NCBI GenBank assembly: GCA_030684575.1
Contig: JAUXVD010000008.1
Coordinates: 248,001-312,000 of the forward strand
Length of the DNA: 64,000 nucleotides
From: Nitrospirota bacterium
GTDB lineage: Bacteria > Nitrospirota > Nitrospiria > Nitrospirales > Nitrospiraceae
Direction of reading: 5' to 3'
Below, one piece after another: positions 1 to 64,000 of the stretch (position 1 is the first letter of the stretch; each line of letters begins with the position of its first letter). A program made the position numbers and the translations under genes. The notes beneath the pieces are model-generated. The model saw nothing but the letters and a program-made list of their open reading frames with translations. It was not told the origin of the DNA and made no database searches.

Positions 1-1
1 T

Positions 2-466
2 GCCGCGTTGGGCTACACCCTTCAGCTCCCGACCGAGGATCGTTTTCTCATGACGAAGACGGAGCTGGAGAACAAGGTCGCCGTGTTACTCGGAGGGCGG
101 ATTGCGGAAGAGTTGATGTTTGGCGAGGCCTCCACGGGAGCGCAGAACGACCTGGTCAAGGCCACGGACATTGCCAAGAGTATGGTCAAGTCCTACGGGA
201 TGAGCGACAAGCTGGGGACGGTCACGCTCGATCGTGAGCGCCAGCCGTTTTTGATGCAGATCCAGGCGCCTCAGGACAAAGGCGACTACTCGGAAGAGAC
301 CGCCCGTGAGATCGACTGCGAAGTCCGCCGGATCATCGACGAGCAGTACGAGTCGGTGAAGCGGCTGTTGGCGGAGCAGAAGGCCTCGCTCCTCGAAGGC
401 GCGAAGCAGTTGCTCGAGCGCGAGGTGATCACCGGGGCGGAACTCAAAGCGATTATGGACACATAG
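2..466 (+). CDS. ftsH: ATP-dependent zinc metalloprotease FtsH, C-terminal part (cut by window start)
   Basis: The reading frame is open from the first bases of the window and gives about 154 residues of the peptidase M41 region of FtsH, a membrane-anchored AAA+ protease that degrades misfolded and regulatory membrane proteins. The stretch ALGYTLQLP followed by LGGRIAEELMFGEASTGA and the NDL segment is the typical FtsH sequence after the HEXXH zinc site, with the acidic third zinc-ligand region present. The AAA domain, HEXXH and transmembrane helices lie upstream of the window. The tail is short and acidic and ends normally. The mla-type operon starts 13 bases downstream on the same strand. 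Confidence 0.95.
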   Translation, partial: AALGYTLQLPTEDRFLMTKTELENKVAVLLGGRIAEELMFGEASTGAQNDLVKATDIAKSMVKSYGMSDKLGTVTLDRERQPFLMQIQAPQDKGDYSEETAREIDCEVRRIIDEQYESVKRLLAEQKASLLEGAKQLLEREVITGAELKAIMDT

Positions 467-479
467 GAGTGTGACGGCT

Positions 480-1607
480 ATGTCGGCGGCCGCTCGATTG
501 GAACAAGCGGGCATCACGATCGGTCACGACCAGATCGTGCATTGTGTCGGCCCCTGGACACTCGACTACCTACTGGATCTTGAACGAGAGCTGGAGAGCC
601 TGTCGTGGCCACGGTCGAGAGAGCTGGTGTGCGAAGCGGGGCATGTCACAGCGATGGATACGGGCGGAGCCGTGCTGTTGTACCGAACGGTGGCGCATCT
701 CCGCCGCCAAGGGCGGCAGGTGTCGGTCCAGGGGTTGCGTGCTGAGTTCGCCGAGCTGCTTCAACTGGTGTCGGCCAATTGGGATCGCATCGATGCGGCT
801 CCGTCGCCAACAGCTGGCTGGCTGGAGCGGCTGAGTCGATTCATCGAGGATCGCGTCCGGCACGTGGTGACGGCGCTTGGGTTTATCGGTGAGAGCACGG
901 TCGCGGTGTGGCGGGCGCTCAAGAATCCGTCGCTCATTCGTTGGCGGGCGCTGTTCAGAAGTCTCGAACTGGACGGATTCAATGCGCTGCCCATCACGGG
1001 CCTTCTCGCCTTCCTGATCGGAGTGGTGATCTCCTATCAGGGGGCGGAGCAGTTACGGAAGTTCGGCACCAATATTTTCGTGGTGGATCTGGTCGGGATT
1101 TCGTTGCTGCGCGAGATCTCTCCGTTGATCGTTGCCATTTTGATCGCCGGCCGCTCCGGTTCGGCCTATGCCGCGCAGATCGGCACGATGAAGGTGACTG
1201 AGGAACTGGACGCGGTCCAAACGTTAGGCCTCTCGCCGATGCAGTTGCTGGTCCTGCCAAGGGTCTTCGCGCTGATGATCGCGCTGCCGTTACTGACGGT
1301 CTACGCGGACGGGTTGGGCGTATTCGGTGGCATGTTGATCGCGTCGAATTTGCTCAATGTCAGTTTCACCGAGTTTGTCTCACGCTTTGAAGAGGCCGTG
1401 GCGGTACGTCATTTTCTCATCGGAATCGTGAAGGCGCCTGTCTTCGCGATGATCATTGCATTGGTGGGTTGTTATCAGGGGTTTCAGATCAGGGGGGGCG
1501 TGGATGATGTGGGGCGGTACACGACCACCAGCGTGGTGCAGAGTATCTTCCTGGTCATCGTGTTCGATGCCATGTGCAGCATTGTGCTCAACTGGTGGGA
1601 TTTGTAA
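480..1607 (+). CDS. mlaE: STAS-MlaE fusion, ABC lipid transport permease
   Basis: This is the membrane permease of an MCE/Mla-type ABC system that moves phospholipids between the two membranes. Residues 1 to about 110 look like a STAS domain (the MlaB role), with a DTGG segment where STAS proteins carry D-S/T-G; the rest is an MlaE permease with about five to six hydrophobic segments and the family sequence REISPLIVAILIAGRSGSAY. I chose the ATG at 480 because AGGAG at 465-469 lies 10 bases upstream; the GTG at 471 would sit directly against that site. It is followed by the ATPase, MCE protein and lipoprotein genes. Fusion of STAS to MlaE replaces a separate mlaB gene. Confidence 0.9.
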   Translation: MSAAARLEQAGITIGHDQIVHCVGPWTLDYLLDLERELESLSWPRSRELVCEAGHVTAMDTGGAVLLYRTVAHLRRQGRQVSVQGLRAEFAELLQLVSANWDRIDAAPSPTAGWLERLSRFIEDRVRHVVTALGFIGESTVAVWRALKNPSLIRWRALFRSLELDGFNALPITGLLAFLIGVVISYQGAEQLRKFGTNIFVVDLVGISLLREISPLIVAILIAGRSGSAYAAQIGTMKVTEELDAVQTLGLSPMQLLVLPRVFALMIALPLLTVYADGLGVFGGMLIASNLLNVSFTEFVSRFEEAVAVRHFLIGIVKAPVFAMIIALVGCYQGFQIRGGVDDVGRYTTTSVVQSIFLVIVFDAMCSIVLNWWDL

Positions 1608-1651
1608 GGGATGTTGAACATCCCTTGGAGCAGGCAGAGGAACTGCAGGTA

Positions 1652-2440
1652 ATGGCTATCGTGGCGAACGAGAAGACTGTGCCGGTCATTGAGGTCAGCC
1701 ATGTCGCCACCAGGTTTGGACAGGCCGTCGTGCACAAGGATGTGAGTTTGACGATTTATCGGGGCGAGATCTTTGCCATCGCCGGAGGGAACGGGTGCGG
1801 CAAGTCCACACTCATGCGGGAGATCGTCGGATTGCATGCGCCCTCTTCAGGCTCGACCAGCCTGTTTGGGATCGACAGCCGGTTGTTGGGGGACGGGCAT
1901 CCGCAAAACGTCTATCGCCGGTTCGGTGTGATGTTTCAGCAGGGCGCCTTGTTCAGTTCTCTGACGCTGGAGGAGAATGTCGCAGCGCCACTCAAGGAGC
2001 ACACGAAGCTGAAACCTGAACTCATTCAGGACATCGTCGCATTGAAAATTGCCTCGGTGGGATTGCCTGCGGACAGCGTTGCGAAATTTCCGAACGAACT
2101 CAGTGGCGGCATGAGGCGGCGCGCGGCCCTGGCACGGGCCATCGTGATGGACCCGGAGGTGTTGTTTCTCGATGAGCCGACTGCCGGCTTGGATCCGATC
2201 ATCGCGGCCGGGTTCGATGAACTGGTGCTGCAACTCAAAGCCTTACTAGGGCTCACAGTGGTGATGGTGACCCACGATCTCGATTCGCTCTGGCGGATTT
2301 CAGACCGTGTCGCGTTGCTGGGCAATGGCGTAGTCCTGGGGGTCGGGAGTATGCAGGAATTGTCGGGCTCGGCCGACCCGATGGTTCGCGAATATTTCCA
2401 TGGCCCGCGCGGACGCGCGGCGGAAGCGCAACATGGGTAG
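1652..2440 (+). CDS. mlaF: MlaF-type ABC transporter ATP-binding protein
   Basis: This is the cytoplasmic ATPase that powers the lipid permease encoded just upstream. Walker A GGNGCGKST lies at residues 45-53, the signature LSGGM near 150, and Walker B VLFLDEPTAGLDP near 168, followed by a switch-histidine segment VMVTHDLDSL. The length of 262 residues is normal for MlaF. An in-frame start at 1574 would overlap the permease gene; the ATG at 1652 is preferred because AGAGGAA at 1636-1642 precedes it at good spacing. The MCE gene begins 5 bases after the stop, so this is an operon. Confidence 0.92.
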   Translation: MAIVANEKTVPVIEVSHVATRFGQAVVHKDVSLTIYRGEIFAIAGGNGCGKSTLMREIVGLHAPSSGSTSLFGIDSRLLGDGHPQNVYRRFGVMFQQGALFSSLTLEENVAAPLKEHTKLKPELIQDIVALKIASVGLPADSVAKFPNELSGGMRRRAALARAIVMDPEVLFLDEPTAGLDPIIAAGFDELVLQLKALLGLTVVMVTHDLDSLWRISDRVALLGNGVVLGVGSMQELSGSADPMVREYFHGPRGRAAEAQHG

Positions 2441-2445
2441 CGAGT

Positions 2446-3408
2446 ATGGACAATAAGGTCAATTACGTCGTCGTCGGAGCCTTTGTCGCGGTCTTAGGGG
2501 CGGCGATTCTGCTGGTCGTCCTCTGGTTGGGGAAGTCCGATTACCGTGGGGTCTATGACCGGTACTACAGCTACATGCAGGAATCTGTGGCCGGGCTGAG
2601 CGTCAATTCCACGGTGAAATATCGGGGAGTCGAGGTCGGGCGTGTGAAGAACATCCAGTTGAATCCGGAGAATCCTGAAGAGGTTCGGCTGACCCTCGAC
2701 ATTCTCCGTGCTACACCGATCAAAACGGATACGGTGGCCGTGCTCGAAACGCAAGGGCTGACCGGACTCGCCACCATCAATTTGACGGGGGGGAGTCGAG
2801 AGTCTCCGGCGTTGGAGGCGGAACAGGGACAGGACTATCCGGTCATCAAGACCGGACCTTCGCTGTTCTTCCGCCTCGACATGGCGCTCTCGCGCCTGCT
2901 CGCCGATCAGGGGCTGACGAAGCTGCTCGCCAATGTGAATGTGCTCAGTCAGAACGCGACGGCGGTGGTAGATGAAGAAAATCGCGCCACCATCAAGCAG
3001 ATTCTCAAAGACCTGTCGGATATTACGCGCACCGTCGCAGATCAGAGTGAGCGAGTGGGCAGCGGCCTGGTCAGCGCCTCGAACGCAGCGGAGCACGTCG
3101 CACAGATGACCGAGACCATGAACAAACAGGTACCGGCGTTGTTGGAGCGGGTCAACAAGAGTGCGGCGGCGCTTCAAACCATGACCGAAGAATTGGCTCA
3201 TACGGGACGATCTGTGCGGTCGGCCGTGCAAGAGAGCCGCCCCGATATAGCGCAGTTCACCCGACAGACATTGAGTGAGACCGGTGCGCTGGTGACAGAG
3301 CTGCGCCAGCTCACGGGAACGTTGCAACGAGTGGCACGGCAACTTGAACAGGAGCCGAATTCGCTCGTCCTTGGGAAGAAGCCTCTTCAGCGGGGGCCGG
3401 GAGAGTAG
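2446..3408 (+). CDS. mlaD: MlaD-type MCE domain protein
   Basis: This is a membrane-anchored MCE protein, the periplasmic lipid-binding ring of Mla-type systems. One transmembrane helix lies at about residues 5-26, followed by an MCE domain (about 40-120) with the typical SVNSTVKYRGVEVGRV segment. The remaining 200 residues are predicted helical and rich in A, T, E and Q, like the long coiled C-terminal part of larger MCE proteins such as PqiB or YebT-like forms, so it is longer than E. coli MlaD (about 180 residues). It sits between the ATPase and a lipoprotein gene, with gaps of 5 and 3 bases. Confidence 0.9.
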   Translation: MDNKVNYVVVGAFVAVLGAAILLVVLWLGKSDYRGVYDRYYSYMQESVAGLSVNSTVKYRGVEVGRVKNIQLNPENPEEVRLTLDILRATPIKTDTVAVLETQGLTGLATINLTGGSRESPALEAEQGQDYPVIKTGPSLFFRLDMALSRLLADQGLTKLLANVNVLSQNATAVVDEENRATIKQILKDLSDITRTVADQSERVGSGLVSASNAAEHVAQMTETMNKQVPALLERVNKSAAALQTMTEELAHTGRSVRSAVQESRPDIAQFTRQTLSETGALVTELRQLTGTLQRVARQLEQEPNSLVLGKKPLQRGPGE

Positions 3409-3411
3409 CCG

Positions 3412-4068
3412 ATGAGGACGATACAGGGACAGCTCTTGACATGGATGGGAATCGGGTTCGCCGCGCTGGCGCTGACCGGCTGTCTGTCTCTCTCGCATGA
3501 TGCGCAACCGATCCATACGTTCATCCTGGGCTCGGACCGTTCGGCAGAGGTGGCCGCTGCCCCGGTAAGGAAACCAGGAACCGGGACTCTCGTCGTCAAT
3601 GTGCCGGTGGCGCAGCCGGGGTTTGAGACGCCGCGGATGGCCTATACACAACGGCCCTATGAAGTGCGCTATTACGCGACCCATCAATGGGCGGACTCCC
3701 CGGCCAGGATGTTGACTCCTCTCCTGATTCAGGCGTTGGAACAGACGGGTTATTGGCGAGCCGTTGTCTCAGTGCCGACATCCGTGCGCGGAGACCATCG
3801 TGTGGAGATCGATCAGTTGGAACTCGTACAGACCTTTCTGCAGACACCGAGTCAGGTGCGCCTTGTGTTGCGCGTACAAGTGATCAAGCTGCCGGAATAT
3901 CTGGTGCTCGGCACCCGCCTGTTCGATGCGGTTGAAGGGACGTCAACCGACGATGCGTACGGTGGGGCGGTCGCCGCAAACCGGGCAGCCGATCTGCTGC
4001 TGAGGAAGGTGGCCGGTTGGCTCAGCGGTTGTGTGGCGGGCAGCCAGGAAAGCGGCTGCTCACGATGA
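3412..4068 (+). CDS. ABC-type transport auxiliary lipoprotein (PqiC-like)
   Basis: The N-terminus has a lipoprotein signal peptide with lipobox LTGC near residue 24, so the mature protein should be anchored to a membrane facing the periplasm. The following 190 residues resemble the auxiliary lipoprotein component found with MCE operons (PqiC/DUF330 type), with a GTLVVNVPVAQPG beta-strand start and an ELVQTF segment. Its likely role is to bridge the MCE protein to the outer membrane, by analogy with PqiC. The gene starts 3 bases after mlaD and its stop overlaps the next start in an ATGA junction. Confidence 0.82.
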   Translation: MRTIQGQLLTWMGIGFAALALTGCLSLSHDAQPIHTFILGSDRSAEVAAAPVRKPGTGTLVVNVPVAQPGFETPRMAYTQRPYEVRYYATHQWADSPARMLTPLLIQALEQTGYWRAVVSVPTSVRGDHRVEIDQLELVQTFLQTPSQVRLVLRVQVIKLPEYLVLGTRLFDAVEGTSTDDAYGGAVAANRAADLLLRKVAGWLSGCVAGSQESGCSR

Positions 4069-4541
4069 AGCAATCGCTCAAGACCGGTTTCAGCTTTGGG
4101 TTGACCTCGGGGGTGATCACGACGCTCGGTCTCATGGTCGGGCTGCATGCCGGGACCCATTCGCGGCTCGCGGTCATCGGCGGAATTGTGACGATCGCGG
4201 TGGCCGATGCCCTGTCCGATGCGCTGGGTATCCATATTGCCGAGGAATCGAAGAATCACGGGAACGTGGCGGAGATCTGGGAATCGACGATCGCCGCGTT
4301 TGTGGCCAAGTTTCTGATCGCGCTGACCTTTGTCGTGCCGGTGCTCCTGTTGCCCTTAGAAGAGGCCATGCTGGTGAGCGTGGGATGGGGCCTCATGTTG
4401 CTCGCGTCGCTGAGCTATTTCCTGGCGCGGGCGCAACAGATTCCGGCCTGGACAGTCATCGCGGAGCATGTCGTCATTGGGGTCAGCGTGATTGCGATTA
4501 CACATTACGTGGGTGTCTGGGTTCATTCGACCTGGAGTTAA
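4065..4541 (+). CDS. VIT1/CCC1-family-like membrane protein
   Basis: The 158-residue product has about four to five hydrophobic helices. The N-terminal half (FGLTSGVITTLGLMVGLHAG, then IVTIAVADALSDALGIHIAEES) matches the first helices of the VIT1/CCC1 family, which transports iron or manganese in other organisms. It is shorter than full CCC1 proteins (about 230 residues), so transport is not assured. The ATG overlaps the stop of the lipoprotein gene, suggesting translational coupling to the mla operon, although no functional link is known. Confidence 0.7.
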   Translation: MKQSLKTGFSFGLTSGVITTLGLMVGLHAGTHSRLAVIGGIVTIAVADALSDALGIHIAEESKNHGNVAEIWESTIAAFVAKFLIALTFVVPVLLLPLEEAMLVSVGWGLMLLASLSYFLARAQQIPAWTVIAEHVVIGVSVIAITHYVGVWVHSTWS

Positions 4542-4673
4542 GAACATGTTCAGGAAATCTGCAGGCAGTCTACCGGCACGAAGGGCAAGCCCTGCACCTC
4601 TGTCCCAGACGTGCAGACTCTCGACGCGCGGCTATGCCGAAACAGTTTCTTCGCCGTTTCTTCGAGGAGTCCT

Positions 4674-5894
4674 GTGAGCCTGCGCGACTCCCGACGGCAG
4701 GCTCATGGATATATCCTGACGATCAATGGCGGATCCTCGAGCCTCAAGTGTTCGCTCTTCCAGGTGGGTCCTCCCCTCACTCGTGTCTTGTCCTGCACGG
4801 TCGATCGAATCGGGTTCCCGGAGGGCACGCTGACCCTCACGAACGTGGCCGACGGAACCAGCGAGCGTAAGACGATCCGGGCCGCGCATCACAAGGACTC
4901 TATCGATCCTCTCATCGCCTGGCTGGAACAACAAGTAAGGATCGCAGGCCTCGTGGCCATCGGGCATCGCGTGGTGCATGGAGGTCATCGGTATCGCGAG
5001 CCGCAGGTGATTACATCTGAAGTCCTGGGCGAGTTGCGCCGGCTCAGTCCCTATGATCCGGAACATCTGCCGGCGGAGATCGAACTGATCGAGACGTTCG
5101 GCAGGCGGTATCCAACGCTCCCGCAAGTCGCCTGCTTCGACACGGCTTTTCACCGCGACATGCCGCGCGTCGCACGCCTCTTGCCGATCCCCAGACGGTA
5201 CGAGGCGGCCGGCGTGCAGCGCTACGGGTTTCACGGACTTTCCTATGCCTACCTGATGGAGGAACTCAGGCGGCTTGCGCCTCATGAGGCGCAGGGCCGG
5301 ATCATTCTGGCCCATCTGGGAAATGGAGCGAGCATGGCGGCGGTGCGCGGGGGCAGGAGCATCGATACCAGCATGGGGTTCACGCCCACGGCAGGATTGC
5401 CGATGAGCACCCGTTCAGGCGATCTCGACCCAGGCTTGGTGGCCTATTTGTCGAGAACGGAAGGCATGACGGTGGAGCAATTTCATACGATGGTCAATCA
5501 GCAATCAGGCCTGCTCGGGCTGTCGGAGACAAGTTCCGATATTCGCGACCTTCTTGCCTGTGAGGACAGTGATATACGAGCGGCTGAAGCCGTGGCGTGC
5601 TTCTGCTACCAGGCCAAGAAGTGGATCGGTTCATTTGCCGCAGCGTTGGGCGGGTTGGAAATGCTTGTCTTCAGCGGCGGTATCGGGGAGAACTCGGCGA
5701 TCATCCGGTCGCGGATCTGTGAGGGTTTAGAATTCCTCGGCATGACCATTGACGATACTCGGAACGGGGCCGGTGAAGCCGTCATTTCCACAGAAGGCAG
5801 CCGAGTGACTGTTCGCGTCATCCACACAGACGAGGAGCGTGAGATTGCGCAATCCGTCGTTCATATGATCACAGCGGATACTCGGGAGGGGTAA
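4674..5894 (+). CDS. ackA: Acetate kinase
   Basis: AckA interconverts acetyl phosphate plus ADP with acetate plus ATP. The family motifs are all visible: NGGSSSLK at residues 18-25, GHRVVHGG, a FHGLS segment, HLGNGAS and FSGGIGENS, within 406 residues, the normal size. The start is uncertain: I chose GTG at 4674 because AGGAG at 4665-4669 precedes it, although the spacing of 4 is short; an alternative at 4611 lacks such a site. The phosphoketolase gene begins 7 bases after the stop, so the pair should be co-expressed and acetyl phosphate made by phosphoketolase can be turned directly into ATP. Confidence 0.93.
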
Positions 5895-5901
5895 GGAAAC
5901 T

Positions 5902-8277
5902 ATGCTGAAAATACAAACGCGGTTGAAACCGGACCTGCTTAGGACAATGGATGCCTATTGGCGCGCAGCCAATTACCTGTCCGTCGGACAAATTTACCTC
6001 TACGACAATCCATTACTGAAGAAGCCGCTGACCCGCGCGCATATCAAGCCGCGTCTGCTCGGCCATTGGGGGACGACGCCGGGGCTGAACTTCATCTATG
6101 TCCATTTGAACCGTGTCATCAAGGAGCAGGATCTCAACATGATCTATATCGCCGGGCCCGGCCATGGCGGGCCCGGGATCGTGGCGAACACCTATCTCGA
6201 AGGCACCTACAGCGAGGTCTATCCCAACGTCTCCCAGGATGAACGGGGCATGAAGCGGCTGTTCAAACAGTTTTCCTTCCCGGGCGGCATTCCCAGCCAC
6301 GTGGCTCCCGAGACCCCCGGCTCGATCCACGAAGGCGGCGAGTTGGGGTATTCCCTCTCGCATGCGTACGGGGCCGTATTCGACAATCCGGATCTGATTG
6401 CTGCCTGCGTCGTCGGTGATGGGGAAGCCGAAACCGGCCCGCTGGCGACAAGCTGGCATTCCAATAAATTTCTCAATCCCCTCACGGACGGTGTGGTTCT
6501 GCCCATTCTCCATTTGAACGGCTACAAGATCGCGAATCCCACGGTCCTGGCCCGTATCAGTCATGACGAGCTGGATCACCTCTTCCGCGGCTACGGCTAT
6601 ATCCCGTATTTCGTTGAAGGCCATGATCCCCGGAAAATGCATCAACTCATGGCCTCGACGCTCGATGCCGTTGTACTGGACATCCAGCGTATCAAAGCTG
6701 TCGCGCGACGGGACGGGGTCAAGAAGCGTCCGCTCTGGCCCATGATTGTGCTCCGGACGCCCAAGGGCTGGACCGGTCCGAAGGAGGTCGATGGTAAGCG
6801 GACCGAAGACTACTGGCGTTCACATCAAGTGCCGATGGGCGACATGGATAAACCGGCGCACATCAAGATCCTCGAACAATGGATGAAAAGCTACAAGCCT
6901 GAAGAGCTGTTTACGAAGACAGGAGCATTCAAACCTGCATTGGCCGAACTGGCGCCCAAGGGCGCCCGTCGCATGAGTGCGAATACTCATGCCAACGGCG
7001 GCCTGTTGCTCAGGGATCTACGTCTGCCGGATTTCCGCGACTATGCCGTCAAGGTCAGGAAGCCGGGCGCCCTTGAAGTCGAATCGACTCGCGTGATGGG
7101 GAAGTTTCTGCGGGACACGATGCAGTTGAATATGGAGAGCCGGAACTTCCGCCTCTTCAGTCCTGACGAGAACAACTCAAACCGCTGGCAGGATGCATTG
7201 GAGGTGACCAACCGCACATGGATGGCGGATCGTTATCCCTACGACGACCACCTCGCCCCGGACGGCCGGGTCATGGAGATGCTCAGCGAGCACCAGTGCC
7301 AGGGCTGGCTGGAAGGGTATCTCTTGACCGGCCGGCACGGATTCTTCTCCTGCTACGAGGCGTTCATTCACATCATCGATTCCATGTTCAACCAGCATGC
7401 CAAGTGGCTGAAGGTCTGCGGCCACATCCCGTGGCGGAGACCGATCGCCTCGTTGAATTATCTCCTGTCCTCCCACGTCTGGCGGCAGGATCACAACGGG
7501 TTCAGCCACCAGGACCCGGGGTTCATCGACCATGTGGTGAATAAGAAGGCCGAAGTGATCCGGGTCTATCTTCCGCCCGACGCCAATACGCTCTTGTCCG
7601 TCACCGACCATTGTCTGCGCAGCCGTAACAAGGTGAACGTCATTGTTGCAGGCAAACAACCGGCGCCTCAGTGGCTCAATATGGAGGAGGCGATTAAACA
7701 TTGCGCGGCCGGCATCGGCATCTGGGAATGGGCAAGCAACGATAGAAACAGCGAGCCGGATGTCGTGATGGCCTGCTGCGGCGACGTGCCCACGCTGGAA
7801 ACGCTGGCGGCCGTGTCGTTGCTGCAGGCCTATCTGCCAGACGTCAAGGTGCGTGTGGTCAACATTGTCGATCTCATGAAGCTGCAACCGCCCCGTGAGC
7901 ATCCGAACGGATTGTCCGACAAGGACTTCGATGCCCTATTCACGACAGACAAGCCGATCATCTTCGCTTTCCACGGCTATCCCTGGTTGATCCACCGGCT
8001 GACCTACCGGCGGACCAACCACAAGAATCTGCACGTGCGCGGGTACAAGGAGGAAGGGACGACCTCGACTCCGTTCGATATGGTGGTGATGAACGACCTC
8101 GATCGGTTTCACCTGGTCGCTGACGTCATTGATCGGATACCGCTGCACGGCTCCCGTGCGGACTATGCCAAACAGGCGCTCCGGGACAAACGCTTCGAAC
8201 ACAAACAATACATCGCGAAATATGGTGAAGACATGCCGGAGATTCGGAATTGGAAGTGGCAGGGGCGACGGAGATGA
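5902..8277 (+). CDS. xfp: Xylulose-5-phosphate/fructose-6-phosphate phosphoketolase
   Basis: This thiamine-diphosphate enzyme splits xylulose 5-phosphate (and often fructose 6-phosphate) with phosphate to acetyl phosphate and a shorter sugar phosphate. The 791 residues match the usual family length. Diagnostic sequences include the [19 protein letters not shown] segment near residue 87, [20 protein letters not shown] and the cofactor-binding [13 protein letters not shown]. It forms a two-gene unit with ackA, which completes the conversion of sugar phosphate to acetate plus ATP without further oxidation. Whether xylulose or fructose phosphate is preferred cannot be read from the sequence. Confidence 0.95.
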
Positions 8278-8308
8278 GTGCTCATTCACGGAAAGAAAGG
8301 AGAAGCCT

Positions 8309-8682
8309 ATGAAAGCCGGGACAGGGACATTCATCGGCATGCTAGTAGGTCTGTGCCTGGTGGTGGACCCTCGCATACGGTAGCCGCGGTGGAGGATCTG
8401 GCGATCACCGTGGTCATGTTGACGAATCCGGTGGCGGCGGGGGAACAGGGAGCCTTGGCCATCAAGACGGAGGTCGGAGCCATGTGCCTCGGCAACAGGC
8501 ACAGTGAGTCGAATTCGAACGATCGCGGGAAGCTGGCCCTCAAGAATATGGACCGTGAAGGGAAGACCAGCTGGTCCTGGCCTGTCGATCCCAAAAGCAC
8601 CAAAGGCCCGTGGGCACTTTCTCTGCAATGTTCGACGGGGAAGAAGAAGGGGAGACTGCACCAGACATTCGAGGTTCGTTAA
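8309..8682 (+). pseudogene. Small secreted protein, apparently frameshifted
   Basis: A ribosome site (AAAGGAGAAG) precedes an ATG at 8309 that opens a signal-peptide-like sequence (MKAGTGTFIGMLVGLCLVV), but this frame stops at 8383. The next frame, open across the same place, continues with AVEDLAITVVMLTNPVAAGE and runs to a stop at 8682 with a protein-like composition and a WSWPVDPKSTKGPW segment. Joining the two frames near the GGTGGTGGA run at about 8360-8368 would give one secreted protein of about 120 residues. This is a natural frameshift or a sequencing error. I do not recognise the family; 247 bases without a convincing gene follow before the next gene. Confidence 0.55.
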
Positions 8683-8929
8683 GAGACTGGACATACGGGG
8701 TGCGGGACTATCACGCGATGCGCTCTGACTACCTCACGGCCAATTTCATTTGTGTCGCGGTTATCGGGCTCATTCTGTCGCGAGAATCCCTGGCCCTGTC
8801 CTTTGCGGTGTTGATACAGCACCGCCAATGGTGGGCTCAGCGCGCCATCAGGTTCCCCTTATTTTTCGGGAGCGTATACACGGTGCTGAATGCCTGAGCC
8901 ATCACTTGCCCGAGAGGAATTCCCTAACG

Positions 8930-11449
8930 ATGTCTCAGCCCTTTACCTTTTGGAATCGTTCACCGGCCGAGGTGCTCCAGCAGCTAGAAACGGTTCCCCA
9001 GGGACTATCAGGCGATGAGGCGAGACGGCGTCATCTGCGCGATGCCCATCTGCTCTTGAAGCCGAAGAGTCGGTTGTCCACCTGCGAGCTGCTGTTCCGG
9101 CAGTTCACCAGCCCGATCATCCTCATCCTCCTGGTGGCCGCGGGGCTGGCCTTCTTTTTGGCGGACCAGAGCGACACGGCGATCATTCTCATGATCGTGC
9201 TTGTCAGCGGGCTGCTCGGATTTTGGCAGGAACGGAGCGCGAATCAAGCGGTGACCAGCCTGCTCGCGATCGTACAGGTCAAAGCGGACGTGTTGCGTGA
9301 TGGGAAACCGATGGCGGTGCCGGTCGACGAAGTCGTGCCGGGGGATGTCGTCCTGCTCAGAGCGGGCGACACGGTTCCAGGCGATTGTCTGCTGCTTGAA
9401 TCGAAGGATCTGTTCGTAGACGAGGCGACGCTCACGGGCGAGACCTATCCGGTCGAGAAAATCTGCGGGGTCCTGGCGGACGACCTCCCCCTGGCCCAAC
9501 GGACGAACAGCCTCTTTCTCGGGACCCACGTCGTCAGCGGAAACAGCACGGCGGTCGTGGTGCACATCGGGTTGGACACGGTATTCGGAAAGGTCTCGGG
9601 CCGGTTGCAACTCAGGCCTCCGGAGACGGAGTTCGAGCGAGGCATCAGGCAGTTCGGCTATCTGCTCCTGGAAGTGACCGTCGTGTTGGTCGTCGCCATC
9701 TTTGCGGTCAACGTCTACCTGGCCAGGCCCGTGCTCGAAGCCTTTCTCTTCTCCCTGGCCCTTGCGGTGGGCCTTACCCCGCAGCTGTTGCCGGCCATCA
9801 TCAGCATCAATTTGGCCCATGGAGCCAAGCGTATGGCGCAGAAGAAAGTGATCGTCAAGCGATTGGCCTCGATCGAAAACTTCGGCAGCATGACCGTCTT
9901 CTGTTCGGACAAGACCGGCACCCTGACCGAAGGGCTCGTCCGGATGAAGGCCGCCTGCGATATCGCAGGCCATCCGAGCGAACGGGTGTTCTTGCATGGC
10001 GCGCTGAATGCGAGTTTCGAAACCGGATTTCATAACCCGATCGACGAAGCCATTCGCACCGCTCGACCGTTTGACCTCTCCCCCTATCGGAAATTGGATG
10101 AAGAGCCCTACGACTTCGTCCGCAAACGGTTGTCTGTGTTGGTTGCGACGCCGACCGCGCATCTCATGGTGACCAAGGGGGCGCTAGCGAATGTGCTGGC
10201 GGTCTGTTCGACCGCCGAGGCTGCGGACGGCAGCTTGGTCGAGTTGGCTGCCGTGCAGGAAATCATTCAATCGCAGATGGCGCAGTGGGCCGGCCAGGGC
10301 TGGCGGGTGCTCGGGCTTGCGTCCCGCGAGGTCGGTGCACGAGAGGGTATCACCAAGGACGATGAGGGGGACATGACGTTCATGGGATTCTTGGTGTTCG
10401 AAGATCCCATCAAAGCGGAGGTGGTGGAGACAGTCGGTCGTCTGAGGGGCCTGGGCGTCACCTTGAAGATCGTGACCGGCGACAATCGCCTCGTGGCGGC
10501 TCATGTCGGGCAGGCGATCGGCTTGTCGAATGGACAAATCTTAACCGGCGAGGATGTGCGGCAGATGAGCGACGAAGCGTTGGTGTCGCGCGTGAATGAC
10601 GTCCATGTGTTTGCCGAGGTCGAGCCGAATCAAAAAGAACGGATCATCCTGGCCTTGAAGAAGGCAGGTCACGTCGTCGGTTATGGTGGCGATGGGATCA
10701 ACGATGCGTCGGCATTACATGCGGCGGACGTCGGCGTATCCGTCGAGAGTGCGGTGGATGTGGCGAAAGAGGCGGCGGATATTGTGTTGCTGGAAAAAGA
10801 TCTGAGCATCCTCGTTGAGGGGGTACAGGAAGGGCGGAAGACCTTCGCCAATACGTTGAAGTACGTCTTTATGGCGACCAGCGCAAATTTCGGCAACATG
10901 TTCAGCATGGCGGGGGCCTCGCTCTTTCTGTCCTTTCTGCCCCTGCTGCCCAAGCAAATATTGTTGACCAATCTCCTGACCGACATTCCGGAAATGACCA
11001 TCGCCGGTGATCGCGTGGATGAGGAGTTGATCGATCGGCCCAGGCGATGGAATATCGCGTTCATCAGAAAATTCATGCTCACGTTCGGGTTGGTGAGTTC
11101 CATCTTCGACTATCTGACGTTCGGAGTGCTGCTCTGGTTCCTCCATGCCGGCGTCGAGGAATTCAGAACCGGGTGGTTTATGGAGTCGGTGATTTCCGCT
11201 TCGGTCATCGTGCTAGTCGTGCGGAGCCGTCGGCCCTTTATGCGCAGCATGCCGAGTCGGGGCTTGTTGGCCGCAACGCTCGCGGTGGTGGGACTGACGC
11301 TGCTGTTGCCCTATACGCCGCTACGCGGGCCGCTGGGGTTCGTGCCGTTACCGGCATCGTTCCTGGCCGCCTTGCTCTGCATCGTGATCGCCTATGTGGG
11401 AGCGGCCGAGTTCGCCAAGAAGATCTTTTACCGGCATGTCCTTTATTGA
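8930..11449 (+). CDS. mgtA: MgtA-type magnesium-translocating P-type ATPase
   Basis: This is an inner-membrane cation P-type ATPase of the P3B (MgtA/MgtB) class, expected to import magnesium. The 839 residues carry the actuator motif TGET near residue 169, the phosphorylated aspartate in DKTGT (D327), KGALANVL-type nucleotide-binding sequence, and the hinge GDGINDASAL, with about ten hydrophobic segments in the usual places. The ATG at 8930 follows GAGAGGAA at good spacing; the frame is open upstream to 8750 but lacks such a site there. Related ATPases also occur in stress islands next to phosphoketolase and universal stress proteins, so the ion specificity should be treated as likely but unproven. 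Confidence 0.85.
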   Translation: MSQPFTFWNRSPAEVLQQLETVPQGLSGDEARRRHLRDAHLLLKPKSRLSTCELLFRQFTSPIILILLVAAGLAFFLADQSDTAIILMIVLVSGLLGFWQERSANQAVTSLLAIVQVKADVLRDGKPMAVPVDEVVPGDVVLLRAGDTVPGDCLLLESKDLFVDEATLTGETYPVEKICGVLADDLPLAQRTNSLFLGTHVVSGNSTAVVVHIGLDTVFGKVSGRLQLRPPETEFERGIRQFGYLLLEVTVVLVVAIFAVNVYLARPVLEAFLFSLALAVGLTPQLLPAIISINLAHGAKRMAQKKVIVKRLASIENFGSMTVFCSDKTGTLTEGLVRMKAACDIAGHPSERVFLHGALNASFETGFHNPIDEAIRTARPFDLSPYRKLDEEPYDFVRKRLSVLVATPTAHLMVTKGALANVLAVCSTAEAADGSLVELAAVQEIIQSQMAQWAGQGWRVLGLASREVGAREGITKDDEGDMTFMGFLVFEDPIKAEVVETVGRLRGLGVTLKIVTGDNRLVAAHVGQAIGLSNGQILTGEDVRQMSDEALVSRVNDVHVFAEVEPNQKERIILALKKAGHVVGYGGDGINDASALHAADVGVSVESAVDVAKEAADIVLLEKDLSILVEGVQEGRKTFANTLKYVFMATSANFGNMFSMAGASLFLSFLPLLPKQILLTNLLTDIPEMTIAGDRVDEELIDRPRRWNIAFIRKFMLTFGLVSSIFDYLTFGVLLWFLHAGVEEFRTGWFMESVISASVIVLVVRSRRPFMRSMPSRGLLAATLAVVGLTLLLPYTPLRGPLGFVPLPASFLAALLCIVIAYVGAAEFAKKIFYRHVLY

Positions 11450-11504
11450 CGAGGGCCTGCGCTGCTATTGCCCTTCGATGGTGCGTACGGCTGAGACAAG
11501 CCAC

Positions 11505-11582
11505 GTCTGTCTGGTTCATCTGGTTGATTTGGTTTATCTGGTTAGTTTAGTACAACCAAAAAACCAGATGAACCAGATAGAC
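11505..11582. repeat. 9-bp tandem repeat forming an inverted repeat
   Basis: From 11510 the DNA reads as four 9-base units close to TCTGGTTNA (TCTGGTTCA, TCTGGTTGA, TTTGGTTTA, TCTGGTTAG). The complementary sequence returns at 11562-11582, so that 11505-11525 and 11562-11582 form 21-base arms with one mismatch around a 36-base loop. It lies 55 bases after mgtA and could end transcription, but there is no terminal T-run. A related copy lies at 13486-13556. Confidence 0.8.
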
Positions 11583-11663
11583 TGGCGGATGTTTTCAGCA
11601 TCCTGCTAGTGAGGGATATGCGGTGAAGGGTTATAGGATGAATTGGAGAGGGAGAACGCAATC

Positions 11664-12098
11664 ATGGAGACAAGACCGAAGTCGTATACCTATCACACCG
11701 CGGTGAAATGGACAGAGCAGCGGAAGGGAATCATCTCCTGTTCCGGCAAGCTTGATATTCAAGTTGCGACGCCGCCGGAGTTCAAGGGACACGAGGGCAT
11801 CTGGTCGCCGGAGGATCTCTTCGTCGCGTCTGCCAATATCTGTCTGATGACGACGTTCCTATCGGTGGCGGAGCGGGCAGGTCTGGTCTTTACCTCCTAC
11901 GAGAGCCAGGCTGAAGGAAAGTTGGAATTGGTCGAGGGGAAGTTTCAATTCACGACCATCACGTTAAAGCCAACCATCATGCTCCCAGCCAACGGCGATG
12001 CGACTAAAGCGAAGGAGCTGATCGAGAAAGCCGAGGCGAACTGTCTGATTTCCAATTCGATGAAGGCCAAAGTCAGCTTGGAGCCGACCATCCGATAA
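11664..12098 (+). CDS. OsmC/Ohr family protein
   Basis: OsmC-family proteins reduce organic hydroperoxides or handle reactive sulfur species with two cysteines. Here the 144-residue product has the typical order: an N-terminal beta region (YHTAVKWTEQRKG), SPEDLFVASANICLMTTF with the first cysteine, and NCLISNSMK near the C-terminus with the second. The ATG at 11664 follows AGGGAGAA at good spacing; an in-frame ATG at 11643 has no site. It stands alone between two repeat elements. Peroxide versus persulfide specificity cannot be told; the second OsmC gene at 20225 is clearly divergent from this one. Confidence 0.85.
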   Translation: METRPKSYTYHTAVKWTEQRKGIISCSGKLDIQVATPPEFKGHEGIWSPEDLFVASANICLMTTFLSVAERAGLVFTSYESQAEGKLELVEGKFQFTTITLKPTIMLPANGDATKAKELIEKAEANCLISNSMKAKVSLEPTIR

Positions 12099-12110
12099 CA
12101 GGGAAGGGAG

Positions 12111-12280
12111 GGATGGCCCGGTGAGTCCCCTGTGCTCGCGCAACGCGCGGTCGCGGGCTCCCCTCGTTGGACGCGCGCAGTGGGGGACTCATCCGGGCCA
12201 TCCTAGAGCAACGTACACGAGCGAGCTTGGAGGGAGCATTATAAAGTGTGGTCGCTCGATGCGCGCGGTGAAGGATAACT
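12111..12280. repeat. Type II hairpin repeat (with a partial second unit)
   Basis: The arms at 12111-12130 and 12183-12203 are complementary apart from one extra base and enclose the conserved halves GCTCGCGCAACGCGCG (12134-12149) and GTTGGACGCGCGCAG (12166-12180). A second, degenerate half follows, with ACGAGCGAGCTTGGAGGG (12217-12234) and a GGTCGCTCGATGCGCGC core-like segment near 12251. The same core occurs at 52.5 and 59.8-60 kb with different arms. No gene was found between 12099 and 12361. Confidence 0.75.
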
Positions 12281-12361
12281 TGGGCACTCCGGCGAGAAAG
12301 GGCTCCCGATTCGTTGCATTCAGCTTCTCGCTACTTGACCGGTCATGAAGAGAGCGATACA

Positions 12362-13096
12362 GTGCCTACCAATCGTATGAAACAGAAGGCTACAGCGTTC
12401 GACAAACATTTTGATGCGCGAGAAGTGGCGTCCTATGGCGTCATGGAAGCCGCACATTATCTGCGCATTCCACGCACGACCATCCGGGACTGGGTTTCAG
12501 GCCGGCATTACCACAGCACTACCGGCATGCGCTTCTCCAGGCCGATCATCCAGGTGCCCGATCCAGCCATGAAGTTGCTCTCCTTCATGAACCTCGTGGA
12601 GATCCATGTTCTGGATGCCATTCGCCGCCAGCATGACATCCCATTAGAAAAAGTCAGAACTGCGATGAACTACCTCTCGAAGCAATTTCCGTCGAGGCAT
12701 CCCTTGGCCGATCAGGAATTCGTCACCGATGGATTGAACCTCTTCATCAAGAAATTCAGTCAATTGATCAATATCTCTCAAGAAGGACAATTGGCCATCC
12801 AGGAAGTCCTCCAGGCGCACCTCCATCGAATCGAACGAGATCTCAAGGGCATCCCGGTCAGACTGTATCCGTTCACGCGGAAACGCGACCTCCAAGAAGA
12901 GCCTAGGGCCGTCGTGATTGATCCACAAGTATCCTTTGGCCGGCCTGTGCTGGCAGGCACCGGCATTCCAACGGCCGTGATTGCCGAGCGCTATAAGGCC
13001 GGTGAATCTGTGGACGACTTGGCAGACGATTATGGACGGCGGCGGCTTGAAATCGAAGAAGCCATCAGATGCGAACTCTCCGTCGAAGCGGCCTGA
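12362..13096 (+). CDS. VapB45-like antitoxin (MerR-like N-terminus plus DUF433)
   Basis: The 244-residue product starts with a helix-turn-helix-like segment (VMEAAHYLRIPRTTIRDWVSG) and ends with a DUF433-type domain containing VIDPQVSFGRPVLAGTGIPT and an AERYKAGESVDDLADDYG helix. This architecture is known from VapB45-type antitoxins, which bind the promoter and neutralise a partner PIN-like toxin. GTG at 12362 is preferred because AAGAGAG precedes it; ATG at 12377 is an alternative. It overlaps the downstream toxin-like gene. DNA binding and autoregulation are inferred from the family. Confidence 0.8.
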   Translation: MPTNRMKQKATAFDKHFDAREVASYGVMEAAHYLRIPRTTIRDWVSGRHYHSTTGMRFSRPIIQVPDPAMKLLSFMNLVEIHVLDAIRRQHDIPLEKVRTAMNYLSKQFPSRHPLADQEFVTDGLNLFIKKFSQLINISQEGQLAIQEVLQAHLHRIERDLKGIPVRLYPFTRKRDLQEEPRAVVIDPQVSFGRPVLAGTGIPTAVIAERYKAGESVDDLADDYGRRRLEIEEAIRCELSVEAA

Positions 13097-13478
13097 ACCC
13101 GTCTTCTTCCTCGACCGTTCTCTGGGGAAGAACCGCGTGGCTACAGCGCTCCGCCAGGCTGGCGCCACGCTCCACATCCACGACGATCACTTTCCCCCCG
13201 ATGCCAAGGATGAAGACTGGCTTGCCGAGGCCGGACAGCGTGGCTGGATTGTCCTGACCAAAGACCATCGCATCCGGTATCGACATGTTGAACGGCTGGC
13301 GCTCATGAAGGCAGGCGTAGCGGCATTCATCCTCACATCAGGCGATCTGCAAGGCGAAGAAATGGCTCAGATCTTCGTCAAGGCACTTCCCCGCATCACC
13401 AGGTTTTTGAAGAACCACACAAAACCGTTCATCGCCAAGGTCGCAAAGGACGGCTCCGTCTCGCTGCTCTTTCAATGA
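13032..13478 (+). CDS. PIN-like (DUF5615/VapC45-type) toxin
   Basis: The product resembles short PIN-like proteins paired with DUF433 antitoxins: a first acidic strand FFLDRSLGKN, then EDWLAEAGQRGWIVLTKDHRI, whose aspartates are probable metal ligands of an RNase active site. The start is unclear. ATG at 13032 and TTG at 13047 are possible, neither with a good ribosome site; both lie inside the antitoxin gene, so expression probably depends on translational coupling. The first 20 residues are low-quality and may not be part of the protein. Toxicity is inferred only from the family and the pairing. Confidence 0.75.
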   Translation: MDGGGLKSKKPSDANSPSKRPEPVFFLDRSLGKNRVATALRQAGATLHIHDDHFPPDAKDEDWLAEAGQRGWIVLTKDHRIRYRHVERLALMKAGVAAFILTSGDLQGEEMAQIFVKALPRITRFLKNHTKPFIAKVAKDGSVSLLFQ

Positions 13479-13485
13479 GTCAGAT

Positions 13486-13556
13486 CGTTCATCTGGTCTT
13501 TCAGGTTCATCTGGTTGAATTTCCAGTCCGGCCAACCAGACAAACCAGATAGGCCA
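13486..13556. repeat. 9-bp tandem repeat with inverted arm, second copy
   Basis: Starting 8 bases after the toxin gene, the DNA has 9-base units (GATCGTTCA, TCTGGTCTT, TCAGGTTCA, TCTGGTTGA), then the opposite orientation as CCAACCAGACAAACCAGA. This is the same design as the element at 11505-11582 with weaker unit conservation. Confidence 0.65.
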
Positions 13557-13562
13557 GCTTTC

Positions 13563-13629
13563 GTTGGACGCGCGCAGTGGAAGATCAATCAGCCCCCATC
13601 CCTGAGAGGTGACGAGCGAGCTTGGAGGG
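13563..13629. repeat. Type II repeat, partial copy
   Basis: GTTGGACGCGCGCAGTGG (13563-13580) and ACGAGCGAGCTTGGAGGG (13612-13629) are identical to 12166-12183 and 12217-12234, at nearly the same distance from each other. The two copies are direct repeats on either side of the toxin-antitoxin genes. The following 358 bases to 13987 hold no convincing gene; there is a small hairpin-like CTGAAG/CTTCAG sequence near 13728-13746. Confidence 0.7.
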
Positions 13630-13987
13630 GGCATGGACTGCTCGAAAGTGGAGCCAGTCCCAGCCCACGATTGTCGAAGGATGAGCCGATTGACGAATCG
13701 GTAAGTACCGCGGTGTTCAGACTGAAGACTAAAAGCCTTCAGCCTATCTACCTGAGTCGTTACGACGAATGACGTGTGACGGTTCCCTGGCTGTAGCATC
13801 TTGCGACAGTGCTCAGATTTCCAACGGGGTCTTTCTCGACACTTGCGGCGCTCAGCCCTCGCCATCTTTCGTTCTCCTCTCTTAACTCATTGTTTGTTTG
13901 CATGTTTACCCAGCACACTTGGCCGTGCTTGCCTGGCATCTCACTCGCAATGCTATTCAACGGATAGGAAGGCAGGGAGGCAACGAA

Positions 13988-14368
13988 ATGAAAGCTGTAC
14001 TGATCGGAGCCGTGGTCTTGGCTTTTGCCGGGGGCGCAAGCCTGAAAGACTTGAACCAGTCTCAGCCGGAGCGGGATGTGCTCAGCGGCAGAGTGATTTT
14101 TTCGACGATTTGTCTCCGTTGTCATGGAATCGATGGAAAGGGAGAGGGCCAGATGAAGTTTACGCCTCCGGTCGCCGACCTCACATCCCCGGCCATTCAA
14201 GGGAAGCTGGATGCGAGGTTATTTAAGAGCGTGCATGACGGCAAGAAAAATACAGCAATGGGGGCCTGGAGAGAAGCACTCACGGACGATGAAATTTGGG
14301 ACGTGCTTGCCTATGTCAGGACGCTCGCTCCTGACGCAGCCGGCGGCATGGGAAGCGGGCTCCGATGA
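13988..14368 (+). CDS. Monohaem cytochrome c
   Basis: The 126-residue product has an N-terminal signal-peptide-like segment and one haem-binding CLRCH motif near residue 42, followed by a class I cytochrome c pattern (GIDGKGEGQM, then TDDEIWDVLAYVRTL). It should be periplasmic and carry electrons. The ATG at 13988 follows a purine-rich GCAGGGAGGC site. Its stop overlaps the start of a second cytochrome gene (ATGA), so the two are probably co-translated. The partner enzyme is not evident. Confidence 0.85.
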   Translation: MKAVLIGAVVLAFAGGASLKDLNQSQPERDVLSGRVIFSTICLRCHGIDGKGEGQMKFTPPVADLTSPAIQGKLDARLFKSVHDGKKNTAMGAWREALTDDEIWDVLAYVRTLAPDAAGGMGSGLR

Positions 14369-14838
14369 GATCGATATTCTGCCGAATCATGTTGGGTCTG
14401 TGGGTCGTGACGATCGTGGCTGGTGGATGGTTCTTTGTGCGGGGATGGACGGTGCCTGGCACGGATGGGCGAACGCAAATCGTCTTAGCACCGGTAGAGC
14501 GTGACTTGATCCTGGGCGAGATGCGAATGCTCCTGAAGGCGGTCCATGGTGTGATCACAGGTTTGGCCGGACAGGATCAGGCGGTGGATCGGACGCAGAT
14601 GGAACAGGCGGCACGTTCGGCGGGAATGGGCATGGCGGCGGATGTGAATCCGGCCCTCATGGAGAAGCTGCCGCTTCCCTTCAAGCAAATGGGCATGTCG
14701 ATCCATAGAGATATGGATGCCCTCGCGGATGCGGTCGTCCAGAAAGAGTCCCCGCAACAGATTCTCCAGCGCCTCTCCAGCATGACGGCCCGCTGCACGA
14801 CGTGCCATGACATGTATCGATTCGGAGTGGATAAGTAG
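14365..14838 (+). CDS. Cytochrome c'-like protein with C-terminal haem motif
   Basis: A single N-terminal hydrophobic helix (signal or anchor) is followed by a helical domain with the only haem site, CTTCH, about 11 residues from the C-terminus. A C-terminal CXXCH after helices is typical of class II cytochromes (cytochrome c' / c-556), which bind small gases or carry electrons. The length of 157 residues fits. It overlaps the upstream cytochrome gene by four bases. The 183 bases after it hold short GTCAGC-type palindromes and no gene. Confidence 0.8.
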   Translation: MRSIFCRIMLGLWVVTIVAGGWFFVRGWTVPGTDGRTQIVLAPVERDLILGEMRMLLKAVHGVITGLAGQDQAVDRTQMEQAARSAGMGMAADVNPALMEKLPLPFKQMGMSIHRDMDALADAVVQKESPQQILQRLSSMTARCTTCHDMYRFGVDK

Positions 14839-15021
14839 CAGGTATCGGTCAGCATTCAGCTGTCAGCATGAGAGTTCATCCGGGGAAATGATAGAGAGCA
14901 AATCTGAATAAGGCCGAATCCATTTCCCAGGCGATGCCTCAAACCCATCAAGATAACGATTAGCCGATGGTTTCTGAATCCGTACGCTGACGGCTGATAG
15001 CTCAAAGAAGGAGGTGCAGTT

Positions 15022-15231
15022 ATGGCATGCAATGTAGGTGGAGTTGAACGACCGATCCGGATCGTCGTGGGGATTGCGTTGCTCGGGATCGGAGCCTTTG
15101 CCGGATTGCCCCCGGTAGGAACCGGAATCGCGTTGCTGTTCGGGACGATCATGTTGGTCACGGGCGCGATCAGTTTCTGCCCGGTCTGGACCCTGCTGGG
15201 AATCAATACCTGTCCCACGAAAAAGGGATAA
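15022..15231 (+). CDS. Small YgaP-like/DUF2892 membrane protein
   Basis: The 69-residue product has the DUF2892 pattern: NVGGVERPIRIVVGIALLG at the start, two hydrophobic helices, and CPVWTLLGINTC at the end. In other proteins this domain is fused to rhodanese (YgaP) and linked to sulfur handling. It has a strong ribosome site, AAGGAGG, before the ATG. Its role here is unknown, but it lies within a block of cytochrome and sulfur-related genes. Confidence 0.85.
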   Translation: MACNVGGVERPIRIVVGIALLGIGAFAGLPPVGTGIALLFGTIMLVTGAISFCPVWTLLGINTCPTKKG

Positions 15232-15263
15232 GGACACCTGTCAGCAAGCCGTACGGCGAGAAT

Positions 15264-15359
15264 GTGAGGCTGAAAGTGCTGGGAGTACTGATACTGGCGG
15301 GACTGCAGTTCACTGCCTGTGCCGGTATGCCGCAAAGCGAGCGCACGTCCAGGGGCTGA
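15264..15359 (+). CDS. Possible tiny lipoprotein
   Basis: A GTG-started frame of 31 codons encodes a charged start, a hydrophobic stretch and a lipobox-like FTAC, followed by only 12 polar residues. This resembles entericidin-size lipoproteins, or the remnant of a larger one. There is only a weak ribosome site (GGCGAG). The rest of 15232-15543 shows no other gene. Confidence 0.3.
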   Translation: MRLKVLGVLILAGLQFTACAGMPQSERTSRG

Positions 15360-15543
15360 CAACGATGCTGTACCAGGAGGAGAAGCCGAGCTTGTCGAAC
15401 TCTCGGTCCCTGGCGCGAAGTCGAGAGGTCCACGAGATGTGCCGCATGGTTGGGGGCCAAGAACCATTGCAAGGATATCTTCACGCGCTGCGTTCAATAA
15501 GGGTGTCGTTAGGTTCAAGGATCGGATCACGAAGGAGGAAACG

Positions 15544-16128
15544 ATGAATCGTATATATATGGGAACTGCTCTCGTGCTGTCAGCGTTTATGCCACTAGTC
15601 GGCTGCTCGTCTTACCACACGGGGAAGCTGGACACGAAGCTGCATGCAAGGGCGCTCATCTCGGGTCCCGGTATTACGGGAGAGGCGTATCTCTACGAGG
15701 AGTATGAAGGGCGCGTCAGGATCAAGCTGAAGCTCGAGGGCACGCCGGACAGCAAGCTGAAGCCGGGACGTCATGCGATACATATTCACGAGACCGGCAA
15801 TTGCGAGCCTTTTTCGGCGGCCAAGGGGCACTATGATGGAAATGTCGATCCGGCAATCAATCCGGAGGCGAACGTCACGCCCGGCTTAGGAAACCATCCC
15901 TACCATCTTGGCGACCTCCAGAGCCTTTCCGTGAACGATGACCGGAAAGGGTCGCTCTATACGATCACGAGCCGGGTGACCCTGTCTGAGGGGCTCAACA
16001 GCTTGTTCGATAAGGACGGGAGCGCCTTCATCATCCATGAGTTAGACGACAAGTATCTGCCGGACCCGCCGACAAAAGATGCGCCGGGCGGACCCCGCAT
16101 CGCCTGCGGCGTGATTGTGAAAGAGTGA
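15544..16128 (+). CDS. sodC: Cu/Zn superoxide dismutase-family lipoprotein
   Basis: SodC converts periplasmic superoxide to hydrogen peroxide and oxygen. The copper and zinc ligands can be placed: HAIHIHETGNC, the bridging GHYDG, NHPYHLGDL, and FIIHELDD, with the active-site arginine and second disulfide cysteine in GGPRIACGV. The N-terminus carries a lipobox (LVGC), so the enzyme is membrane-tethered. AAGGAGGAA precedes the ATG at 15544. At 194 residues it is slightly larger than the usual enzyme because of an insertion before the zinc loop. Confidence 0.88.
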   Translation: MNRIYMGTALVLSAFMPLVGCSSYHTGKLDTKLHARALISGPGITGEAYLYEEYEGRVRIKLKLEGTPDSKLKPGRHAIHIHETGNCEPFSAAKGHYDGNVDPAINPEANVTPGLGNHPYHLGDLQSLSVNDDRKGSLYTITSRVTLSEGLNSLFDKDGSAFIIHELDDKYLPDPPTKDAPGGPRIACGVIVKE

Positions 16129-16141
16129 AAGATCGTGCGGC

Positions 16142-16945
16142 ATGACAGGCGGCGAACTGCCGATCCTCGCCGTTGCGGCGGGAGGGCTGGTCGGTTTTTC
16201 GCTGGGCACAACCGGAAGCGGGGGGTCGCTGATGGCGATTCCACTTCTGGTCTATGTCCTGGGGACGACAGCGCAGGAAGCCGCGAGTCTCTCGCTCGCG
16301 CTTGTCGCCGCTGCAGCTTGCATCGGCGCTATCGAATCTTTTCAGTCGGGCCTCGTCAAGATGAAGGCGGCGCTACTACTGAGCGGCACCGGTATGATCG
16401 GCGGGTGGGTGGGAGTCGCAGGGCACAGGTTTGTCCGGGAGGAAATCACGCTCCTGCTCTTCGGCCTGCTGATGATTGTGGCCGCCGGACAGATGTGGTG
16501 GCGCACGACCTTGCGGGAGGATCCTCAGGAGCGTAGCATCTGCGCGGATCTGTTTCCGCGAGCCTGCTGGGTGAAAGTGAGCGGGATTGGACTGGTGGTC
16601 GGCCTGTTGACCGGATTCTTCGGGGTTGGAGGAGGGTTTGTGATTGTGCCAGCCCTGACGCTGTGGCTCGGATTTCCGATGCGAGTGGCGGTGGGGACTT
16701 CCCTGCTGATCGTCACGCTCATTGCGTTGGCGGGAGTCGCTGCGCATGTCCGTCTCGCTCCGCTGGATCTGCGCCTCCTCTCGTTCTTGATCGCCGGTGC
16801 CGTCATCGGCATGTTGGCCGGGAGGCAGGTGAGTCGCACCCTCTCCCCCACGCGCTTAACCAGAGCCTTCGCCGTCGTCGCATGGGCGGTCGCGGTGATC
16901 CTCATCGGTCACAATCTCTGGAAGATCAACGGGGGCATGTCGTGA
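16142..16945 (+). CDS. TauE/SafE family membrane permease
   Basis: The 267-residue product has about eight hydrophobic helices and two repeated TauE/SafE signatures (GTTGSGGSLMAIPLLV near residue 22 and GFFGVGGGFVIVPALTL near 160). The family exports or imports sulfur-containing or organic anions such as sulfite, sulfoacetate or taurine-derived compounds. The gene ends inside the start of the Rieske gene (GTGA overlap), so it is coupled to the quinol-oxidising complex genes. Given SorA-like and DsrE genes nearby, a sulfur oxyanion is a reasonable but unproven substrate. Confidence 0.85.
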   Translation: MTGGELPILAVAAGGLVGFSLGTTGSGGSLMAIPLLVYVLGTTAQEAASLSLALVAAAACIGAIESFQSGLVKMKAALLLSGTGMIGGWVGVAGHRFVREEITLLLFGLLMIVAAGQMWWRTTLREDPQERSICADLFPRACWVKVSGIGLVVGLLTGFFGVGGGFVIVPALTLWLGFPMRVAVGTSLLIVTLIALAGVAAHVRLAPLDLRLLSFLIAGAVIGMLAGRQVSRTLSPTRLTRAFAVVAWAVAVILIGHNLWKINGGMS

Positions 16946-17487
16946 GTGAGCAATCGGGGTTTCTTGAAAAAGGGGGGGACCATACGCCTGTCGGTTCGAG
17001 GCGGAGGTTTTTTGCCTGGGTGACGAGGGTTGCGGCAGGCCTCATCGGGCTCGGGCTCGCGATCCCCTTGGCAGGCTATGTGATTTCTCCCGCGCTGAAG
17101 CGCAGGGCCCAATCGTGGGTTGAGGTTGGCCGTCTCGATACCTTGCCGGAAGGCGAACCCACTCAGCTAGAGTATGTGACGATCGCCAGAGACGGGTACA
17201 TGGAGGCCAAGACCCAGAAGGCCGTCTGGGCGGTGAAGCAGCCGGACGGAGCCGTCACCATATTCGCGCCTCTGTGCACGCATTTGGGGTGCGGCTACCA
17301 TTGGGATACGACGGACCGGCAGTTCAAATGCCCCTGTCATGGCAGCGTCTACGATGTGACGGGAGAAGTGTTAGCCGGTCCGGCACCCCGTGCCTTGGAC
17401 CGCTTGCCGGTACAAATTGAAGAAGGACGGGTGCTCGTCATGTACAAAGAGTTCAAGGCGGGTCTATCGAAGACGGTGGAACTATAG
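16942..17487 (+). CDS. Rieske [2Fe-2S] protein of a cytochrome bc-type complex
   Basis: One N-terminal transmembrane helix (about residues 27-50) anchors a Rieske domain with CTHLGC at residues 112-117 and CPCHGS at 130-135, which supply the two cysteines, two histidines and the disulfide. It accepts electrons from quinol in a bc-type complex. The GTG start overlaps the upstream permease stop. The cytochrome b gene follows 81 bases downstream, and the two should form the quinol:cytochrome c oxidoreductase. Confidence 0.93.
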   Translation: MSEQSGFLEKGGDHTPVGSRRRFFAWVTRVAAGLIGLGLAIPLAGYVISPALKRRAQSWVEVGRLDTLPEGEPTQLEYVTIARDGYMEAKTQKAVWAVKQPDGAVTIFAPLCTHLGCGYHWDTTDRQFKCPCHGSVYDVTGEVLAGPAPRALDRLPVQIEEGRVLVMYKEFKAGLSKTVEL

Positions 17488-17568
17488 GAGAGGGTCGAGG
17501 CGGTAGGCGATGAGAAATGCTCGGCCTCGCGATCTCCCCCCTTTCCTTGACTCTAGTTTGGAGCATTG

Positions 17569-18891
17569 ATGCCACTGTATGCATGGCTTGACCGCCGCTT
17601 AAATCTTAAGTCGGTCGAACGGACTCTGCTCGATGAGCCGATTCCCGGTGGCGCGAGCTGGATCTATGTGTTCGGCTCGGCCACGCTCTTTCTCTTCCTG
17701 CTCCAAGCCGTCACCGGCATGTTTCTCGCCATCTATTATGCGCCGACGCCGGATCACGCCTACGACAGTATTCAGTTTATAGAAGAACAGGTCACATTCG
17801 GCGCATTCGTGCGCGGGCTGCACCATTGGGGCGCCTCGGGGATGGTGGTCGCGATCGGACTGCATATGCTCCAGACCTTTTTGTATGGGGCCTACAAGTC
17901 GCCTCGCGAAGTGATGTGGATGGTCGGCGTGATGCTCTTTCTCATCGTGATGGCGTTTGCCTTCACCGGGTATCTGCTGCCGTGGGATCAGACGGCCTAT
18001 TGGGCGACCCAGATCGGGCTCAATATGGTGGGGACGGTGCCGCTGGTCGGAGAGTTCTTGATGAAGGTCATGCGGGGCGGGGAGGTCTTGGGGGCTCTTA
18101 CGCTGTCCCGGTTCTTTGCCGCCCATGTGTTGTTCCTGCCGGCGATCGTGGTCGCCATGATCGCCGCGCATCTCTTCATTTTACGCCGCGTGGGCCCAGC
18201 CGGGCCCTGGACCGATGAGCGAGCGGCGCTCGGCCGCGAGACGTTTTATCCGCGGCAGGTCTATATGGACGCCGTCGTCATGCTGATCGTATTTGTCGTG
18301 CTTGCTGGTCTCTCGCTGCTGCTGCCCTTTCCTCTGACCGACAAGGCGAACCCCCCCGACACCAGTTTCGTGCCGGTGCCGGAATGGTATTTCCTCTTCT
18401 ATTACGAATTACTGAAATACGTGCATGGGCCGCTGGAGCCGCTGGCGACCTGGGTGCTGCCGATGGTTGTGATCCTTGGCCTCTTCTTCTGGCCCTTCAT
18501 CGACAGGAATCCGGTGCGCAATCCGGTTAAGCGTCCCGCGGCGCTGGTCTCCGGGCTGCTGTTTCTTCTCGTGGTCTTTTCACTGTTGGGCATCTCGCTC
18601 AAGAATTTGTATGCCGTGCCGCGGGTGGATCCGGCTGTCGCGCGCGGGCACGCGCTCTATGCCCAGTTCGGCTGCGTCGGCTGTCATCTCATTCATGGTG
18701 AAGGTGGCGCTGTGGGGCCTGACCTGTCCTACGTCGGCGACAAGAGGCCTGAACGAGCATGGCATCTCAAGCATTTCCGGGATCCTCAATCGGTATCGCC
18801 CGGGTCGTTCATGCCGAAATTTCCGCTGGATGAGAAGCAACTCGAGGATCTGACGAGTTATATGCTGAGCCTCAAGCTGACCCCGTCCTAA
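17569..18891 (+). CDS. Cytochrome b-subunit IV-cytochrome c fusion of a quinol oxidoreductase
   Basis: The 440 residues hold an N-terminal cytochrome b part with two pairs of haem-ligand histidines (GLHHWGASG with GLHML, and AAHVLF with AAHLF), then a subunit IV part with the quinol-site motif PEWY, and a C-terminal cytochrome c domain with CVGCH and a probable methionine ligand in GSFMPKF. In many bacteria these are two or three proteins. Together with the Rieske protein upstream it should pass electrons from quinol to soluble cytochromes. The spacing of the second histidine pair (14 residues between) is b6-like. An in-frame TTG directly precedes the ATG chosen. Confidence 0.93.
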   Translation: MPLYAWLDRRLNLKSVERTLLDEPIPGGASWIYVFGSATLFLFLLQAVTGMFLAIYYAPTPDHAYDSIQFIEEQVTFGAFVRGLHHWGASGMVVAIGLHMLQTFLYGAYKSPREVMWMVGVMLFLIVMAFAFTGYLLPWDQTAYWATQIGLNMVGTVPLVGEFLMKVMRGGEVLGALTLSRFFAAHVLFLPAIVVAMIAAHLFILRRVGPAGPWTDERAALGRETFYPRQVYMDAVVMLIVFVVLAGLSLLLPFPLTDKANPPDTSFVPVPEWYFLFYYELLKYVHGPLEPLATWVLPMVVILGLFFWPFIDRNPVRNPVKRPAALVSGLLFLLVVFSLLGISLKNLYAVPRVDPAVARGHALYAQFGCVGCHLIHGEGGAVGPDLSYVGDKRPERAWHLKHFRDPQSVSPGSFMPKFPLDEKQLEDLTSYMLSLKLTPS

Positions 18892-18932
18892 CCTGTGCTA
18901 GTCACGAGCGCTCCTGCCGCCACCGCCAATGC

Positions 18933-19163
18933 GTGGGTGTGAGGCCAGAGGTTGGGGTCCAGAAGAAATGTTGGTCTCTTACTTTCGTTTCCCTTGCCAC
19001 TTGTGTAGCCCTGTGGCATCCGGCAGCAAGTCGGGAGTCGGCCCTGTGGCTTTTCGCTCCAGTAGAAATGGGAGCTGAAGTCGAATCGATGGATTTAATG
19101 GTCAAAGCAGCAGCCATGTTGTCGGCGATCATGGCATGGTCTTGGCACAGGAGAGAGACATGA
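18933..19163 (+). CDS. Possible small exported protein
   Basis: A GTG-started frame of 76 codons has a basic start and a hydrophobic stretch (SLTFVSLATCVALW) like a signal peptide. Its stop overlaps the start of the next cytochrome gene as ATGA, the same junction used elsewhere in this block. There is no ribosome site and codon use is less GC-rich at third positions than in its neighbours, so it could be chance. No family is recognised. Confidence 0.28.
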   Translation: MGVRPEVGVQKKCWSLTFVSLATCVALWHPAASRESALWLFAPVEMGAEVESMDLMVKAAAMLSAIMAWSWHRRET

Positions 19164-19999
19164 TGTGGCTGTTGTCGATGGTTTTCGGGATGACCATGCT
19201 CGTGAGCTGTGCCGGCGAGACGGCTCGGGTGAAGACCGAGGAGTTTCAGGGGACAGATCGAACCGACAGTGCCGCGATCGAGTTCGCTCCGCCTTCCCCC
19301 GAAACCATTCCAGGCAGTCGGCTCGGCGAACAGATCCGGTTGGGCTATGAGATTGTCGTCAATACTCAGGAATATGGCCGGCCCTATGTCGGCAATCGGC
19401 TGAACTGCACGAACTGTCACCTTGACGGCGGCCTCAATCCGAACGCGGCCTCATTCGTCGGTCTTGCGTCAGTCTATCCCCTGTACCGCTCCCGCAACGC
19501 GAAGGTGAATACGCTCGCCGATCGCGTCAACGAATGTTTTGAACGGAGCCTCAACGGGCGAGCCCTTCCACCGGACAGTTCCAAGATGCAGGCTATCGTG
19601 GCCTATATCACCTGGCTTTCTGAGGGCGTCCCGCAAGGCGCGACCATTCCCTGGAGGGGTCTCGAGCACATTGCCTCACGGAGGCCACTCGATCCGGCCA
19701 ACGGGAAAAAGATATTTACGAACAAATGCGCCTACTGTCACGGCTCCGACGGTTTGGGAACGATGGCCGCGCCGCCGGTCTGGGGACCGCAGTCCTATAG
19801 CATTGCCGCAGGGATGGCGCGGGTGAGCGTGGCCGCAGCCTTCATCAAATCGAACATGCCGCGCATGCAGGGGTGGACCCTGTCGGACGACGATGCGTAC
19901 GACGTTGCCGCATTTATCAATGCCCAGCCGCGACCGGATTTTCCCGGCAAAACGAATGACTGGCCGAAAGGCGGCAAGCCGAAAGATTCACCATACTAA
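19160..19999 (+). CDS. Dihaem cytochrome c lipoprotein, TsdA-like
   Basis: The N-terminus carries a lipobox-like VSCAG. Two haem motifs follow: CTNCH near residue 83 within NRLNCTNCHLDGGLNP, and CAYCH near 191. This order, with the long linker (RSRNAKVNTLADRVNECFERS), is that of thiosulfate dehydrogenase-like (TsdA) and related dihaem cytochromes. TsdA joins two thiosulfates to tetrathionate; the true substrate here is unproven. AGGAGAG at 19149-19155 precedes tandem ATGs at 19160 and 19163. It lies directly before an OsmC and sulfite-oxidase-like cluster. Confidence 0.8.
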   Translation: MMWLLSMVFGMTMLVSCAGETARVKTEEFQGTDRTDSAAIEFAPPSPETIPGSRLGEQIRLGYEIVVNTQEYGRPYVGNRLNCTNCHLDGGLNPNAASFVGLASVYPLYRSRNAKVNTLADRVNECFERSLNGRALPPDSSKMQAIVAYITWLSEGVPQGATIPWRGLEHIASRRPLDPANGKKIFTNKCAYCHGSDGLGTMAAPPVWGPQSYSIAAGMARVSVAAAFIKSNMPRMQGWTLSDDDAYDVAAFINAQPRPDFPGKTNDWPKGGKPKDSPY

Positions 20000-20087
20000 G
20001 CGCAGGATTGAAACGGAACGCGGGCATCGTGACGCGAATCTTTTCCGAGCGCGCTGGCTCTAACCGTACAGGGAAGGCGGCTGATCC

Positions 20088-20225
20088 ATGACGAATGACA
20101 CCACCTATGCGGATCCAGTGATTCCCTGGCGGGCAGGCGGGGCAAGAATCTTCGCGCTTGGCCTTCCGGTGGGCTCGTTCTGCCTGTGGCTGACAGCGAA
20201 ACTTCCTGCAAGAGGGGGTGCGTGA
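20088..20225 (+). CDS. Small single-helix membrane protein upstream of OsmC
   Basis: A 45-codon frame with GGGAAGG upstream encodes a polar start (MTNDTTYADPVIPWRAG), one hydrophobic helix (ARIFALGLPVGSFCLWLTA) and a basic end. Its TGA overlaps the ATG of the OsmC gene (TGATG), suggesting translational coupling. It has no recognised family. The coupling and the plausible topology make it more than a chance frame, but it is short. Confidence 0.45.
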   Translation: MTNDTTYADPVIPWRAGGARIFALGLPVGSFCLWLTAKLPARGGA

Positions 20226-20662
20226 TGAAACTGACCGTGGCATACCATGGTGGGATGCGTTACGACATCACGAGCGGCGGACATCGTATCGTCACAGATC
20301 AACCGGTAGACGACGGCGGGCAGGATGCCGGGATGGGTCCCGTCGAGCTGTTTGTCGGATCGGTGGCCAGTTGCGTCGGGTATTTTGTCGGACAGTTCTG
20401 CGCGCGCCACGATATTCCTCGGGACGGACTGAGAGTCGATGCCGAGTGGACGATGGCCGAGGGCCCGCATCGTGTCGGCGCGATTGCTCTGGCGATCCAT
20501 CTTCCTCATCGCCTGACGCCGGATCTCAAAGAACGTCTTTTGAAAGTTGCGCATGCCTGCACCGTCCATCAGTCGCTGGCAGGTGCGCCGAACGTAGCGA
20601 TTACGCTGAATCCTCATAGCCATGCTGGGAGTCAGCCATCGGGAGGCACAAATACTCTATGA
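20225..20662 (+). CDS. OsmC-like protein
   Basis: The 145-residue product has the OsmC order: GPVELFVGSVASCVGYFVGQ with the first cysteine, and KVAHACTVHQSLAGAP with the second, near residue 119. In this subgroup the second motif reads HACTVHQS rather than NCPISNS. It starts within the stop of a small membrane gene and its own stop overlaps the start of the SorA-like gene. Position between cytochromes and a sulfite-oxidase-like enzyme suggests a role with sulfur species rather than peroxide, but this is inference. Confidence 0.82.
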   Translation: MKLTVAYHGGMRYDITSGGHRIVTDQPVDDGGQDAGMGPVELFVGSVASCVGYFVGQFCARHDIPRDGLRVDAEWTMAEGPHRVGAIALAIHLPHRLTPDLKERLLKVAHACTVHQSLAGAPNVAITLNPHSHAGSQPSGGTNTL

Positions 20663-21840
20663 CTATCTCGCGGCGTTCATTGCTCGGACGGCTGCTTCAA
20701 GGGCTTGGTGCCGCCGTCATCGTCAGTCGTCATGTTCCTGTTGTCCTGGCAGCCAGGGAAGAGTTGGCCCGGAACGAATCGGGACCGTTGACGGTCCATG
20801 TGACCAGGCCCTTCGATGCCGAAACGCCGGTGCGCGAATTCAGACCGTTCCTGACACCCAACCATCGCTTCTTTGTGCGGAGTCACTTCGGCCCGCCGCC
20901 GCCTGACGCCATCACCGAGGCCAATTGGACACTTCGCATCGGCGGCCTGGTTGAACGGTCACAGAGTTTCACGCTGAAGGACCTGCGTCAGCTGGACGCT
21001 GTGACCATCACCGCCGTGGTGCAATGCAGCGGCAACGGTCGGGCATTTCACCGACCCAAGGTCCCCGGCGTGCAATGGGAGCGTGGTGCCGTCGGGAATG
21101 CCGAATGGACCGGGGTGCGGCTGCGGGATCTCTTGGCGAAGGCCGGGGTTCAAGCCTGCGCGCATCACGTGCAGTTCCAGGGAGCGGATCGGCCTGTCGT
21201 AGCCGCTGTGCCGCTCTTTACCAGAAGTATTCCTCTGGAGAAAGCGATTCATCCTGATACGATTCTCGCCTATGAAATGAACGGGCGTCCCTTGCCGCTG
21301 TTACATGGCGCGCCATTGCGAGTGATTACGCCTGGCTGGATGGCCGACTCCTGCATCAAGTGGCTGACGGAGATCACGGTGCGCCAAGATGAAGCCCAGG
21401 GGTACTACATGCAAACGGCCTATCGCTATCCAACGAGACCGGTTGTTCCTGGCGAGGCCATCGCCGCAAGCGATCTCAAGCCGGTGGAGGAGATGGTTGT
21501 GAAGTCGCTCATTGCCGCGCCACAAGAAGGTGAGTCGGTGAAGTCCGGTCCCGTCACTATTCAAGGCATGGCCTGGAGTGGTGAGGCGAAGGTCGTGAAG
21601 GTCGACCTGTCGTTTGACGAGGGGAAGACGTGGGAGTCGGCGAGGCTGGTAGGCGAAGATCGCCCCTACGCATGGAGACAATGGCAGTTGGTCTGGAAGG
21701 CGAAGACGGCAGGCACATTCACGATTCTCTGTCGTGCGACGGATGCCCATGGCGAGCAGCAGCCGGCAACCACTCCCTGGAGTCCCAGCGGGTTTTTGTG
21801 GAATGGGTGGGATCGCGTGACCGTGACGGTGTCGGCGTGA
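20659..21840 (+). CDS. sorA: SorA-like sulfite oxidase (molybdopterin) subunit
   Basis: The N-terminus has a twin-arginine-like signal (TISRRSLLGRLLQGLGAA), fitting export of a folded cofactor enzyme. The molybdopterin domain carries the conserved cysteine ligand in VVQCSGNGR near residue 123, followed by the WERGAVGNAEWTGVRL segment; the last 120 residues form a dimerisation-type Ig fold. The 393 residues match SorA-type sulfite:cytochrome c oxidoreductases. The stop is followed by a dihaem cytochrome gene 2 bases later, the usual sorAB arrangement. Sulfite is the likely substrate; related enzymes act on other small molecules. Confidence 0.85.
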   Translation: MTISRRSLLGRLLQGLGAAVIVSRHVPVVLAAREELARNESGPLTVHVTRPFDAETPVREFRPFLTPNHRFFVRSHFGPPPPDAITEANWTLRIGGLVERSQSFTLKDLRQLDAVTITAVVQCSGNGRAFHRPKVPGVQWERGAVGNAEWTGVRLRDLLAKAGVQACAHHVQFQGADRPVVAAVPLFTRSIPLEKAIHPDTILAYEMNGRPLPLLHGAPLRVITPGWMADSCIKWLTEITVRQDEAQGYYMQTAYRYPTRPVVPGEAIAASDLKPVEEMVVKSLIAAPQEGESVKSGPVTIQGMAWSGEAKVVKVDLSFDEGKTWESARLVGEDRPYAWRQWQLVWKAKTAGTFTILCRATDAHGEQQPATTPWSPSGFLWNGWDRVTVTVSA

Positions 21841-21959
21841 GCATGCTGCAAAAGGCTTCCAGCTTCGTTCTCGCTTTGCTCACGCCTTCAACGTACATGA
21901 AACGTCCACCTGGGTCTATCGCTCGCTGCGGCCTTGCCGGAAGACCTTTTTCCGCATGC
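21841..21959. repeat. Type I palindromic repeat inside a gene start
   Basis: The ends GCATGCTGCAAAAGG and CCTTTTTCCGCATGC are near complements, and the interior has GTTCTCGCTTTGCTCACGCC, CTCAACGTAC-like and GCTCGCTGCGGCCTTGCCGG blocks in the same order as the element at 39625-39746. Unlike the other copies it is not intergenic: it carries all possible start codons of the downstream cytochrome gene. Confidence 0.75.
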
Positions 21960-22568
21960 TCTCTCTCCGTTGCCACGCTGTCGGTGGTCATCATCATGGC
22001 GGGTCTGGCCGTTGTGACGGCGGCGCAGGAGGACGATTTGGCCACGGTGAGTGTTGCATTGGCACCCCGCGCAGAGGGATTGATCATCGCACGCTGTTCC
22101 GTCTGCCACAGTCCTGATCTCATTACCCAGCAGCGATTGCCAAGAGAGCGATGGGAAGCCACGGTCGAGAAAATGAAACATTGGGGTGCGGAGATCTCCA
22201 AGGACGAGGCTGATCTGCTCGTGCGGTTTCTCTCAGCGCGGTATCATCCCGGCGCACCGGATCACCTCCCGCCGCTTGAAAGTGAAATGAGGAAGGCGGA
22301 GCCGTTCACGCAGGACCCGGCAGCTGAAGGTCCGGTCACAGGAGTCGCGGCCCGGGGCGCCGGTCTCTTCGAACATAATTGCCAGGCCTGTCATGGGGCT
22401 GGAGCCACGGGCGGGATGGGGCCGAAGCTGGCGAAGAATCAAATTTTGAAACATGAGGACTTGTTCTGGGACACGGTCCTGCATGGACGAGGGCCGATGC
22501 CGGCCTGGGGCTCGGTGCTGAGCCATCAAGAGATTGCGGATATTCATGCCTGGTTATCGACCAAGTAG
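21843..22568 (+). CDS. Dihaem cytochrome c, SorB-like partner
   Basis: Two class I cytochrome domains are present, with CSVCH and CQACH about 90 residues apart, and the pattern matches a cytochrome acceptor for the SorA-like enzyme directly upstream. The signal-peptide helix (LSVATLSVVIIMAGLAVVTA) lies about 45 residues into the longest frame. Start codons at 21843 and 21897 are both inside a type I repeat and neither has a ribosome site, so translation probably depends on coupling to sorA. The real N-terminus is uncertain; 21897 gives a more normal signal peptide. Confidence 0.82.
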   Translation: MLQKASSFVLALLTPSTYMKRPPGSIARCGLAGRPFSACSLSVATLSVVIIMAGLAVVTAAQEDDLATVSVALAPRAEGLIIARCSVCHSPDLITQQRLPRERWEATVEKMKHWGAEISKDEADLLVRFLSARYHPGAPDHLPPLESEMRKAEPFTQDPAAEGPVTGVAARGAGLFEHNCQACHGAGATGGMGPKLAKNQILKHEDLFWDTVLHGRGPMPAWGSVLSHQEIADIHAWLSTK

Positions 22569-22604
22569 CGGACAGCGGAATTCATCATAGCGGAAGGAGT
22601 GGTC

Positions 22605-24011
22605 ATGAACGTAAGAAAAGGTGTGATGGTCGGAGGGGCGCTGCTCACGCTGGTGGGGCTGATGTCTGCCCCGCGGATGCTGTTCGGAAGCGATCAGGTC
22701 CGGGCGAAGGAACTGGTGCAGAACACCTGCGCTGGATGCCATCGGGTAGAAGGGGCTCCTTTGTCCCGCCTGGAGAAGAAAGCACCGGATCTGATTGGAG
22801 TCGGCAGCAAGTTCAAACACGAATGGCTGGTCAGCTGGCTGGCGGGCAAAGAGCCTCCTCTATACGCGAAGAGTTATCGTTGGGATCAGTCACAGACTCC
22901 TCAACCCCATATGGCCATTTCCCAGACGGATGCGGAAGAGGTGGCCAAGCTTCTTGAAACCGAATTTCTGGATCCCAAAGTGACGGCAGGTGCGATCGAC
23001 ATGGCTACGTTCAGCAAACAGGAAGCCGCGTTCGGTGAAAAAATCTTCAGGGAACATGCCTGTATCGGCTGTCATCAAGTACGCGAAGGCGACAAAACTA
23101 TGGGCGGCCCGCAAAGCACCTCAATGGCAGAGGCCGGCAAACGGCTCAAAGCCGATTGGATTTATCGGTTCAATTCCAATCCTCCGGACTATGTGCCGCA
23201 CAGTGGCGAATTTGTAGGTGATGTGAGCGCCTTGGGTTTGCGTTATGTGACGGGTTACATCGCCACCAGAGGATGGGACGATTTTCACTATTACGAGCCC
23301 TGGAAGAGCGAACCGTTCGGTCACGCAAGTCCGGATCGCGGCAAGGTGATTTATAAGGAATATTGTGCCCAATGTCATGGCGCAACAGGGAAGGGTGATG
23401 GCCCGGCCGCATCGGGATTGGATCCGAAGCCGGCGATTCACGCAAATATTCCGTTTGAGAAGGTGCCGATCGACTATTTGTACAACGTGATCTATTACGG
23501 CGGGAAGGCAGTGGGGAAATCACCCACGATGCCCTATTGGGGCCTCACCATCGGACAGCAAGGCGTTGCCGATGTCATGGCCTATTTGAAGGTGACCTTC
23601 AAGGGTGCGCCTGAAGCGGCCTCTGCTCCGGGCGTCGGGGCCTCGGGCGCCTGTGTGCAATCGCGCAAGACGTCGAAGGCCCCGGATGAATTCCTGGCCA
23701 AGACGAATCCGCTTCCCGCATCTGCCGGGACGATCGAGGCAGGAAAGGCCTTGTTTCTCAAGACGGCACAGCCCGTCGCCTGCGCGATGTGCCACGGCAA
23801 TCACGGAGACGGAAAGGGATTCATGGGCGCGGCCTTAGTGCCGCCACCGAGAAACTTCACGTGCGGCGCGATGATGAAGGACCTTCCTGACGGTCAACTG
23901 TTCTGGATCATCAAAAACGGATCGCCCGGAACCGGCATGATGTCCTTTGCCGGCTTGCCGGATGAGCAGGTCTGGCAGTTGATTCACTACATTCGTTCAC
24001 TAGCCAAGTAA
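22605..24011 (+). CDS. Tetrahaem cytochrome c of four fused domains
   Basis: After a signal peptide, the 468 residues contain four CXXCH motifs, CAGCH, CIGCH, CAQCH and CAMCH, each within its own class I-like cytochrome domain. The spacing indicates fused monohaem modules rather than a compact multihaem protein. GGAAGGAG at 22591-22598 precedes the ATG; a GTG at 22599 is also in frame. It follows the SorAB-like genes by 36 bases and may carry electrons from them or from the bc complex. The fourth domain ends with a typical WQLIHYIRSL helix. Confidence 0.88.
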   Translation: MNVRKGVMVGGALLTLVGLMSAPRMLFGSDQVRAKELVQNTCAGCHRVEGAPLSRLEKKAPDLIGVGSKFKHEWLVSWLAGKEPPLYAKSYRWDQSQTPQPHMAISQTDAEEVAKLLETEFLDPKVTAGAIDMATFSKQEAAFGEKIFREHACIGCHQVREGDKTMGGPQSTSMAEAGKRLKADWIYRFNSNPPDYVPHSGEFVGDVSALGLRYVTGYIATRGWDDFHYYEPWKSEPFGHASPDRGKVIYKEYCAQCHGATGKGDGPAASGLDPKPAIHANIPFEKVPIDYLYNVIYYGGKAVGKSPTMPYWGLTIGQQGVADVMAYLKVTFKGAPEAASAPGVGASGACVQSRKTSKAPDEFLAKTNPLPASAGTIEAGKALFLKTAQPVACAMCHGNHGDGKGFMGAALVPPPRNFTCGAMMKDLPDGQLFWIIKNGSPGTGMMSFAGLPDEQVWQLIHYIRSLAK

Positions 24012-24021
24012 CAGTCACCCG

Positions 24022-24051
24022 GTCAGCGGTCAGCCTCTGCTGATCGCTGAC
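24022..24051. terminator. Hairpin after the cytochrome operon
   Basis: GTCAGCGGTCAGC and GCTGATCGCTGAC form 13-base arms with one mismatch and a 4-base loop, 10 bases after the tetrahaem cytochrome stop. There is no T-run, so it may be a repeat or an RNA-stabilising hairpin rather than an intrinsic terminator. Similar GTCAGC words lie at 14850-15003. Confidence 0.5.
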
Positions 24052-24079
24052 AGTTGGTGGCGTATGCAAGGAGTCGATC

Positions 24080-24439
24080 ATGGCAACATTTATTATTTCA
24101 GGAAGCCGGGGCACGGACGATCCCACGATGGCGACCTTGCCATTCATGGCTGCGAAGGTTGCGAAGGAGCAGGGGCACGATGTCGTGCTCTGGCTCTGGA
24201 ACGAATCCGTGGCGCTTGGACGCAAGGGGACTGCAGAGCATGTAACGGGAGTCAATCTGACGCCATTGAAAGACTTGCTGGCTGCTGTGCAGGCGGCGAA
24301 TATTCCCATCTGGGTCTGCGGAGCCTGCGCCGTGGCACGGCAGATCGGCGTGGGAGAGCTCGTTTCTGGCGCCACGATCAAAGGTATGGGAGACTATATC
24401 AAGGCCGTAGCCGAACGTGACCGCAACGTGGCGTTCTGA
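24080..24439 (+). CDS. DsrE family protein
   Basis: The 119-residue product has a DsrE/TusD-like fold signature: an N-terminal strand FIISGSRGTDDP, LPFMAAKVAKEQGHDVVLWL, and a CGACAVARQIG motif holding the probable sulfur-carrying cysteine near residue 83. DsrE-like proteins move sulfane sulfur between enzymes. A GCAAGGAG site precedes the ATG. It lies between the cytochrome block and PPK2, consistent with sulfur metabolism in this region, though the donor and acceptor are unknown. Confidence 0.82.
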   Translation: MATFIISGSRGTDDPTMATLPFMAAKVAKEQGHDVVLWLWNESVALGRKGTAEHVTGVNLTPLKDLLAAVQAANIPIWVCGACAVARQIGVGELVSGATIKGMGDYIKAVAERDRNVAF

Positions 24440-24466
24440 TTCCGCAGCGAAGGAAGGAGTCGTGAT

Positions 24467-25528
24467 ATGTCAGCCGATGGCGAATCGACCGGGAAATCAA
24501 AAAGCCGAAAAGATCGAGGGGATGAGGGGGACATCGACGAGTCTGTCGCCAAGGACGAGCGGCTCGATGTCACGCAGCTGGAGACCATTCCAACGATGGT
24601 GCCGCGTGAAGGGGATGGATATCCTTCGCCGGGCAGCGGGTCCGCCGGACAGGGGCTCGGACGTATCGGCGAACCGGGCCATGCCTTGACTGAGGATGAT
24701 CTGAGGCGGGTCAATACGAGAAAAGGTCTTATTCAGCTCCTCGAAACCAAAGTGGTCGATATCGGAGAGGTGCGCAAGACGCTGTTGTATGAAGAAGAGC
24801 TGCGGCAGTTACAGGTTGAATTGGTCAAGCTGCAACTGTGGGTTCAGCGCCAGGGGGAACGGATTGCCGTCCTCGTCGAGGGTCGCGATGCAGCGGGGAA
24901 GGGCGGCACCATCCGTCGGTTCACCGAGCATTTGAATCCTCGCGCCATGCGGGTGGTTGCGTTGCCGAAACCCACGGACGAAGAACGGGGCCAATGGTAC
25001 TTTCAGCGGTATATCCGCCAGTTGCCCAACAAGGGCGAGATCGTGTTCTTCGACCGCAGCTGGTACAACCGCGCGGTGGTTGAACCGGTGATGGGGTTCT
25101 GCAGCAAGAAGGAACATCAGCGGTTTTTGCAGCAGGTCACAGAGTTCGAGCACATGCTGTATGAAGACGGCGTGACCATGATTAAGTTCTGGTTCTCCAT
25201 CTCCAAAGCAGAGCAGGAGAAGCGATTCGAGGCGCGCCGGCAGAATCCGCTCAAGCAATGGAAGCTGAGCCCGGTCGATGAGAAGGCGCAAGAACTGTGG
25301 GACTCCTACACGCGCTACAAAGAAGAGATGTTCGGGAAGACGCACACGACCTATAGCCCTTGGATCATCGTCAAGGCTAACGACAAGCAGGCGGCGCGAT
25401 TGGAGAGCCTCCGGCATGTGTTGAACTTGCTGCCGTATAAAGGTAAAGAGGATGCGCCGATTCGCCTGACGCCGGATCCCAATGTGATTACCCGATTCCA
25501 CCGCAAGATGGTGGAATTGGACTTGTGA
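24467..25528 (+). CDS. ppk2: Polyphosphate kinase 2
   Basis: PPK2 enzymes transfer phosphate between polyphosphate and nucleotides. The catalytic core starts near residue 125, with Walker A GRDAAGKGGTIRRF, then the lid-like LPKPTDEERGQWYFQRY and Walker B VFFDRSWYNRA. The last 60 residues contain TTYSPWIIVKANDK, also typical. The N-terminal 100 residues are charged and probably disordered. Substrate class (ADP or AMP or polyphosphate synthesis) cannot be fixed from the sequence. GAAGGAAGGAG precedes the ATG. With glycogen phosphorylase nearby it suggests reserve-polymer use. Confidence 0.92.
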   Translation: MSADGESTGKSKSRKDRGDEGDIDESVAKDERLDVTQLETIPTMVPREGDGYPSPGSGSAGQGLGRIGEPGHALTEDDLRRVNTRKGLIQLLETKVVDIGEVRKTLLYEEELRQLQVELVKLQLWVQRQGERIAVLVEGRDAAGKGGTIRRFTEHLNPRAMRVVALPKPTDEERGQWYFQRYIRQLPNKGEIVFFDRSWYNRAVVEPVMGFCSKKEHQRFLQQVTEFEHMLYEDGVTMIKFWFSISKAEQEKRFEARRQNPLKQWKLSPVDEKAQELWDSYTRYKEEMFGKTHTTYSPWIIVKANDKQAARLESLRHVLNLLPYKGKEDAPIRLTPDPNVITRFHRKMVELDL

Positions 25529-25547
25529 CAGGAGAGAAAAAGAATTC

Positions 25548-25991
25548 ATGCATCCGATTCATCCGATCGTGGTCCATTTTCCCATTGCGCTGTTGTGTGC
25601 CAGCGTGGCGTTCGATGCCCTTGCCTCTCGCTGGCCGACCGGAGGTCTTCGAGAAACAAGCCTCTATACCTTACTCGCCGGTGTCGTGACTGCGGCGCTG
25701 GCGGTGGTGACGGGCGGAATGGAGGAGGAGCTGGCCGAGCGGGCCGGTGCGCCGGAATCGGTCCTTGAACTCCACGAGAGTCTGGGCACGGTCACGCTGG
25801 TCGTGTTCGGCGCGCTATTGGGGCTGCGTCTCGCCATGCGGTGGGGATGGTTCAATGAAATCCCTTCTCTCACGCTCGGCCTTGGTGCGATCGGGATCGT
25901 CATCCTGACTCTGACAGGCTATTGGGGCGGCGAACTCGTCTATACCTATGGAATCGGTGTGAAAGCCGTGATGTCCCCGGTGACTCCCTAA
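25548..25991 (+). CDS. DUF2231 family membrane protein
   Basis: The 147-residue product begins with the DUF2231 signature HPIHPIVVHFPIALL and has four hydrophobic helices with conserved histidines early (residues 2, 5 and 9) and in the middle (LHES). DUF2231 proteins are often next to cytochrome genes, and the histidines could bind haem, but no function is established. A GGAGAG site precedes the ATG. The next gene, a cytochrome, begins 66 bases downstream. Confidence 0.85.
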   Translation: MHPIHPIVVHFPIALLCASVAFDALASRWPTGGLRETSLYTLLAGVVTAALAVVTGGMEEELAERAGAPESVLELHESLGTVTLVVFGALLGLRLAMRWGWFNEIPSLTLGLGAIGIVILTLTGYWGGELVYTYGIGVKAVMSPVTP

Positions 25992-26057
25992 CAGGGTGCT
26001 GGACCGCGCTGAACGGTGAACGATGCGTATCAATCAGATGATCGAAGGAGCAACACG

Positions 26058-26621
26058 ATGAAGACGGGTATGGTTATGGCGCTGGTCACTGTAGCGGCTC
26101 TTGCCCTCCCTGCCTGGGCCGCCGAACGGCCTATGATGCAGCCGCGGGTGCCGGCTGACAAGTTGGCCGAAGCTCGCGCATTGACGAGCCCCTTGACGAG
26201 TTCCCCGGAGATCGTTGCGCAAGGCAAGGCGCTCTACAACGGCAAGGGCACCTGCTTCAACTGTCATGGGAAAGACGGAGACGGTAATGGGCCGGTGGCG
26301 GCTCAGTTGGATCCTTCGCCTCGCAATTTCCAACACCATGGATTCTGGCGCCATCGTACGGAAGGCGAAATCTTCTGGGTGATCAAGCATGGCTCCCCCG
26401 GCACCAGCATGATTGGATTTGACGGGCAACTGACGGACGAAGAAGTCTGGACCATCATGCAGTACGAGCGTAGTTTCGGCGGCGAGCATGGTCCGGGCAT
26501 GATGGGTCATGGAGAAGGCAGGGGCTCCATGATGGGACCGGGCGGTGGCATGGGCGGCATGGAACATCGTGGACCGAGAGGCGGCATGGGCGGTTGTGAA
26601 GGCGAAGCCTGCGGCCGGTAA
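26058..26621 (+). CDS. Monohaem cytochrome c with Met/Gly/His-rich tail
   Basis: A signal peptide ending near AWA is followed by one cytochrome c domain with CFNCH near residue 71 and a probable methionine ligand in GTSMIGF. The last 50 residues are unusual, being almost only G, M, H, R and E (GPGMMGHGEG, then GGGMGGMEH), ending in two cysteines. Such Met/His-rich tails often bind copper, so a metal-carrying or metal-sensing role is possible but speculative. GAAGGAG precedes the ATG at 26058. Confidence 0.88.
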   Translation: MKTGMVMALVTVAALALPAWAAERPMMQPRVPADKLAEARALTSPLTSSPEIVAQGKALYNGKGTCFNCHGKDGDGNGPVAAQLDPSPRNFQHHGFWRHRTEGEIFWVIKHGSPGTSMIGFDGQLTDEEVWTIMQYERSFGGEHGPGMMGHGEGRGSMMGPGGGMGGMEHRGPRGGMGGCEGEACGR

Positions 26622-26701
26622 CAGGATGTCAGTGAAATTCTCGCGGTCTGTGGATGTCTACGTGTGTTGTGGTTTGTCGATGAGGCGGGTAACAGGCCCT
26701 C

Positions 26702-26848
26702 CTATTGTTGCCACTTATTGGGCGTAGAGATCATCTCCCTGCTATCGGTGGTGAGCACCCGATAGCGCTCCAGCGCTTCCTGGCTCAACATCCTTATCGG
26801 TGCGGCATCATCTACCACCAAAATCGTGTTCGGCTGATCGATCCTGCC
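26702..26848 (-). pseudogene. Truncated response regulator receiver remnant
   Basis: On the minus strand a 48-codon frame reads PNTILVVDDAAPIRMLSQEA followed by LERYRVLTT, the start of a receiver domain including the acidic DD pair. The frame then stops, before the phosphorylated aspartate, and no start codon matches the family start. A type I repeat begins 4 bases upstream of it on that strand. The rest of 26622-26851 shows no gene. Confidence 0.6.
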
Positions 26849-26851
26849 TTC

Positions 26852-27060
26852 CTAGCAGGTTGTTGACAAACAACCAAGCCACTGCAGAAATGCACTTGTC
26901 AGAACAATTGCAAATGCTGGCAGACGTAGTCGCAGGCTGTTCAGAAAGGTCGTCCAGCAAGGCCGCAGCAAGCGGAGAGGCGAAGCGTACTCACGGCAGT
27001 ACGTTGAGCCTCTGTGCGCCGCGGGAACGCCGCTGGGGGCTTTTGTCAACAGCCTGCTAG
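26852..27060. repeat. Type I palindromic repeat, nested copies
   Basis: The outer ends 26852-26870 and 27042-27060 are 19-base complements with one mismatch (CTAGCAGGTTGTTGACAAA on the left). A second unit starts at 26936 with CAGGCTGTTCAGAAAGGTCG and CCAGCAAGGCCGCAGC and shares the same right end, so this looks like one unit with an extra left end. It lies between the receiver remnant and the end of the receiver-kinase gene. Confidence 0.75.
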
Positions 27061-27062
27061 AC

Positions 27063-28211
27063 CTATTGGGGGCGCGGGAGTGATGTGGCTGCTGGTGGCG
27101 TCTCCGGGATTGGGAAGAGGATGCGAACCTTGGTGCCCTGTCCGGGGTTACTGGTGGCTAAGAGACCGCCCCCATGCGACTGCACGATCCCACGGACGGA
27201 TGGCAAGCCAAGCCCACGGCCCAGGAACTTGGTGCTAAAGAACAGGTCAAAGGCCCGTTGAAGGGCGGCGTCATCCATGCCGCATCCGTCATCCTCCACC
27301 TCCAGATAGGCGAACGTCCCAGGGCACGTGGTGCCTTCCAGATAGCTATGGGAGAGCTGTTCTTCGTCGCACTCCATCGTCCCTGTGCTGAGTTGAATGG
27401 TTCCCGGGGTGGCGCCGATGGCCTCGACACTGTTGGTGACCAATTGGTCAAGGAGCTGCCGTATTTGTTGGTCGTTGGCCATGATAGATGGAATCCCATC
27501 ACCCAGGTGTAGCTGCAGACGACTGGTGGCCTCGCGAGGAAGCGGGAGAGCCGCAGAGTACGTCTGCACAATCTCATTGAGATTGGTCAGCTTGAGTCCG
27601 ATGTGTGATTTCCCGGTGTAGACGAACAACCTGCTGGTGATATCCGCGGCGGTTTGCGCGGCCCGCATGGCTTCGTCGAGGTTCCTGGCTATGCCTCGAT
27701 GGTCCTCCTGCAAGGCCATTCGAGACAGGGTCAGATGGCCTGTGATGACTTGAAGCAGATTATTGAACTCGTGGGCGATGCTGCCGGCTATCTGTAGCTG
27801 GTTTTCCAACTTTCGATCGTGCATGCGTTGGTGCTGCAGGCGGTGCCGGTAGAGTGCTGCCTGGAGAGTCGCGTGTAATTCGCGCTCTTCGAAGGGTTTG
27901 ACGAGATATCCGAACGGCTCAGTGTCGATGGCTTCCTTGAGCAACGAGTCATCGGAGAAGGCGGTCAGGAACACGACCGGCACGTCGAGACGCTTGCGTA
28001 AGCGGGCGGCTGTTTCGGTCCCGGTCAATTCACCGGCCAGACGGATGTCCATCAGCACGATATCGGGGTGGGTCCGTGGAATCTCCTCCAACGCCTGCTC
28101 GCCGCGTGCCGCTCGACCGCAGATGTCGTAGCCTAGTTGTGTCAAGCGATCGCTGATCTCCATGGCGATCAGCGCTTCGTCTTCCACGATGTAGATGCGT
28201 GTCGTCTGCAT
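27063..28211 (-). CDS. Receiver domain fused to a histidine kinase
   Basis: The 382 residues begin with a receiver domain (residues 1-120, acidic pair near IVEDE and phosphorylated aspartate in PDIVLMDIR, conserved lysine in YLVKPF) and continue with a kinase core: IAHEFNNLLQVITGH with the phospho-histidine, then a nucleotide-binding domain with DDGCGMDD and GRGLGLPSVRG. Such receiver-first kinases receive phosphate from another kinase. The gene lies 13 bases downstream of the membrane kinase gene on the same strand and should be its partner. Its 3' end touches a type I repeat. Confidence 0.88.
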   Translation of the reverse strand: MQTTRIYIVEDEALIAMEISDRLTQLGYDICGRAARGEQALEEIPRTHPDIVLMDIRLAGELTGTETAARLRKRLDVPVVFLTAFSDDSLLKEAIDTEPFGYLVKPFEERELHATLQAALYRHRLQHQRMHDRKLENQLQIAGSIAHEFNNLLQVITGHLTLSRMALQEDHRGIARNLDEAMRAAQTAADITSRLFVYTGKSHIGLKLTNLNEIVQTYSAALPLPREATSRLQLHLGDGIPSIMANDQQIRQLLDQLVTNSVEAIGATPGTIQLSTGTMECDEEQLSHSYLEGTTCPGTFAYLEVEDDGCGMDDAALQRAFDLFFSTKFLGRGLGLPSVRGIVQSHGGGLLATSNPGQGTKVRILFPIPETPPAATSLPRPQ

Positions 28212-28224
28212 ACGGTACAGGCCT

Positions 28225-30675
28225 TCAGCCTCTCAAAATGGGTGATCGTGACTGTGACGGGTGCTCCGGTGTCATCGCTTCGGAGGGGATGGGCACTTCA
28301 AGGACAATCTCGGTGCCTATGCCGAGAGGCCTGGTGAGCCTGGCCCCAAGTTGATCGGCTAGACTTGTGACCAATTGCAGCCCAAAGGACGTGGCCTGCT
28401 CCAGATTGAACTCCGCAGGAAGACCGGAGCCCTCGTCCGAGACTGAGAGGAGGAAGGAACGTTCGCGCGCCGCAATGCGTACCAGTACGGGGCCGCTCTT
28501 GCCATCCGGGTAGGCGTACTTAAATGCGTTGGTCACGAGTTCCGTGACGATCATGCCGCATGGCAGGGCGATGGTGGCCGGCACCGAGAGGTCTGCTGCC
28601 TCGACTCGGAGGTGCGTGCGGCTGGCGGACTCGCGGAAAGAGCGTCGTAGTTGGTCCGTCAAGGTTTTCAGGTATTCACCGAGGGGGACTTTGTGGAGGT
28701 CGGTTGAGCGATACAGGAGTTCATGCACCAGGATCATGGCGCGCAGCCGATCCTGTCCCTCGGAGAAGATGGACCGGTCCTGTCCCTGCCGAGTTTTCTT
28801 TGCCTGGAAATGGAGCAGGCTGGAGATGATCTGGAGATTGTTCTTCACCCGGTGATGCACCTCGCGCAGCAGGGTTTCCTTCTCGTGCAACGACGCCTCG
28901 ATCCGCAATTCCGCCTGCTTGAGCGCGGTGATGTCCTGCGCGGTGCCGGTGGAGCGGAGTGGCCGGCCGGTGGCCTCGTCGTAGTGGGTCTCACCGTGTT
29001 CCTGTATGAACTTGATTCGTCCGTCCGCCATGCGCAGCCGATGGATGATTTCGTAAGGTTCGTGGGTTTCCAGCGAGGTGAGATAGGCTTCGTTGACCAG
29101 GAATCGGTCCTCCGGATGGACCGCGTCGAGAAACGCCTTGAATGAGGCGCCGAACTGTCCCGGATCGATCTCGAAGATGCGGAAGAGTTCATCGGACCAG
29201 GTCAGCGTAGAGCTGGAGAGGTTGAGTTCCCAATTCCCGATCTGCGCAATGCGCTGGGCTTCTTTCAGCTGCGCTTCGCTTCGAATCAGGTGTTCCTTTG
29301 CCCGTTTACGTTCGGTGATATCGCGCAGGATGACGGTATAGATGGTGTGCCCGTCGGTCTCTGTTTGCGAGAGCGAGGCTTCGATGGGGAACTCCTGTCC
29401 GTTGGCCCGTAATCCGCTGGAGATCCCCAACAGGCCTATTTTTTGTGGACGGCTATCGCTCGGATTGAAGGCGAGGCGGTGTTCATACAGCATTTTTTGA
29501 AAATGATGGGGGAGGAAGCGGTCGAGCGGTTGCCCCAGCGCGTCCTGTGCGGAACATCCGAACAACCGTTCCGCCGTCGGATTGAACAGCACGATGTGCC
29601 GGTCCTCATTGACGGTGATGATGGCATCCGTGGCGGATTCGATGACCGCGGCCAGACGCAGCTCGACTTGCTGCACTTCGTGCCGGACTCTGTCCTGTTC
29701 CCGCTTGTGCTGCCAGCGGTGGGTCCAGAGTCCTAACCCCGCGGCGGCAATCAGGGTGCCTGTCGCGGCAATCTGTTGCAGGCGCTGCAGATGCTCCAGG
29801 ACCTCCTCGGTATCGACCTTGACGACCATGCTCCAGGGAGTACCATGAACCGGGACGATATGGGCCAGTACGGCATGGCCGCGATAGTCGGAGGGACTCT
29901 CCAGCGGGCCATACCGCCCATGCGCGGCTTTGACGACCGGAAAGGTATCGAGTGTGGTGGGGACCTTCCGCGTCAAGGCGGTCTGGGTCCTGTAGCGGAG
30001 CTCATTGAGCACGATCACCTGGTCGTTGTCATGCTTGATCAGCTCGATTTCGGCAGTACGGCTCTTCCCCGGCCAGGTTTGAATCATCGTGAACAGGTCT
30101 TCCCAGGTCCCTCGCAATACCAACACGCCGACGGTGGTTGTCTTGTCTGTTCCCTTGATCGGGGCGAAGGTGTCCAGCATCGGTTGCTCCGGCACAGCGG
30201 GGTCGGCGGCATAGAGTTCCGAAAACGGCGGAAGTGATGTGCGCACGACCTGTCGTGCGAGTGAGAGTCCCGTCTCGGACAGGTTCATGGAGCGGCCGGT
30301 GCGATAGCGTACGTTTCCAGTGGCGTCGAGAATCGTCGCTCCGGTATAGCCATAATAGGCGACGGCGGACGCGATGGGCTGCTGGAGCAATGCGGGGACC
30401 TCGCTCCCTTTGGTTGCCCACCAGCCTTGAGCCAGCCCGACATGCAGCAGGTCCGTGAGGACCAGGCTATCCCCCCGGCGTTCCTTGAGAAAGGCCGACA
30501 GTTGGCTTGATTTCAGCTGACCGATGCTGGCCAGCTCGTTGAACGTGGAGGTTTTCTTTTCCGATTTGAGGTGTGCAAAAAACTGATATTCGGCAATTTC
30601 GGCGCCGAGCGCGAGCAGGCAGAATAGCGCAACCAGCCCGAGCGGTATCTTGTGTGGGATGGCAGGTCTGTTCAT
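28225..30675 (-). CDS. Membrane sensor histidine kinase with two PAS domains and HisKA_2
   Basis: Two hydrophobic helices (near residues 10-30 and 305-320) bracket a periplasmic sensor region of about 270 residues. Two PAS domains follow (about 345-470 and 480-600), then a HisKA_2 dimerisation domain with LREVHHRVKNNLQIISSLLH and a HATPase domain with VSDEGSGLPAEF. HisKA_2 kinases often respond to light or small ligands, but the input here is unknown. The next gene on the same strand encodes a receiver-kinase protein, so a phosphorelay is likely. An adjacent upstream gap of 334 bases to 31009 probably holds divergent promoters. Confidence 0.9.
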   Translation of the reverse strand: MNRPAIPHKIPLGLVALFCLLALGAEIAEYQFFAHLKSEKKTSTFNELASIGQLKSSQLSAFLKERRGDSLVLTDLLHVGLAQGWWATKGSEVPALLQQPIASAVAYYGYTGATILDATGNVRYRTGRSMNLSETGLSLARQVVRTSLPPFSELYAADPAVPEQPMLDTFAPIKGTDKTTTVGVLVLRGTWEDLFTMIQTWPGKSRTAEIELIKHDNDQVIVLNELRYRTQTALTRKVPTTLDTFPVVKAAHGRYGPLESPSDYRGHAVLAHIVPVHGTPWSMVVKVDTEEVLEHLQRLQQIAATGTLIAAAGLGLWTHRWQHKREQDRVRHEVQQVELRLAAVIESATDAIITVNEDRHIVLFNPTAERLFGCSAQDALGQPLDRFLPHHFQKMLYEHRLAFNPSDSRPQKIGLLGISSGLRANGQEFPIEASLSQTETDGHTIYTVILRDITERKRAKEHLIRSEAQLKEAQRIAQIGNWELNLSSSTLTWSDELFRIFEIDPGQFGASFKAFLDAVHPEDRFLVNEAYLTSLETHEPYEIIHRLRMADGRIKFIQEHGETHYDEATGRPLRSTGTAQDITALKQAELRIEASLHEKETLLREVHHRVKNNLQIISSLLHFQAKKTRQGQDRSIFSEGQDRLRAMILVHELLYRSTDLHKVPLGEYLKTLTDQLRRSFRESASRTHLRVEAADLSVPATIALPCGMIVTELVTNAFKYAYPDGKSGPVLVRIAARERSFLLSVSDEGSGLPAEFNLEQATSFGLQLVTSLADQLGARLTRPLGIGTEIVLEVPIPSEAMTPEHPSQSRSPILRG

Positions 30676-30952
30676 CGCTTCGATCCCGCCTCTAATTGGC
30701 TACGGCGCCGCTATCCTCTCGTTTCCTAAGGATAAACGAGTATATCAGTGGTAGAGCGACTCTACAATGTGTGGGTTTGAATAGGGCCACGCCACCCGTT
30801 GGCATGTGTTGCAATCTGAGTTGTCGCCTTTTGCGACAGCAGCGTTTTTCTATCAGACCTGGAATGCCCCAGGGAACTCGCTTCATTTTTCTCGATATTT
30901 CTTAAGCCCCTGTCAAACCACAGGAATCAGTGATTCCCTCGCGCTGATTCTC

Positions 30953-30968
30953 TGGCATGCCCTTCGCT
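30953..30968 (+). promoter_or_regulatory. Possible sigma-54-type promoter
   Basis: TGGCATGCCCTTCGCT has GG and GC doublets 12 bases apart and matches the -24/-12 consensus TGGCAC-N5-TTGC with two differences. It lies about 40 bases upstream of the YtxH-domain gene. No activator site was identified. Confidence 0.22.
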
Positions 30969-31009
30969 TTTCAGTTTGAGAGAACCCCATCTATCCAAGG
31001 AGGAATCAT

Positions 31010-31321
31010 ATGGACAATCAAGAGACAAAAGGTTCGGCGCAGGCCGTTGCACTGGCATTCATCGGGGGAGCGGTGGCTGGAGTCGTGGCCGGTCTGCTTC
31101 TTGCCCCGCAGTCTGGAGAAGAGACGCGACGGGATGTGAAGCGATATGCCAGAAGGGCTGAGGAAGAAGTTCTGGAGAAGGCGAAGGAGGCGCGAGCCGC
31201 CCTTGATGAGACCATCGAGCGTGGGAAGCATTTCTTCGCAGAGAAAGCGGCAGAAGTCGAAGCGGCGGTCAAGGCTGGACGAGAGACCGTGAAGGAAAAA
31301 ATGGATAAATGTTGTAGCTGA
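31010..31321 (+). CDS. YtxH-domain protein
   Basis: The 103-residue product has one glycine- and alanine-rich hydrophobic helix near residues 14-33 followed by LLLAPQSGEETRRDVK, the YtxH signature, and a long charged helix, then a C-terminal CC pair. YtxH proteins belong to general stress regulons in other bacteria, with unknown biochemical function. A strong CCAAGGAGG site precedes the ATG. A DksA/TraR-type gene follows 28 bases downstream. Confidence 0.85.
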   Translation: MDNQETKGSAQAVALAFIGGAVAGVVAGLLLAPQSGEETRRDVKRYARRAEEEVLEKAKEARAALDETIERGKHFFAEKAAEVEAAVKAGRETVKEKMDKCCS

Positions 31322-31349
31322 CGTGGCCATCGTCAGGGAGGGTATTGCG

Positions 31350-31706
31350 ATGCTGCAGGTCGCCGATATTCGGAGGAAGCTGTTCACCCAACGGCGTGAG
31401 TTGTTTCGGCAGGTTGCACAAACAGAAGGCGAACTGCTCTGGCTTGAGACCGATGTCGAGAGCGAAGTGGGGGAGCGGGGGCAGGAAGAGAACATGGTGC
31501 GCCTGCTCGATCGACTGGATGGACGCGCGAAGGCTGAGATCGAGGCGATCGACCGGGCGCTCGTCAAGCTGGAGGCCGGGCAGTATGGCCGATGCGAACA
31601 ATGCGGAATGGACATTCCCCAGGCCAGGCTGGAGGCTCTCCTCGAGGCGGCCAAATGTATAGGTTGCGCGCAGGCAGAGGAACAACAGGCGGCGTCGAGG
31701 GCATGA
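31350..31706 (+). CDS. TraR/DksA-type zinc finger protein
   Basis: The 118 residues form a helical part followed by a zinc finger with CEQCG and CIGC, a four-cysteine site, typical of DksA/TraR proteins that bind RNA polymerase through its secondary channel. The coiled-coil tip has RLLDRLDGRAKAEIEAIDRAL rather than the DXXDXA acidic tip of DksA, so effects on transcription may differ. ATG at 31350 follows CAGGGAGGG; GTG at 31323 is also in frame. The 199 bases after it hold no gene. Confidence 0.82.
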   Translation: MLQVADIRRKLFTQRRELFRQVAQTEGELLWLETDVESEVGERGQEENMVRLLDRLDGRAKAEIEAIDRALVKLEAGQYGRCEQCGMDIPQARLEALLEAAKCIGCAQAEEQQAASRA

Positions 31707-31905
31707 CAGATGCTAGCTGTCCGCTTTTACGCGGATCGACAAGGGGCCGATTCGAGTGCGCGGCTTCATGGCCCGTCCCGATCTTGTCGTAATTGCTGAG
31801 GCCTCATTCATTCAGAATCCTGCCGCCGCTCAACAACATGTTGAAAGCCTGCGTGGCCTGTCATCTGGAGTACAAACTGCGAAGTTCATAGGAAAGGAGC
31901 GCTGC

Positions 31906-32382
31906 ATGCCAGAACGCACGATCAGCAGCATGTTCGATGAAGATCATGACCGGCTGGATGAACTGTTCAAGACGTTTCATCTGCTGAAACGGACAGATCC
32001 CGCCAAAGCGCAACAGGCATTCGCGGATTTCAAAATCGGCCTCCAGCGGCATATGGTCTGGGAGGAGGGCGTATTGTTCCCGTTGTGGGAGAAAAAAACC
32101 GGCATGACCGAAGGAGGCCCCACCTTCGTCATGCGCCAGGAGCACCGCGAGATCGGAGAAAGTTTGGCCGCGATCGATCGCAAGATGCAGGCGCAGAATC
32201 CGGAGAGCGATCAGGAAGAACAGACGTTCGTGGATCTGCTTGAGCGGCACAACATGACGGAAGAGGAGGTCCTCTATTCGGCGATCGATAGGGCGACCAG
32301 CGCGGACGAGCGAGAGGGGGTGTTCCAGGATATGAACAAAATACCAGAGAGCCGCTACAAGGGCTGGTGTGGAACGCATTGA
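31906..32382 (+). CDS. Hemerythrin HHE-domain protein
   Basis: The 158-residue product has the HHE pattern of iron-ligand residues: EDHDRLDEL, then LQRHMVWEEGVLFPL, RQEHREIGESL and ERHNMTEEEVLY. Hemerythrin-like proteins bind a di-iron site and sense or protect against oxygen, nitric oxide or iron. GGAAAGGAG precedes the ATG at 31906. The neighbours are a TraR/DksA-type gene and a cytochrome, a plausible stress cluster. Confidence 0.88.
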   Translation: MPERTISSMFDEDHDRLDELFKTFHLLKRTDPAKAQQAFADFKIGLQRHMVWEEGVLFPLWEKKTGMTEGGPTFVMRQEHREIGESLAAIDRKMQAQNPESDQEEQTFVDLLERHNMTEEEVLYSAIDRATSADEREGVFQDMNKIPESRYKGWCGTH

Positions 32383-32408
32383 CAGAGATCGAGTGAAAGG
32401 GTGATGTG

Positions 32409-32891
32409 ATGACCGATTCGATGCGCAAAACTCTCCGGGGGCTATCTTGTGCCGGCTTCCTTCTCATGGGTTGGTGGGCGATCCAATCGACACACATGTC
32501 AGACATGAATGTATGGGCCGGTTCGCAGCAGTCGGAGAAGAGGGCACAGGTTCAAGCCGATGCCGAGCGTGGGAGAGCGGTCTTCAACGGGAAAGGCGTC
32601 TGCTACTACTGCCACGGCATTGATGGGAACAGGGACCAAGAACCGCAACTCGCGGCAGATACGGCTGCGCTCATCGCGCAACTCGATCCTTCGCCGCCCG
32701 ACCTCAGGCAACGAAAGACGCTTCGATTGACTACCGACAAAGCCCGGTTCAACGCCATACGAGAAGGCCATCCCGGCACAGGTATGTTCCCCGATACTAC
32801 GATGACGACTCAGGAGCTCACGGACACCCTGGCATTTCTGGCCCTGTTGAGGAGCGAAGGAGCGGGCGGCAAGGCCCGTCGGTCGCGGTGA
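32409..32891 (+). CDS. Monohaem cytochrome c
   Basis: An N-terminal hydrophobic segment, a signal or anchor, is followed by one class I cytochrome domain with CYYCH near residue 66, a probable methionine ligand in GHPGTGMFP, and TQELTDTLAFLALL as the closing helix. The 160 residues resemble the cytochrome at 26058 in the QLDPSP segment and its surroundings, which suggests a related pair. GTG at 32406 is also in frame. The following hypothetical gene begins 77 bases later. Confidence 0.85.
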   Translation: MTDSMRKTLRGLSCAGFLLMGWWAIQSTHMSDMNVWAGSQQSEKRAQVQADAERGRAVFNGKGVCYYCHGIDGNRDQEPQLAADTAALIAQLDPSPPDLRQRKTLRLTTDKARFNAIREGHPGTGMFPDTTMTTQELTDTLAFLALLRSEGAGGKARRSR

Positions 32892-32968
32892 GAGAGAACG
32901 GACGCGGCAGGTTGCAGCGAGAGCCGATGGTCCCTGAAGAGATAGCGTCAACGAAACAGGGGGGAGCA

Positions 32969-33271
32969 ATGATGACCATTGAAGAAAAAATCAAGAAGAT
33001 CGTGGAGTGGATTAATCCGGAAGAACGGGTCACGGTCCATTTCCGTGATGCACAGAACCTGAACGCGGAAGTCACAGGCTGCAGTTCGCAGTTAGTGGAC
33101 CTGTCCATCGAAACTCAGGTGCCCCATGTCAGGCAACGTATCTCGGTGCCGCTCAGTCGCACGGACCTGTCCGAAGATCTCTCCCACTATACCCGGGATC
33201 CTGAGCGACCGCTGAAACATCGACGGCTGATGCTGGTCGTCGATGAGAAACGACCGCCGATCGTCTACTAG
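32969..33271 (+). CDS. Hypothetical protein
   Basis: The 100-residue product starts MMTIEEKIKKIVEWI and has no signal peptide or membrane segment. A run near residues 20-60 alternates like a small beta domain (VTVHFRDAQNLNAEVTG), and the C-terminus is DEKRPPIVY. It is preceded by GGGGGAG and has normal codon use. I do not recognise the family. It lies between a cytochrome and the glucan phosphorylase; a 117-base gap without features follows. Confidence 0.65.
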   Translation: MMTIEEKIKKIVEWINPEERVTVHFRDAQNLNAEVTGCSSQLVDLSIETQVPHVRQRISVPLSRTDLSEDLSHYTRDPERPLKHRRLMLVVDEKRPPIVY

Positions 33272-33388
33272 CAGAGAAGGGATCTGCAGATGGCCTCGAA
33301 GGCATCGTCATCGATGGGAGCGACAGGCCTTGGCAGGCGATAAGCCAATGAAGCTGGTCATCATGTGCGGACCAGGGAGCAGCGAGAC

Positions 33389-35908
33389 ATGTTAGCGTAT
33401 TTTTTTAATCGACCCCTCCCGCCAGGGCTCGAGGGATTGGCTGAACTCGCACTCGATCTTCGTTGGACCTGGAGCCACGCGACCGACCGGCTGTGGGAAC
33501 GGCTGGATCCCGAGGCCTGGGAACGTACCGGTAACCCCTACTTTATCTTGCAGAGTGTCTCGCAAGCCCGTTTGGAAGAGGCCGCCGGGGATCCGGAGTT
33601 CGCAGCGGAACTGCGAACATGGCTCGCGCAGCGGCAGCGCTATTTGCAAGACCCCGGCTGGTTCGGACGTGAGCGAGGCGCACGAGGCCCGAAAGGGATT
33701 GCCTATTTCAGTATGGAGTTCGGGCTGGGAGAAGCGCTGCCGATCTATTCGGGAGGCCTGGGTATTCTGGCGGGTGACTTCCTGAAAACCGCAAGCGACT
33801 TAGGGGTACCGGTCGTCGGGATCGGCCTCCTGTACCAACAGGGATACTTTCGGCAAATCCTGGATCCTGATGGCCGGCAAGGCGAGGCCTTTCCGTATAA
33901 CGATCCCATGACACTCCCTATCACGCCGACGCCTGATCGCGAAGGAGGCTGGCTGCGAATCCGCTTGGAATTGCCGGGACGGGCCATTCTCTTGCGGGTC
34001 TGGCAGGCACGGGTGGGTAAAGTAACCTTGTACTTATTGGATAGCAACGACCTGCTCAATAGCCCTCCTGACCGCGGCGCCACGGCACATCTCTATCCCA
34101 GTGATGAGCGGATGCGCCTGACGCAGGAGATCATTCTCGGGATCGGAGGGTGGCGCGTGCTCGAAGAGCTCGGCCTCGATGTCGAGATCTGCCACCTCAA
34201 CGAGGGTCATGCCGCCTTTGCGGTGCTGGCGCGTTCCCTCAGCTTCATGCGCCGGACGGGGCATCCGTTCCCGGTGGCGCTCAGGGCTACCAGAGCCGGC
34301 AACGTGTTCACCACTCATACGCCGGTCGAAGCTGCGTTCGACCGGTTTTCCCACGAGCTCATTCGCCCGTATGCCGCGCATCTTGCGGATCTGGTCCAGG
34401 TGCCGATGGACGATCTGCTCGCGTTGGGACGTAAGGATCCACGCGACCGGAACGAGCCTTTCAACATGGCCTTTTTAGCGATGCGAGGGAGCGGCTCGGT
34501 CAATGGAGTCAGTCGGCTCCATGGCGCCGTCAGCCGGGGAATTTTTCAGTCGCTCTTTCCCGGCTGGCCGTCGTCCGAGGTCCCGATCGGACATGTGACA
34601 AACGGCGTGCATATGCCCTCCTGGGATTCACGCGAGGCGGATGCATTGTGGACCGGGACCTGCGGCAAAGAACGATGGCTGGGCAGGCTCGATGAAATGT
34701 GCGCCTCCATCGGTCAGGTGAGTGACGACGACTTGTGGTCGATTCGCGCATCCGAGCGATATGCCCTGATTCGATACACCCGCCGCCGGTTGGTTCGCCA
34801 GATGCGGGAACGGGGTGCGGCGGCAGAGCATGTCCGACTGGCGGAACAGATCCTGGACCCCAATACGATCACCTTGGGTTTTGCCAGACGGTTCGCCTCG
34901 TACAAACGTCCGACCCTCATGCTGCAGGATCCGGATCGGCTTGCACGGCTGCTCTGCCATCCGGACCGTCCCGTCCAGTTGATCGTGGCCGGCAAGGCGC
35001 ACCCTCATGATGAGGAAGGTAAACGTCTGGTGCACGAGCTGACTCGCTTCTCGACACGAGCGGATATCTGGAGTCGGATCGTGTTCCTGGAGGACTACGA
35101 TATGACGTTGGCGCAGTACCTCGTGGCCGGCATCGATGTCTGGCTCAATACTCCCAGGAGGCCGTGGGAGGCCTGCGGAACCAGCGGGATGAAGGTGCTG
35201 GTCAATGGAGGCCTCAACCTATCGGAGCTGGACGGATGGTGGGCCGAGGCCTATGCGCCGGAGGTGGGCTGGGCATTGGGCGACGGTCGGGAGCATCCTG
35301 AACCGGAGTACGATGCGGTGGAAGCCACGAAGCTCTACGAGCTGTTGGAGCAGCAAGTCGTCCCGGAGTTTTACGATCGAGATCATGCCGGGATTCCACA
35401 TGCGTGGCTGACGCGTATCCGGGCGAGCATGTCACGCCTCACCCCGCAGTTCAGCAGCAACCGGATGGTGCGCGAGTATGTGGATACGATCTATTCCGCA
35501 GCGAGTGTGTCGGTGGGACGTCGTCTCGAAAACGGGGGTAAGCTGGCGGCTGAATTAGAAGCCTGGCATGCCAGGGTAGGACAAGGTTGGAGAGAGATCC
35601 GGTTCGGCGACCTCCAGATCACCAGCCAGGGGAACCACTGGCACTTCGAAGTGCCCGTCTATTTCGGGGACCTTGAGCCCGACCAGGTACGAGTAGAACT
35701 CTATGCTGATCCGCTGAACGACGGAGACCGGCCCACGCACATTGCGATGCGACAGGTGAGGACGATCCCCGGCGCGGTACATGGGTATCTCTTCCAGGCA
35801 GAGGGCCCCTCCACACGTCCCGCGAACCATTTCACGCCCCGCATTGTGCCCTTTCATCCTGAGGCCATGGTGCCGCTGGAGGAGTCACTCATCCTATGGA
35901 AACAGTGA
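33389..35908 (+). CDS. glgP: Alpha-glucan (glycogen) phosphorylase
   Basis: This enzyme releases glucose 1-phosphate from glycogen or maltodextrin using phosphate and pyridoxal phosphate. The 839 residues start with the DUF3417-type N-terminal region (ELALDLRWTWSHATDRLW), found in the short bacterial and archaeal phosphorylase group, and contain the cofactor lysine in EACGTSGMKVLVNGG. EFGLGEALPIYSGGLGILAGD and the catalytic region are complete. ATG at 33389 follows an AGGGAG site; a GTG at 33365 is in frame without one. Released sugar phosphate could feed the phosphoketolase route encoded at 5.9 kb. Confidence 0.92.
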   Translation: MLAYFFNRPLPPGLEGLAELALDLRWTWSHATDRLWERLDPEAWERTGNPYFILQSVSQARLEEAAGDPEFAAELRTWLAQRQRYLQDPGWFGRERGARGPKGIAYFSMEFGLGEALPIYSGGLGILAGDFLKTASDLGVPVVGIGLLYQQGYFRQILDPDGRQGEAFPYNDPMTLPITPTPDREGGWLRIRLELPGRAILLRVWQARVGKVTLYLLDSNDLLNSPPDRGATAHLYPSDERMRLTQEIILGIGGWRVLEELGLDVEICHLNEGHAAFAVLARSLSFMRRTGHPFPVALRATRAGNVFTTHTPVEAAFDRFSHELIRPYAAHLADLVQVPMDDLLALGRKDPRDRNEPFNMAFLAMRGSGSVNGVSRLHGAVSRGIFQSLFPGWPSSEVPIGHVTNGVHMPSWDSREADALWTGTCGKERWLGRLDEMCASIGQVSDDDLWSIRASERYALIRYTRRRLVRQMRERGAAAEHVRLAEQILDPNTITLGFARRFASYKRPTLMLQDPDRLARLLCHPDRPVQLIVAGKAHPHDEEGKRLVHELTRFSTRADIWSRIVFLEDYDMTLAQYLVAGIDVWLNTPRRPWEACGTSGMKVLVNGGLNLSELDGWWAEAYAPEVGWALGDGREHPEPEYDAVEATKLYELLEQQVVPEFYDRDHAGIPHAWLTRIRASMSRLTPQFSSNRMVREYVDTIYSAASVSVGRRLENGGKLAAELEAWHARVGQGWREIRFGDLQITSQGNHWHFEVPVYFGDLEPDQVRVELYADPLNDGDRPTHIAMRQVRTIPGAVHGYLFQAEGPSTRPANHFTPRIVPFHPEAMVPLEESLILWKQ

Positions 35909-36128
35909 ATGGTCCCTCGTCGTCACGAATCGAGCGCGTGAGCCAGCGAGGTGGTGAATGAGATGGCGAGACCTGCGTTTTTTGATGAGCGGCTTGAACA
36001 GCCCCGTGGTCCACACAATGGGATCATGCCGGAGTAGAGAAAAAATCCGTCGAGACATGGGTGAACACGTGTTTGCAGGAAGGCCAAGGACCGTGCAACG
36101 AAGACAATGCCGGGAACGCAGTACCGCG

Positions 36129-36491
36129 CTAGCTGACCCTGTCAGCCGGTGCCACAGATCTGATATACGAGAGCACATCGAAGATTTGCTGGTCCGTCAG
36201 CTTGCCGCGAAATCCGTGCATGGGCGTATATAACGCACCGTTGGTAATCGTCACGAGCAGTTCCCAATCGGTCTTTGATCGCGAACTTTGCGATTGAAGA
36301 TTGGCTGGACGTACGATCAAATCCCGGCTGTCAGGACCGTTCCCGTCCAGTTTGTCTCCATGGCAACGGAGGCAGTTCTTTTCATAGACGACATGTCCGT
36401 CCTTGGGATTTCCGCGGGGGGTCTGCCCGATGGCCCAGGAGCTTCCCAACACAACCAAACATACCGCACTGATCACGCTCAGGATGTTCAT
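36129..36491 (-). CDS. Monohaem cytochrome c
   Basis: The 120-residue product has a cleavable signal peptide (VCLVVLGSSWAIGQ) and one haem motif, CLRCH, near residue 40, then HGDKLDGNG and a methionine ligand region TPMHGFRGKL, with a closing helix FDVLSYIRSV. It should be a soluble periplasmic electron carrier. It stands alone on the minus strand, 220 bases downstream of the phosphorylase gene, which converges on it; that gap shows no other feature. Confidence 0.86.
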   Translation of the reverse strand: MNILSVISAVCLVVLGSSWAIGQTPRGNPKDGHVVYEKNCLRCHGDKLDGNGPDSRDLIVRPANLQSQSSRSKTDWELLVTITNGALYTPMHGFRGKLTDQQIFDVLSYIRSVAPADRVS

Positions 36492-36539
36492 GCGTCATTT
36501 CTCCTTGGCTGGCGACGTGAGGCGGATATCCATCTGTTC

Positions 36540-37400
36540 TCAGCGGAGCACCAGGACAGGGGTATTGGCCCGATGGACGATTCCGTGCGACACACTGCCC
36601 ATCAGGAAGCGATCGAGTCCCCGACGTCCATGGGAGCCGACCACGATGAGGTCGTGGGTCGTTGCTGCGTCGCAGACCATGGTGACGGGATCGCCCAGGC
36701 GCACCTCGGTTGACACCGTGAATTGCGGGCTCGCCAGCGCCTGGGCGATGTCGTTCACGACCTGCTCAGCCTGCCGCTTACTTTGCTCGGCCCAGTCTTT
36801 GAGTCCCACGACCACATGCGGATCGACCATGTAGGGAGAGGGAATGACCGAGAGGATGGTGACCGAGACAGGGTTCTTGAAGGGGTGCGCGGTCAGCCAG
36901 GTTTGCAGACGAACGGCATCCTCGCGGCCTTCCACCGCCAGCAGGATGCGGGTGACCGGGCGGGCCTTTCCTTTGACGATGAGAGTCGGCACCGTGGCAT
37001 GGAGCAGGACGTGGTGCGAGACGCTGCCGGTAAATACTTCTGCCAGGCGGCTGCGGTCGTGCGTGCCCATGGCGATGAGGTCGGCCTTCACAGACGTTGC
37101 GCTGTCGAGAATGAAGGAGGCCGGGTGCTGGACTTCGCACAGGGTTTGAATGGAAGGCGTCTCAGCCGGCAGCAGGGTGCGGCAACGTTCAACGGCCTGT
37201 CGTCCGGCCTCCATCAAGGCATGACGGAATTCGTCGTACCCTTGCAGGTTGACGGCTTCGGCGACGAGGGGGTAGTGAAACATGCCGAGATCGACGCCAT
37301 GAACGAGGACGACCTCGTCCGGGCGGTAGAGCAAGCCGATCTGCTCCACTGCCGCAAAGGCTTCGTCCGACCAATCGACACCAACCACAATTTTCATCAT
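36540..37400 (-). CDS. Universal stress protein with two Usp domains
   Basis: Two UspA domains lie in tandem (residues 1-145 and 150-286), each starting with a KIVVGVDWSDEA-like or ILLAVEGRED strand. The G-2X-G-9X-G-S nucleotide-binding pattern is seen in MGTHDRSRLAEVFTGSVS and in VGSHGRRGLDRFLMGSVS. Tandem Usp proteins help cells survive stress and energy limitation. It is the last gene of a minus-strand set that also holds a phosphoribosyltransferase and a small winged-helix protein. A close paralogue is encoded at 38739-39596. Confidence 0.9.
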   Translation of the reverse strand: MMKIVVGVDWSDEAFAAVEQIGLLYRPDEVVLVHGVDLGMFHYPLVAEAVNLQGYDEFRHALMEAGRQAVERCRTLLPAETPSIQTLCEVQHPASFILDSATSVKADLIAMGTHDRSRLAEVFTGSVSHHVLLHATVPTLIVKGKARPVTRILLAVEGREDAVRLQTWLTAHPFKNPVSVTILSVIPSPYMVDPHVVVGLKDWAEQSKRQAEQVVNDIAQALASPQFTVSTEVRLGDPVTMVCDAATTHDLIVVGSHGRRGLDRFLMGSVSHGIVHRANTPVLVLR

Positions 37401-37426
37401 CTGGATGTCTCCCTGGTTCGTTCGTA

Positions 37427-38098
37427 TTACGTCCGCGAGAACGATGGCGATCTGGCGCGTTCGCGATGCGCCGCTTCCAGCAGGGCTAAGACCTGCTCAT
37501 CAGTCACCGGCTCGAAATCTGCGTAGAGGGCTCCGACGGACGAAAACGGCTCCGGTGTTGTGAGGATCACGCATTGGTCGACCAGTGGACATATGCGAGA
37601 ACTTATATCGCTCGGCGCGACAGGCATGGCGACAATCACACGGCGGGGAGAGAGGGCGGCCATGGACGTGATTGTCGCGTAGAGCGTCCCTCCCGTTGCT
37701 ATGCCGTCGTCGACGAGGATGACCGTCCGGTTGGCCAGAGCGGGGAGCGACCGTCCTTGGCGATAGAGCATCCGCTGCCGCTGAAGTTCCCCTTCTTCCC
37801 CCAGGACCAGTTCCTGAATGTCTTCGCCGGAGAGTCGACAGGCATCGGCTGCCTCCTGGTTTACATACAAGGCGCCCGTTTCGCTGACAGCCCCGACCGC
37901 ACAGTCCGGGTTATTGACGGTGCGGAGCTTGCGCGTCAGAAAGACTTCCAGCGGCAAGTGCAAGGCCACGCTCAGTTCGTAGCCGACGACTACCCCGCCA
38001 CGTGGAAGGGCGAGAACGACCGCGTTCGGATCGCCCCGGTATATCGCCAGCTCCTTGGCCAACAAGATACCCGCATGAGCCCGATCGCGAAATGTCAT
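37427..38098 (-). CDS. Phosphoribosyltransferase domain protein
   Basis: The 223-residue product has the PRPP-binding loop VILVDDGIATGGT near residue 125 and the family start LPRGGVVVGYELSVAL, a pattern seen in predicted phosphoribosyltransferases found with universal stress proteins. Its substrate is unknown. Its start overlaps the stop of the winged-helix gene (ATGA), and the universal stress gene follows 26 bases downstream, so the three should form an operon. A paralogue lies at 40949-41650. Confidence 0.87.
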   Translation of the reverse strand: MTFRDRAHAGILLAKELAIYRGDPNAVVLALPRGGVVVGYELSVALHLPLEVFLTRKLRTVNNPDCAVGAVSETGALYVNQEAADACRLSGEDIQELVLGEEGELQRQRMLYRQGRSLPALANRTVILVDDGIATGGTLYATITSMAALSPRRVIVAMPVAPSDISSRICPLVDQCVILTTPEPFSSVGALYADFEPVTDEQVLALLEAAHRERARSPSFSRT

Positions 38099-38316
38099 AA
38101 CAGACCCTCCCGTGCAGGTGTTGGCCTTACGATGTAAGAGCCCGGTCGTTGCTGTGTCAAGCAGACTTGCCCGTCACGACTCAACCGATCGACTTCGAGA
38201 AAGACCTGATTCCATGTCAGTCCTCGGCAGTTGGAGACGATGTCTTCCAGGTTGCAGCCGGACGAGCGGGTCATGACGTCCAGAATGGCGGTCGTGGTCG
38301 CTGATGACATTGCCAT
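38095..38316 (-). CDS. Small winged-helix-like protein, paralogue A
   Basis: The 73-residue product has a helical start and the motif TWNQVFLEVDRLSRDGQV, then a beta-hairpin-like ending (SYIVRP), which fits a minimal winged helix. Related proteins are encoded at 44540-44773 and 57891-58136. ATG at 38316 follows GAGG; alternatives at 38349 and 38310 exist. It heads the operon with the phosphoribosyltransferase and universal stress genes and may regulate it. The 291 bases upstream (38317-38607) show no other gene. Confidence 0.7.
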   Translation of the reverse strand: MAMSSATTTAILDVMTRSSGCNLEDIVSNCRGLTWNQVFLEVDRLSRDGQVCLTQQRPGSYIVRPTPAREGLL

Positions 38317-38607
38317 GAGAGCCTCTACTGTCGGTGCATGACCTGTCATGCTAAGTGCATCAGCAATGCCAGGTGGCGATTGCCGACGCGACCATGGTAA
38401 CCCCGCAATGGTACGGGAGTCTTGTTTGTGTTGAGAGATCTTGGATTGATCGCACTGGGGCATTACGGGGCAGAGCCGTGGCGTGACACTGTCGCCTCTT
38501 TCCGCATTGGGCGGCAGAGCGGGACTGGCGGGATGGCCGATGCGGACGGAGGTTCGAGGTTTTCTGAAATTCGAATTGCGCCTTTCCCGTGCAGGATACA
38601 ACCGTGA

Positions 38608-38732
38608 CAGGATGCTCAAACAGTTCGTCCAGCAAGGCCGCAGCCGATGAACGCACCGGAGGCGTAGCCTCTGGCTACGATGAGGATGCGTTCAAGGCGA
38701 GAACGACGCTGGCGAACTGTTTCAGCGTCCTG
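38608..38732. repeat. Type I palindromic repeat
   Basis: The ends CAGGATGCTCAAACAGTTCG and its near complement at 38712-38732 enclose CCAGCAAGGCCGCAGC and a GGCGAGAACGACGCTGGCG segment. It lies immediately downstream of the universal stress gene at 38739. Confidence 0.78.
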
Positions 38733-38738
38733 CCGCGC

Positions 38739-39596
38739 TTAACGGACTGCCAGCACCGGACATGCGGCCCGATGGACCAGGCTGTGCGACACGCTGCCGA
38801 GCAGGAAACGTGCGATCCCTCGACGGCTGTGCGACCCCACAATGAGGAGGTCGAATTCGGCCGCACGAGCGGCGATCGTCTGAGCCGGGTCGCCGCTCAA
38901 TACCTGGACGGACACAGTGGAGGAGGGGCCCACCAGCGCGGCGGCCGTCGTCTTGACCAGATCTTCTGCAGAGTGATTCGCGATATCCGCCCAGCGTTCG
39001 AAGCGTGCCATGTTGGAGGGGTCGGCAAGCTGCAGTGACGGGACGACGGTGAGAATCGAGAATTCTATCGGATCGCGGAATGGATGTGCGGTTAACCAGT
39101 CGCGAATCATCTGTGCGTCCTCGCGGCCTTCGAGGGCGATGATGGCACGGCGGATTCTCTTCGGAGGGCCTTTCACAATCAGCGTCGTTCTTGTTCCGTG
39201 GGCCAAGACCCGATGGGAGACGCTGCCGAGCACCAACTCAGCCAGTTTCCCGCGCCCGCGAGCGCCCATCACCACCAGCTCGGCGTCGGCCTTGTCCGCC
39301 TGATCGAGCACGATACGGGCCGGCGATCCGATCTCGCGCACCTGCGTGACGGCGATCCCGTTCGATGGGATTAAGGCGGAGGTCCGTTGGAGTAATTCCT
39401 GGCCTGCATCCATCATCGCCTGTCGAAACTCCTCGTACCCCTGCAGTGCGGCGGCGCCGGCGACAGCTGGATATTCATAGACACCCAAGTCCACCCCATG
39501 CACCAGAGTGATGGTCGTTGGATGAAATAAGAGGAGAGTCTGTTGAACGGCTGAAAATGACTGGTCCGACCAGTCGATTCCAATGGCGATGCGCAT
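38739..39596 (-). CDS. Universal stress protein with two Usp domains (paralogue)
   Basis: The 285-residue product has the same architecture as the protein encoded at 36540-37400, with nucleotide-binding patterns in MGARGRGKLAELVLGSVS and VGSHSRRGIARFLLGSVS. Much of the second half is conserved between them, so they arose by duplication. Type I repeats flank the gene on both sides (38608-38732 and 39625-39746). The start follows an AAAGGAC-like site. Confidence 0.9.
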   Translation of the reverse strand: MRIAIGIDWSDQSFSAVQQTLLLFHPTTITLVHGVDLGVYEYPAVAGAAALQGYEEFRQAMMDAGQELLQRTSALIPSNGIAVTQVREIGSPARIVLDQADKADAELVVMGARGRGKLAELVLGSVSHRVLAHGTRTTLIVKGPPKRIRRAIIALEGREDAQMIRDWLTAHPFRDPIEFSILTVVPSLQLADPSNMARFERWADIANHSAEDLVKTTAAALVGPSSTVSVQVLSGDPAQTIAARAAEFDLLIVGSHSRRGIARFLLGSVSHSLVHRAACPVLAVR

Positions 39597-39624
39597 AGCG
39601 CGGTCCTTTCCTGTCGACGCTTAG

Positions 39625-39746
39625 CAGGATGCTGAAAACGTCCGCCAGCGGCGTTCTCGCTTCACGAAGAGGCTCAACGTACCAACCAGTACGCCTCGCC
39701 TCTTCGCTCGCTGCGGCCTTGCTGGACGGCCTTTTTGAGCATCCTG
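39625..39746. repeat. Type I palindromic repeat
   Basis: The ends CAGGATGCTGAAAACGTCCG and GGACGGCCTTTTTGAGCATC are complementary apart from a few mismatches, around GTTCTCGCTTCACGAAGAGG and CGCCTCTTCGCTCGCTGCGG inner blocks that also pair with each other. This is the clearest example of the type I element in the window. It lies 28 bases upstream of the universal stress gene start. Confidence 0.82.
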
Positions 39747-39823
39747 TGGTTCTTCTAGCCACGGTGCTGCTCGGAACATTTTGGCTATTGTCCTTCTCAT
39801 ACACCGAGTTTTTCCGCAGCCTG

Positions 39824-40390
39824 TTAGAACAATGGATGGGGCGCGGTTCCGAACGGCAGCACTTTGGGTGTGTCGCCCACATTGCCCCGAATCCGCCAGC
39901 CGCCATGTTCAAAGGTCAGGTAATGCACTTCTTCATACCAGCTGTCGATCGGCACCCGGAGGCCGCTGATCTTCGAGAGGCCCGACAAGCTTCCCGTGCA
40001 GGTCACTTCGAGAATGGTGTTGGCGCCCGCGCCCACCTTGACGATCTTCGAAAAGAAATGCACTTCGCCGATATCGCGATATTCATCGAACAGGTTGGAC
40101 CAGATCTTCCGCACGTCCACCTGTTTCAACCCATGATAGTTGTACTGGGTGGCGTAGAGCGCCATGACGCCGTCCAGATTGCCCACCGCGACGGCGGCTT
40201 CGGCCTGATGAAACACATCCAGGATCTGCTTGACGGTGGCCTCATCCACTTCGACGAGCGCGCCCTGTGGAATGGACGTCGCCGCCTGACCCGTCGTGCC
40301 GGCCGCCAGGCTGAGTGCCGCGACCACGGCAAGGAGCCATCGACGGGGACCGGCGGACTGTTTCAGTGGCCTGCTGGGGTTGGCGATCAT
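39824..40390 (-). CDS. Exported NTF2-like (SnoaL-type) protein
   Basis: The 188-residue product has a signal peptide ending near TGQAATS and then a domain like the NTF2/SnoaL fold: TVKQILDVFHQAEAAVAVGN, DGVMALYATQYNYHGLK, and a closing YLTFEHGGWRIRG strand. The fold often binds small ligands or serves as an enzyme scaffold, and no catalytic residues are evident. GAGGAGAACC precedes the ATG at 40390. It is close to the BCAM0308-family gene, with a 23-base gap. Confidence 0.75.
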   Translation of the reverse strand: MIANPSRPLKQSAGPRRWLLAVVAALSLAAGTTGQAATSIPQGALVEVDEATVKQILDVFHQAEAAVAVGNLDGVMALYATQYNYHGLKQVDVRKIWSNLFDEYRDIGEVHFFSKIVKVGAGANTILEVTCTGSLSGLSKISGLRVPIDSWYEEVHYLTFEHGGWRIRGNVGDTPKVLPFGTAPHPLF

Positions 40391-40413
40391 ATGGTTCTCC
40401 TCAACGGTTGTGT

Positions 40414-40914
40414 TTAGCGAGTCCATGTGACCCGTACGAATTGTTCTCCCTGGTCGTAATGGACGTTGAACTCCCCCTCATAGGCGTGATGCAGGGTCTC
40501 ACCGATGCGTCGCGGAAGGTGCGTATCTGTGGTGGAGACCACCAGGGCCCCACCCTGCTGCTCGTATCCCATAACACGGGACAGGGGGTGCTGGGATTTT
40601 TCCTTGGCTTCGGTATTGTGGATCACTCCCATAATCTCGTCTTTGTGATCAACGAGAAAGGAACCACTCAGCGTCAGGAGCCCTTTGGGGTACTTGTCCC
40701 GAACCCTGAGACAGGCCGGACAGACGATCTCGTCGGCTTCCGCCGGCTTGGGGTTCCAGGTCCAGCGGCCTTTCTGGAACAGGGCGCCGCATTCGGTGCA
40801 GACCGTTGGCCCCTTGAGCTTGCCCTTTTGTTTATAGGTGTCGTGTTCGTGCTCTTGATACGTTTGGTCTCTGCGGGCTCCCAATCCTGACGGGATCTTG
40901 GCATGTGTAGACAT
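40414..40914 (-). CDS. BCAM0308 family protein
   Basis: The 166-residue product has a zinc-ribbon-like pair, CTECG and CPAC, near residues 38 and 63, followed by a C-terminal ferredoxin-like region (LHHAYEGEFNVHYDQGE). It matches the family named after BCAM0308 from the low-oxygen-activated (lxa) locus of Burkholderia cenocepacia. The function is unknown; a distant resemblance to NMD3-like zinc proteins is seen. ATG at 40914 was chosen because the frame further upstream has poor composition. Confidence 0.82.
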   Translation of the reverse strand: MSTHAKIPSGLGARRDQTYQEHEHDTYKQKGKLKGPTVCTECGALFQKGRWTWNPKPAEADEIVCPACLRVRDKYPKGLLTLSGSFLVDHKDEIMGVIHNTEAKEKSQHPLSRVMGYEQQGGALVVSTTDTHLPRRIGETLHHAYEGEFNVHYDQGEQFVRVTWTR

Positions 40915-40948
40915 ATCGGTCTGTGCCTTCCTTGGTGAACAAGAGATC

Positions 40949-41650
40949 TTACGGAGTTGGCGACGAGAGCATGTGTGCGAGCATCGACTCCTCGGACAAA
41001 TGTAAGTATTCAAGCACGTCGCGATCCTCGACTTGCGTGAAGTCTACGAAGAAATTTCCCACGGCGTCGAACGGGTCCGGTGTCATGAGTATCACCAGCT
41101 CGTCCACCTGTGAGCGAACCTCGTGGATCGTCGACGGGGGACCGACCGGAATCACGCCCACCAGGCGGCGCGGCTGCAGATGTCGAATCACGCACGCCGA
41201 AGCCATGAACGTCGAGCCTGTGGCGATGCCGTCATCGACCAAGAGTACCGTGCGCCCGGTGAGGAGCGGGAGCGACCGTCCCTGCCGGTACAGGTCCTTA
41301 CGCCTGGCGATCTCCTGCTCCTGGACATGGATCAAACGCTCCAGCTCATGCCGGGGGATACCGAACGAGTTGATCGCCTCTTGATTCAGATAATGCGAAC
41401 CCGTCTCGGCCACCGCCCCAATGGCATATTCGGGATTGCCCGGCGCACCGATTTTGCGAGTAATGAACACATCCAGCGGAAGGTGGAGGGCCAGGCTGAG
41501 CTGATAGCCCACTGCCACACCGCCGCGGGGAAGGGCCAGGATCAGCGCCGTCGGATCGTTGCGGTAGCCACTCAGTTTCTCGGCCAGCATCCGGCCGGCT
41601 TCTTCGCGATTATGGAACCTCACGCGTCTGTCTCCTGCCGGTCTCGTCAT
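40949..41650 (-). CDS. Phosphoribosyltransferase domain protein (paralogue)
   Basis: The 233-residue product shares with 37427-38098 the LPRGGVAVGYQLSLALHLPLDV start and the PRPP loop VLLVDDGIATGST. Such proteins commonly accompany universal stress genes but have no established substrate. It lies 34 bases upstream of the BCAM0308-family gene on the same strand, probably in one unit with it and the NTF2-like gene. Confidence 0.87.
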   Translation of the reverse strand: MTRPAGDRRVRFHNREEAGRMLAEKLSGYRNDPTALILALPRGGVAVGYQLSLALHLPLDVFITRKIGAPGNPEYAIGAVAETGSHYLNQEAINSFGIPRHELERLIHVQEQEIARRKDLYRQGRSLPLLTGRTVLLVDDGIATGSTFMASACVIRHLQPRRLVGVIPVGPPSTIHEVRSQVDELVILMTPDPFDAVGNFFVDFTQVEDRDVLEYLHLSEESMLAHMLSSPTP

Positions 41651-42328
41651 CTTCCACGGGCGTCGGTGGTGTGATGGATGCCCCTATGGGGGAACAGCAT
41701 GAACTCTTGCAGGAACAGTCTTGCATCGTCGGTGCCACGGGATGGTGTGCCGGATGGTCGCGGGAGAAGTGCGGTAGTACGGGAGTTTACAGATGTCGAG
41801 TCGGAGGAGCGAATTGCATGATCCGGTCAGCTGAGGAGTTTCGGGCCAGTGACACGTCAGGGGACTGTTGCCAAATACCTCAATGGAAGGAGGGCTCTGT
41901 GCCCTAGGTATTCCGTTGAAGGTGTGGATCCGGCACGAGGCCCCCACATTCAACGCAGCGTACTTTCCCTGCCCTGTGCTCCTCCTCCGTCACATTGTCA
42001 GAGATCAGGCGGCTATGGGTACAGGCGCGAGAGGGGCTCATGGAGATGGGCTGAGGGGTTCGTTCTGATTTGTTGAGGCTCACGGGGTACCTCCTGGACG
42101 GCACGTAGGGCTCACGAGCAGATGCGGACTAGCGTATTGCTCCGGTACCCGCAATGCAAGACCCAAAATATGGCTCCCTGAGCGGTCTCTCCGCCGATAC
42201 TGAGTGGAGGGACGTCGCCTACATGATTCATGAACAGGACGGCTGTCACTGCGGCCTTTCCTCACGCGGGCGTCCATAGTCGCGCGCTGGACATGTGTGG
42301 GAACCCAACGGTGTCCTGAGCCACTCTG
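41651..42328. other. 678-base stretch without a supported gene
   Basis: No frame here has a good start, ribosome site and protein-like composition. A minus-strand GTG frame at about 41904-41993 reads EEEHRAGKVRCVECGGLVPD, a small CXXC protein-like piece, but is too short and unsupported to call. It may hold promoters for the minus-strand genes. Confidence 0.5.
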
Positions 42329-42583
42329 TCAGGCAGACTGAATCTGACTGAGCACGTCCCGCTCCGCTTCGAGCCAATCCTCAAGCGCCGATCCGTCCCG
42401 GTATCCGCGCTCACAGTAGAGCGCATAGGCTCGTGCTGCGATCATGGCCGGGAGGTCATTGCAGGGCGACAGTGGCAGGACGAGAAATTTTTGCGCGGCA
42501 GGCTTGTTGGCGGTCTGCTGCTGCTGTTGGGGAGCCGGTGTCTTTTTGGCTTGTGTTGTCGAACGAATGTTGGCGGATTTCAT
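42329..42583 (-). CDS. DUF2934 family protein
   Basis: The 84-residue product has a disordered start rich in Q, A and P and ends in a DUF2934 domain with IAARAYALYCERGYRDGSAL and DWLEAERDVLSQ. The family is small and widespread, with no known function. An AAGGAGCA site precedes the ATG. It lies 17 bases downstream of the sugar-nucleotide gene on the same strand. Confidence 0.82.
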   Translation of the reverse strand: MKSANIRSTTQAKKTPAPQQQQQTANKPAAQKFLVLPLSPCNDLPAMIAARAYALYCERGYRDGSALEDWLEAERDVLSQIQSA

Positions 42584-42600
42584 GGCTTGTGCTCCTTGGA

Positions 42601-43614
42601 TTAGACGGATGACGTATTCATGGACAACCCACCATTCGCGGCAACGAATGGGAAGGGCGCGAACGGCCGATCGAGACAGCTCAACGGGAACGAGGGGCGC
42701 CGGTCGATTCGCCGAAGTGTTTCGGCAATCCGTTCCGGCTTGCCCCAGTCGCTCCAGAGCACGCCGGTCAGTTCGATGACCGCCAGACGCTCCGGGACGC
42801 GCTGCAGCAGGTCGGAGGAGAAATTCTTCGCCGGCATGTCCCGGTAGATCGCTTCGAGGGCGCGCCCTTCTTCCGGCCCTCCGATGGCCTGGCTCAGCCG
42901 CTCAAAGAGCGGCATCATGTCCGGCAGGCATTGCCAGCCCAATGTCCAGAGCAAGTCCACGTTGGCGGCGAATACCAGCGTATTCCAGAGGGCGCCCGCC
43001 CTTAGGGCTGCATCGGCCTGCGCGGTGTCGGGCTTTTCCAGGAACGAGCCGACCATCTGCACCGGCTCGTCCGGTAGGCTGGTGAGGGCCGGGCCTGGCT
43101 GGATCCAGCCATAGTCCAGCTCCAGACGATCGGGGGCGACTCCCAACATCACCACCCGATCAGGCCGCGATTCCGCGATGCTGACCGCATGCCGGACCCG
43201 GTCGAGGAAGCGCGCTTCCGGATAAACGAAATGATCCGACGGGTAGAGCACGACCGTGGCCTGTGGGGCCTTGGCCCGGATATAGGTCAGGGGCAAGAAG
43301 ACCCCGGCTGCCGTGTCGCGGTTGGCCGGCTGAAAGAGAATGGTGCTGCCACGTCTCCCTTCCAATTGTGCCAGCGCGTCGCGGCGGTGGCTGTGCGCGA
43401 CCACCGTCACGATGCGCTCCGGCGGCGTCAGCTTGGCCGCCCGGTCCAACGTATGCTGGAACATGGAGCGTGTGCCGACGAAGGCACAGTATTGCTTCGG
43501 GGTGGGGCGGCCCAACCAGCGATGGATCAGCGAACTGACCCGCGTGCCCTCTCCTCCTGCCGGGATGATCGACCAGCGATGATCCGATGTGTGCGATGGA
43601 CCCACGATTTCCAA
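42601..43614 (-). CDS. Mannose-1-phosphate guanylyltransferase-like sugar nucleotidyltransferase
   Basis: The 337-residue product begins with a nucleotide-binding signature, IIPAGGEGTRVSSL followed by PKQYCAFVG, and has PANRDTAAGVFLPL and VLYPSDHFVYPEA, as in type II mannose-1-phosphate guanylyltransferases. It would make a GDP-sugar or other NDP-sugar. The second lysine region, SFLEKPD, is present. The C-terminal region is normal for single-domain members. Its substrate cannot be fixed. A ribosome site (AGGAGGT) precedes the start. Confidence 0.82.
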   Translation of the reverse strand: MEIVGPSHTSDHRWSIIPAGGEGTRVSSLIHRWLGRPTPKQYCAFVGTRSMFQHTLDRAAKLTPPERIVTVVAHSHRRDALAQLEGRRGSTILFQPANRDTAAGVFLPLTYIRAKAPQATVVLYPSDHFVYPEARFLDRVRHAVSIAESRPDRVVMLGVAPDRLELDYGWIQPGPALTSLPDEPVQMVGSFLEKPDTAQADAALRAGALWNTLVFAANVDLLWTLGWQCLPDMMPLFERLSQAIGGPEEGRALEAIYRDMPAKNFSSDLLQRVPERLAVIELTGVLWSDWGKPERIAETLRRIDRRPSFPLSCLDRPFAPFPFVAANGGLSMNTSSV

Positions 43615-43715
43615 CCTCCTTGATTATCACCTACAAGGGTAGCGGTTCAGGAATACAGGTTGAAGGCGCATGAACTTCGGTCTTCACCCTTCAGTCTGTA
43701 CCCCTGCGGAACCAT

Positions 43716-44045
43716 TCACCGAGTCATGCCGATCCCTGCACTGGGCGGCCGTCCGGTCTGTTGAGGTCCCCTCGGCACTCCTACACGCGGGCCTGCCGGC
43801 CCTGGGCCCTTCCATCGATTGGCCAGGATGAAGGCATCCAGGCAGTCGCCGCAGTTCACGCAACGCCGGAGCGTGATCGGTGCGCCGGTGACGTCCCGTT
43901 CCAGAGCGGCCGTGAAGCTGGTGACCAGCAAGCCGCCGCACCGCAGACAGCATGCATTCCGTAGAGCCGGTTCCTGTGTTCGCAGATCCCGGTCTGTCGC
44001 CCGATGGGAGCCGACGCTGCTCGAAGAGGTAGCGCGCCGGCTCAA
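43716..44045 (-). CDS. Small zinc-ribbon protein, paralogue of 54828
   Basis: The 109-residue frame holds CCLRCGGLLVTS near residue 32 and RRCVNCGDCLDAFILANRW near 61, a probable four-cysteine zinc site. The same arrangement, CC-x-RCGGL and RCV-x-CG with IL and A residues after it, occurs in the product of 54828-55070. The start is uncertain: the TTG overlaps the stop of the upstream gene and no better start exists in frame. The first 28 and last 30 residues look disordered. Confidence 0.6.
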   Translation of the reverse strand: MSRRATSSSSVGSHRATDRDLRTQEPALRNACCLRCGGLLVTSFTAALERDVTGAPITLRRCVNCGDCLDAFILANRWKGPGPAGPRVGVPRGPQQTGRPPSAGIGMTR

Positions 44046-44335
44046 GGCCGCGCTCCGATCTCATGGAAGTACCGTCTCACCGCCTCCTGAACTTTCGTGA
44101 AACATTCAGGGCAGTAGGTATGGGTCTGGGCGATCTCGGACGGATCGATACCATGGGCCGCGCGATAGGTCCGCTGCGTAAGCCAGCAATCGAGGCCGGG
44201 AGGACATCGCCGATCGTCGCGAATGAGTCCGCAGAGACAACAGACGGGGAGCAGCGTCGGGGCGATGGCCCCGTCTCTCATCGGAACGGACGGGGATAGG
44301 CGCATGGTCTGATCGAATACCTGTTCAAGAGACAT
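44042..44335 (-). CDS. Small cysteine-rich protein
   Basis: The 97-residue product has two cysteine clusters: CCLCGLIRDDRRCPPGLDCW and YCPECF near the C-terminus, followed by an amphipathic helix (VQEAVRRYFHEI). The C-terminal THTYCPECF piece resembles the SHGXCPXC tail seen in some sensor kinases. A strong AGGAGGT site precedes the ATG. No family name can be given; a metal-binding role is likely. Confidence 0.68.
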   Translation of the reverse strand: MSLEQVFDQTMRLSPSVPMRDGAIAPTLLPVCCLCGLIRDDRRCPPGLDCWLTQRTYRAAHGIDPSEIAQTHTYCPECFTKVQEAVRRYFHEIGARP

Positions 44336-44539
44336 AGGCTACCTCCTTCATCCGCCTGCCAGAGTCCGTCACCTGGCGTTGTGCGGAGTCGAATGTCAGG
44401 ATAGCTATACGAATTCGTCGCCGTGAGGGGAACTGGGGAACCCACCAGTTCTACTCGAATAGGTTACTAGCGTGACATCCGAAGGGGAGGAGGTTGTGAA
44501 GGCGTCTGTCGGAGATTCAGGTCGCACGTGGTTCCTGGA

Positions 44540-44773
44540 TTACCGTGTTTCTCGCGCCTCAACGGGTCGATTCGGTGCGAGTGAGACGAGATAGCCTGAG
44601 GAGCCCGGACGCTGGAGGGTGACGATGCCGTCTCTGGTGAGCCGGTCCACCGCGGCAAAGAGCTGGTTCCATGAGAAGGAGGGGAGCCGCTCGCTGAGTT
44701 CTTCGAGCGTGCAGATCCCGACCTGAGCGAGCACCTGGCGGATAGCCGATTCAAGTGTATCTGTCCGAAGCAT
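44540..44773 (-). CDS. Small winged-helix-like protein, paralogue B
   Basis: The 77-residue product carries the shared motif SWNQLFAAVDRLTRDGIV, preceded by CTLEELSERLPSF and followed by a SGYLVSLAP strand. ATG at 44773 follows GTGGAGGAGGG, a strong site. It is transcribed divergently from the CheB-CheR gene, with a 246-base gap between the two starts that probably contains both promoters. The 204-base gap downstream to 44336 shows no gene. Confidence 0.72.
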   Translation of the reverse strand: MLRTDTLESAIRQVLAQVGICTLEELSERLPSFSWNQLFAAVDRLTRDGIVTLQRPGSSGYLVSLAPNRPVEARETR

Positions 44774-45019
44774 AGGACCCTCCTCCACTAGACGTGACGC
44801 TCCCGCATCTCTTGTACGGGATGTGTCTGCCTAGGGAAACTAGGGACCCCCCTAGTCCTGGGAGAAGACATTACTAGCGCTTGTCTGGCCGCATTCGCGC
44901 GACTTGTAGGAACGAGAGAAAGGGCCTAGACTCTGCCATCAGATCGGCCCATCCAGTTGCTGCGGATGCTGATTTCGATTCCGATGTTGCGGTCTCTGTC
45001 CTCTGGAGGAGTCGATCCT

Positions 45020-48000
45020 ATGGCGGCATCGAAGAAGACCTCTCGAACCAAATCCTCGGCCAAGCGCGGCGTCATGCGCAAGGCCGCCAAGCGGCAACCG
45101 GTCAAGGGCAGCCGCCCTGCGGCTGAGACCGCTCCATCGATAGCCCTGCCCACAGAACCGCCCGATTTTCTCATCGTCGGAATCGGCGCCTCAGCCGGAG
45201 GTTTGGAAGCCCTGGAATTGTTCTTCCGCCACATGCCTCCCGGCAGCGGGATGGCCTTTGTCGTGGTGTCGCACCAGCATGCGGGCCATGTCAGTCTTCT
45301 GCCGAGTCTCCTGAGTAAATGTACGGCGATGCCGGTGGTGGAGGCCAAGGACGGGATGGCGGTGGAGGCCAATGGCGTGTACATGGCGCCGGGTGGCATC
45401 AATCTGGCGATCTTGCACGGCATTCTGCACTTCATGGAACCCCCGACAAAAGAACGCGTGCCGCTGCCCATCGATTATTTTTTCCGTTCGCTGGCGGAAG
45501 ACCAGAAGCAACGAGCCGTCGGCATCGTCCTGTCCGGGACCGGCAGCGACGGCACCGTGGGGTTGCGCACGATCAAGGCCGAGTCCGGCCTGACGATTGC
45601 GCAGGAGCCGCAGTCGGCCAAGTATCAGAGCATGCCGCGCAGCGCGATCGATGCCGGGGTGGCCGATGTGGTGCAGCCGGTGGAGAAGATGGCGGAGTCG
45701 TTGCGCGCCTATGCGCGGAGCCGCACCGCACCGGCGACGCTCCTGCCTGCAGGCGAGGCCTCGCAGCAGCTGCAGAAGATCTTCATCCTCTTGCGCGACC
45801 GGACCGGGAACGATTTTGCGCGGTATAAAGAGAATACGATTCAGCGGCGCATCGAACGCCGGATGAATGTGCATCAGATCGAGAATCTAAAACAGTATCT
45901 CCGATTTGTGCAGGCCAACTCGCACGAACTCGATGCCCTCTTTCAAGAACTGCTCATCGGCGTGACCAGCTTCTTTCGCGACCCACAGGCCTTCGAGGTC
46001 CTCGAACGGAAAGTACTGCCAGCGCTCGTGGAGGGCAAGCCGGAGGGTACGACCCTGCGGCTGTGGGTGGCCGGCTGTTCCACCGGAGAGGAGGCCTATT
46101 CGCTCGCCATCCTCTTCCGGGAATTTCTGACGGAGAACAAGCTCCGCCTCACGATCCAGATCTTTGCCTCCGATCTCGACAGACGGGCCATCGACCAGGC
46201 GCGCGCGGGCCTCTATCCGGTCGGCATCGCCGAGGACCTTACCCCGGCGCGCCTGCAGCGGTTCTTTACCAAGGAAGACATTCACTATCGGGTCAAGAAG
46301 GAGATTCGGGATCTGGTCGTGTTTGCCCAGCATAACCTCCTGACCGATGCCCCCTTTACGAAGCTGGATCTCCTGTCCTGTCGCAATCTCCTGATCTATC
46401 TGGATGCGCAGGCCCAGCACAATATCCTGCCGCTGTTCCACTATGCCTTGAAGCCGAACGGTGTCCTGTTTCTCGGTACGTCAGAAACGGTCGGCGAGTA
46501 CGATCAGCTCTTTGCCGTCATCGATCGAAAATGGAAGTTGTTCAGGCGAACGGCGGAGCCCGGCACGGTTCCTCAACTGAAACGATTTCCTCATGGATCG
46601 ATGAAAGGGACCACCGAGACCCGTGCGGAGACGGACGCGGCTCTTCTCCTCACTCGCCCCGCCTCCATCCCCACGCTGATCCAGCAGCTGTTGGTCTCGC
46701 GCTATGCGCCGTCGGCCGTCGTGGTGAATGCCCGGGGCGAAGTCGTCTACATCCATGGGCATACCGGGGTCTATCTGGAACTGGCGCCAGGCCAGCCGAC
46801 CCACCATCTGATCGAGATGGCGCGGGAAGGGTTGCGGCACGATCTGGCGACCGCGCTCCATCAGGCTGCCGGCCAGGAGGAGGAGGTCGTGCGTCGCGGA
46901 CTCCGCCTGCGCGCCAACGGCGAGGTCATCCTGGTCGATCTGTTCGTGAAAAAAATTGCCGAGCCGGAGGCCCTCCGAGGCCTGCTCCTCGTGACGTTCG
47001 ATGCGGTGCGTACGGGGAAAGCCGCCGTACACAAGAGCGGATCGGCGCGAACGGCCGTGCCGTTGAAGAAAGGGGATCCTGGGCTGGTGCAGGAATTGGA
47101 GTTCACCAAGCAGCGATTGCAACGGACGATCGAGGAACTGCAAACCTCCAATGAAGAGCTGAAGTCCACCAACGAGGAATTGCAATCCACGAACGAAGAG
47201 CTGCAAAGCACCAACGAGGAGTTGGAGACGGCGAAGGAGGAGCTGCAGTCCCTCAATGAAGAACTCTTGACGGTCAACGCCGAACTCCAGGGCAAGCTCG
47301 ATGCGCTCGCAGAGGCGCACGACGATCTGCAGAACCTCTTGAACAGCACCGAGATCGCCACGATCTTTCTGGACAACGAGCTGCGCATCAAGCGGTTCAC
47401 CTCGGAGGCCAAGCGGGTGAGTTGTCTGATCGCCGTCGATGTCGGACGGCCCCTGTCGGACATCGTGTCGAAGCTGATCGATGACCGGCTGCTGGAGGAT
47501 GCGCAGGACGTGCTGGAGACGCTCGTCATCAAGGAGCGGGACGTCCAGACCACCGACGGAAGCTGGTTTGCCATGAGGATCCTGCCCTATCGCACCGGCA
47601 AGAACAGCATCGACGGGCTGGTGGTGACGTTTCAAAATATCACCAAGAGCAAGGAGGCGGAGCAGACCGTCCTGGCGGCGCGCGACGTGTCCGCTAGCAT
47701 CGTCGAGACGATGCATGAACCCTTGCTCGTCTTGGACGACCAGCTCCGCGTGGTCTTGGCCAATCAGTCTTTCTACCGGACCTTTCAGGTGCAGCCGCGC
47801 GAGGTCGAGCAGCAGCTCCTGTACCATCTCTGTGCCGGGGCCTGGAACAGGCCGGACTTACGTCATCTGCTGGAGGAGGTTCTACCGAAGAATCATTCCT
47901 TCCAGAACTTCCTGCTGGAACAGACGTTTCCTCACATCGGCCGTAGGGCCCTGAGGCTCAATGGCCGTCGACTGGAGCAGGGGATGCGTGAACCAGGCAG

Positions 48001-48052
48001 AATTTTGTTGGCCATGGATGAAGTGAAGGCCGAGGGGAAGGCTGCGGAGTAG
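45020..48052 (+). CDS. CheB-CheR-PAS fusion protein
   Basis: The 1010-residue protein starts with a disordered basic tail, then a CheB methylesterase domain (about 45-235; active-site region GASAGG, histidine in SHQHAGH and aspartate in SGTGSDGT). A CheR methyltransferase domain follows (about 250-500; SAM-binding [11 protein letters not shown]). A PAS-like region, a coiled coil of repeated S/T-N-E-E-L units (about 691-767) and two PAS domains finish it, without kinase domains. Related proteins usually end in a kinase; here separate kinase genes follow. GGAGGAG at 45005-45011 precedes the ATG. Confidence 0.9.
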
Positions 48053-48084
48053 GCTGAAGTTCAGAATCCTGAACACTTCAGCCT
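48051..48084. terminator. Hairpin after the CheB-CheR gene
   Basis: AGGCTGAAGTTCAG and CTGAACACTTCAGCCT form arms that pair along 14 bases with a two-base bulge. It begins at the stop codon and lies 18 bases before the next start. No T-run follows, so it may weaken rather than stop transcription. Confidence 0.45.
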
Positions 48085-48101
48085 AGCCAGAGGGCACTGC
48101 G

Positions 48102-49328
48102 ATGGCCAAGAAATCAGACAGACCTACGAAAGCCACTAGCCTTCGTCAGCAGGCGGAAGCCAGTCTGCGCGTGACCAAGCGCGAGGTTGCGGCCATGCCG
48201 ACTAAGAACGTGCAACGGCTCGTGCAGGAGCTGCAAGTGCACCAGATCGAGCTGGAGATGCAGAACGAGGAGCTGCGCCGGACCCAAGCAGAGCTCGAGG
48301 CAGCCCGTGACCGCTATGCCGATCTCTTTGACCATGCCCCCATCGGCTACCTGACCTTGGACTCCAAGGGGATGATATTGGAAGCTAATCTACCGGCCTG
48401 CCGGCTGCTCGAACTGAACCGGACAGATCTGGTGCGCCAGCCGGTGATACGGTTTGTGGCGGCAAAGGATCAGCCCAAGATCCGTCGCCACCTTAAAGAG
48501 CTGTTCGAGACGGGAAGCAGGCGAGTCTGCGAAGTGGATCTCGCACAACGGCAGGGTCTGTCGGTTCAGTTCGAATCGGTGGCGGTTCAGGATGAGGGAG
48601 GCACAAAGACCTGCGCATTCACGGCCCTGCAGGATATTACGGGGCGCCTGCAGGCAGAGGAGCAGGCGCGGCAGATCGGACGTGAGCGTCAGCAGTATTT
48701 GGAGCACCGGGTGCGTATCGGGCATGATCTCCATGACGGGATCCTCCAGTCTCTGTACGCCATTGGGTTGGGGCTCGAATCAGGCACGCTGGATTTCAGA
48801 GAGGAGCCGGACAAGTCCGCTGTCGCTCTGGCCCGGAGCATTGCCGGGCTGAACTCCGTGATCGAAGAAGTGCGGAGCTTCATCAGGGAGGTCGCGGTCG
48901 AGAACCTGTCGGACATCGATCTGCCGGCGTCGCTCCGTACCATGGTTGGGACATTGGCCAGGCTTCATGGCCGGCAGGCTCGTGTGTCCATCAGCCACGC
49001 CGTCACCGATGACCTGCCGGCCGCGCACAATATCGAGATCCTTCACCTGGTCAAGGAGGCATTGAGCAACAGTTTCCGTCATACCAGGGCGACAATGGTG
49101 CGGGTCTCGCTTCGTCCGTTGAAAGGCGGCCTCCGTGTCATTGTGCAGGATAACGGCAAGGGCTTGCCTCAAAAACGCGCGATGCGAGACGGCGTGGGAT
49201 TCGTCAGCATGGAGGCGCGCGCCCGCAGGCTCGGCGGGACCTTGTCGGTGCAGTCGAAGCCTGCGAACGGGACTTGGGTTGTACTCGATCTTCCACGGAA
49301 GTCGAACAGGGACGACGTGAGTTTGTAA
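48102..49328 (+). CDS. PAS-domain sensor histidine kinase (HisKA_3, NarX/DegS class)
   Basis: The 408 residues have a coiled coil (QLVHQIELEMQNEELRR region around 45-70), one PAS domain (about 70-190), a HisKA_3 domain with GHDLHDGILQSLYAIGLGL including the phospho-histidine, and a HATPase domain ending DNGKGLPQKR. It is cytoplasmic, with no membrane helix. The kinase class pairs with NarL-type regulators, and one is encoded at 51816. A 49-base block near its 5' end is identical to one in the next gene, showing a recent partial duplication or gene conversion. Confidence 0.9.
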   Translation: MAKKSDRPTKATSLRQQAEASLRVTKREVAAMPTKNVQRLVQELQVHQIELEMQNEELRRTQAELEAARDRYADLFDHAPIGYLTLDSKGMILEANLPACRLLELNRTDLVRQPVIRFVAAKDQPKIRRHLKELFETGSRRVCEVDLAQRQGLSVQFESVAVQDEGGTKTCAFTALQDITGRLQAEEQARQIGRERQQYLEHRVRIGHDLHDGILQSLYAIGLGLESGTLDFREEPDKSAVALARSIAGLNSVIEEVRSFIREVAVENLSDIDLPASLRTMVGTLARLHGRQARVSISHAVTDDLPAAHNIEILHLVKEALSNSFRHTRATMVRVSLRPLKGGLRVIVQDNGKGLPQKRAMRDGVGFVSMEARARRLGGTLSVQSKPANGTWVVLDLPRKSNRDDVSL

Positions 49329-49368
49329 CCTCATCCTCGACCGCAGCCTGTCGTAAGAAGGGCATGCG

Positions 49369-51819
49369 ATGGCCAAGAAACCAGACAGACCCACGAAGTC
49401 CACGGCGCTTCGCCGACAGGCGGAAGAATTCCTCCAGATGACCAAGCACGACGTGGCCGCCATGCCGGTCAAGGACGTGCAGCAGCTCGTGTCTGAACTG
49501 CAAGTGCACCAGATCGAGCTGGAGATGCAGAACGAGGAGCTGCGCCAGACCCAGGCGGAGCTCGGGTCAGCCCGTGACCGCTATGTGGATCTCTACGATT
49601 TTTCGCCCATCGGTTATCTCACCCTGGACAAGGCGGGGACGATTGTGGAGGCCAATCTGAGGGCCGGGACCCTGCTCGGCATCGACCGGAGAGCGCTGCT
49701 CGGACAACCGCTCGCGCGAATGCTCGCAGCCGGTCATGAGGTCACGTTCCGTCGGCATTGGCAGGAGGTCTTGACGAGCGGGAGGCGGCAGAGCTGTGAG
49801 GTGCTGCTCCGGAACGAGAAGGGCCCGCCGCGCTGGGTCTATCTGGAGAGCCTGGCAGTTCACGAGGAGTCCGGTCCCCTCACCCATTGGCGGACGGCGC
49901 TGCTGGACGTGAGCGATCGCAAGCTGGCCGAGCAGGCGATGGAGGCGCAGCGGGCGCAGCTCGAAGGGGTCATTTCGTCGGCGATGGATGCCATCATCAC
50001 TGTGGACGAGGAAGAGCATGTGGTGGTCTTCAACCGCACGGCAGAATCCATGTTTCTCTGCCAGGCCGCCGACTCGATCGGGCAGCCACTCGACCGGTTC
50101 ATTCCGGAACGGTTCAGGCAGGCGCACCCTGGTCATATGCGCGACTTCGCCCTGACACAAGTGACTTCCCGTTCGATGGGCCAGTCCGGCAACTTATTCG
50201 GTCTGCGATCCAACGGAGAGGAATTTCCCATCGAGGCCTCCATCTCTCATGTCCTGGTCGGCGACAAGATGCTCTTCACCGTCATTCTGCGCGATGTCAC
50301 CGCGCGGAAGCAGGCGGAGCAGGAGCAGGTCCGGCTCATCGAGGACCTGACCCGGTCGCAAGAACACTTTCAAACTCTCTTCAACTGGGTTCCCTCCGCT
50401 GTCGGGATCAGCACATTGGCGGAAGGGCGGTTTTGCGATGTGAATGATGCGTTTAGCCGACTGACCGGGTACGTTAGAGAGGAAGTGATCGGTCGAACGA
50501 CCTTGGAATTGGGGTTGTGGGCCGATCCATCGGAACGTGCATCTGTGCTCCGGGAAATCCAGGAACAGGGCCATCTCCACAATCGGGAAGGGCTGCTCCG
50601 GACCAAGTCCGGAGAGATTCGCTCTCTCATGATCTCCGTCGCGTCGATCCGGCTCGGGTCCACCCCTTCCCTGATTTATCTGGCCCATGACATTACCGAA
50701 CGCAAGCGGGGGGAGGACGCGTTGCAGGCCAGTGAGGTCTTTACCCGCGCGGTCCTGAACTCACTCTCCGCGCCTATCTGCGTATTGGACAGGGACGGGG
50801 TCATCCTCAAGACCAACGACGCCTGGCAAGCGTTCGCAGGATGGGCGTCGAATTGCCCGCTCATTGGTGCCGATATCGGACAGCATTATGGTGAAGTGTG
50901 CAGGCTGGCACTTGCCGATGCAGCCGCGGAGCAAGAACATATTCTCGGCGGCATTCAAGCCGTATTAACGGGCAGTCGACCGGGTTTCAGCACGGAATAT
51001 GCCTGTCATGTGCTGGAGGACGAGCGCTGGTTCCAGTTGCGGGTGACCCCGTTGAAAGCGTCGAAGGGCGCTGTGGTGTCGCATACGGATATCTCACCGC
51101 GAGTCAGCATGGGGGTAGCGTTGGAGCAACAGTTGCTCCTGCTCAATCACAAACAAGCGGAGCTGGAATCCCTGACGGGGAAGCTGATCGGTGCCCAGGA
51201 ACAGGAGCGCCGACGGATCGCGCGAGAGCTGCACGACGATTTCAATCAACGATTGGCGGCGCTGGCCGTCGAACTCGAGACCTTAGAGCGTACGCCCAAT
51301 GCCGTCCCTACGCCAGTCGTTCAGCAACTCATCTCGGTGCGGGACCATGTCGGGCAGCTCTCCGATGATCTGCACGATATGGCGTACCGGCTGCATCCGT
51401 CGTTGCTCGAACATGTCGGACTGGAAGTCGCCGCGCGAGACCACGTGCTCGAGTTCACGAAGCGGACGGGGCTGCCCGTGACATGGACCGCGCGAGAGGT
51501 CCCGGAAGCGCTCGCGCCGGAGGTGGCCACCAATTTGTTTCGCGTGATGCAGGAGAGTCTGCAAAATGTGTTCAAACATGCCAGGGCGACCGAAGTGACG
51601 GTGACGCTGAGCGGTTCATCCAAAGGGGTCGGTCTGTCGGTGCGCGATAACGGTCAGGGGTTCGACCTTAAGGGCAAGGATGCTCGCATGAAAGGAATCG
51701 GGTTGGTGAGCATGCAAGAGCGTATGCGTCTGATGGGCGGTTTTCTCCGAATCCATTCCCTCCCAGCGGATGGCACGACAGTCTGCGCCTGGATTCCTCG
51801 TGCTCAGGAGGGCACATGA
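49369..51819 (+). CDS. Multi-PAS sensor histidine kinase (HisKA_3)
   Basis: The 816 residues start with the same roughly 70-residue N-terminal region and first PAS domain as the preceding gene, then add further PAS domains (about 200-310, 330-450, 460-570), a HisKA_3 domain with IARELHDDFNQRLAALAVE (histidine near 620) and a HATPase domain with VRDNGQGFDLKG. No membrane helix is seen. Its stop overlaps the start of the NarL-type regulator (ATGA), which makes that the likely partner. Confidence 0.9.
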   Translation: MAKKPDRPTKSTALRRQAEEFLQMTKHDVAAMPVKDVQQLVSELQVHQIELEMQNEELRQTQAELGSARDRYVDLYDFSPIGYLTLDKAGTIVEANLRAGTLLGIDRRALLGQPLARMLAAGHEVTFRRHWQEVLTSGRRQSCEVLLRNEKGPPRWVYLESLAVHEESGPLTHWRTALLDVSDRKLAEQAMEAQRAQLEGVISSAMDAIITVDEEEHVVVFNRTAESMFLCQAADSIGQPLDRFIPERFRQAHPGHMRDFALTQVTSRSMGQSGNLFGLRSNGEEFPIEASISHVLVGDKMLFTVILRDVTARKQAEQEQVRLIEDLTRSQEHFQTLFNWVPSAVGISTLAEGRFCDVNDAFSRLTGYVREEVIGRTTLELGLWADPSERASVLREIQEQGHLHNREGLLRTKSGEIRSLMISVASIRLGSTPSLIYLAHDITERKRGEDALQASEVFTRAVLNSLSAPICVLDRDGVILKTNDAWQAFAGWASNCPLIGADIGQHYGEVCRLALADAAAEQEHILGGIQAVLTGSRPGFSTEYACHVLEDERWFQLRVTPLKASKGAVVSHTDISPRVSMGVALEQQLLLLNHKQAELESLTGKLIGAQEQERRRIARELHDDFNQRLAALAVELETLERTPNAVPTPVVQQLISVRDHVGQLSDDLHDMAYRLHPSLLEHVGLEVAARDHVLEFTKRTGLPVTWTAREVPEALAPEVATNLFRVMQESLQNVFKHARATEVTVTLSGSSKGVGLSVRDNGQGFDLKGKDARMKGIGLVSMQERMRLMGGFLRIHSLPADGTTVCAWIPRAQEGT

Positions 51820-52463
51820 AGAGGCCGCGCGTCCTCATGGCCGACGACCATTCGCTGATCCTCGCCGGCTTACGGAAGTTGGTGGAGGTGGACTGCGACG
51901 TGGTGGGGACGGTGGAGGACGGGCGGGCGTTAGTGGAGGCGGCGCAGCAGCTGCGGCCGGATCTGATTCTCCTGGACATCTCGATGCCGCTCTTAAACGG
52001 GCTCGAAGCGGCGAGGAAACTCCGCACTCTTGCGCCGGACTGCAAGCTCATCTTCCTCACGATGCATGCCAGCCCGACCTATGCGGCCGAAGCGTTCCAG
52101 GCCGGGGCCTCCGGCTATCTCCTCAAACGGTCTGCGGCCTCGGAACTCGGTCTGGCGATCGCGTCTGTCCTTCAAGGCCAACATTATCTGACGCCGCTGC
52201 TCACGAAAGAGGTGTTGGCCTCGGTTCTCAAGCCCTCCACCGGCGAGCGAGGCAAGCCTGTCACCGGCGCGCTCACCGCGCGCCAGCGCGAAGTGTTGCA
52301 GCTCGTCGCCGAAGGCCATGGCACGAAGGAGATCGCCACGATCCTCAGCATCTCGGTCAAAACGGTGGAGTTCCATAAGTCCCGCATCATGCAGCATCTG
52401 GATCTTCACACCACGGCCGATCTGACCAAGTATGCGGTTACGCACGGCATCACCGGCCTCTGA
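51816..52463 (+). CDS. NarL/FixJ-type response regulator
   Basis: The 215 residues hold a receiver domain with the DD pair (MADDHSLI), the phosphorylated aspartate in LILLDISMP and the conserved lysine in YLLKRS, then a LuxR-type DNA-binding domain with LTARQREVLQLVAEGHGTK and VKTVEFHKSRIM. It begins within the stop of the HisKA_3 kinase gene, so the two are co-translated. Its target promoters are unknown. A composite repeat element starts 5 bases after the stop. Confidence 0.93.
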   Translation: MKRPRVLMADDHSLILAGLRKLVEVDCDVVGTVEDGRALVEAAQQLRPDLILLDISMPLLNGLEAARKLRTLAPDCKLIFLTMHASPTYAAEAFQAGASGYLLKRSAASELGLAIASVLQGQHYLTPLLTKEVLASVLKPSTGERGKPVTGALTARQREVLQLVAEGHGTKEIATILSISVKTVEFHKSRIMQHLDLHTTADLTKYAVTHGITGL

Positions 52464-52467
52464 CCGG

Positions 52468-52746
52468 CAGGATGCTGAAACGGGGGCGGGGTAGCTGGGA
52501 CGATCCCTGTGCTCGCGCAACGCGCGGCCTCCGAAGGATGCGAAGGGTGGCCTGGCCGTCCTCCTGCTCGCGGAACGCGCACGATAAGAATGTGCTCGTT
52601 CGACGCGCGCAATCGAGGATCGACCAGGCCGCCCTTGAAAATGAAATGGAGGAGTTGGAAGACGCGCGCAGTGGGAATCATCCCAGCCACCCCTTAGTGG
52701 TGATAGAAGGGCGCGGCCTTGCTGGACGGCCTGTTTGAGCATCCTG
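52468..52746. repeat. Composite repeat: type II hairpins nested inside type I ends
   Basis: The outer ends CAGGATGCTGAAAC (52468-52481) and the right end GGCCTTGCTGGACGGCC to GCATCCTG are type I. Inside lie arms 52493-52507 and 52673-52687 (near complements) around the core GCTCGCGCAACGCGCG (52511-52526), and inside these a second pair of arms, 52543-52563 and 52615-52637, around another core (52566-52580 and 52595-52610). Three levels of palindromes are nested. Confidence 0.8.
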
Positions 52747-52901
52747 CTTCTCCTCAGTTCTTTCACCTTCCTCTATCCCTCATGACCCGTAGCGCTAGTA
52801 CGATTTTTTCGCGGTGCCAGGGTTCTTCCTAGTTCCGCCGCTTCCCTAAGCCGGCTATGCTCACAAGAGGTTATCATTGTGAGAGAAGAGGACGTCACGC
52901 G

Positions 52902-53354
52902 ATGACGAAACCACGAATCTTGCTCGCCGACGACCACCCGGAATTGTTGAGCGCGCTGCGCGGCTTGCTCGAAGATGGATTGGGTGAGGTGGTGGGTATG
53001 GAGACGGACGGGCAGCCGCTTATCGAAGCGGCCATCCGGCTGGAGCCGGACATTATTATTTTAGATATTTCGATGCCGACGATGAATGGGCTGGACGCCA
53101 CGCGCGCGTTACAGATCTGTGTCCCGCAGAGCAAGGTGATCATCCTCACGGTCCATCGGGAGCCGGTCTACGTGTCCTTAGCCTTTAAGGCGGGAGCCCG
53201 CGGCTATCTCCTCAAACGAACGTCCCTCTATACAGAATTGCCGCAAGCCCTGCTGCATGTGCTCGCGGGCGATCGCTATCTCGGGCATGGACTGGGAGAG
53301 CGAGAGGCGTGGGAATGTGTCGAGGGCGCAAACCTGTCGGCCAGGATGTCGTAG
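52902..53354 (+). CDS. Single-domain response regulator (receiver without output domain)
   Basis: The 150 residues contain a full receiver domain (DD pair in LLADDHPELL, aspartate in IIILDISMPTMNG, lysine in YLLKRT) and about 25 further residues of no recognised domain. It resembles the receiver of the NarL-type protein just upstream but lacks its DNA-binding part. It may act as a phosphate sink, or be a truncated regulator. ATG at 52902 follows GAGAAGAGGAC; an upstream frame start at 52857 is weaker. Confidence 0.83.
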   Translation: MTKPRILLADDHPELLSALRGLLEDGLGEVVGMETDGQPLIEAAIRLEPDIIILDISMPTMNGLDATRALQICVPQSKVIILTVHREPVYVSLAFKAGARGYLLKRTSLYTELPQALLHVLAGDRYLGHGLGEREAWECVEGANLSARMS

Positions 53355-53523
53355 CAGGAGATGGCCGAATTCGATGCCTGGTATGTCTTCGGGGTTGACC
53401 ATCGCTTGGAGGTCCACCCGTGAGAAGAATGCAAACGGGTAGGGAGTCTTTTTTCTCCGGCATGGGGCCATGAAGGCTCCCGGCCCCGGATCTCTCTGCT
53501 GCCTGTGAAGGCGACGAGTGGCG

Positions 53524-54369
53524 TTACGGCTCGCGAATGAATCGTGGTTTATCTCTCACGGACACCATCTTGACCAGGTCCCGCACAGACACCATGCCGA
53601 CCACCTTGTTGCCCTCTGTCACGGCGAGGTGGCGAATCCGTTCCTCGGCCATGAGCCGACTGGCGTCGCGAACGGTCCGGTTGATGTCGATCTGAATCAG
53701 GGGGTAGTTCATCACGGTTCCGACCTTGGTGCTGCCTGCAGGGAGATGGGAGGCCATCCCTTTTCTCACCACATCGGTTTCGGTCACGATTCCGACCATC
53801 TCTCCCGCTTCCATCACGAGGAGTGAGCCGATCCGCTTCTCCGCCATCGTCTGCGCCGCCTCCAGCACCGTCCGTTCACTTGTAATGGTTTTCAGCGCCT
53901 GGTGCATGAGCACGCTGAGGGGCCGGTACACCTTGTCGAGGCCATGGATGGGGCCCCCTTCTGAATCGACGAAATAGCGCGCGAGATCTCGTATCGACAT
54001 GATCCCGACGATCTCATCTTTGTCCGAGACGCAGAGATAGCGGACATGGTTCGTTTCCATCAGATGGCTCGCATCCAACATGGGGCGATCCGGTGCGATC
54101 GTCAGCAGCGGGCTGGTCATGATGTGATCCACCATCGTCAGGGAAGGATCGAGTCCTTTGGCGAGCACGTTCCTGATCAGGTCCGTCTCAGTCACGATCC
54201 CCGACTTGCTGGTCATGCGGCCGTCTGCATCGGTTGACTCGACCAACAGGGAGCCAAGGCGTTTCTCGCGCATACGCTCTGCGGCCTCCACGATCGTGGC
54301 CCCAGGCCGGATGACCTCCAAATACCGATGCATGAAATGTCCTATCGTGGATCCTGACTGCACAGTCAT
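53524..54369 (-). CDS. Protein with four CBS domains
   Basis: The 281-residue product consists of two Bateman modules, four CBS repeats. Each repeat starts with a phrase like VVEAAERMREKRLGSLLV or VRDASRLMAEERIRHLAV and continues with GIVTETDLIR or GMVSVRDLVK. CBS pairs bind adenosine nucleotides or related ligands and sense energy charge. ATG at 54369 follows GAAAGGAAC. Related CBS proteins are common in low-oxygen and stress regulons, as is suggested by the other genes of this region. Confidence 0.9.
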   Translation of the reverse strand: MTVQSGSTIGHFMHRYLEVIRPGATIVEAAERMREKRLGSLLVESTDADGRMTSKSGIVTETDLIRNVLAKGLDPSLTMVDHIMTSPLLTIAPDRPMLDASHLMETNHVRYLCVSDKDEIVGIMSIRDLARYFVDSEGGPIHGLDKVYRPLSVLMHQALKTITSERTVLEAAQTMAEKRIGSLLVMEAGEMVGIVTETDVVRKGMASHLPAGSTKVGTVMNYPLIQIDINRTVRDASRLMAEERIRHLAVTEGNKVVGMVSVRDLVKMVSVRDKPRFIREP

Positions 54370-54827
54370 AGTCGTTCCTTTCATTCCTCAGACCGCTAGC
54401 TGCGTTGCGCCGCGCTCACGCCTTGTGAGAGCCAAGATCGATCAGGGTCGTTCGACTCTCTCGCAGTGAACTGCATATGGCGAGCCAGGATAGTGTCCTT
54501 GGGGTGTAGAGCAGGGTATGTGTTTTCCTGATGGAATCAAGCGGGTACGTGCAGGTCGAACGGTTGGCGAGTATGGAGAGAGTCGGGAGGGGGCAATGTG
54601 CCACATCTTCGAGGGAGAGGTTGCGGTAAATGGCTACAGTGAGAGGGGAGGGAGGTGGATGATCTGCTGCGCTCGCGCAGCCTCGGTTGACTTAGGCCGA
54701 ATCATATCTATGAAACAACCAACCTGCCAAGCCTGAGGGACGTCTTCCTGGACGTCATTCTCAAGGCGAACACAGATGAATGCTTTGTACGATGGCTGTC
54801 TCTCACATAGCCAGGAAGGAGATTTCT
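54370..54827. other. 458-base stretch without a supported gene
   Basis: No frame here has a good ribosome site and protein-like composition. A short GCTGCGCTCGCGCAGCCTCGG segment near 54665 resembles the core of the type II repeat. Upstream promoters for the divergent genes presumably lie here. Confidence 0.5.
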
Positions 54828-55070
54828 ATGAAAGGAACTGTGACGACGAGAACGAATCAAGCCAAGAAGCGGTCGCTCGATTGCTGCCATCGATGCGGCG
54901 GGTTGATGTTGTCGGAACTCTCGGGTGACACTGGCGCGGTGGAATCGCGTTGTGTGACATGCGGCGAACGGGTCGATCAGGTGATTCTGGCTCACCGTCA
55001 GCATCACCGCGCGCGACCAGAAGTGGAAGAGTCGTTCGCCGGGGGATGGCACTCTCGCGTGAACGGGTAG
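54828..55070 (+). CDS. Small zinc-ribbon protein, paralogue of 43716
   Basis: The 80-residue product has CCHRCGGLMLSE near residue 19 and RCVTCGERVDQVILAHRQ near 41, a probable four-cysteine zinc site that matches the motif order in the product of 43716-44045. AGGAAGGAG precedes the ATG strongly. No DNA-binding domain is evident beyond the ribbon. The 289 bases that follow to 55359 show no gene. Confidence 0.75.
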   Translation: MKGTVTTRTNQAKKRSLDCCHRCGGLMLSELSGDTGAVESRCVTCGERVDQVILAHRQHHRARPEVEESFAGGWHSRVNG

Positions 55071-55359
55071 AGTGGACGAGAATTTCGCTGAGACTGTGGT
55101 GTCTTGTCCAGGACCTGCGAGGAAGATACAACCGAAGCGGAGGCTGGTTCAGAGAGTTCTTTCTCCAACGTGGAGGCCTTGGAGGAGCTTTAGGCTTCCC
55201 GCCATCTCAGCGGGCCTGCTCACCACCCCTGCGCTCGACCTCGATGTCCTTCACTGTTCCTCTCACCGAGGCCTCCGCTCACTTCTAAGATAACCATACT
55301 TCTGGAGAGGTCAATGGTCAGGCTGCGAGGCCGTGAGGTCTTCCTGTGAGAGCCGCCTT

Positions 55360-56112
55360 CTATTTCTTGTCCTTGTCGACGGTGCGTTCGCGTAGCCGGC
55401 GGACGAGCTCCCGGTAGGAGTCGGAGCGGATGATCTTGCCGAACTGGCTGCGGTAATTTTTGACCAGGCTGACTCCGTCCACGATGATGTCGTAGGCATG
55501 CCACGTCCCGTCTTGGACGTGCAGCCGGTAATCCATCGGGATTTCGACTTTGCTCGACCGCAGTTCGGTCCGGACCTCCGCATAGTTTCCCTCGATCCGT
55601 TCGGAGAGATAGTGTACTTGTTCTCCAGAATAGCCTTCGATTTTTTCGGCATAACGGTCGGAAAGAAAGCTCTTGAAGAGTTCGACGAATTCGGTTTGCT
55701 CACCAGCCGTGAGGGGCGTCCAGTTGGACGCGAGCGCTCGCTTCGACATTTCCCTGTAGTCGAAGTGGGATGAGATGACTTCTTCGAGCAGCTGCCGACG
55801 AGGGATACGCTTGGCCGGACTGGACAGCTTGGGGTCCTCCACGATGCGGAACACTTCCGTGATCGTGGAACGGACCGCTTCAGTGGGAGGCTCCGTGGGC
55901 TGGTCGGAAGAGCCGAAGGCGGTGGAGCAGGCCAGCGCGATAAGCATGAGGTGCAGTGCGAAGGACGAACTTCGAACGATCCAAGCCCTGCGGGAAGTCG
56001 CAGCGGTACCAGCCTGTCTCAACGGGGAGCAGGCAGAGGAGCCGAGAGCTGGCCGCTGCGGTGATGCCATTCGAGGCGACCCGATAGGCTCTGCGAGAGT
56101 AGTTAATGGCAT
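55360..56112 (-). CDS. mlaC: MlaC-like periplasmic phospholipid-binding protein
   Basis: The 250-residue product carries a hydrophobic signal segment (SFALHLMLIALACSTAFG) about 55 residues from its start, then an MlaC-type domain: TITEVFRIVEDPKLSS, FDYREMSKRALASNWTPL, EFVELFKSFLSDRYAEKIEG and VQDGTWHAYDIIVDGVSLV. MlaC carries phospholipids across the periplasm for the Mla transporter, whose MlaEFD genes are at 0.5-3.4 kb, 52 kb away. ATG at 56112 follows GGAAGGAG at 9 bases; an internal ATG at 56070 would shorten the long leader. Confidence 0.83.
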   Translation of the reverse strand: MPLTTLAEPIGSPRMASPQRPALGSSACSPLRQAGTAATSRRAWIVRSSSFALHLMLIALACSTAFGSSDQPTEPPTEAVRSTITEVFRIVEDPKLSSPAKRIPRRQLLEEVISSHFDYREMSKRALASNWTPLTAGEQTEFVELFKSFLSDRYAEKIEGYSGEQVHYLSERIEGNYAEVRTELRSSKVEIPMDYRLHVQDGTWHAYDIIVDGVSLVKNYRSQFGKIIRSDSYRELVRRLRERTVDKDKK

Positions 56113-56138
56113 CAGAGCCCCACTCCTTCCATGACGCA

Positions 56139-56339
56139 TCAATCCAGCAGGAACGTCACCTTCAGATGCACGCGATACAGGGCGACCTTACCATTGTCGA
56201 TCACCACATGTTGCTCCTTCACCCAAGCCGACTTGATGCCGCGCAGGGTTTTGGATGCCCGGGCGATCCCGCTCTGAATGGCATCCTCGAAACTTTTTGG
56301 CGATTCCGAACTCAGCTCGGTGATTTTGGCGACGGACAT
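56139..56339 (-). CDS. Dodecin
   Basis: The 66-residue product matches dodecin, a flavin-storage protein that forms a dodecamer, in VAKITELSSESPKSFEDAI and GIKSAWVKEQHVVIDNGKVA. The tryptophan in SAWVKEQ stacks on flavin in characterised family members. AAAGGAGGC precedes the ATG strongly. It is followed 26 bases downstream by the MlaC-like gene on the same strand. Confidence 0.88.
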   Translation of the reverse strand: MSVAKITELSSESPKSFEDAIQSGIARASKTLRGIKSAWVKEQHVVIDNGKVALYRVHLKVTFLLD

Positions 56340-56891
56340 GGGACGCCTCCTTTGTTACGCACGTGAGCGATGGTCAGACCGACGTTGCTACTTTTCAGTC
56401 TGTAGCTCAAAGGCTCAGCTCTCAACTCACTACGGAGCAAGCGACATGCCGCCAGGCTGTGGCAAGACCCTATTGAAAGAATGGTGGCAGCGCTTGGGGT
56501 TACGGCGCGGGAATGAAGATGAGAGGGGCGGTCCGACCACGATCTCAGGGCAAAGTGCCTCAAACCTCAGAATTCCACTGCTGCAAAGTGCGACAGGGGT
56601 AAGGGCAGCCTCCTTCGTCGTGATGGCGAGGTCGAACTGCCAAGATCATATTTCACCCACACATCATCGAGGATCTTCTGGTGCCCCGCTGTCAAGGTGA
56701 GGTCTCGGGTTTCGAGCACAGGTGTCGGCATTGGTGCAGAGCAACCTTCTCAGGTTGAGGTGTTTGTCCGCAGTACAAGGGAGAGATTCTGCAGTGAATG
56801 GAGGCGTTGCGCATTCTGGAAAAATTCGTGAATCACAATGCCGCTGGCATCGCTGTTGCGTCTGCGAGAGCAGGAGAAGGGAGACCATCTC
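56340..56891. other. 552-base stretch without a supported gene
   Basis: Several frames are open here, but none has a ribosome site, a recognisable domain or a protein-like composition. The divergent promoters for dodecin and for the oxidoreductase gene probably lie in it. Confidence 0.5.
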
Positions 56892-57479
56892 ATGGCGAAA
56901 CGTATCACGATCATTCAAGGTCATCCCGACGCGCAGGCGCGCCATTTTTGCCATGCGTTGGCGGACGAGTATGCGAGGGGTGCGGAAGACGGCGGTCACG
57001 AAGTCCGGTGTATCGAAGTCGCTACGTTGGATGTTCCCCTTCTGCGAACGAAGGCAGACTTTGAGAAGGGAACACCGCCGGAAGCCATCAAGCAAGCCCA
57101 GGAGGCGATCAGGTGGGCGAACCATCTCGTCATCATTTATCCCCTCTGGCTCGGGTCGATGCCAGCGCTGCTCAAAGTGTTTTTCGAACAGGTCTTGCGC
57201 CCGGGCTTTGCGTTTGAATATCAGAAGTCCGGCGGGATGGCGAAGAAGCTGCTCACTGGCAGGTCCGCAAGAATCGTGGTGACGATGGGCATGCCGGCCT
57301 TCGTCTACCGCTGGATTTTCTTTGCGCACAGCCTCAAGAGCCTCCGGCGCAACATCCTCTGGTTCTGCGGTATCGGGCCGATCCGGTCGACGCTCATCGG
57401 TTCTATCGAAGGGATAGACGAGACGCAGCGGTTGGAATGGCTGGATGAGATGCGGGGGCTGGGGGAGGCGGGGAAGTAG
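56892..57479 (+). CDS. NAD(P)H:quinone oxidoreductase-like flavodoxin-fold protein
   Basis: The 195-residue product has a flavodoxin-like fold start, RITIIQGHPDAQARHFCHAL, then the family phrase VIIYPLWLGSMPALLKVFFEQVL and SARIVVTMGMPA. It resembles NQO1/MdaB-type flavoproteins that reduce quinones by two electrons. GGAGAAGGGAGACC precedes the ATG at 56892. Its neighbours do not fix a pathway, though flavin storage by dodecin lies 550 bases upstream on the opposite strand. Confidence 0.87.
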   Translation: MAKRITIIQGHPDAQARHFCHALADEYARGAEDGGHEVRCIEVATLDVPLLRTKADFEKGTPPEAIKQAQEAIRWANHLVIIYPLWLGSMPALLKVFFEQVLRPGFAFEYQKSGGMAKKLLTGRSARIVVTMGMPAFVYRWIFFAHSLKSLRRNILWFCGIGPIRSTLIGSIEGIDETQRLEWLDEMRGLGEAGK

Positions 57480-57890
57480 ACGGGTGGTGAAGGGTGGGCA
57501 GCTTCGGGAGCGACATCATGCGATGCGTCGTTGTCGCCATTGAACTCTTGCATGTTGTCTCGCGTGCGCCTCTGAAGCTGTGCCACCCTGGTGCCATATT
57601 GGTGCACGCATATCCTTCATGCCTACTGGTTCAGATTTTGTGCGATGCCGCACCCTTCCTGCCCATCGCTTCCAGCCGCAGCATATTTGGTGGGGAAGGA
57701 TAACGAGCGAACGCGGAAGGATCATATAGGCGGATGGTGCTCGTTCGATGCGCGGAGTTCAGAGCAGCCCAGCCTCATCCCTCTTGAGAAGGAAAAAAAT
57801 TGAAGACGGGGCATGGCGCTCGATGTACACCACCAGCCGTCTTGCTGGAGGCCGATAGGGTCCGGCGACGTCGTTCTCCCGCGATCCTCG
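57480..57890. other. Gap with a type II repeat fragment
   Basis: No supported gene. Near 57737-57755, GTGCTCGTTCGATGCGCGG matches the right half of the type II repeat core, with other degenerate repeat sequence before it. The complementary arm is not recognisable. Confidence 0.5.
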
Positions 57891-58136
57891 TCATTGATGA
57901 TGGACGGAAGGTGCGGATGCGGATCCCTTCTTATGGTTTGGCAGCCGGATCATGTAGCGACGCTCGGCGCCGAAGGTGACCAGCACTATGCCCCGGCGGC
58001 TCAGCCGATCGACCTCGTTAAAGACCTGGCCCCAGGACAGGTCGGGGAGATGCTTGGTCAACGTATCCAGATCGCATCCATGCATGCGTGTGACTTCGCC
58101 GAGTATGCGATTGGTCACGGGATTCTGTGAAGTCAT
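57891..58136 (-). CDS. Small winged-helix-like protein, paralogue C
   Basis: The 81-residue product has CDLDTLTKHLPDLSWGQVFN, then EVDRLSRRGIV and a YMIRLPNH strand, matching the paralogues at 38095 and 44540 in the W-x-Q-V/L-F and V-D-R-L core. GGGAGGATC precedes the ATG at 58136. It lies between two minus-strand genes without a clear operon. A DNA-binding role is inferred from the fold only. Confidence 0.72.
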   Translation of the reverse strand: MTSQNPVTNRILGEVTRMHGCDLDTLTKHLPDLSWGQVFNEVDRLSRRGIVLVTFGAERRYMIRLPNHKKGSASAPSVHHQ

Positions 58137-58191
58137 GATCAGATCCTCCCTTTCTGGTTTGAACCTCCACTGCAACCTCGGGCACGACTCG

Positions 58192-58506
58192 TCAGTACTG
58201 TGAACAGCCTCCCCATTCCCCGCTTGCGCCCCATCGATCGCTCAGACCGAGCGCGCTGCGGGCTCGGTTCAGTGTCTGCGCGTAGGGTGAGCAGGATGTA
58301 TGTGTGCCGTACGTCGTCAGCCTGAACGGAAATGCACTCAGCCGTGTGGCCGGCGGAACAAGAGGTTCGGCAGGCGCGACGGAAGCCGGCAGAATAATCG
58401 GAGCCTCAGAGGGCTGAATGAGATTCGGTGCTGGCACAGAGAAGATCGAAGGCCCCAGGACCAGTGCCAAGAGGGGAAGGACTCGTCGGCGACCGACAGT
58501 TCCCAT
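58192..58506 (-). CDS. Hypothetical exported protein
   Basis: The 104-residue product begins MGTVGRRRVLPLLALVLG, a basic start and hydrophobic stretch typical of a signal peptide, and continues as a proline- and alanine-rich region with two pairs of cysteines near the end (TSCSPYAQ and GGCSQY). GCGAGGAT precedes the ATG at 58506. Composition is ordinary, but no family is recognised. The 218 bases upstream of it hold no supported gene. Confidence 0.45.
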   Translation of the reverse strand: MGTVGRRRVLPLLALVLGPSIFSVPAPNLIQPSEAPIILPASVAPAEPLVPPATRLSAFPFRLTTYGTHTSCSPYAQTLNRARSALGLSDRWGASGEWGGCSQY

Positions 58507-58724
58507 GAGGATCCTCGCTCTAAAGCGATCCATGTTCAGCGCCGGAAGCGCGACGTCACATTGTCCGGCGTAGGAGTGATGGAGACTGCGGCGAGATCCG
58601 GCGCGCAGGATGACCAGGTAGAAGCGTGCGGAAGAGCCAGCAGCCACCGTCACTGGAATGTCATAAATAATGCTACGCCCAGAGAGAGGATCGGTCAAGC
58701 GTTCCCACTGAGCCTGCGCGATGA

Positions 58725-59699
58725 TTAACGGGCGCCGTGCACGAGGATCTGACGGCTGCGATAGATCGACAGCGCGCGCTGTGTCGATTCCTCTGCTTCG
58801 GCACTCCATCCCATTTTCCGATAGAGATCGGCCAACAGAGACAACGCGGTCGCCTCCGTCGCGGCATCGCGCAAGGTTTGAGAGAGAAAGACTGCGCGTT
58901 TCCCCAATGCGATGCCTTCGGTCAGCCGTCCCTCCTCACCATCCACATGCGCAAGCCGGAGCCGCAGCATCGCTTCGATCGTCATATTCTGTTCGACTTC
59001 AGCCAGGCGAAGGCCCTCGTCGTAATACCGCCGCGCATCTTTCGTTCGATCCAGCAGCCAGTGCGCGTGCCCCAGTGCCACGACCGCCGCAAGTTGCTGA
59101 CCGCGATTCTGTCGGGTGCGCGCGTCTTGCCACGCCTGTTGCAGCAACGACAGTCCTGGCTCGGGTATTCCGTCACCGACATCGAGCAGGCCCAGCTGCA
59201 CCAACGATTCGTTCCATCCCTGTCGATCGTTCGTACGTTCGAACAGGGTGATCGCCAGGCTGAACGATGCACGAGCGTTGTCGAGGCGTCCAAGCCGGGC
59301 CGAGACGCGCCCCCTGACCAGTAACGCCCGCGCATGAGCGGTCCGGTCGGATGACCTGGCAAAAAGAGGAAGGGCCTCTTGGAGCGCCGCGTCGGCATCC
59401 TGGATCTTGCCTTGCCGTTCATACACCTGTGCGATTTTCACCAAGGCGGTGGCCACGCCGCGGGCCTGCTGGTGCTCCCGAAAGGTCGACAACGCGAGCT
59501 GATAGTAGGTCAGCGTTTCAGGAAAGTGATGCTGGTGGTCGTGGACCTCGCCGATGCGGAGTAATTCGTCGCCCGTGAGCGTTTTGGCCGTAGACATTTG
59601 CTGAACAGGCACAGCGTGGGAAAGAGACCAGGCAGGACTCTGGCTCGACAGTGGAACGAGCAGCAGAAGCCAGGCAGCCATCACGATGCAGCCCTCCAT
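58725..59699 (-). CDS. Exported TPR-repeat protein
   Basis: After a signal peptide (AAWLLLLVPLSSQSPAWS) the 324-residue product has about seven TPR-like helical repeats, for example ALVKIAQVYERQGKIQDADA, ARALLVRGRVSARLGRLDNA and ALSLLADLYRKMGWSAEAEE. TPR arrays mediate protein binding; the partner is unknown. The start is uncertain: ATG at 59699 follows a GAGGCG site, ATG at 59681 follows GGAGGG, and the frame opens at 59756. It is divergent from the AsmA-like gene. Confidence 0.78.
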   Translation of the reverse strand: MEGCIVMAAWLLLLVPLSSQSPAWSLSHAVPVQQMSTAKTLTGDELLRIGEVHDHQHHFPETLTYYQLALSTFREHQQARGVATALVKIAQVYERQGKIQDADAALQEALPLFARSSDRTAHARALLVRGRVSARLGRLDNARASFSLAITLFERTNDRQGWNESLVQLGLLDVGDGIPEPGLSLLQQAWQDARTRQNRGQQLAAVVALGHAHWLLDRTKDARRYYDEGLRLAEVEQNMTIEAMLRLRLAHVDGEEGRLTEGIALGKRAVFLSQTLRDAATEATALSLLADLYRKMGWSAEAEESTQRALSIYRSRQILVHGAR

Positions 59700-59756
59700 G
59701 TTCCGAACGCCTCGACGGGCTCCTGCGCCATGTCGATGGTTCAGAGAAGACTTCAT

Positions 59757-60094
59757 CCCTCGCAGGATCGACTAAAAGGATGCGCTCGCGGGGTTATGAG
59801 GTCAAGGGCGGAAGATCGGGAGCGGTCAGCCGCCCTTCTTGCTCGCAGAGCCCCCACGATAAAACTGTGGTCGCTCGATGCGCGCAGTGAAGGGCAGCCT
59901 CGACCGCTCCCTTTAGCAGATGTTTGGAGCAGAGGAGGAGGGTAGCCCGTTAGTCTCCTGTGCTCGCGCAACGCGCGCATGACCTTGTTTCCGTCCTGAT
60001 TTCGGCCTCCGTCCCTCGTGGAGGGTTTACTGCTTCCTTACCAGCTCTCACCTTGGTAAGCTTTTTTCAGGGCGTATGTATTGATGACATCTGA
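59757..60094. repeat. Gap with type II hairpin repeat and half copy
   Basis: Arms 59818-59838 and 59889-59911 are complementary apart from a short insertion, around the right core half TCGCTCGATGCGCGCAGTG (59871-59889). A separate left half, GCTCGCGCAACGCGCG, follows at 59962-59977. No gene was found in this 338-base stretch, which should also hold promoters for the divergent TPR and AsmA-like genes. Confidence 0.7.
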
Positions 60095-63000
60095 ATGACT
60101 GATTCGAATCGACATGACCGCATGTCTCTGCTGAGAAAGCTCCTGCTCTTCTCCCTGGTCCTGTTCGTCTTCTTCGCAAGCCTGCTCTTGTATGTGCAGA
60201 CGCGGCATGGGTTTCGTCACGCCGTCGTCCCGCTCGCGGCGAAACTGACTGGAGCGAAGCTGGAGGTCCAGGACGGGTGGCTTTCTTTGCTGGGGGCGCT
60301 CGAAGTGGACGGGCTTGTCTACGAGGATCCGGCATCGGGAATCTCGTTCGATGCGGAGCGGATCGCCCTTCGCGCGAGGCCTTGGTCGTTCATCGAGGAG
60401 GGTGTGCCCCGAATCGACGACCTGGAGTTGAAGGGGGCGAACCTTCGGATTGCCCTTCGGCCAGGACCGGTCGAGGCGCCGGTTCAGGAACCGGAGGGAG
60501 AGTCTTCTGAGACGTTCCACTTGATCCCGGTCGCAATCGAGCGCGCGCGATTCGAGGATGTGACTGTGACAGTGGATCAGGGCGACCGCCGGATCACGGG
60601 GCAGGTTGCTGCGGCACTGGATCGGCTGGGGCCAGGCCGGAAGGGGAGCATCACGCTTCAGACCGGCATGTTGCTGGAGCGTGGCGCCGGGACGCAGGAC
60701 CTGTCCGGCAGCATGGACCTGACCCTCGCCGTGGACGTCGGTCCCGGAGGGACGCCGATCAAATGGGACGGAGCAAGCAGGGTCCTTGCTCGAATTGGCC
60801 GAGGCTCGCTTGAGTCGACCGATCCTGAAGTCATCAACCTTGAGCAAATCCTCACAGGTGAGTACGAACATGCCGCGCAAAGTTTACGGGCCGCGTCCAA
60901 CGTCGCAATCAGCAGGGCCGGAACCTCACTGGGCACGGTCGAGCTCACAGCTTCAAGGGAGGGGGCGAAACGTCCGGCTGTGACGGACGTCTCGTTGAAC
61001 GTGGAGGGTGTTACAGGCGATCTGGTGAATCGCTTTTTACGTGAGACTGCTGCGACCCAGGTGCAGGCAGGAAAGTTCGACGCCAAGATAAAGGTGCAGG
61101 TTGAGGGGACGCGGACGTCGGTTCGAGGGGATGTGCTTGGATCAGGCGTCCGGCTCCGATTGGCCGACCGGGAGGCAAGCCCGCCGGTCGATGTCTCGTT
61201 ACGGCAGGTCGGATCGTTCGATTCTGCCACCACAGACCTGGCCATCGAGACGTTTACGCTTACCATCGGCGACCGTGCGAAGACTCTCTTGTCCGGAGCG
61301 CTGGACCGTCCGGTCTTGCTCCATCTGGATCGGACGAAGGGAAAGACTTCGTCGGCAGACACCGGTGCAGCGCCGGCGGTCTGGTCTCTGCGGTTGAGCC
61401 CATCGGAAATCCGCGAGCTGCGTCCTTGGCTGGCGCTGTCGGGCGGCGGTCCGTTGACGGAAGTCGCGGCGGGCACATTCGGTGGCGCGCTCGTGGTCTC
61501 GATGTACGAGCAAGGGGCAATTGTGGATGTGGCCGGTCGGCTGGAAGCGACTGACGTGATGCTGCAGGGCGAGGGGAGGGGACGGGCCGGCCTCATGGGA
61601 CCGTTGGGGGTCGTCGCCGAGGTGAAGTCCCGACTGACCGGCATGCAGTTGCTCAAACTGGATCCATTGACGGCCAACGTGAGCCTGAAGGGCAAGCCAG
61701 TCGCCGCTCTGCATGCAACCGGCGCATGGCGGTTCGCTGATCCGACGGGGCTTACTGCATTGAAGAGTACCGTGACGCTCACCGGGTTGCCCGGGGAGAC
61801 GCTCAATCCGTTACTGAGTCTGTGGAGCGAGACTAGAATCGGCAGGGCGAAGATCGACGGTCATGCCGACGTCGCGGTCAACAACGACCATGCCCGATGG
61901 GTCGTTGACATCAGCGGCGAGGAGATTCAACTGCGCCTGCCGGAGGCGGCGACTGACATGCCCCCGCTGGACTTGCTGATCAAACAGGCCGGCGAGTTCG
62001 ACCGGGCGGAGCAGCAACTGCGGCTGGATCGACTGAGCATCCAGCTTGTCGAACGTCGTCGGCCGGTCGTCACGCTGTCGCTCGACAAGCCACTCTCGCT
62101 GAGTTTCGCGCAGGCCAAAAAAGGGGACGGTTCGCAAGCAGGCGGATCTGCTGAGCCGATCACGCTGGGGCTCCGAGTTAATCGTCTGGGCCTTCATCAA
62201 CTCCGTCCATGGGTGGTACTGGCGGGAAGTCAGGCCCTGGCGTCGGTTCGAGGCGGCGCGTTGGACGCAGACTTGCAAGTTCACATCAGCGGGACCGATG
62301 ACGCCGCGGTCGCCGGTCGTTTGGATCTGGAAGATGTCACGTTCGAACGTGGCGCGAGCGCATCGGTCACGCTGGGCACCGAAGTTCGTGCATCGGTCGT
62401 GGGCCGGTCACGTGTCACCGTGGATTCATGGGCGGTGCGGGCATTGGCCGGGAAGACGGTCCTCGGAGAGGCGCGCCTGACCGGATCGGCCGACTTCGGC
62501 GGCGCGACAGACCTCCGGCTGGATCTCGCCGCCAGCGATCTGAGTGAATTCGTCGGTCGGCTCGGGCTCTTGACGGAGCGGCGACAGGAGCTGATTTCAG
62601 GCGGCACACTCAAAGGCGACGTGCGGCTGGTCACGGCGGGTCCGGCGAAGCCCGTGACCGTCAAGGCCGCGCTCCGATCGACAGACCTGATCATGCGGCT
62701 GAACAAAACGCAGCAATTGACTCGATCGCTCGGGCTGCAGGCTGATATCGAAGTGGACGCGGACCGGACCCTGGCGCAACTCCAGCGTCTGGAGGTTAGC
62801 GTAGAGTCCGCCGGCGCCAAGGCCGGGATTCTGACGGCGAACGGGCGGTGGCCGCTCGCAGACACAGGATCGACGACGCCAGCCGGCGCGGTGAGCGTGA
62901 CGGTGAAGGAATGGGATAGCGGACCGTTCGTGGATTTCTTCGGCATCTTGCCCGGTCGCGTGTCCGGGCCGTTGCCCTTGACCGGAGAACTGATCGTCTC

Positions 63001-64000
63001 GCAGGAGGCAGGCGGTAAGGTGCTTGCCGTGAAGGGGAAAGAGACGATTGGACCGGTCACTGCCGCGGTGAATGGCGGTGCCCCTGAGTCGGCCACGATA
63101 CAACTGGAACAGGACATGGCCCGAAGCGGCGACGAGATCAGAGTGGCGGTGCTCTCGCTCACCGCGGAGCGGCCGAAAGGACGGGCTGACCGGGCGGCGA
63201 TGAATGGGAATCTCCGTATGGGTGCGCAACCCCGCCTGCAACTTCGCGGGAGCGTGGACGCATTCAATGCCGATTGGTATGCCGCCTTGACGGCCCCGCC
63301 TTCAGACCAGGCATCGATCGGCAAGACTTCCGGCAAGTCAAATGACGCGAAGGACACAGGAGTCGGCCTCGGCGTGCCGTTAGACCTCGACGTCGACCTG
63401 GCCATCGGGTCCGTGATCTATCAAACGCTCGAGATCGGCAAGGGGCGCCTCGTCGCCAAGGGGGACGGGCAGAAGATGCAGGCGACGCTGGAGCCGACCG
63501 GCCTTGCAGGAGGATCGGTGCAAGGGACTGTCACGATCGCTCTGAAGGGCGGGCAGCCGGACATCGGCTGGGACGCGAAGGGAGAGGCCTTGGATCTCGG
63601 CGTCCTCACGAAGGCCGCGTCGGGGGAGCCAGAGCCGCGGATGACCGGTCGTGGCACGTTCACGACCTCGGGAACTGGTCGAGGCCAGGGTGAGGCGTTA
63701 CGGCAGAGTCTCAGCGGTACCGTGGCGTTCGACGTGGCCGACGGCCAATTCGTCAAGTCGCCTCTTCTGGAGTTCCTCGCGAAGCAGACCCATATCGACG
63801 AATTTAGAGCATTGGGGTTCCGGACGGTGCATGGGGAACTGCAGATCAAGGATGGGTGGGTACATCTGAATCAGGCCCGCGTGGTTGGCCAGGCCGCCGC
63901 CCTGGAGGCGGGCGGGAAAATCGGGCTGGACGGTCGACTTGACGTGTATGTCGAGCCGAAGATCGGGCCGACCATCTCCGATCACGTCACCATTCCCTGC
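60095..64000 (+). CDS. Very large AsmA-like protein (cut by window end)
   Basis: One frame is open from 60095 to the window end, giving at least 1302 residues. An N-terminal hydrophobic helix (LLLFSLVLFVFFASLLLYV) anchors it, followed by beta-rich repeats such as GTFGGALVVSMYEQG and GVPLDLDVDLAIGSVIYQTL. The C-terminal part has GTVAFDVADGQFVKSPLLEF and GELQIKDGWVHLNQ, typical of AsmA/TamB-like lipid-transfer bridge proteins. No ribosome site is evident at the two start candidates, 60095 and 60122. It could work with the Mla components elsewhere in the window, but no direct link is visible. Confidence 0.85.
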   Translation, partial: MTDSNRHDRMSLLRKLLLFSLVLFVFFASLLLYVQTRHGFRHAVVPLAAKLTGAKLEVQDGWLSLLGALEVDGLVYEDPASGISFDAERIALRARPWSFIEEGVPRIDDLELKGANLRIALRPGPVEAPVQEPEGESSETFHLIPVAIERARFEDVTVTVDQGDRRITGQVAAALDRLGPGRKGSITLQTGMLLERGAGTQDLSGSMDLTLAVDVGPGGTPIKWDGASRVLARIGRGSLESTDPEVINLEQILTGEYEHAAQSLRAASNVAISRAGTSLGTVELTASREGAKRPAVTDVSLNVEGVTGDLVNRFLRETAATQVQAGKFDAKIKVQVEGTRTSVRGDVLGSGVRLRLADREASPPVDVSLRQVGSFDSATTDLAIETFTLTIGDRAKTLLSGALDRPVLLHLDRTKGKTSSADTGAAPAVWSLRLSPSEIRELRPWLALSGGGPLTEVAAGTFGGALVVSMYEQGAIVDVAGRLEATDVMLQGEGRGRAGLMGPLGVVAEVKSRLTGMQLLKLDPLTANVSLKGKPVAALHATGAWRFADPTGLTALKSTVTLTGLPGETLNPLLSLWSETRIGRAKIDGHADVAVNNDHARWVVDISGEEIQLRLPEAATDMPPLDLLIKQAGEFDRAEQQLRLDRLSIQLVERRRPVVTLSLDKPLSLSFAQAKKGDGSQAGGSAEPITLGLRVNRLGLHQLRPWVVLAGSQALASVRGGALDADLQVHISGTDDAAVAGRLDLEDVTFERGASASVTLGTEVRASVVGRSRVTVDSWAVRALAGKTVLGEARLTGSADFGGATDLRLDLAASDLSEFVGRLGLLTERRQELISGGTLKGDVRLVTAGPAKPVTVKAALRSTDLIMRLNKTQQLTRSLGLQADIEVDADRTLAQLQRLEVSVESAGAKAGILTANGRWPLADTGSTTPAGAVSVTVKEWDSGPFVDFFGILPGRVSGPLPLTGELIVSQEAGGKVLAVKGKETIGPVTAAVNGGAPESATIQLEQDMARSGDEIRVAVLSLTAERPKGRADRAAMNGNLRMGAQPRLQLRGSVDAFNADWYAALTAPPSDQASIGKTSGKSNDAKDTGVGLGVPLDLDVDLAIGSVIYQTLEIGKGRLVAKGDGQKMQATLEPTGLAGGSVQGTVTIALKGGQPDIGWDAKGEALDLGVLTKAASGEPEPRMTGRGTFTTSGTGRGQGEALRQSLSGTVAFDVADGQFVKSPLLEFLAKQTHIDEFRALGFRTVHGELQIKDGWVHLNQARVVGQAAALEAGGKIGLDGRLDVYVEPKIGPTISDHVTIPC

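Follow-up and report, generated by a model that had tools for sequence, protein, structure and literature searches.

The type II elements described here form a family of imperfect hairpins of about 95 nt, in which a rigid 47-nt core is flanked on either side by arms of about 22 nt. Most copies begin near a stop codon in sense orientation, from about 15 nt ahead of it to 20 nt past it. The elements were analysed starting from a 64,000-nt stretch of DNA (the window), which belongs to G000, a Nitrospira-group genome of 3.79 Mb. With confidence that is about evenly balanced, we interpret them as Nitrospiraceae-specific, REP-like structured intergenic repeats that would act as a hairpin at the mRNA 3′ end. 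The original prediction described a constant core with locus-specific complementary arms and proposed a mobile or structure-dependent element; it missed the sense placement at stop codons, the conserved versions of individual sites, and both routes by which the arms come to differ.

Folding of all copies gave a single design. From the arm inward, it consists of TGC, a T·C mismatch, CGCG, and a GA bulge on the 3′ side, followed toward the apex by (C/G)AACG, a C·T mismatch, and an apical stem-loop. The core is 47 nt long in 319 of 326 copies. In an alignment of 40 representatives, the conserved irregularities are the T28·C68 mismatch, the G62A63 bulge, and the C38·T56 mismatch, and these core defects are kept in almost every copy. 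The core pairs themselves covary: pair 33–61 is C–G in 21 and G–C in 18 of the 40 sequences, and pairs 30–66, 32–64, and 35–59 switch as well. By sequence, the arms sort into 99 families, of which 70 are singletons, and multi-copy families (63, 23, 23, and 20 members) are dispersed. Arm mismatches and bulges favour positions 6–10 and 15–17 from the core. Avoidance of RNase III by such spaced defects was considered as an explanation and is not general, because some copies, for example L018, have approximately 25 uninterrupted pairs.

The copy catalogue was assembled from genome stretches chosen around core matches and from searches. Complementary arms were found in 326 of its 356 copies, and not the mostly non-complementary arms that would speak against the original prediction. 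The median arm-pairing score was 29.0 within a copy and 12.5 when arms were swapped between families (p ~1e-40). In a gapless alignment of the 40 representatives, 231 cells showed two-sided changes versus 101.6 ± 8.5 in shuffles, and the covariation score was 0.417 in register versus 0.10–0.26 when slid; because the representatives were picked among copies with pairing arms, these values are best read beside the swapped-arm test, which keeps the non-pairing copies. The covariation check proposed at the outset, run with shuffle and register controls, thus returned a strong signal that collapses on sliding, which supports a dependence on structure and a core that stays constant while the complementary arms are specific to each locus. 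The arms change fully yet still match, which indicates that evolution keeps the shape rather than the sequence.

If selection acted on an RNA stem alone, G·U pairs would be favoured. On the sense strand, the arms outside the two preferred defect positions contain 38 G·U and 50 A·C, counts that are equally compatible with a constraint at the DNA level or one neutral to strand. Since G·U does not exceed A·C, a DNA-level constraint, through single-strand DNA mobility or templated correction, is kept as a rival. The per-family counts of 157 A·C versus 57 G·U would point to an RNA from the antisense strand, but this inference was dropped, because the excess is confined to the two arm defect positions. 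No strand bias was found at four-fold sites. A role of the arms as guides to other genes was also rejected, as near matches in approximately 435 kb of unmasked own genome showed no clear excess. The 109 arms gave 68 matches at ≤4 mismatches, versus 51 for reversed and 48 for shuffled arms, and the mean best mismatch was 4.50 for real, 4.70 for reversed, and 4.61 for shuffled arms.

In G000, the left core half matches 86 times at ≤2 mismatches, versus 10 times for a reversed control; this count and the within-copy arm pairing are far beyond chance. From 40 representatives of the arm families, a covariance model was built that found at least 96 matches in G000 and at least 92–128 in three large congeners, these counts being lower bounds because 150 candidates were scored per genome. 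Of the 32 genomes of the genus, 31 carry the strict core pattern. Among 396 genomes sampled across the phylum, 47 had it, belonging to 7 of 169 genera, all of the same family, and no genome outside that family did. The core is therefore family-wide and not found only in the window, the latter being the outcome that would speak against the original prediction. Among the named carriers are ‘Candidatus Nitrospira defluvii’ and Nitrospira lenta MAGs. The reduced congener G029 (1.8 Mb, 99% complete) yielded 16 model matches, and its purC and sucC copies look partly decayed.

Table 1. Features of the focal nested site and of the other type II copies and fragments in the window (positions of the window).
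Feature	Position	Strand	Basis
Type II hairpin, intact; arms 12111-12130 and 12182-12203, core 12133-12179	12111-12203	+	Sequence, folding
Orphan right core half (GTGGTCGCTCGATGCGCGCGGTG), downstream of the 12111 element	12248-12270	+	Sequence, core-half matches
Orphan right core half (GCTTTCGTTGGACGCGCGCAGTG)	13557-13579	+	Core-half matches
Upstream gene of 215 aa, presumed response regulator, stop TGA 52461-52463	51816-52463	+	ORF list, sequence
Type I left end GCAGGATGCTGAAACGGG, stop codon 3 nt upstream	52467-52484	+	Inverted-repeat search, sequence
Outer type II hairpin, left arm GGGGTAGCTGGGACGATCCC	52488-52507	+	Sequence, folding
Outer type II hairpin, left core half TGCTCGCGCAACGCGCG	52510-52526	+	Sequence, core-half matches
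Inner type II hairpin, left arm AAGGGTGGCCTGGCCGTCCTC	52543-52563	+	Sequence, folding
Inner type II hairpin, intact 47-nt core, CGCGGAACG / CGTTCGACGCG subfamily, loop GATAAGAAT	52565-52611	+	Folding
Inner type II hairpin, right arm GAGGATCGACCAGGCCGCCCTT	52615-52636	+	Sequence, folding
Tail GAAAATGAAATGGAGGAGTTGGAA travelling with the inner unit	52637-52660	+	Comparison with other nested sites
Outer type II hairpin, right core half GACGCGCGCA, without the CTCGTTG part	52661-52670	+	Sequence
Outer type II hairpin, right arm GGGAATCATCCCAGCCACCCC	52673-52693	+	Sequence
Type I right end CCTGTTTGAGCATCCTGC	52730-52747	+	Inverted-repeat search
Type II hairpin with arms 59818-59839 and 59889-59911 around core 59840-59886 (third core subfamily, GAGCCCCCACGATAAAACTGTGGTCGCTC)	59818-59911	+	
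Orphan left core half TGCTCGCGCAACGCGCG without right half (GCTCGCGCAACGCGCG at 59962)	59961-59977	+	Sequence

At the focal site of the window (52467–52747; Table 1), the coordinates bear out the predicted nesting, in which a type II hairpin, bracketed by type I ends, encloses another type II hairpin that has arms of its own. The bracketing type I ends are 18 nt long and 89% complementary. The outer hairpin lacks its CTCGTTG segment where the inner unit is inserted, and the inner core corresponds to the covariance-model match G000:C8:300542-300637. The gene upstream, which we take to encode a response regulator, was judged by eye to contain a LuxR-type helix-turn-helix. The copy at 12111–12203 agrees exactly with its earlier description and lies 12 nt past the stop codon (12096–12098) of an OsmC-like gene. 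For the copy at 59818–59911, the complementary arms were confirmed, as was the right core half GATGCGCGCAGTG, with one mismatch; its left half reads GCTCGCAGAGCCCCCA instead of the expected GCTCGCGCAACGCGCG and represents a different core subfamily. The window also holds other palindromic repeats. An inverted repeat beginning with GTCTGTCTGGTTCATCTGGTT (11505–11582, 81% complementary), located just upstream of the OsmC-like gene, is of the TCTGGTT palindrome kind that replaces hairpin apices elsewhere, and the CTAGCAGGTTGTTGACAAA / TTTGTCAACAGCCTGCTAG repeats at 26852–27060 make up a further family.

The distance from the stop codon to the left arm peaks between −10 and +10 nt. A copy was counted as near a stop when the stop codon of a long sense ORF lay ≤60 nt upstream of the left arm or ≤12 nt inside it. 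By this definition, 170 of 286 testable copies from many species were near a sense stop, versus 30 in a mirror-image test. Within G000, 44 copies have a sense upstream gene, and 31 of these start ≤25 nt from its stop; among copies with an antisense upstream gene, 1 of 27 does. The copies are often inside operons, for instance between atpD and atpC, or behind purC, sucC, nuoCD, glyS, and ribBA; the gene names are those that we presume from our own reading of the translations. In longer intergenic regions, many copies are found without an adjacent sense stop codon.

Individual sites are occupied across the genus. At purC, 26 of 30 congeners yielded an element, as did 22 of 29 at sucC and 19 of 29 at atpD, the last besides one truncated and one inverted copy. 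The inverted copy (L104, between atpD and atpC of G003) has its core turned around between the arms and is the sole ortholog at this position with the opposite core orientation. Elements can be 99–100% identical between species whose flanking genes are 83–89% identical, and this identity falls off within approximately 60 nt. At sucC, where the identity peak is limited to roughly −60 to +120 nt, element identity is uncorrelated with gene identity (r = 0.08). The elements of G002, G020, and G024 are identical there and that of G000 is one base off, with flanking genes 83–91% identical, and G000 and its close relative G027 (~92% nucleotide identity) carry different elements. Horizontal exchange might account for this pattern, and differential loss from an ancestral tandem combined with strong conservation is an equally good explanation; such loss is possible since G031 carries both sucC versions in tandem (L285, whose contig ends inside the second version).

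The arms thus differ both by compensatory change at the same site and by wholesale replacement of the hairpin. The former is represented at sucC by GGTACGGGG...CCCCGTACC in G026 versus GGTGCGGGG...CCCCGCACC in G015 and G008. As for the latter, the hairpin between atpD and atpC is replaced by GTGAAACGTGAAAGG-kind palindromes in relatives, that at the thiG site by type I elements or CTCAGCACT palindromes, and that of the focal site by the unrelated palindrome GCATATGGCGTATGGCTA... in the close relative G027. Unrelated long palindromes built from short tandem words (GTGAAACG, GTGCTGA, TATGGCTA, TCTGGTT) occupy the same 3′-end positions in other species, at L083, L099, L100, L101, L106, L301, L306, L321, and the G027 counterpart of the focal site.

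The nested arrangement of the focal site results from the precise insertion of one hairpin into the apical loop of another, and it recurs elsewhere. At the OsmC site, L063 is intact, and L061 is the same element holding a second one exactly between GGAAC and GTTCG, in place of the 21-nt apical hairpin. The junction GGAAC/AGNGG is recurrent among nested copies. A second recurrent junction, after an apical GAAGG, is the one at the focal site, and tails related to GAAAATGAAATGGAGGAGTTGGAA come after the inner units at other nested sites. Full nesting was observed in 23 of 326 copies, and 87 more adjoin one outer half. Comparison of L020 with G007 revealed an apex swapped for a TCTGGTT-type palindrome. 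These precise apex insertions and the apex replacement indicate that the hairpin tips are exchange points.

In the interpretation that we favour, the hairpin in the mRNA would provide a REP-like barrier just behind the terminating ribosome. Such a barrier might guard the upstream transcript from 3′ exonucleases, or tune translation termination and the expression ratio of operon neighbours, or both. The core would be the part that is recognised by a partner or required for the shape, and the arms would need only to pair. In favour of this interpretation are the covariation and arm pairing, the placement at stop codons, the conserved versions of single sites, and the REP precedents. Speaking against it are the missing surplus of G·U over A·C outside the preferred defect positions, the inverted core of L104, and the many copies in longer intergenic regions that have no sense stop codon beside them. 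New copies would probably arise when a DNA copy of a hairpin is joined into the opened tip of another, as the precise apex insertions suggest, and the arms would afterwards drift by compensatory change or be swapped along with the whole hairpin. A further reading, which we consider rather doubtful, is that the elements make up a family-wide set of portable stop-codon hairpins: a putative factor would read the rigid 47-nt apex and install or exchange hairpins at gene 3′ ends and at hairpin tips, so that about 100 genes per genome would be capped. The caps would be interchangeable and individually conserved, with arms free to vary while pairing.

Possible, if unlikely, is that the elements are selfish mobile DNA hairpins, spreading as folded single-stranded DNA via a putative core-recognising enzyme of host or mobile origin. 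Gene 3′ ends would then be merely tolerated or preferred landing sites, and arm pairing would serve transposition, not the host. The dispersed multi-copy arm families together with the singletons, the precise apex insertions, and the lack of G·U enrichment over A·C are all consistent with this. The conserved mismatches and bulge of the core also resemble the needs of single-strand transposases; a bulge in REP is required by TnpAREP (PMC8266576). The companion type I element adds support through a clean empty site at window 39596, where the intergenic region spans 227 nt (39596–39823) in the window, versus 24 nt in G027 and 27 nt in G028. Type II sites in relatives, by comparison, mostly hold another hairpin. 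Simple empty sites for type II alone are rare; the thiG site lacks any hairpin in L308, L309, L313, L314, and L319. The mobility proposed at the outset is partly supported, by the dispersed copies, the multi-copy arm families, and the filled/unfilled pair L061 and L063, and not by a mobilising gene: no such enzyme was found when the Y1 transposase family (PF01797) was examined in 32 genomes, 13 of which have no match to it, including the copy-rich G019, G026, G027, G028, and G030, and no target-site duplication was recognised. Also opposed to a purely selfish nature are the near-exclusive sense orientation beside stop codons, the long retention at purC, sucC, and atpD across the genus, and the conservation of elements beyond that of their flanking genes.

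Templated correction, in which replication copies one arm from the other (quasi-palindrome correction, template switching), would generate pairing without functional selection, and the same strand switching at the tips would yield the nested insertions and the swaps. The balance of G·U and A·C outside the fixed positions is expected from such a process, as are the replacement of apices by unrelated palindromes (L020 versus G007), the inverted core of L104, and the similar behaviour of several unrelated palindrome types in these genomes. However, the core mismatches and bulge are conserved, not corrected, in almost every copy. In G029, the partly decayed copies at purC and sucC argue for lost selection, and the near-identity of whole elements between species is left unexplained. 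We regard templated correction as an improbable account.

Ordinary REP/BIME elements with a REP-associated (RAYT) transposase are a very improbable explanation, although they too are high-copy intergenic palindromes with an internal bulge, often near stop codons. The GTAG motif is not conserved in type II elements: no conserved tetranucleotide was found at the outer arm ends in the 40-representative alignment, nor just outside the arms in the copies listed. The stems are twice as long, and the arms are unalignable between copies, whereas REP stems are conserved (PMC8266576). An association with REP/RAYT was rejected because several near-complete genomes with many copies, G019, G026, G027, G028, and G030 among others, lack PF01797. 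Intrinsic transcription terminators, which would likewise be strong hairpins directly behind stop codons, are hardly credible and were rejected, as no U-tract is present (T makes up 22% of the 12 nt past the hairpin, and 23 of 326 copies have a TTTT) and many copies lie between co-directional operon genes, for example atpD and atpC.

Nitrospira are major nitrifiers. If the favoured interpretation is true, many Nitrospira genes, including those of the ATP synthase, succinyl-CoA ligase, and purine synthesis operons, would end in an undescribed class of hairpin. The constant apex and freely changing paired arms would also make an old question testable, namely whether bacterial palindromic repeats are selfish DNA or parts of mRNAs, because copies differ independently in pairing, core, orientation, and distance from the stop codon.

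The attC sites of integrons combine conserved short boxes with locus-variable complementary stems. Their conserved boxes lie at the outer ends, whereas type II elements have a conserved apex, and no gene-cassette arrangement was seen. The companion type I repeats (CAGGATGCTGAAAA...TTTTGAGCATCCTG) also begin directly at stop codons, and their constant inner core, CTCAACGTA...TACGCCT, lies between arms that vary and are complementary in part (93 inner cores; examples at window 39625–39746 and 38600–38740, and at the thiG sites L301–L324). They share the design of type II, but are unrelated in sequence and have constant outer ends, and their arm pairing is weaker (median 7.75 versus 3.5 when swapped). 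No Rfam match was obtained at gathering score in the window, and no description of the Nitrospira family was found in a search of the papers accessible to us. Short dispersed palindromes are known as a kind; the combination of a rigid apex, free-but-paired arms, hairpin-in-hairpin insertion, and occurrence within the sample in Nitrospiraceae alone matches no Rfam family in that scan.

REPs are 20–50 nt long, with a conserved stem and GTAG, and are thought to be moved by TnpAREP (PMC8266576). In E. coli, REPs are reported to stabilise mRNA, and hairpins ≤15 nt from the stop codon to cause ribosome stalling (PMC12306157). Like REP / PU-BIME and REPINs, type II elements are short palindromes that occur between genes in high copy number, have conserved irregularities in the stem, and often lie ≤15 nt past a stop codon. 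Unlike REPs, they are approximately 95 nt long with a fixed 47-nt core and locus-specific covarying arms, and Y1 transposases are missing from many of their carriers. They also resemble ERIC, RUP, and the 92 stem-loop families of an earlier survey (PMC2267715), in which no Nitrospira genome is mentioned, in being repeated intergenic stem-loops that are foldable in mRNA and have proposed effects on neighbouring genes. All these families are defined by full-length sequence similarity, whereas half of a type II element is unshared between copies and only its pairing is conserved; sequence-based repeat finders would miss half of such elements.
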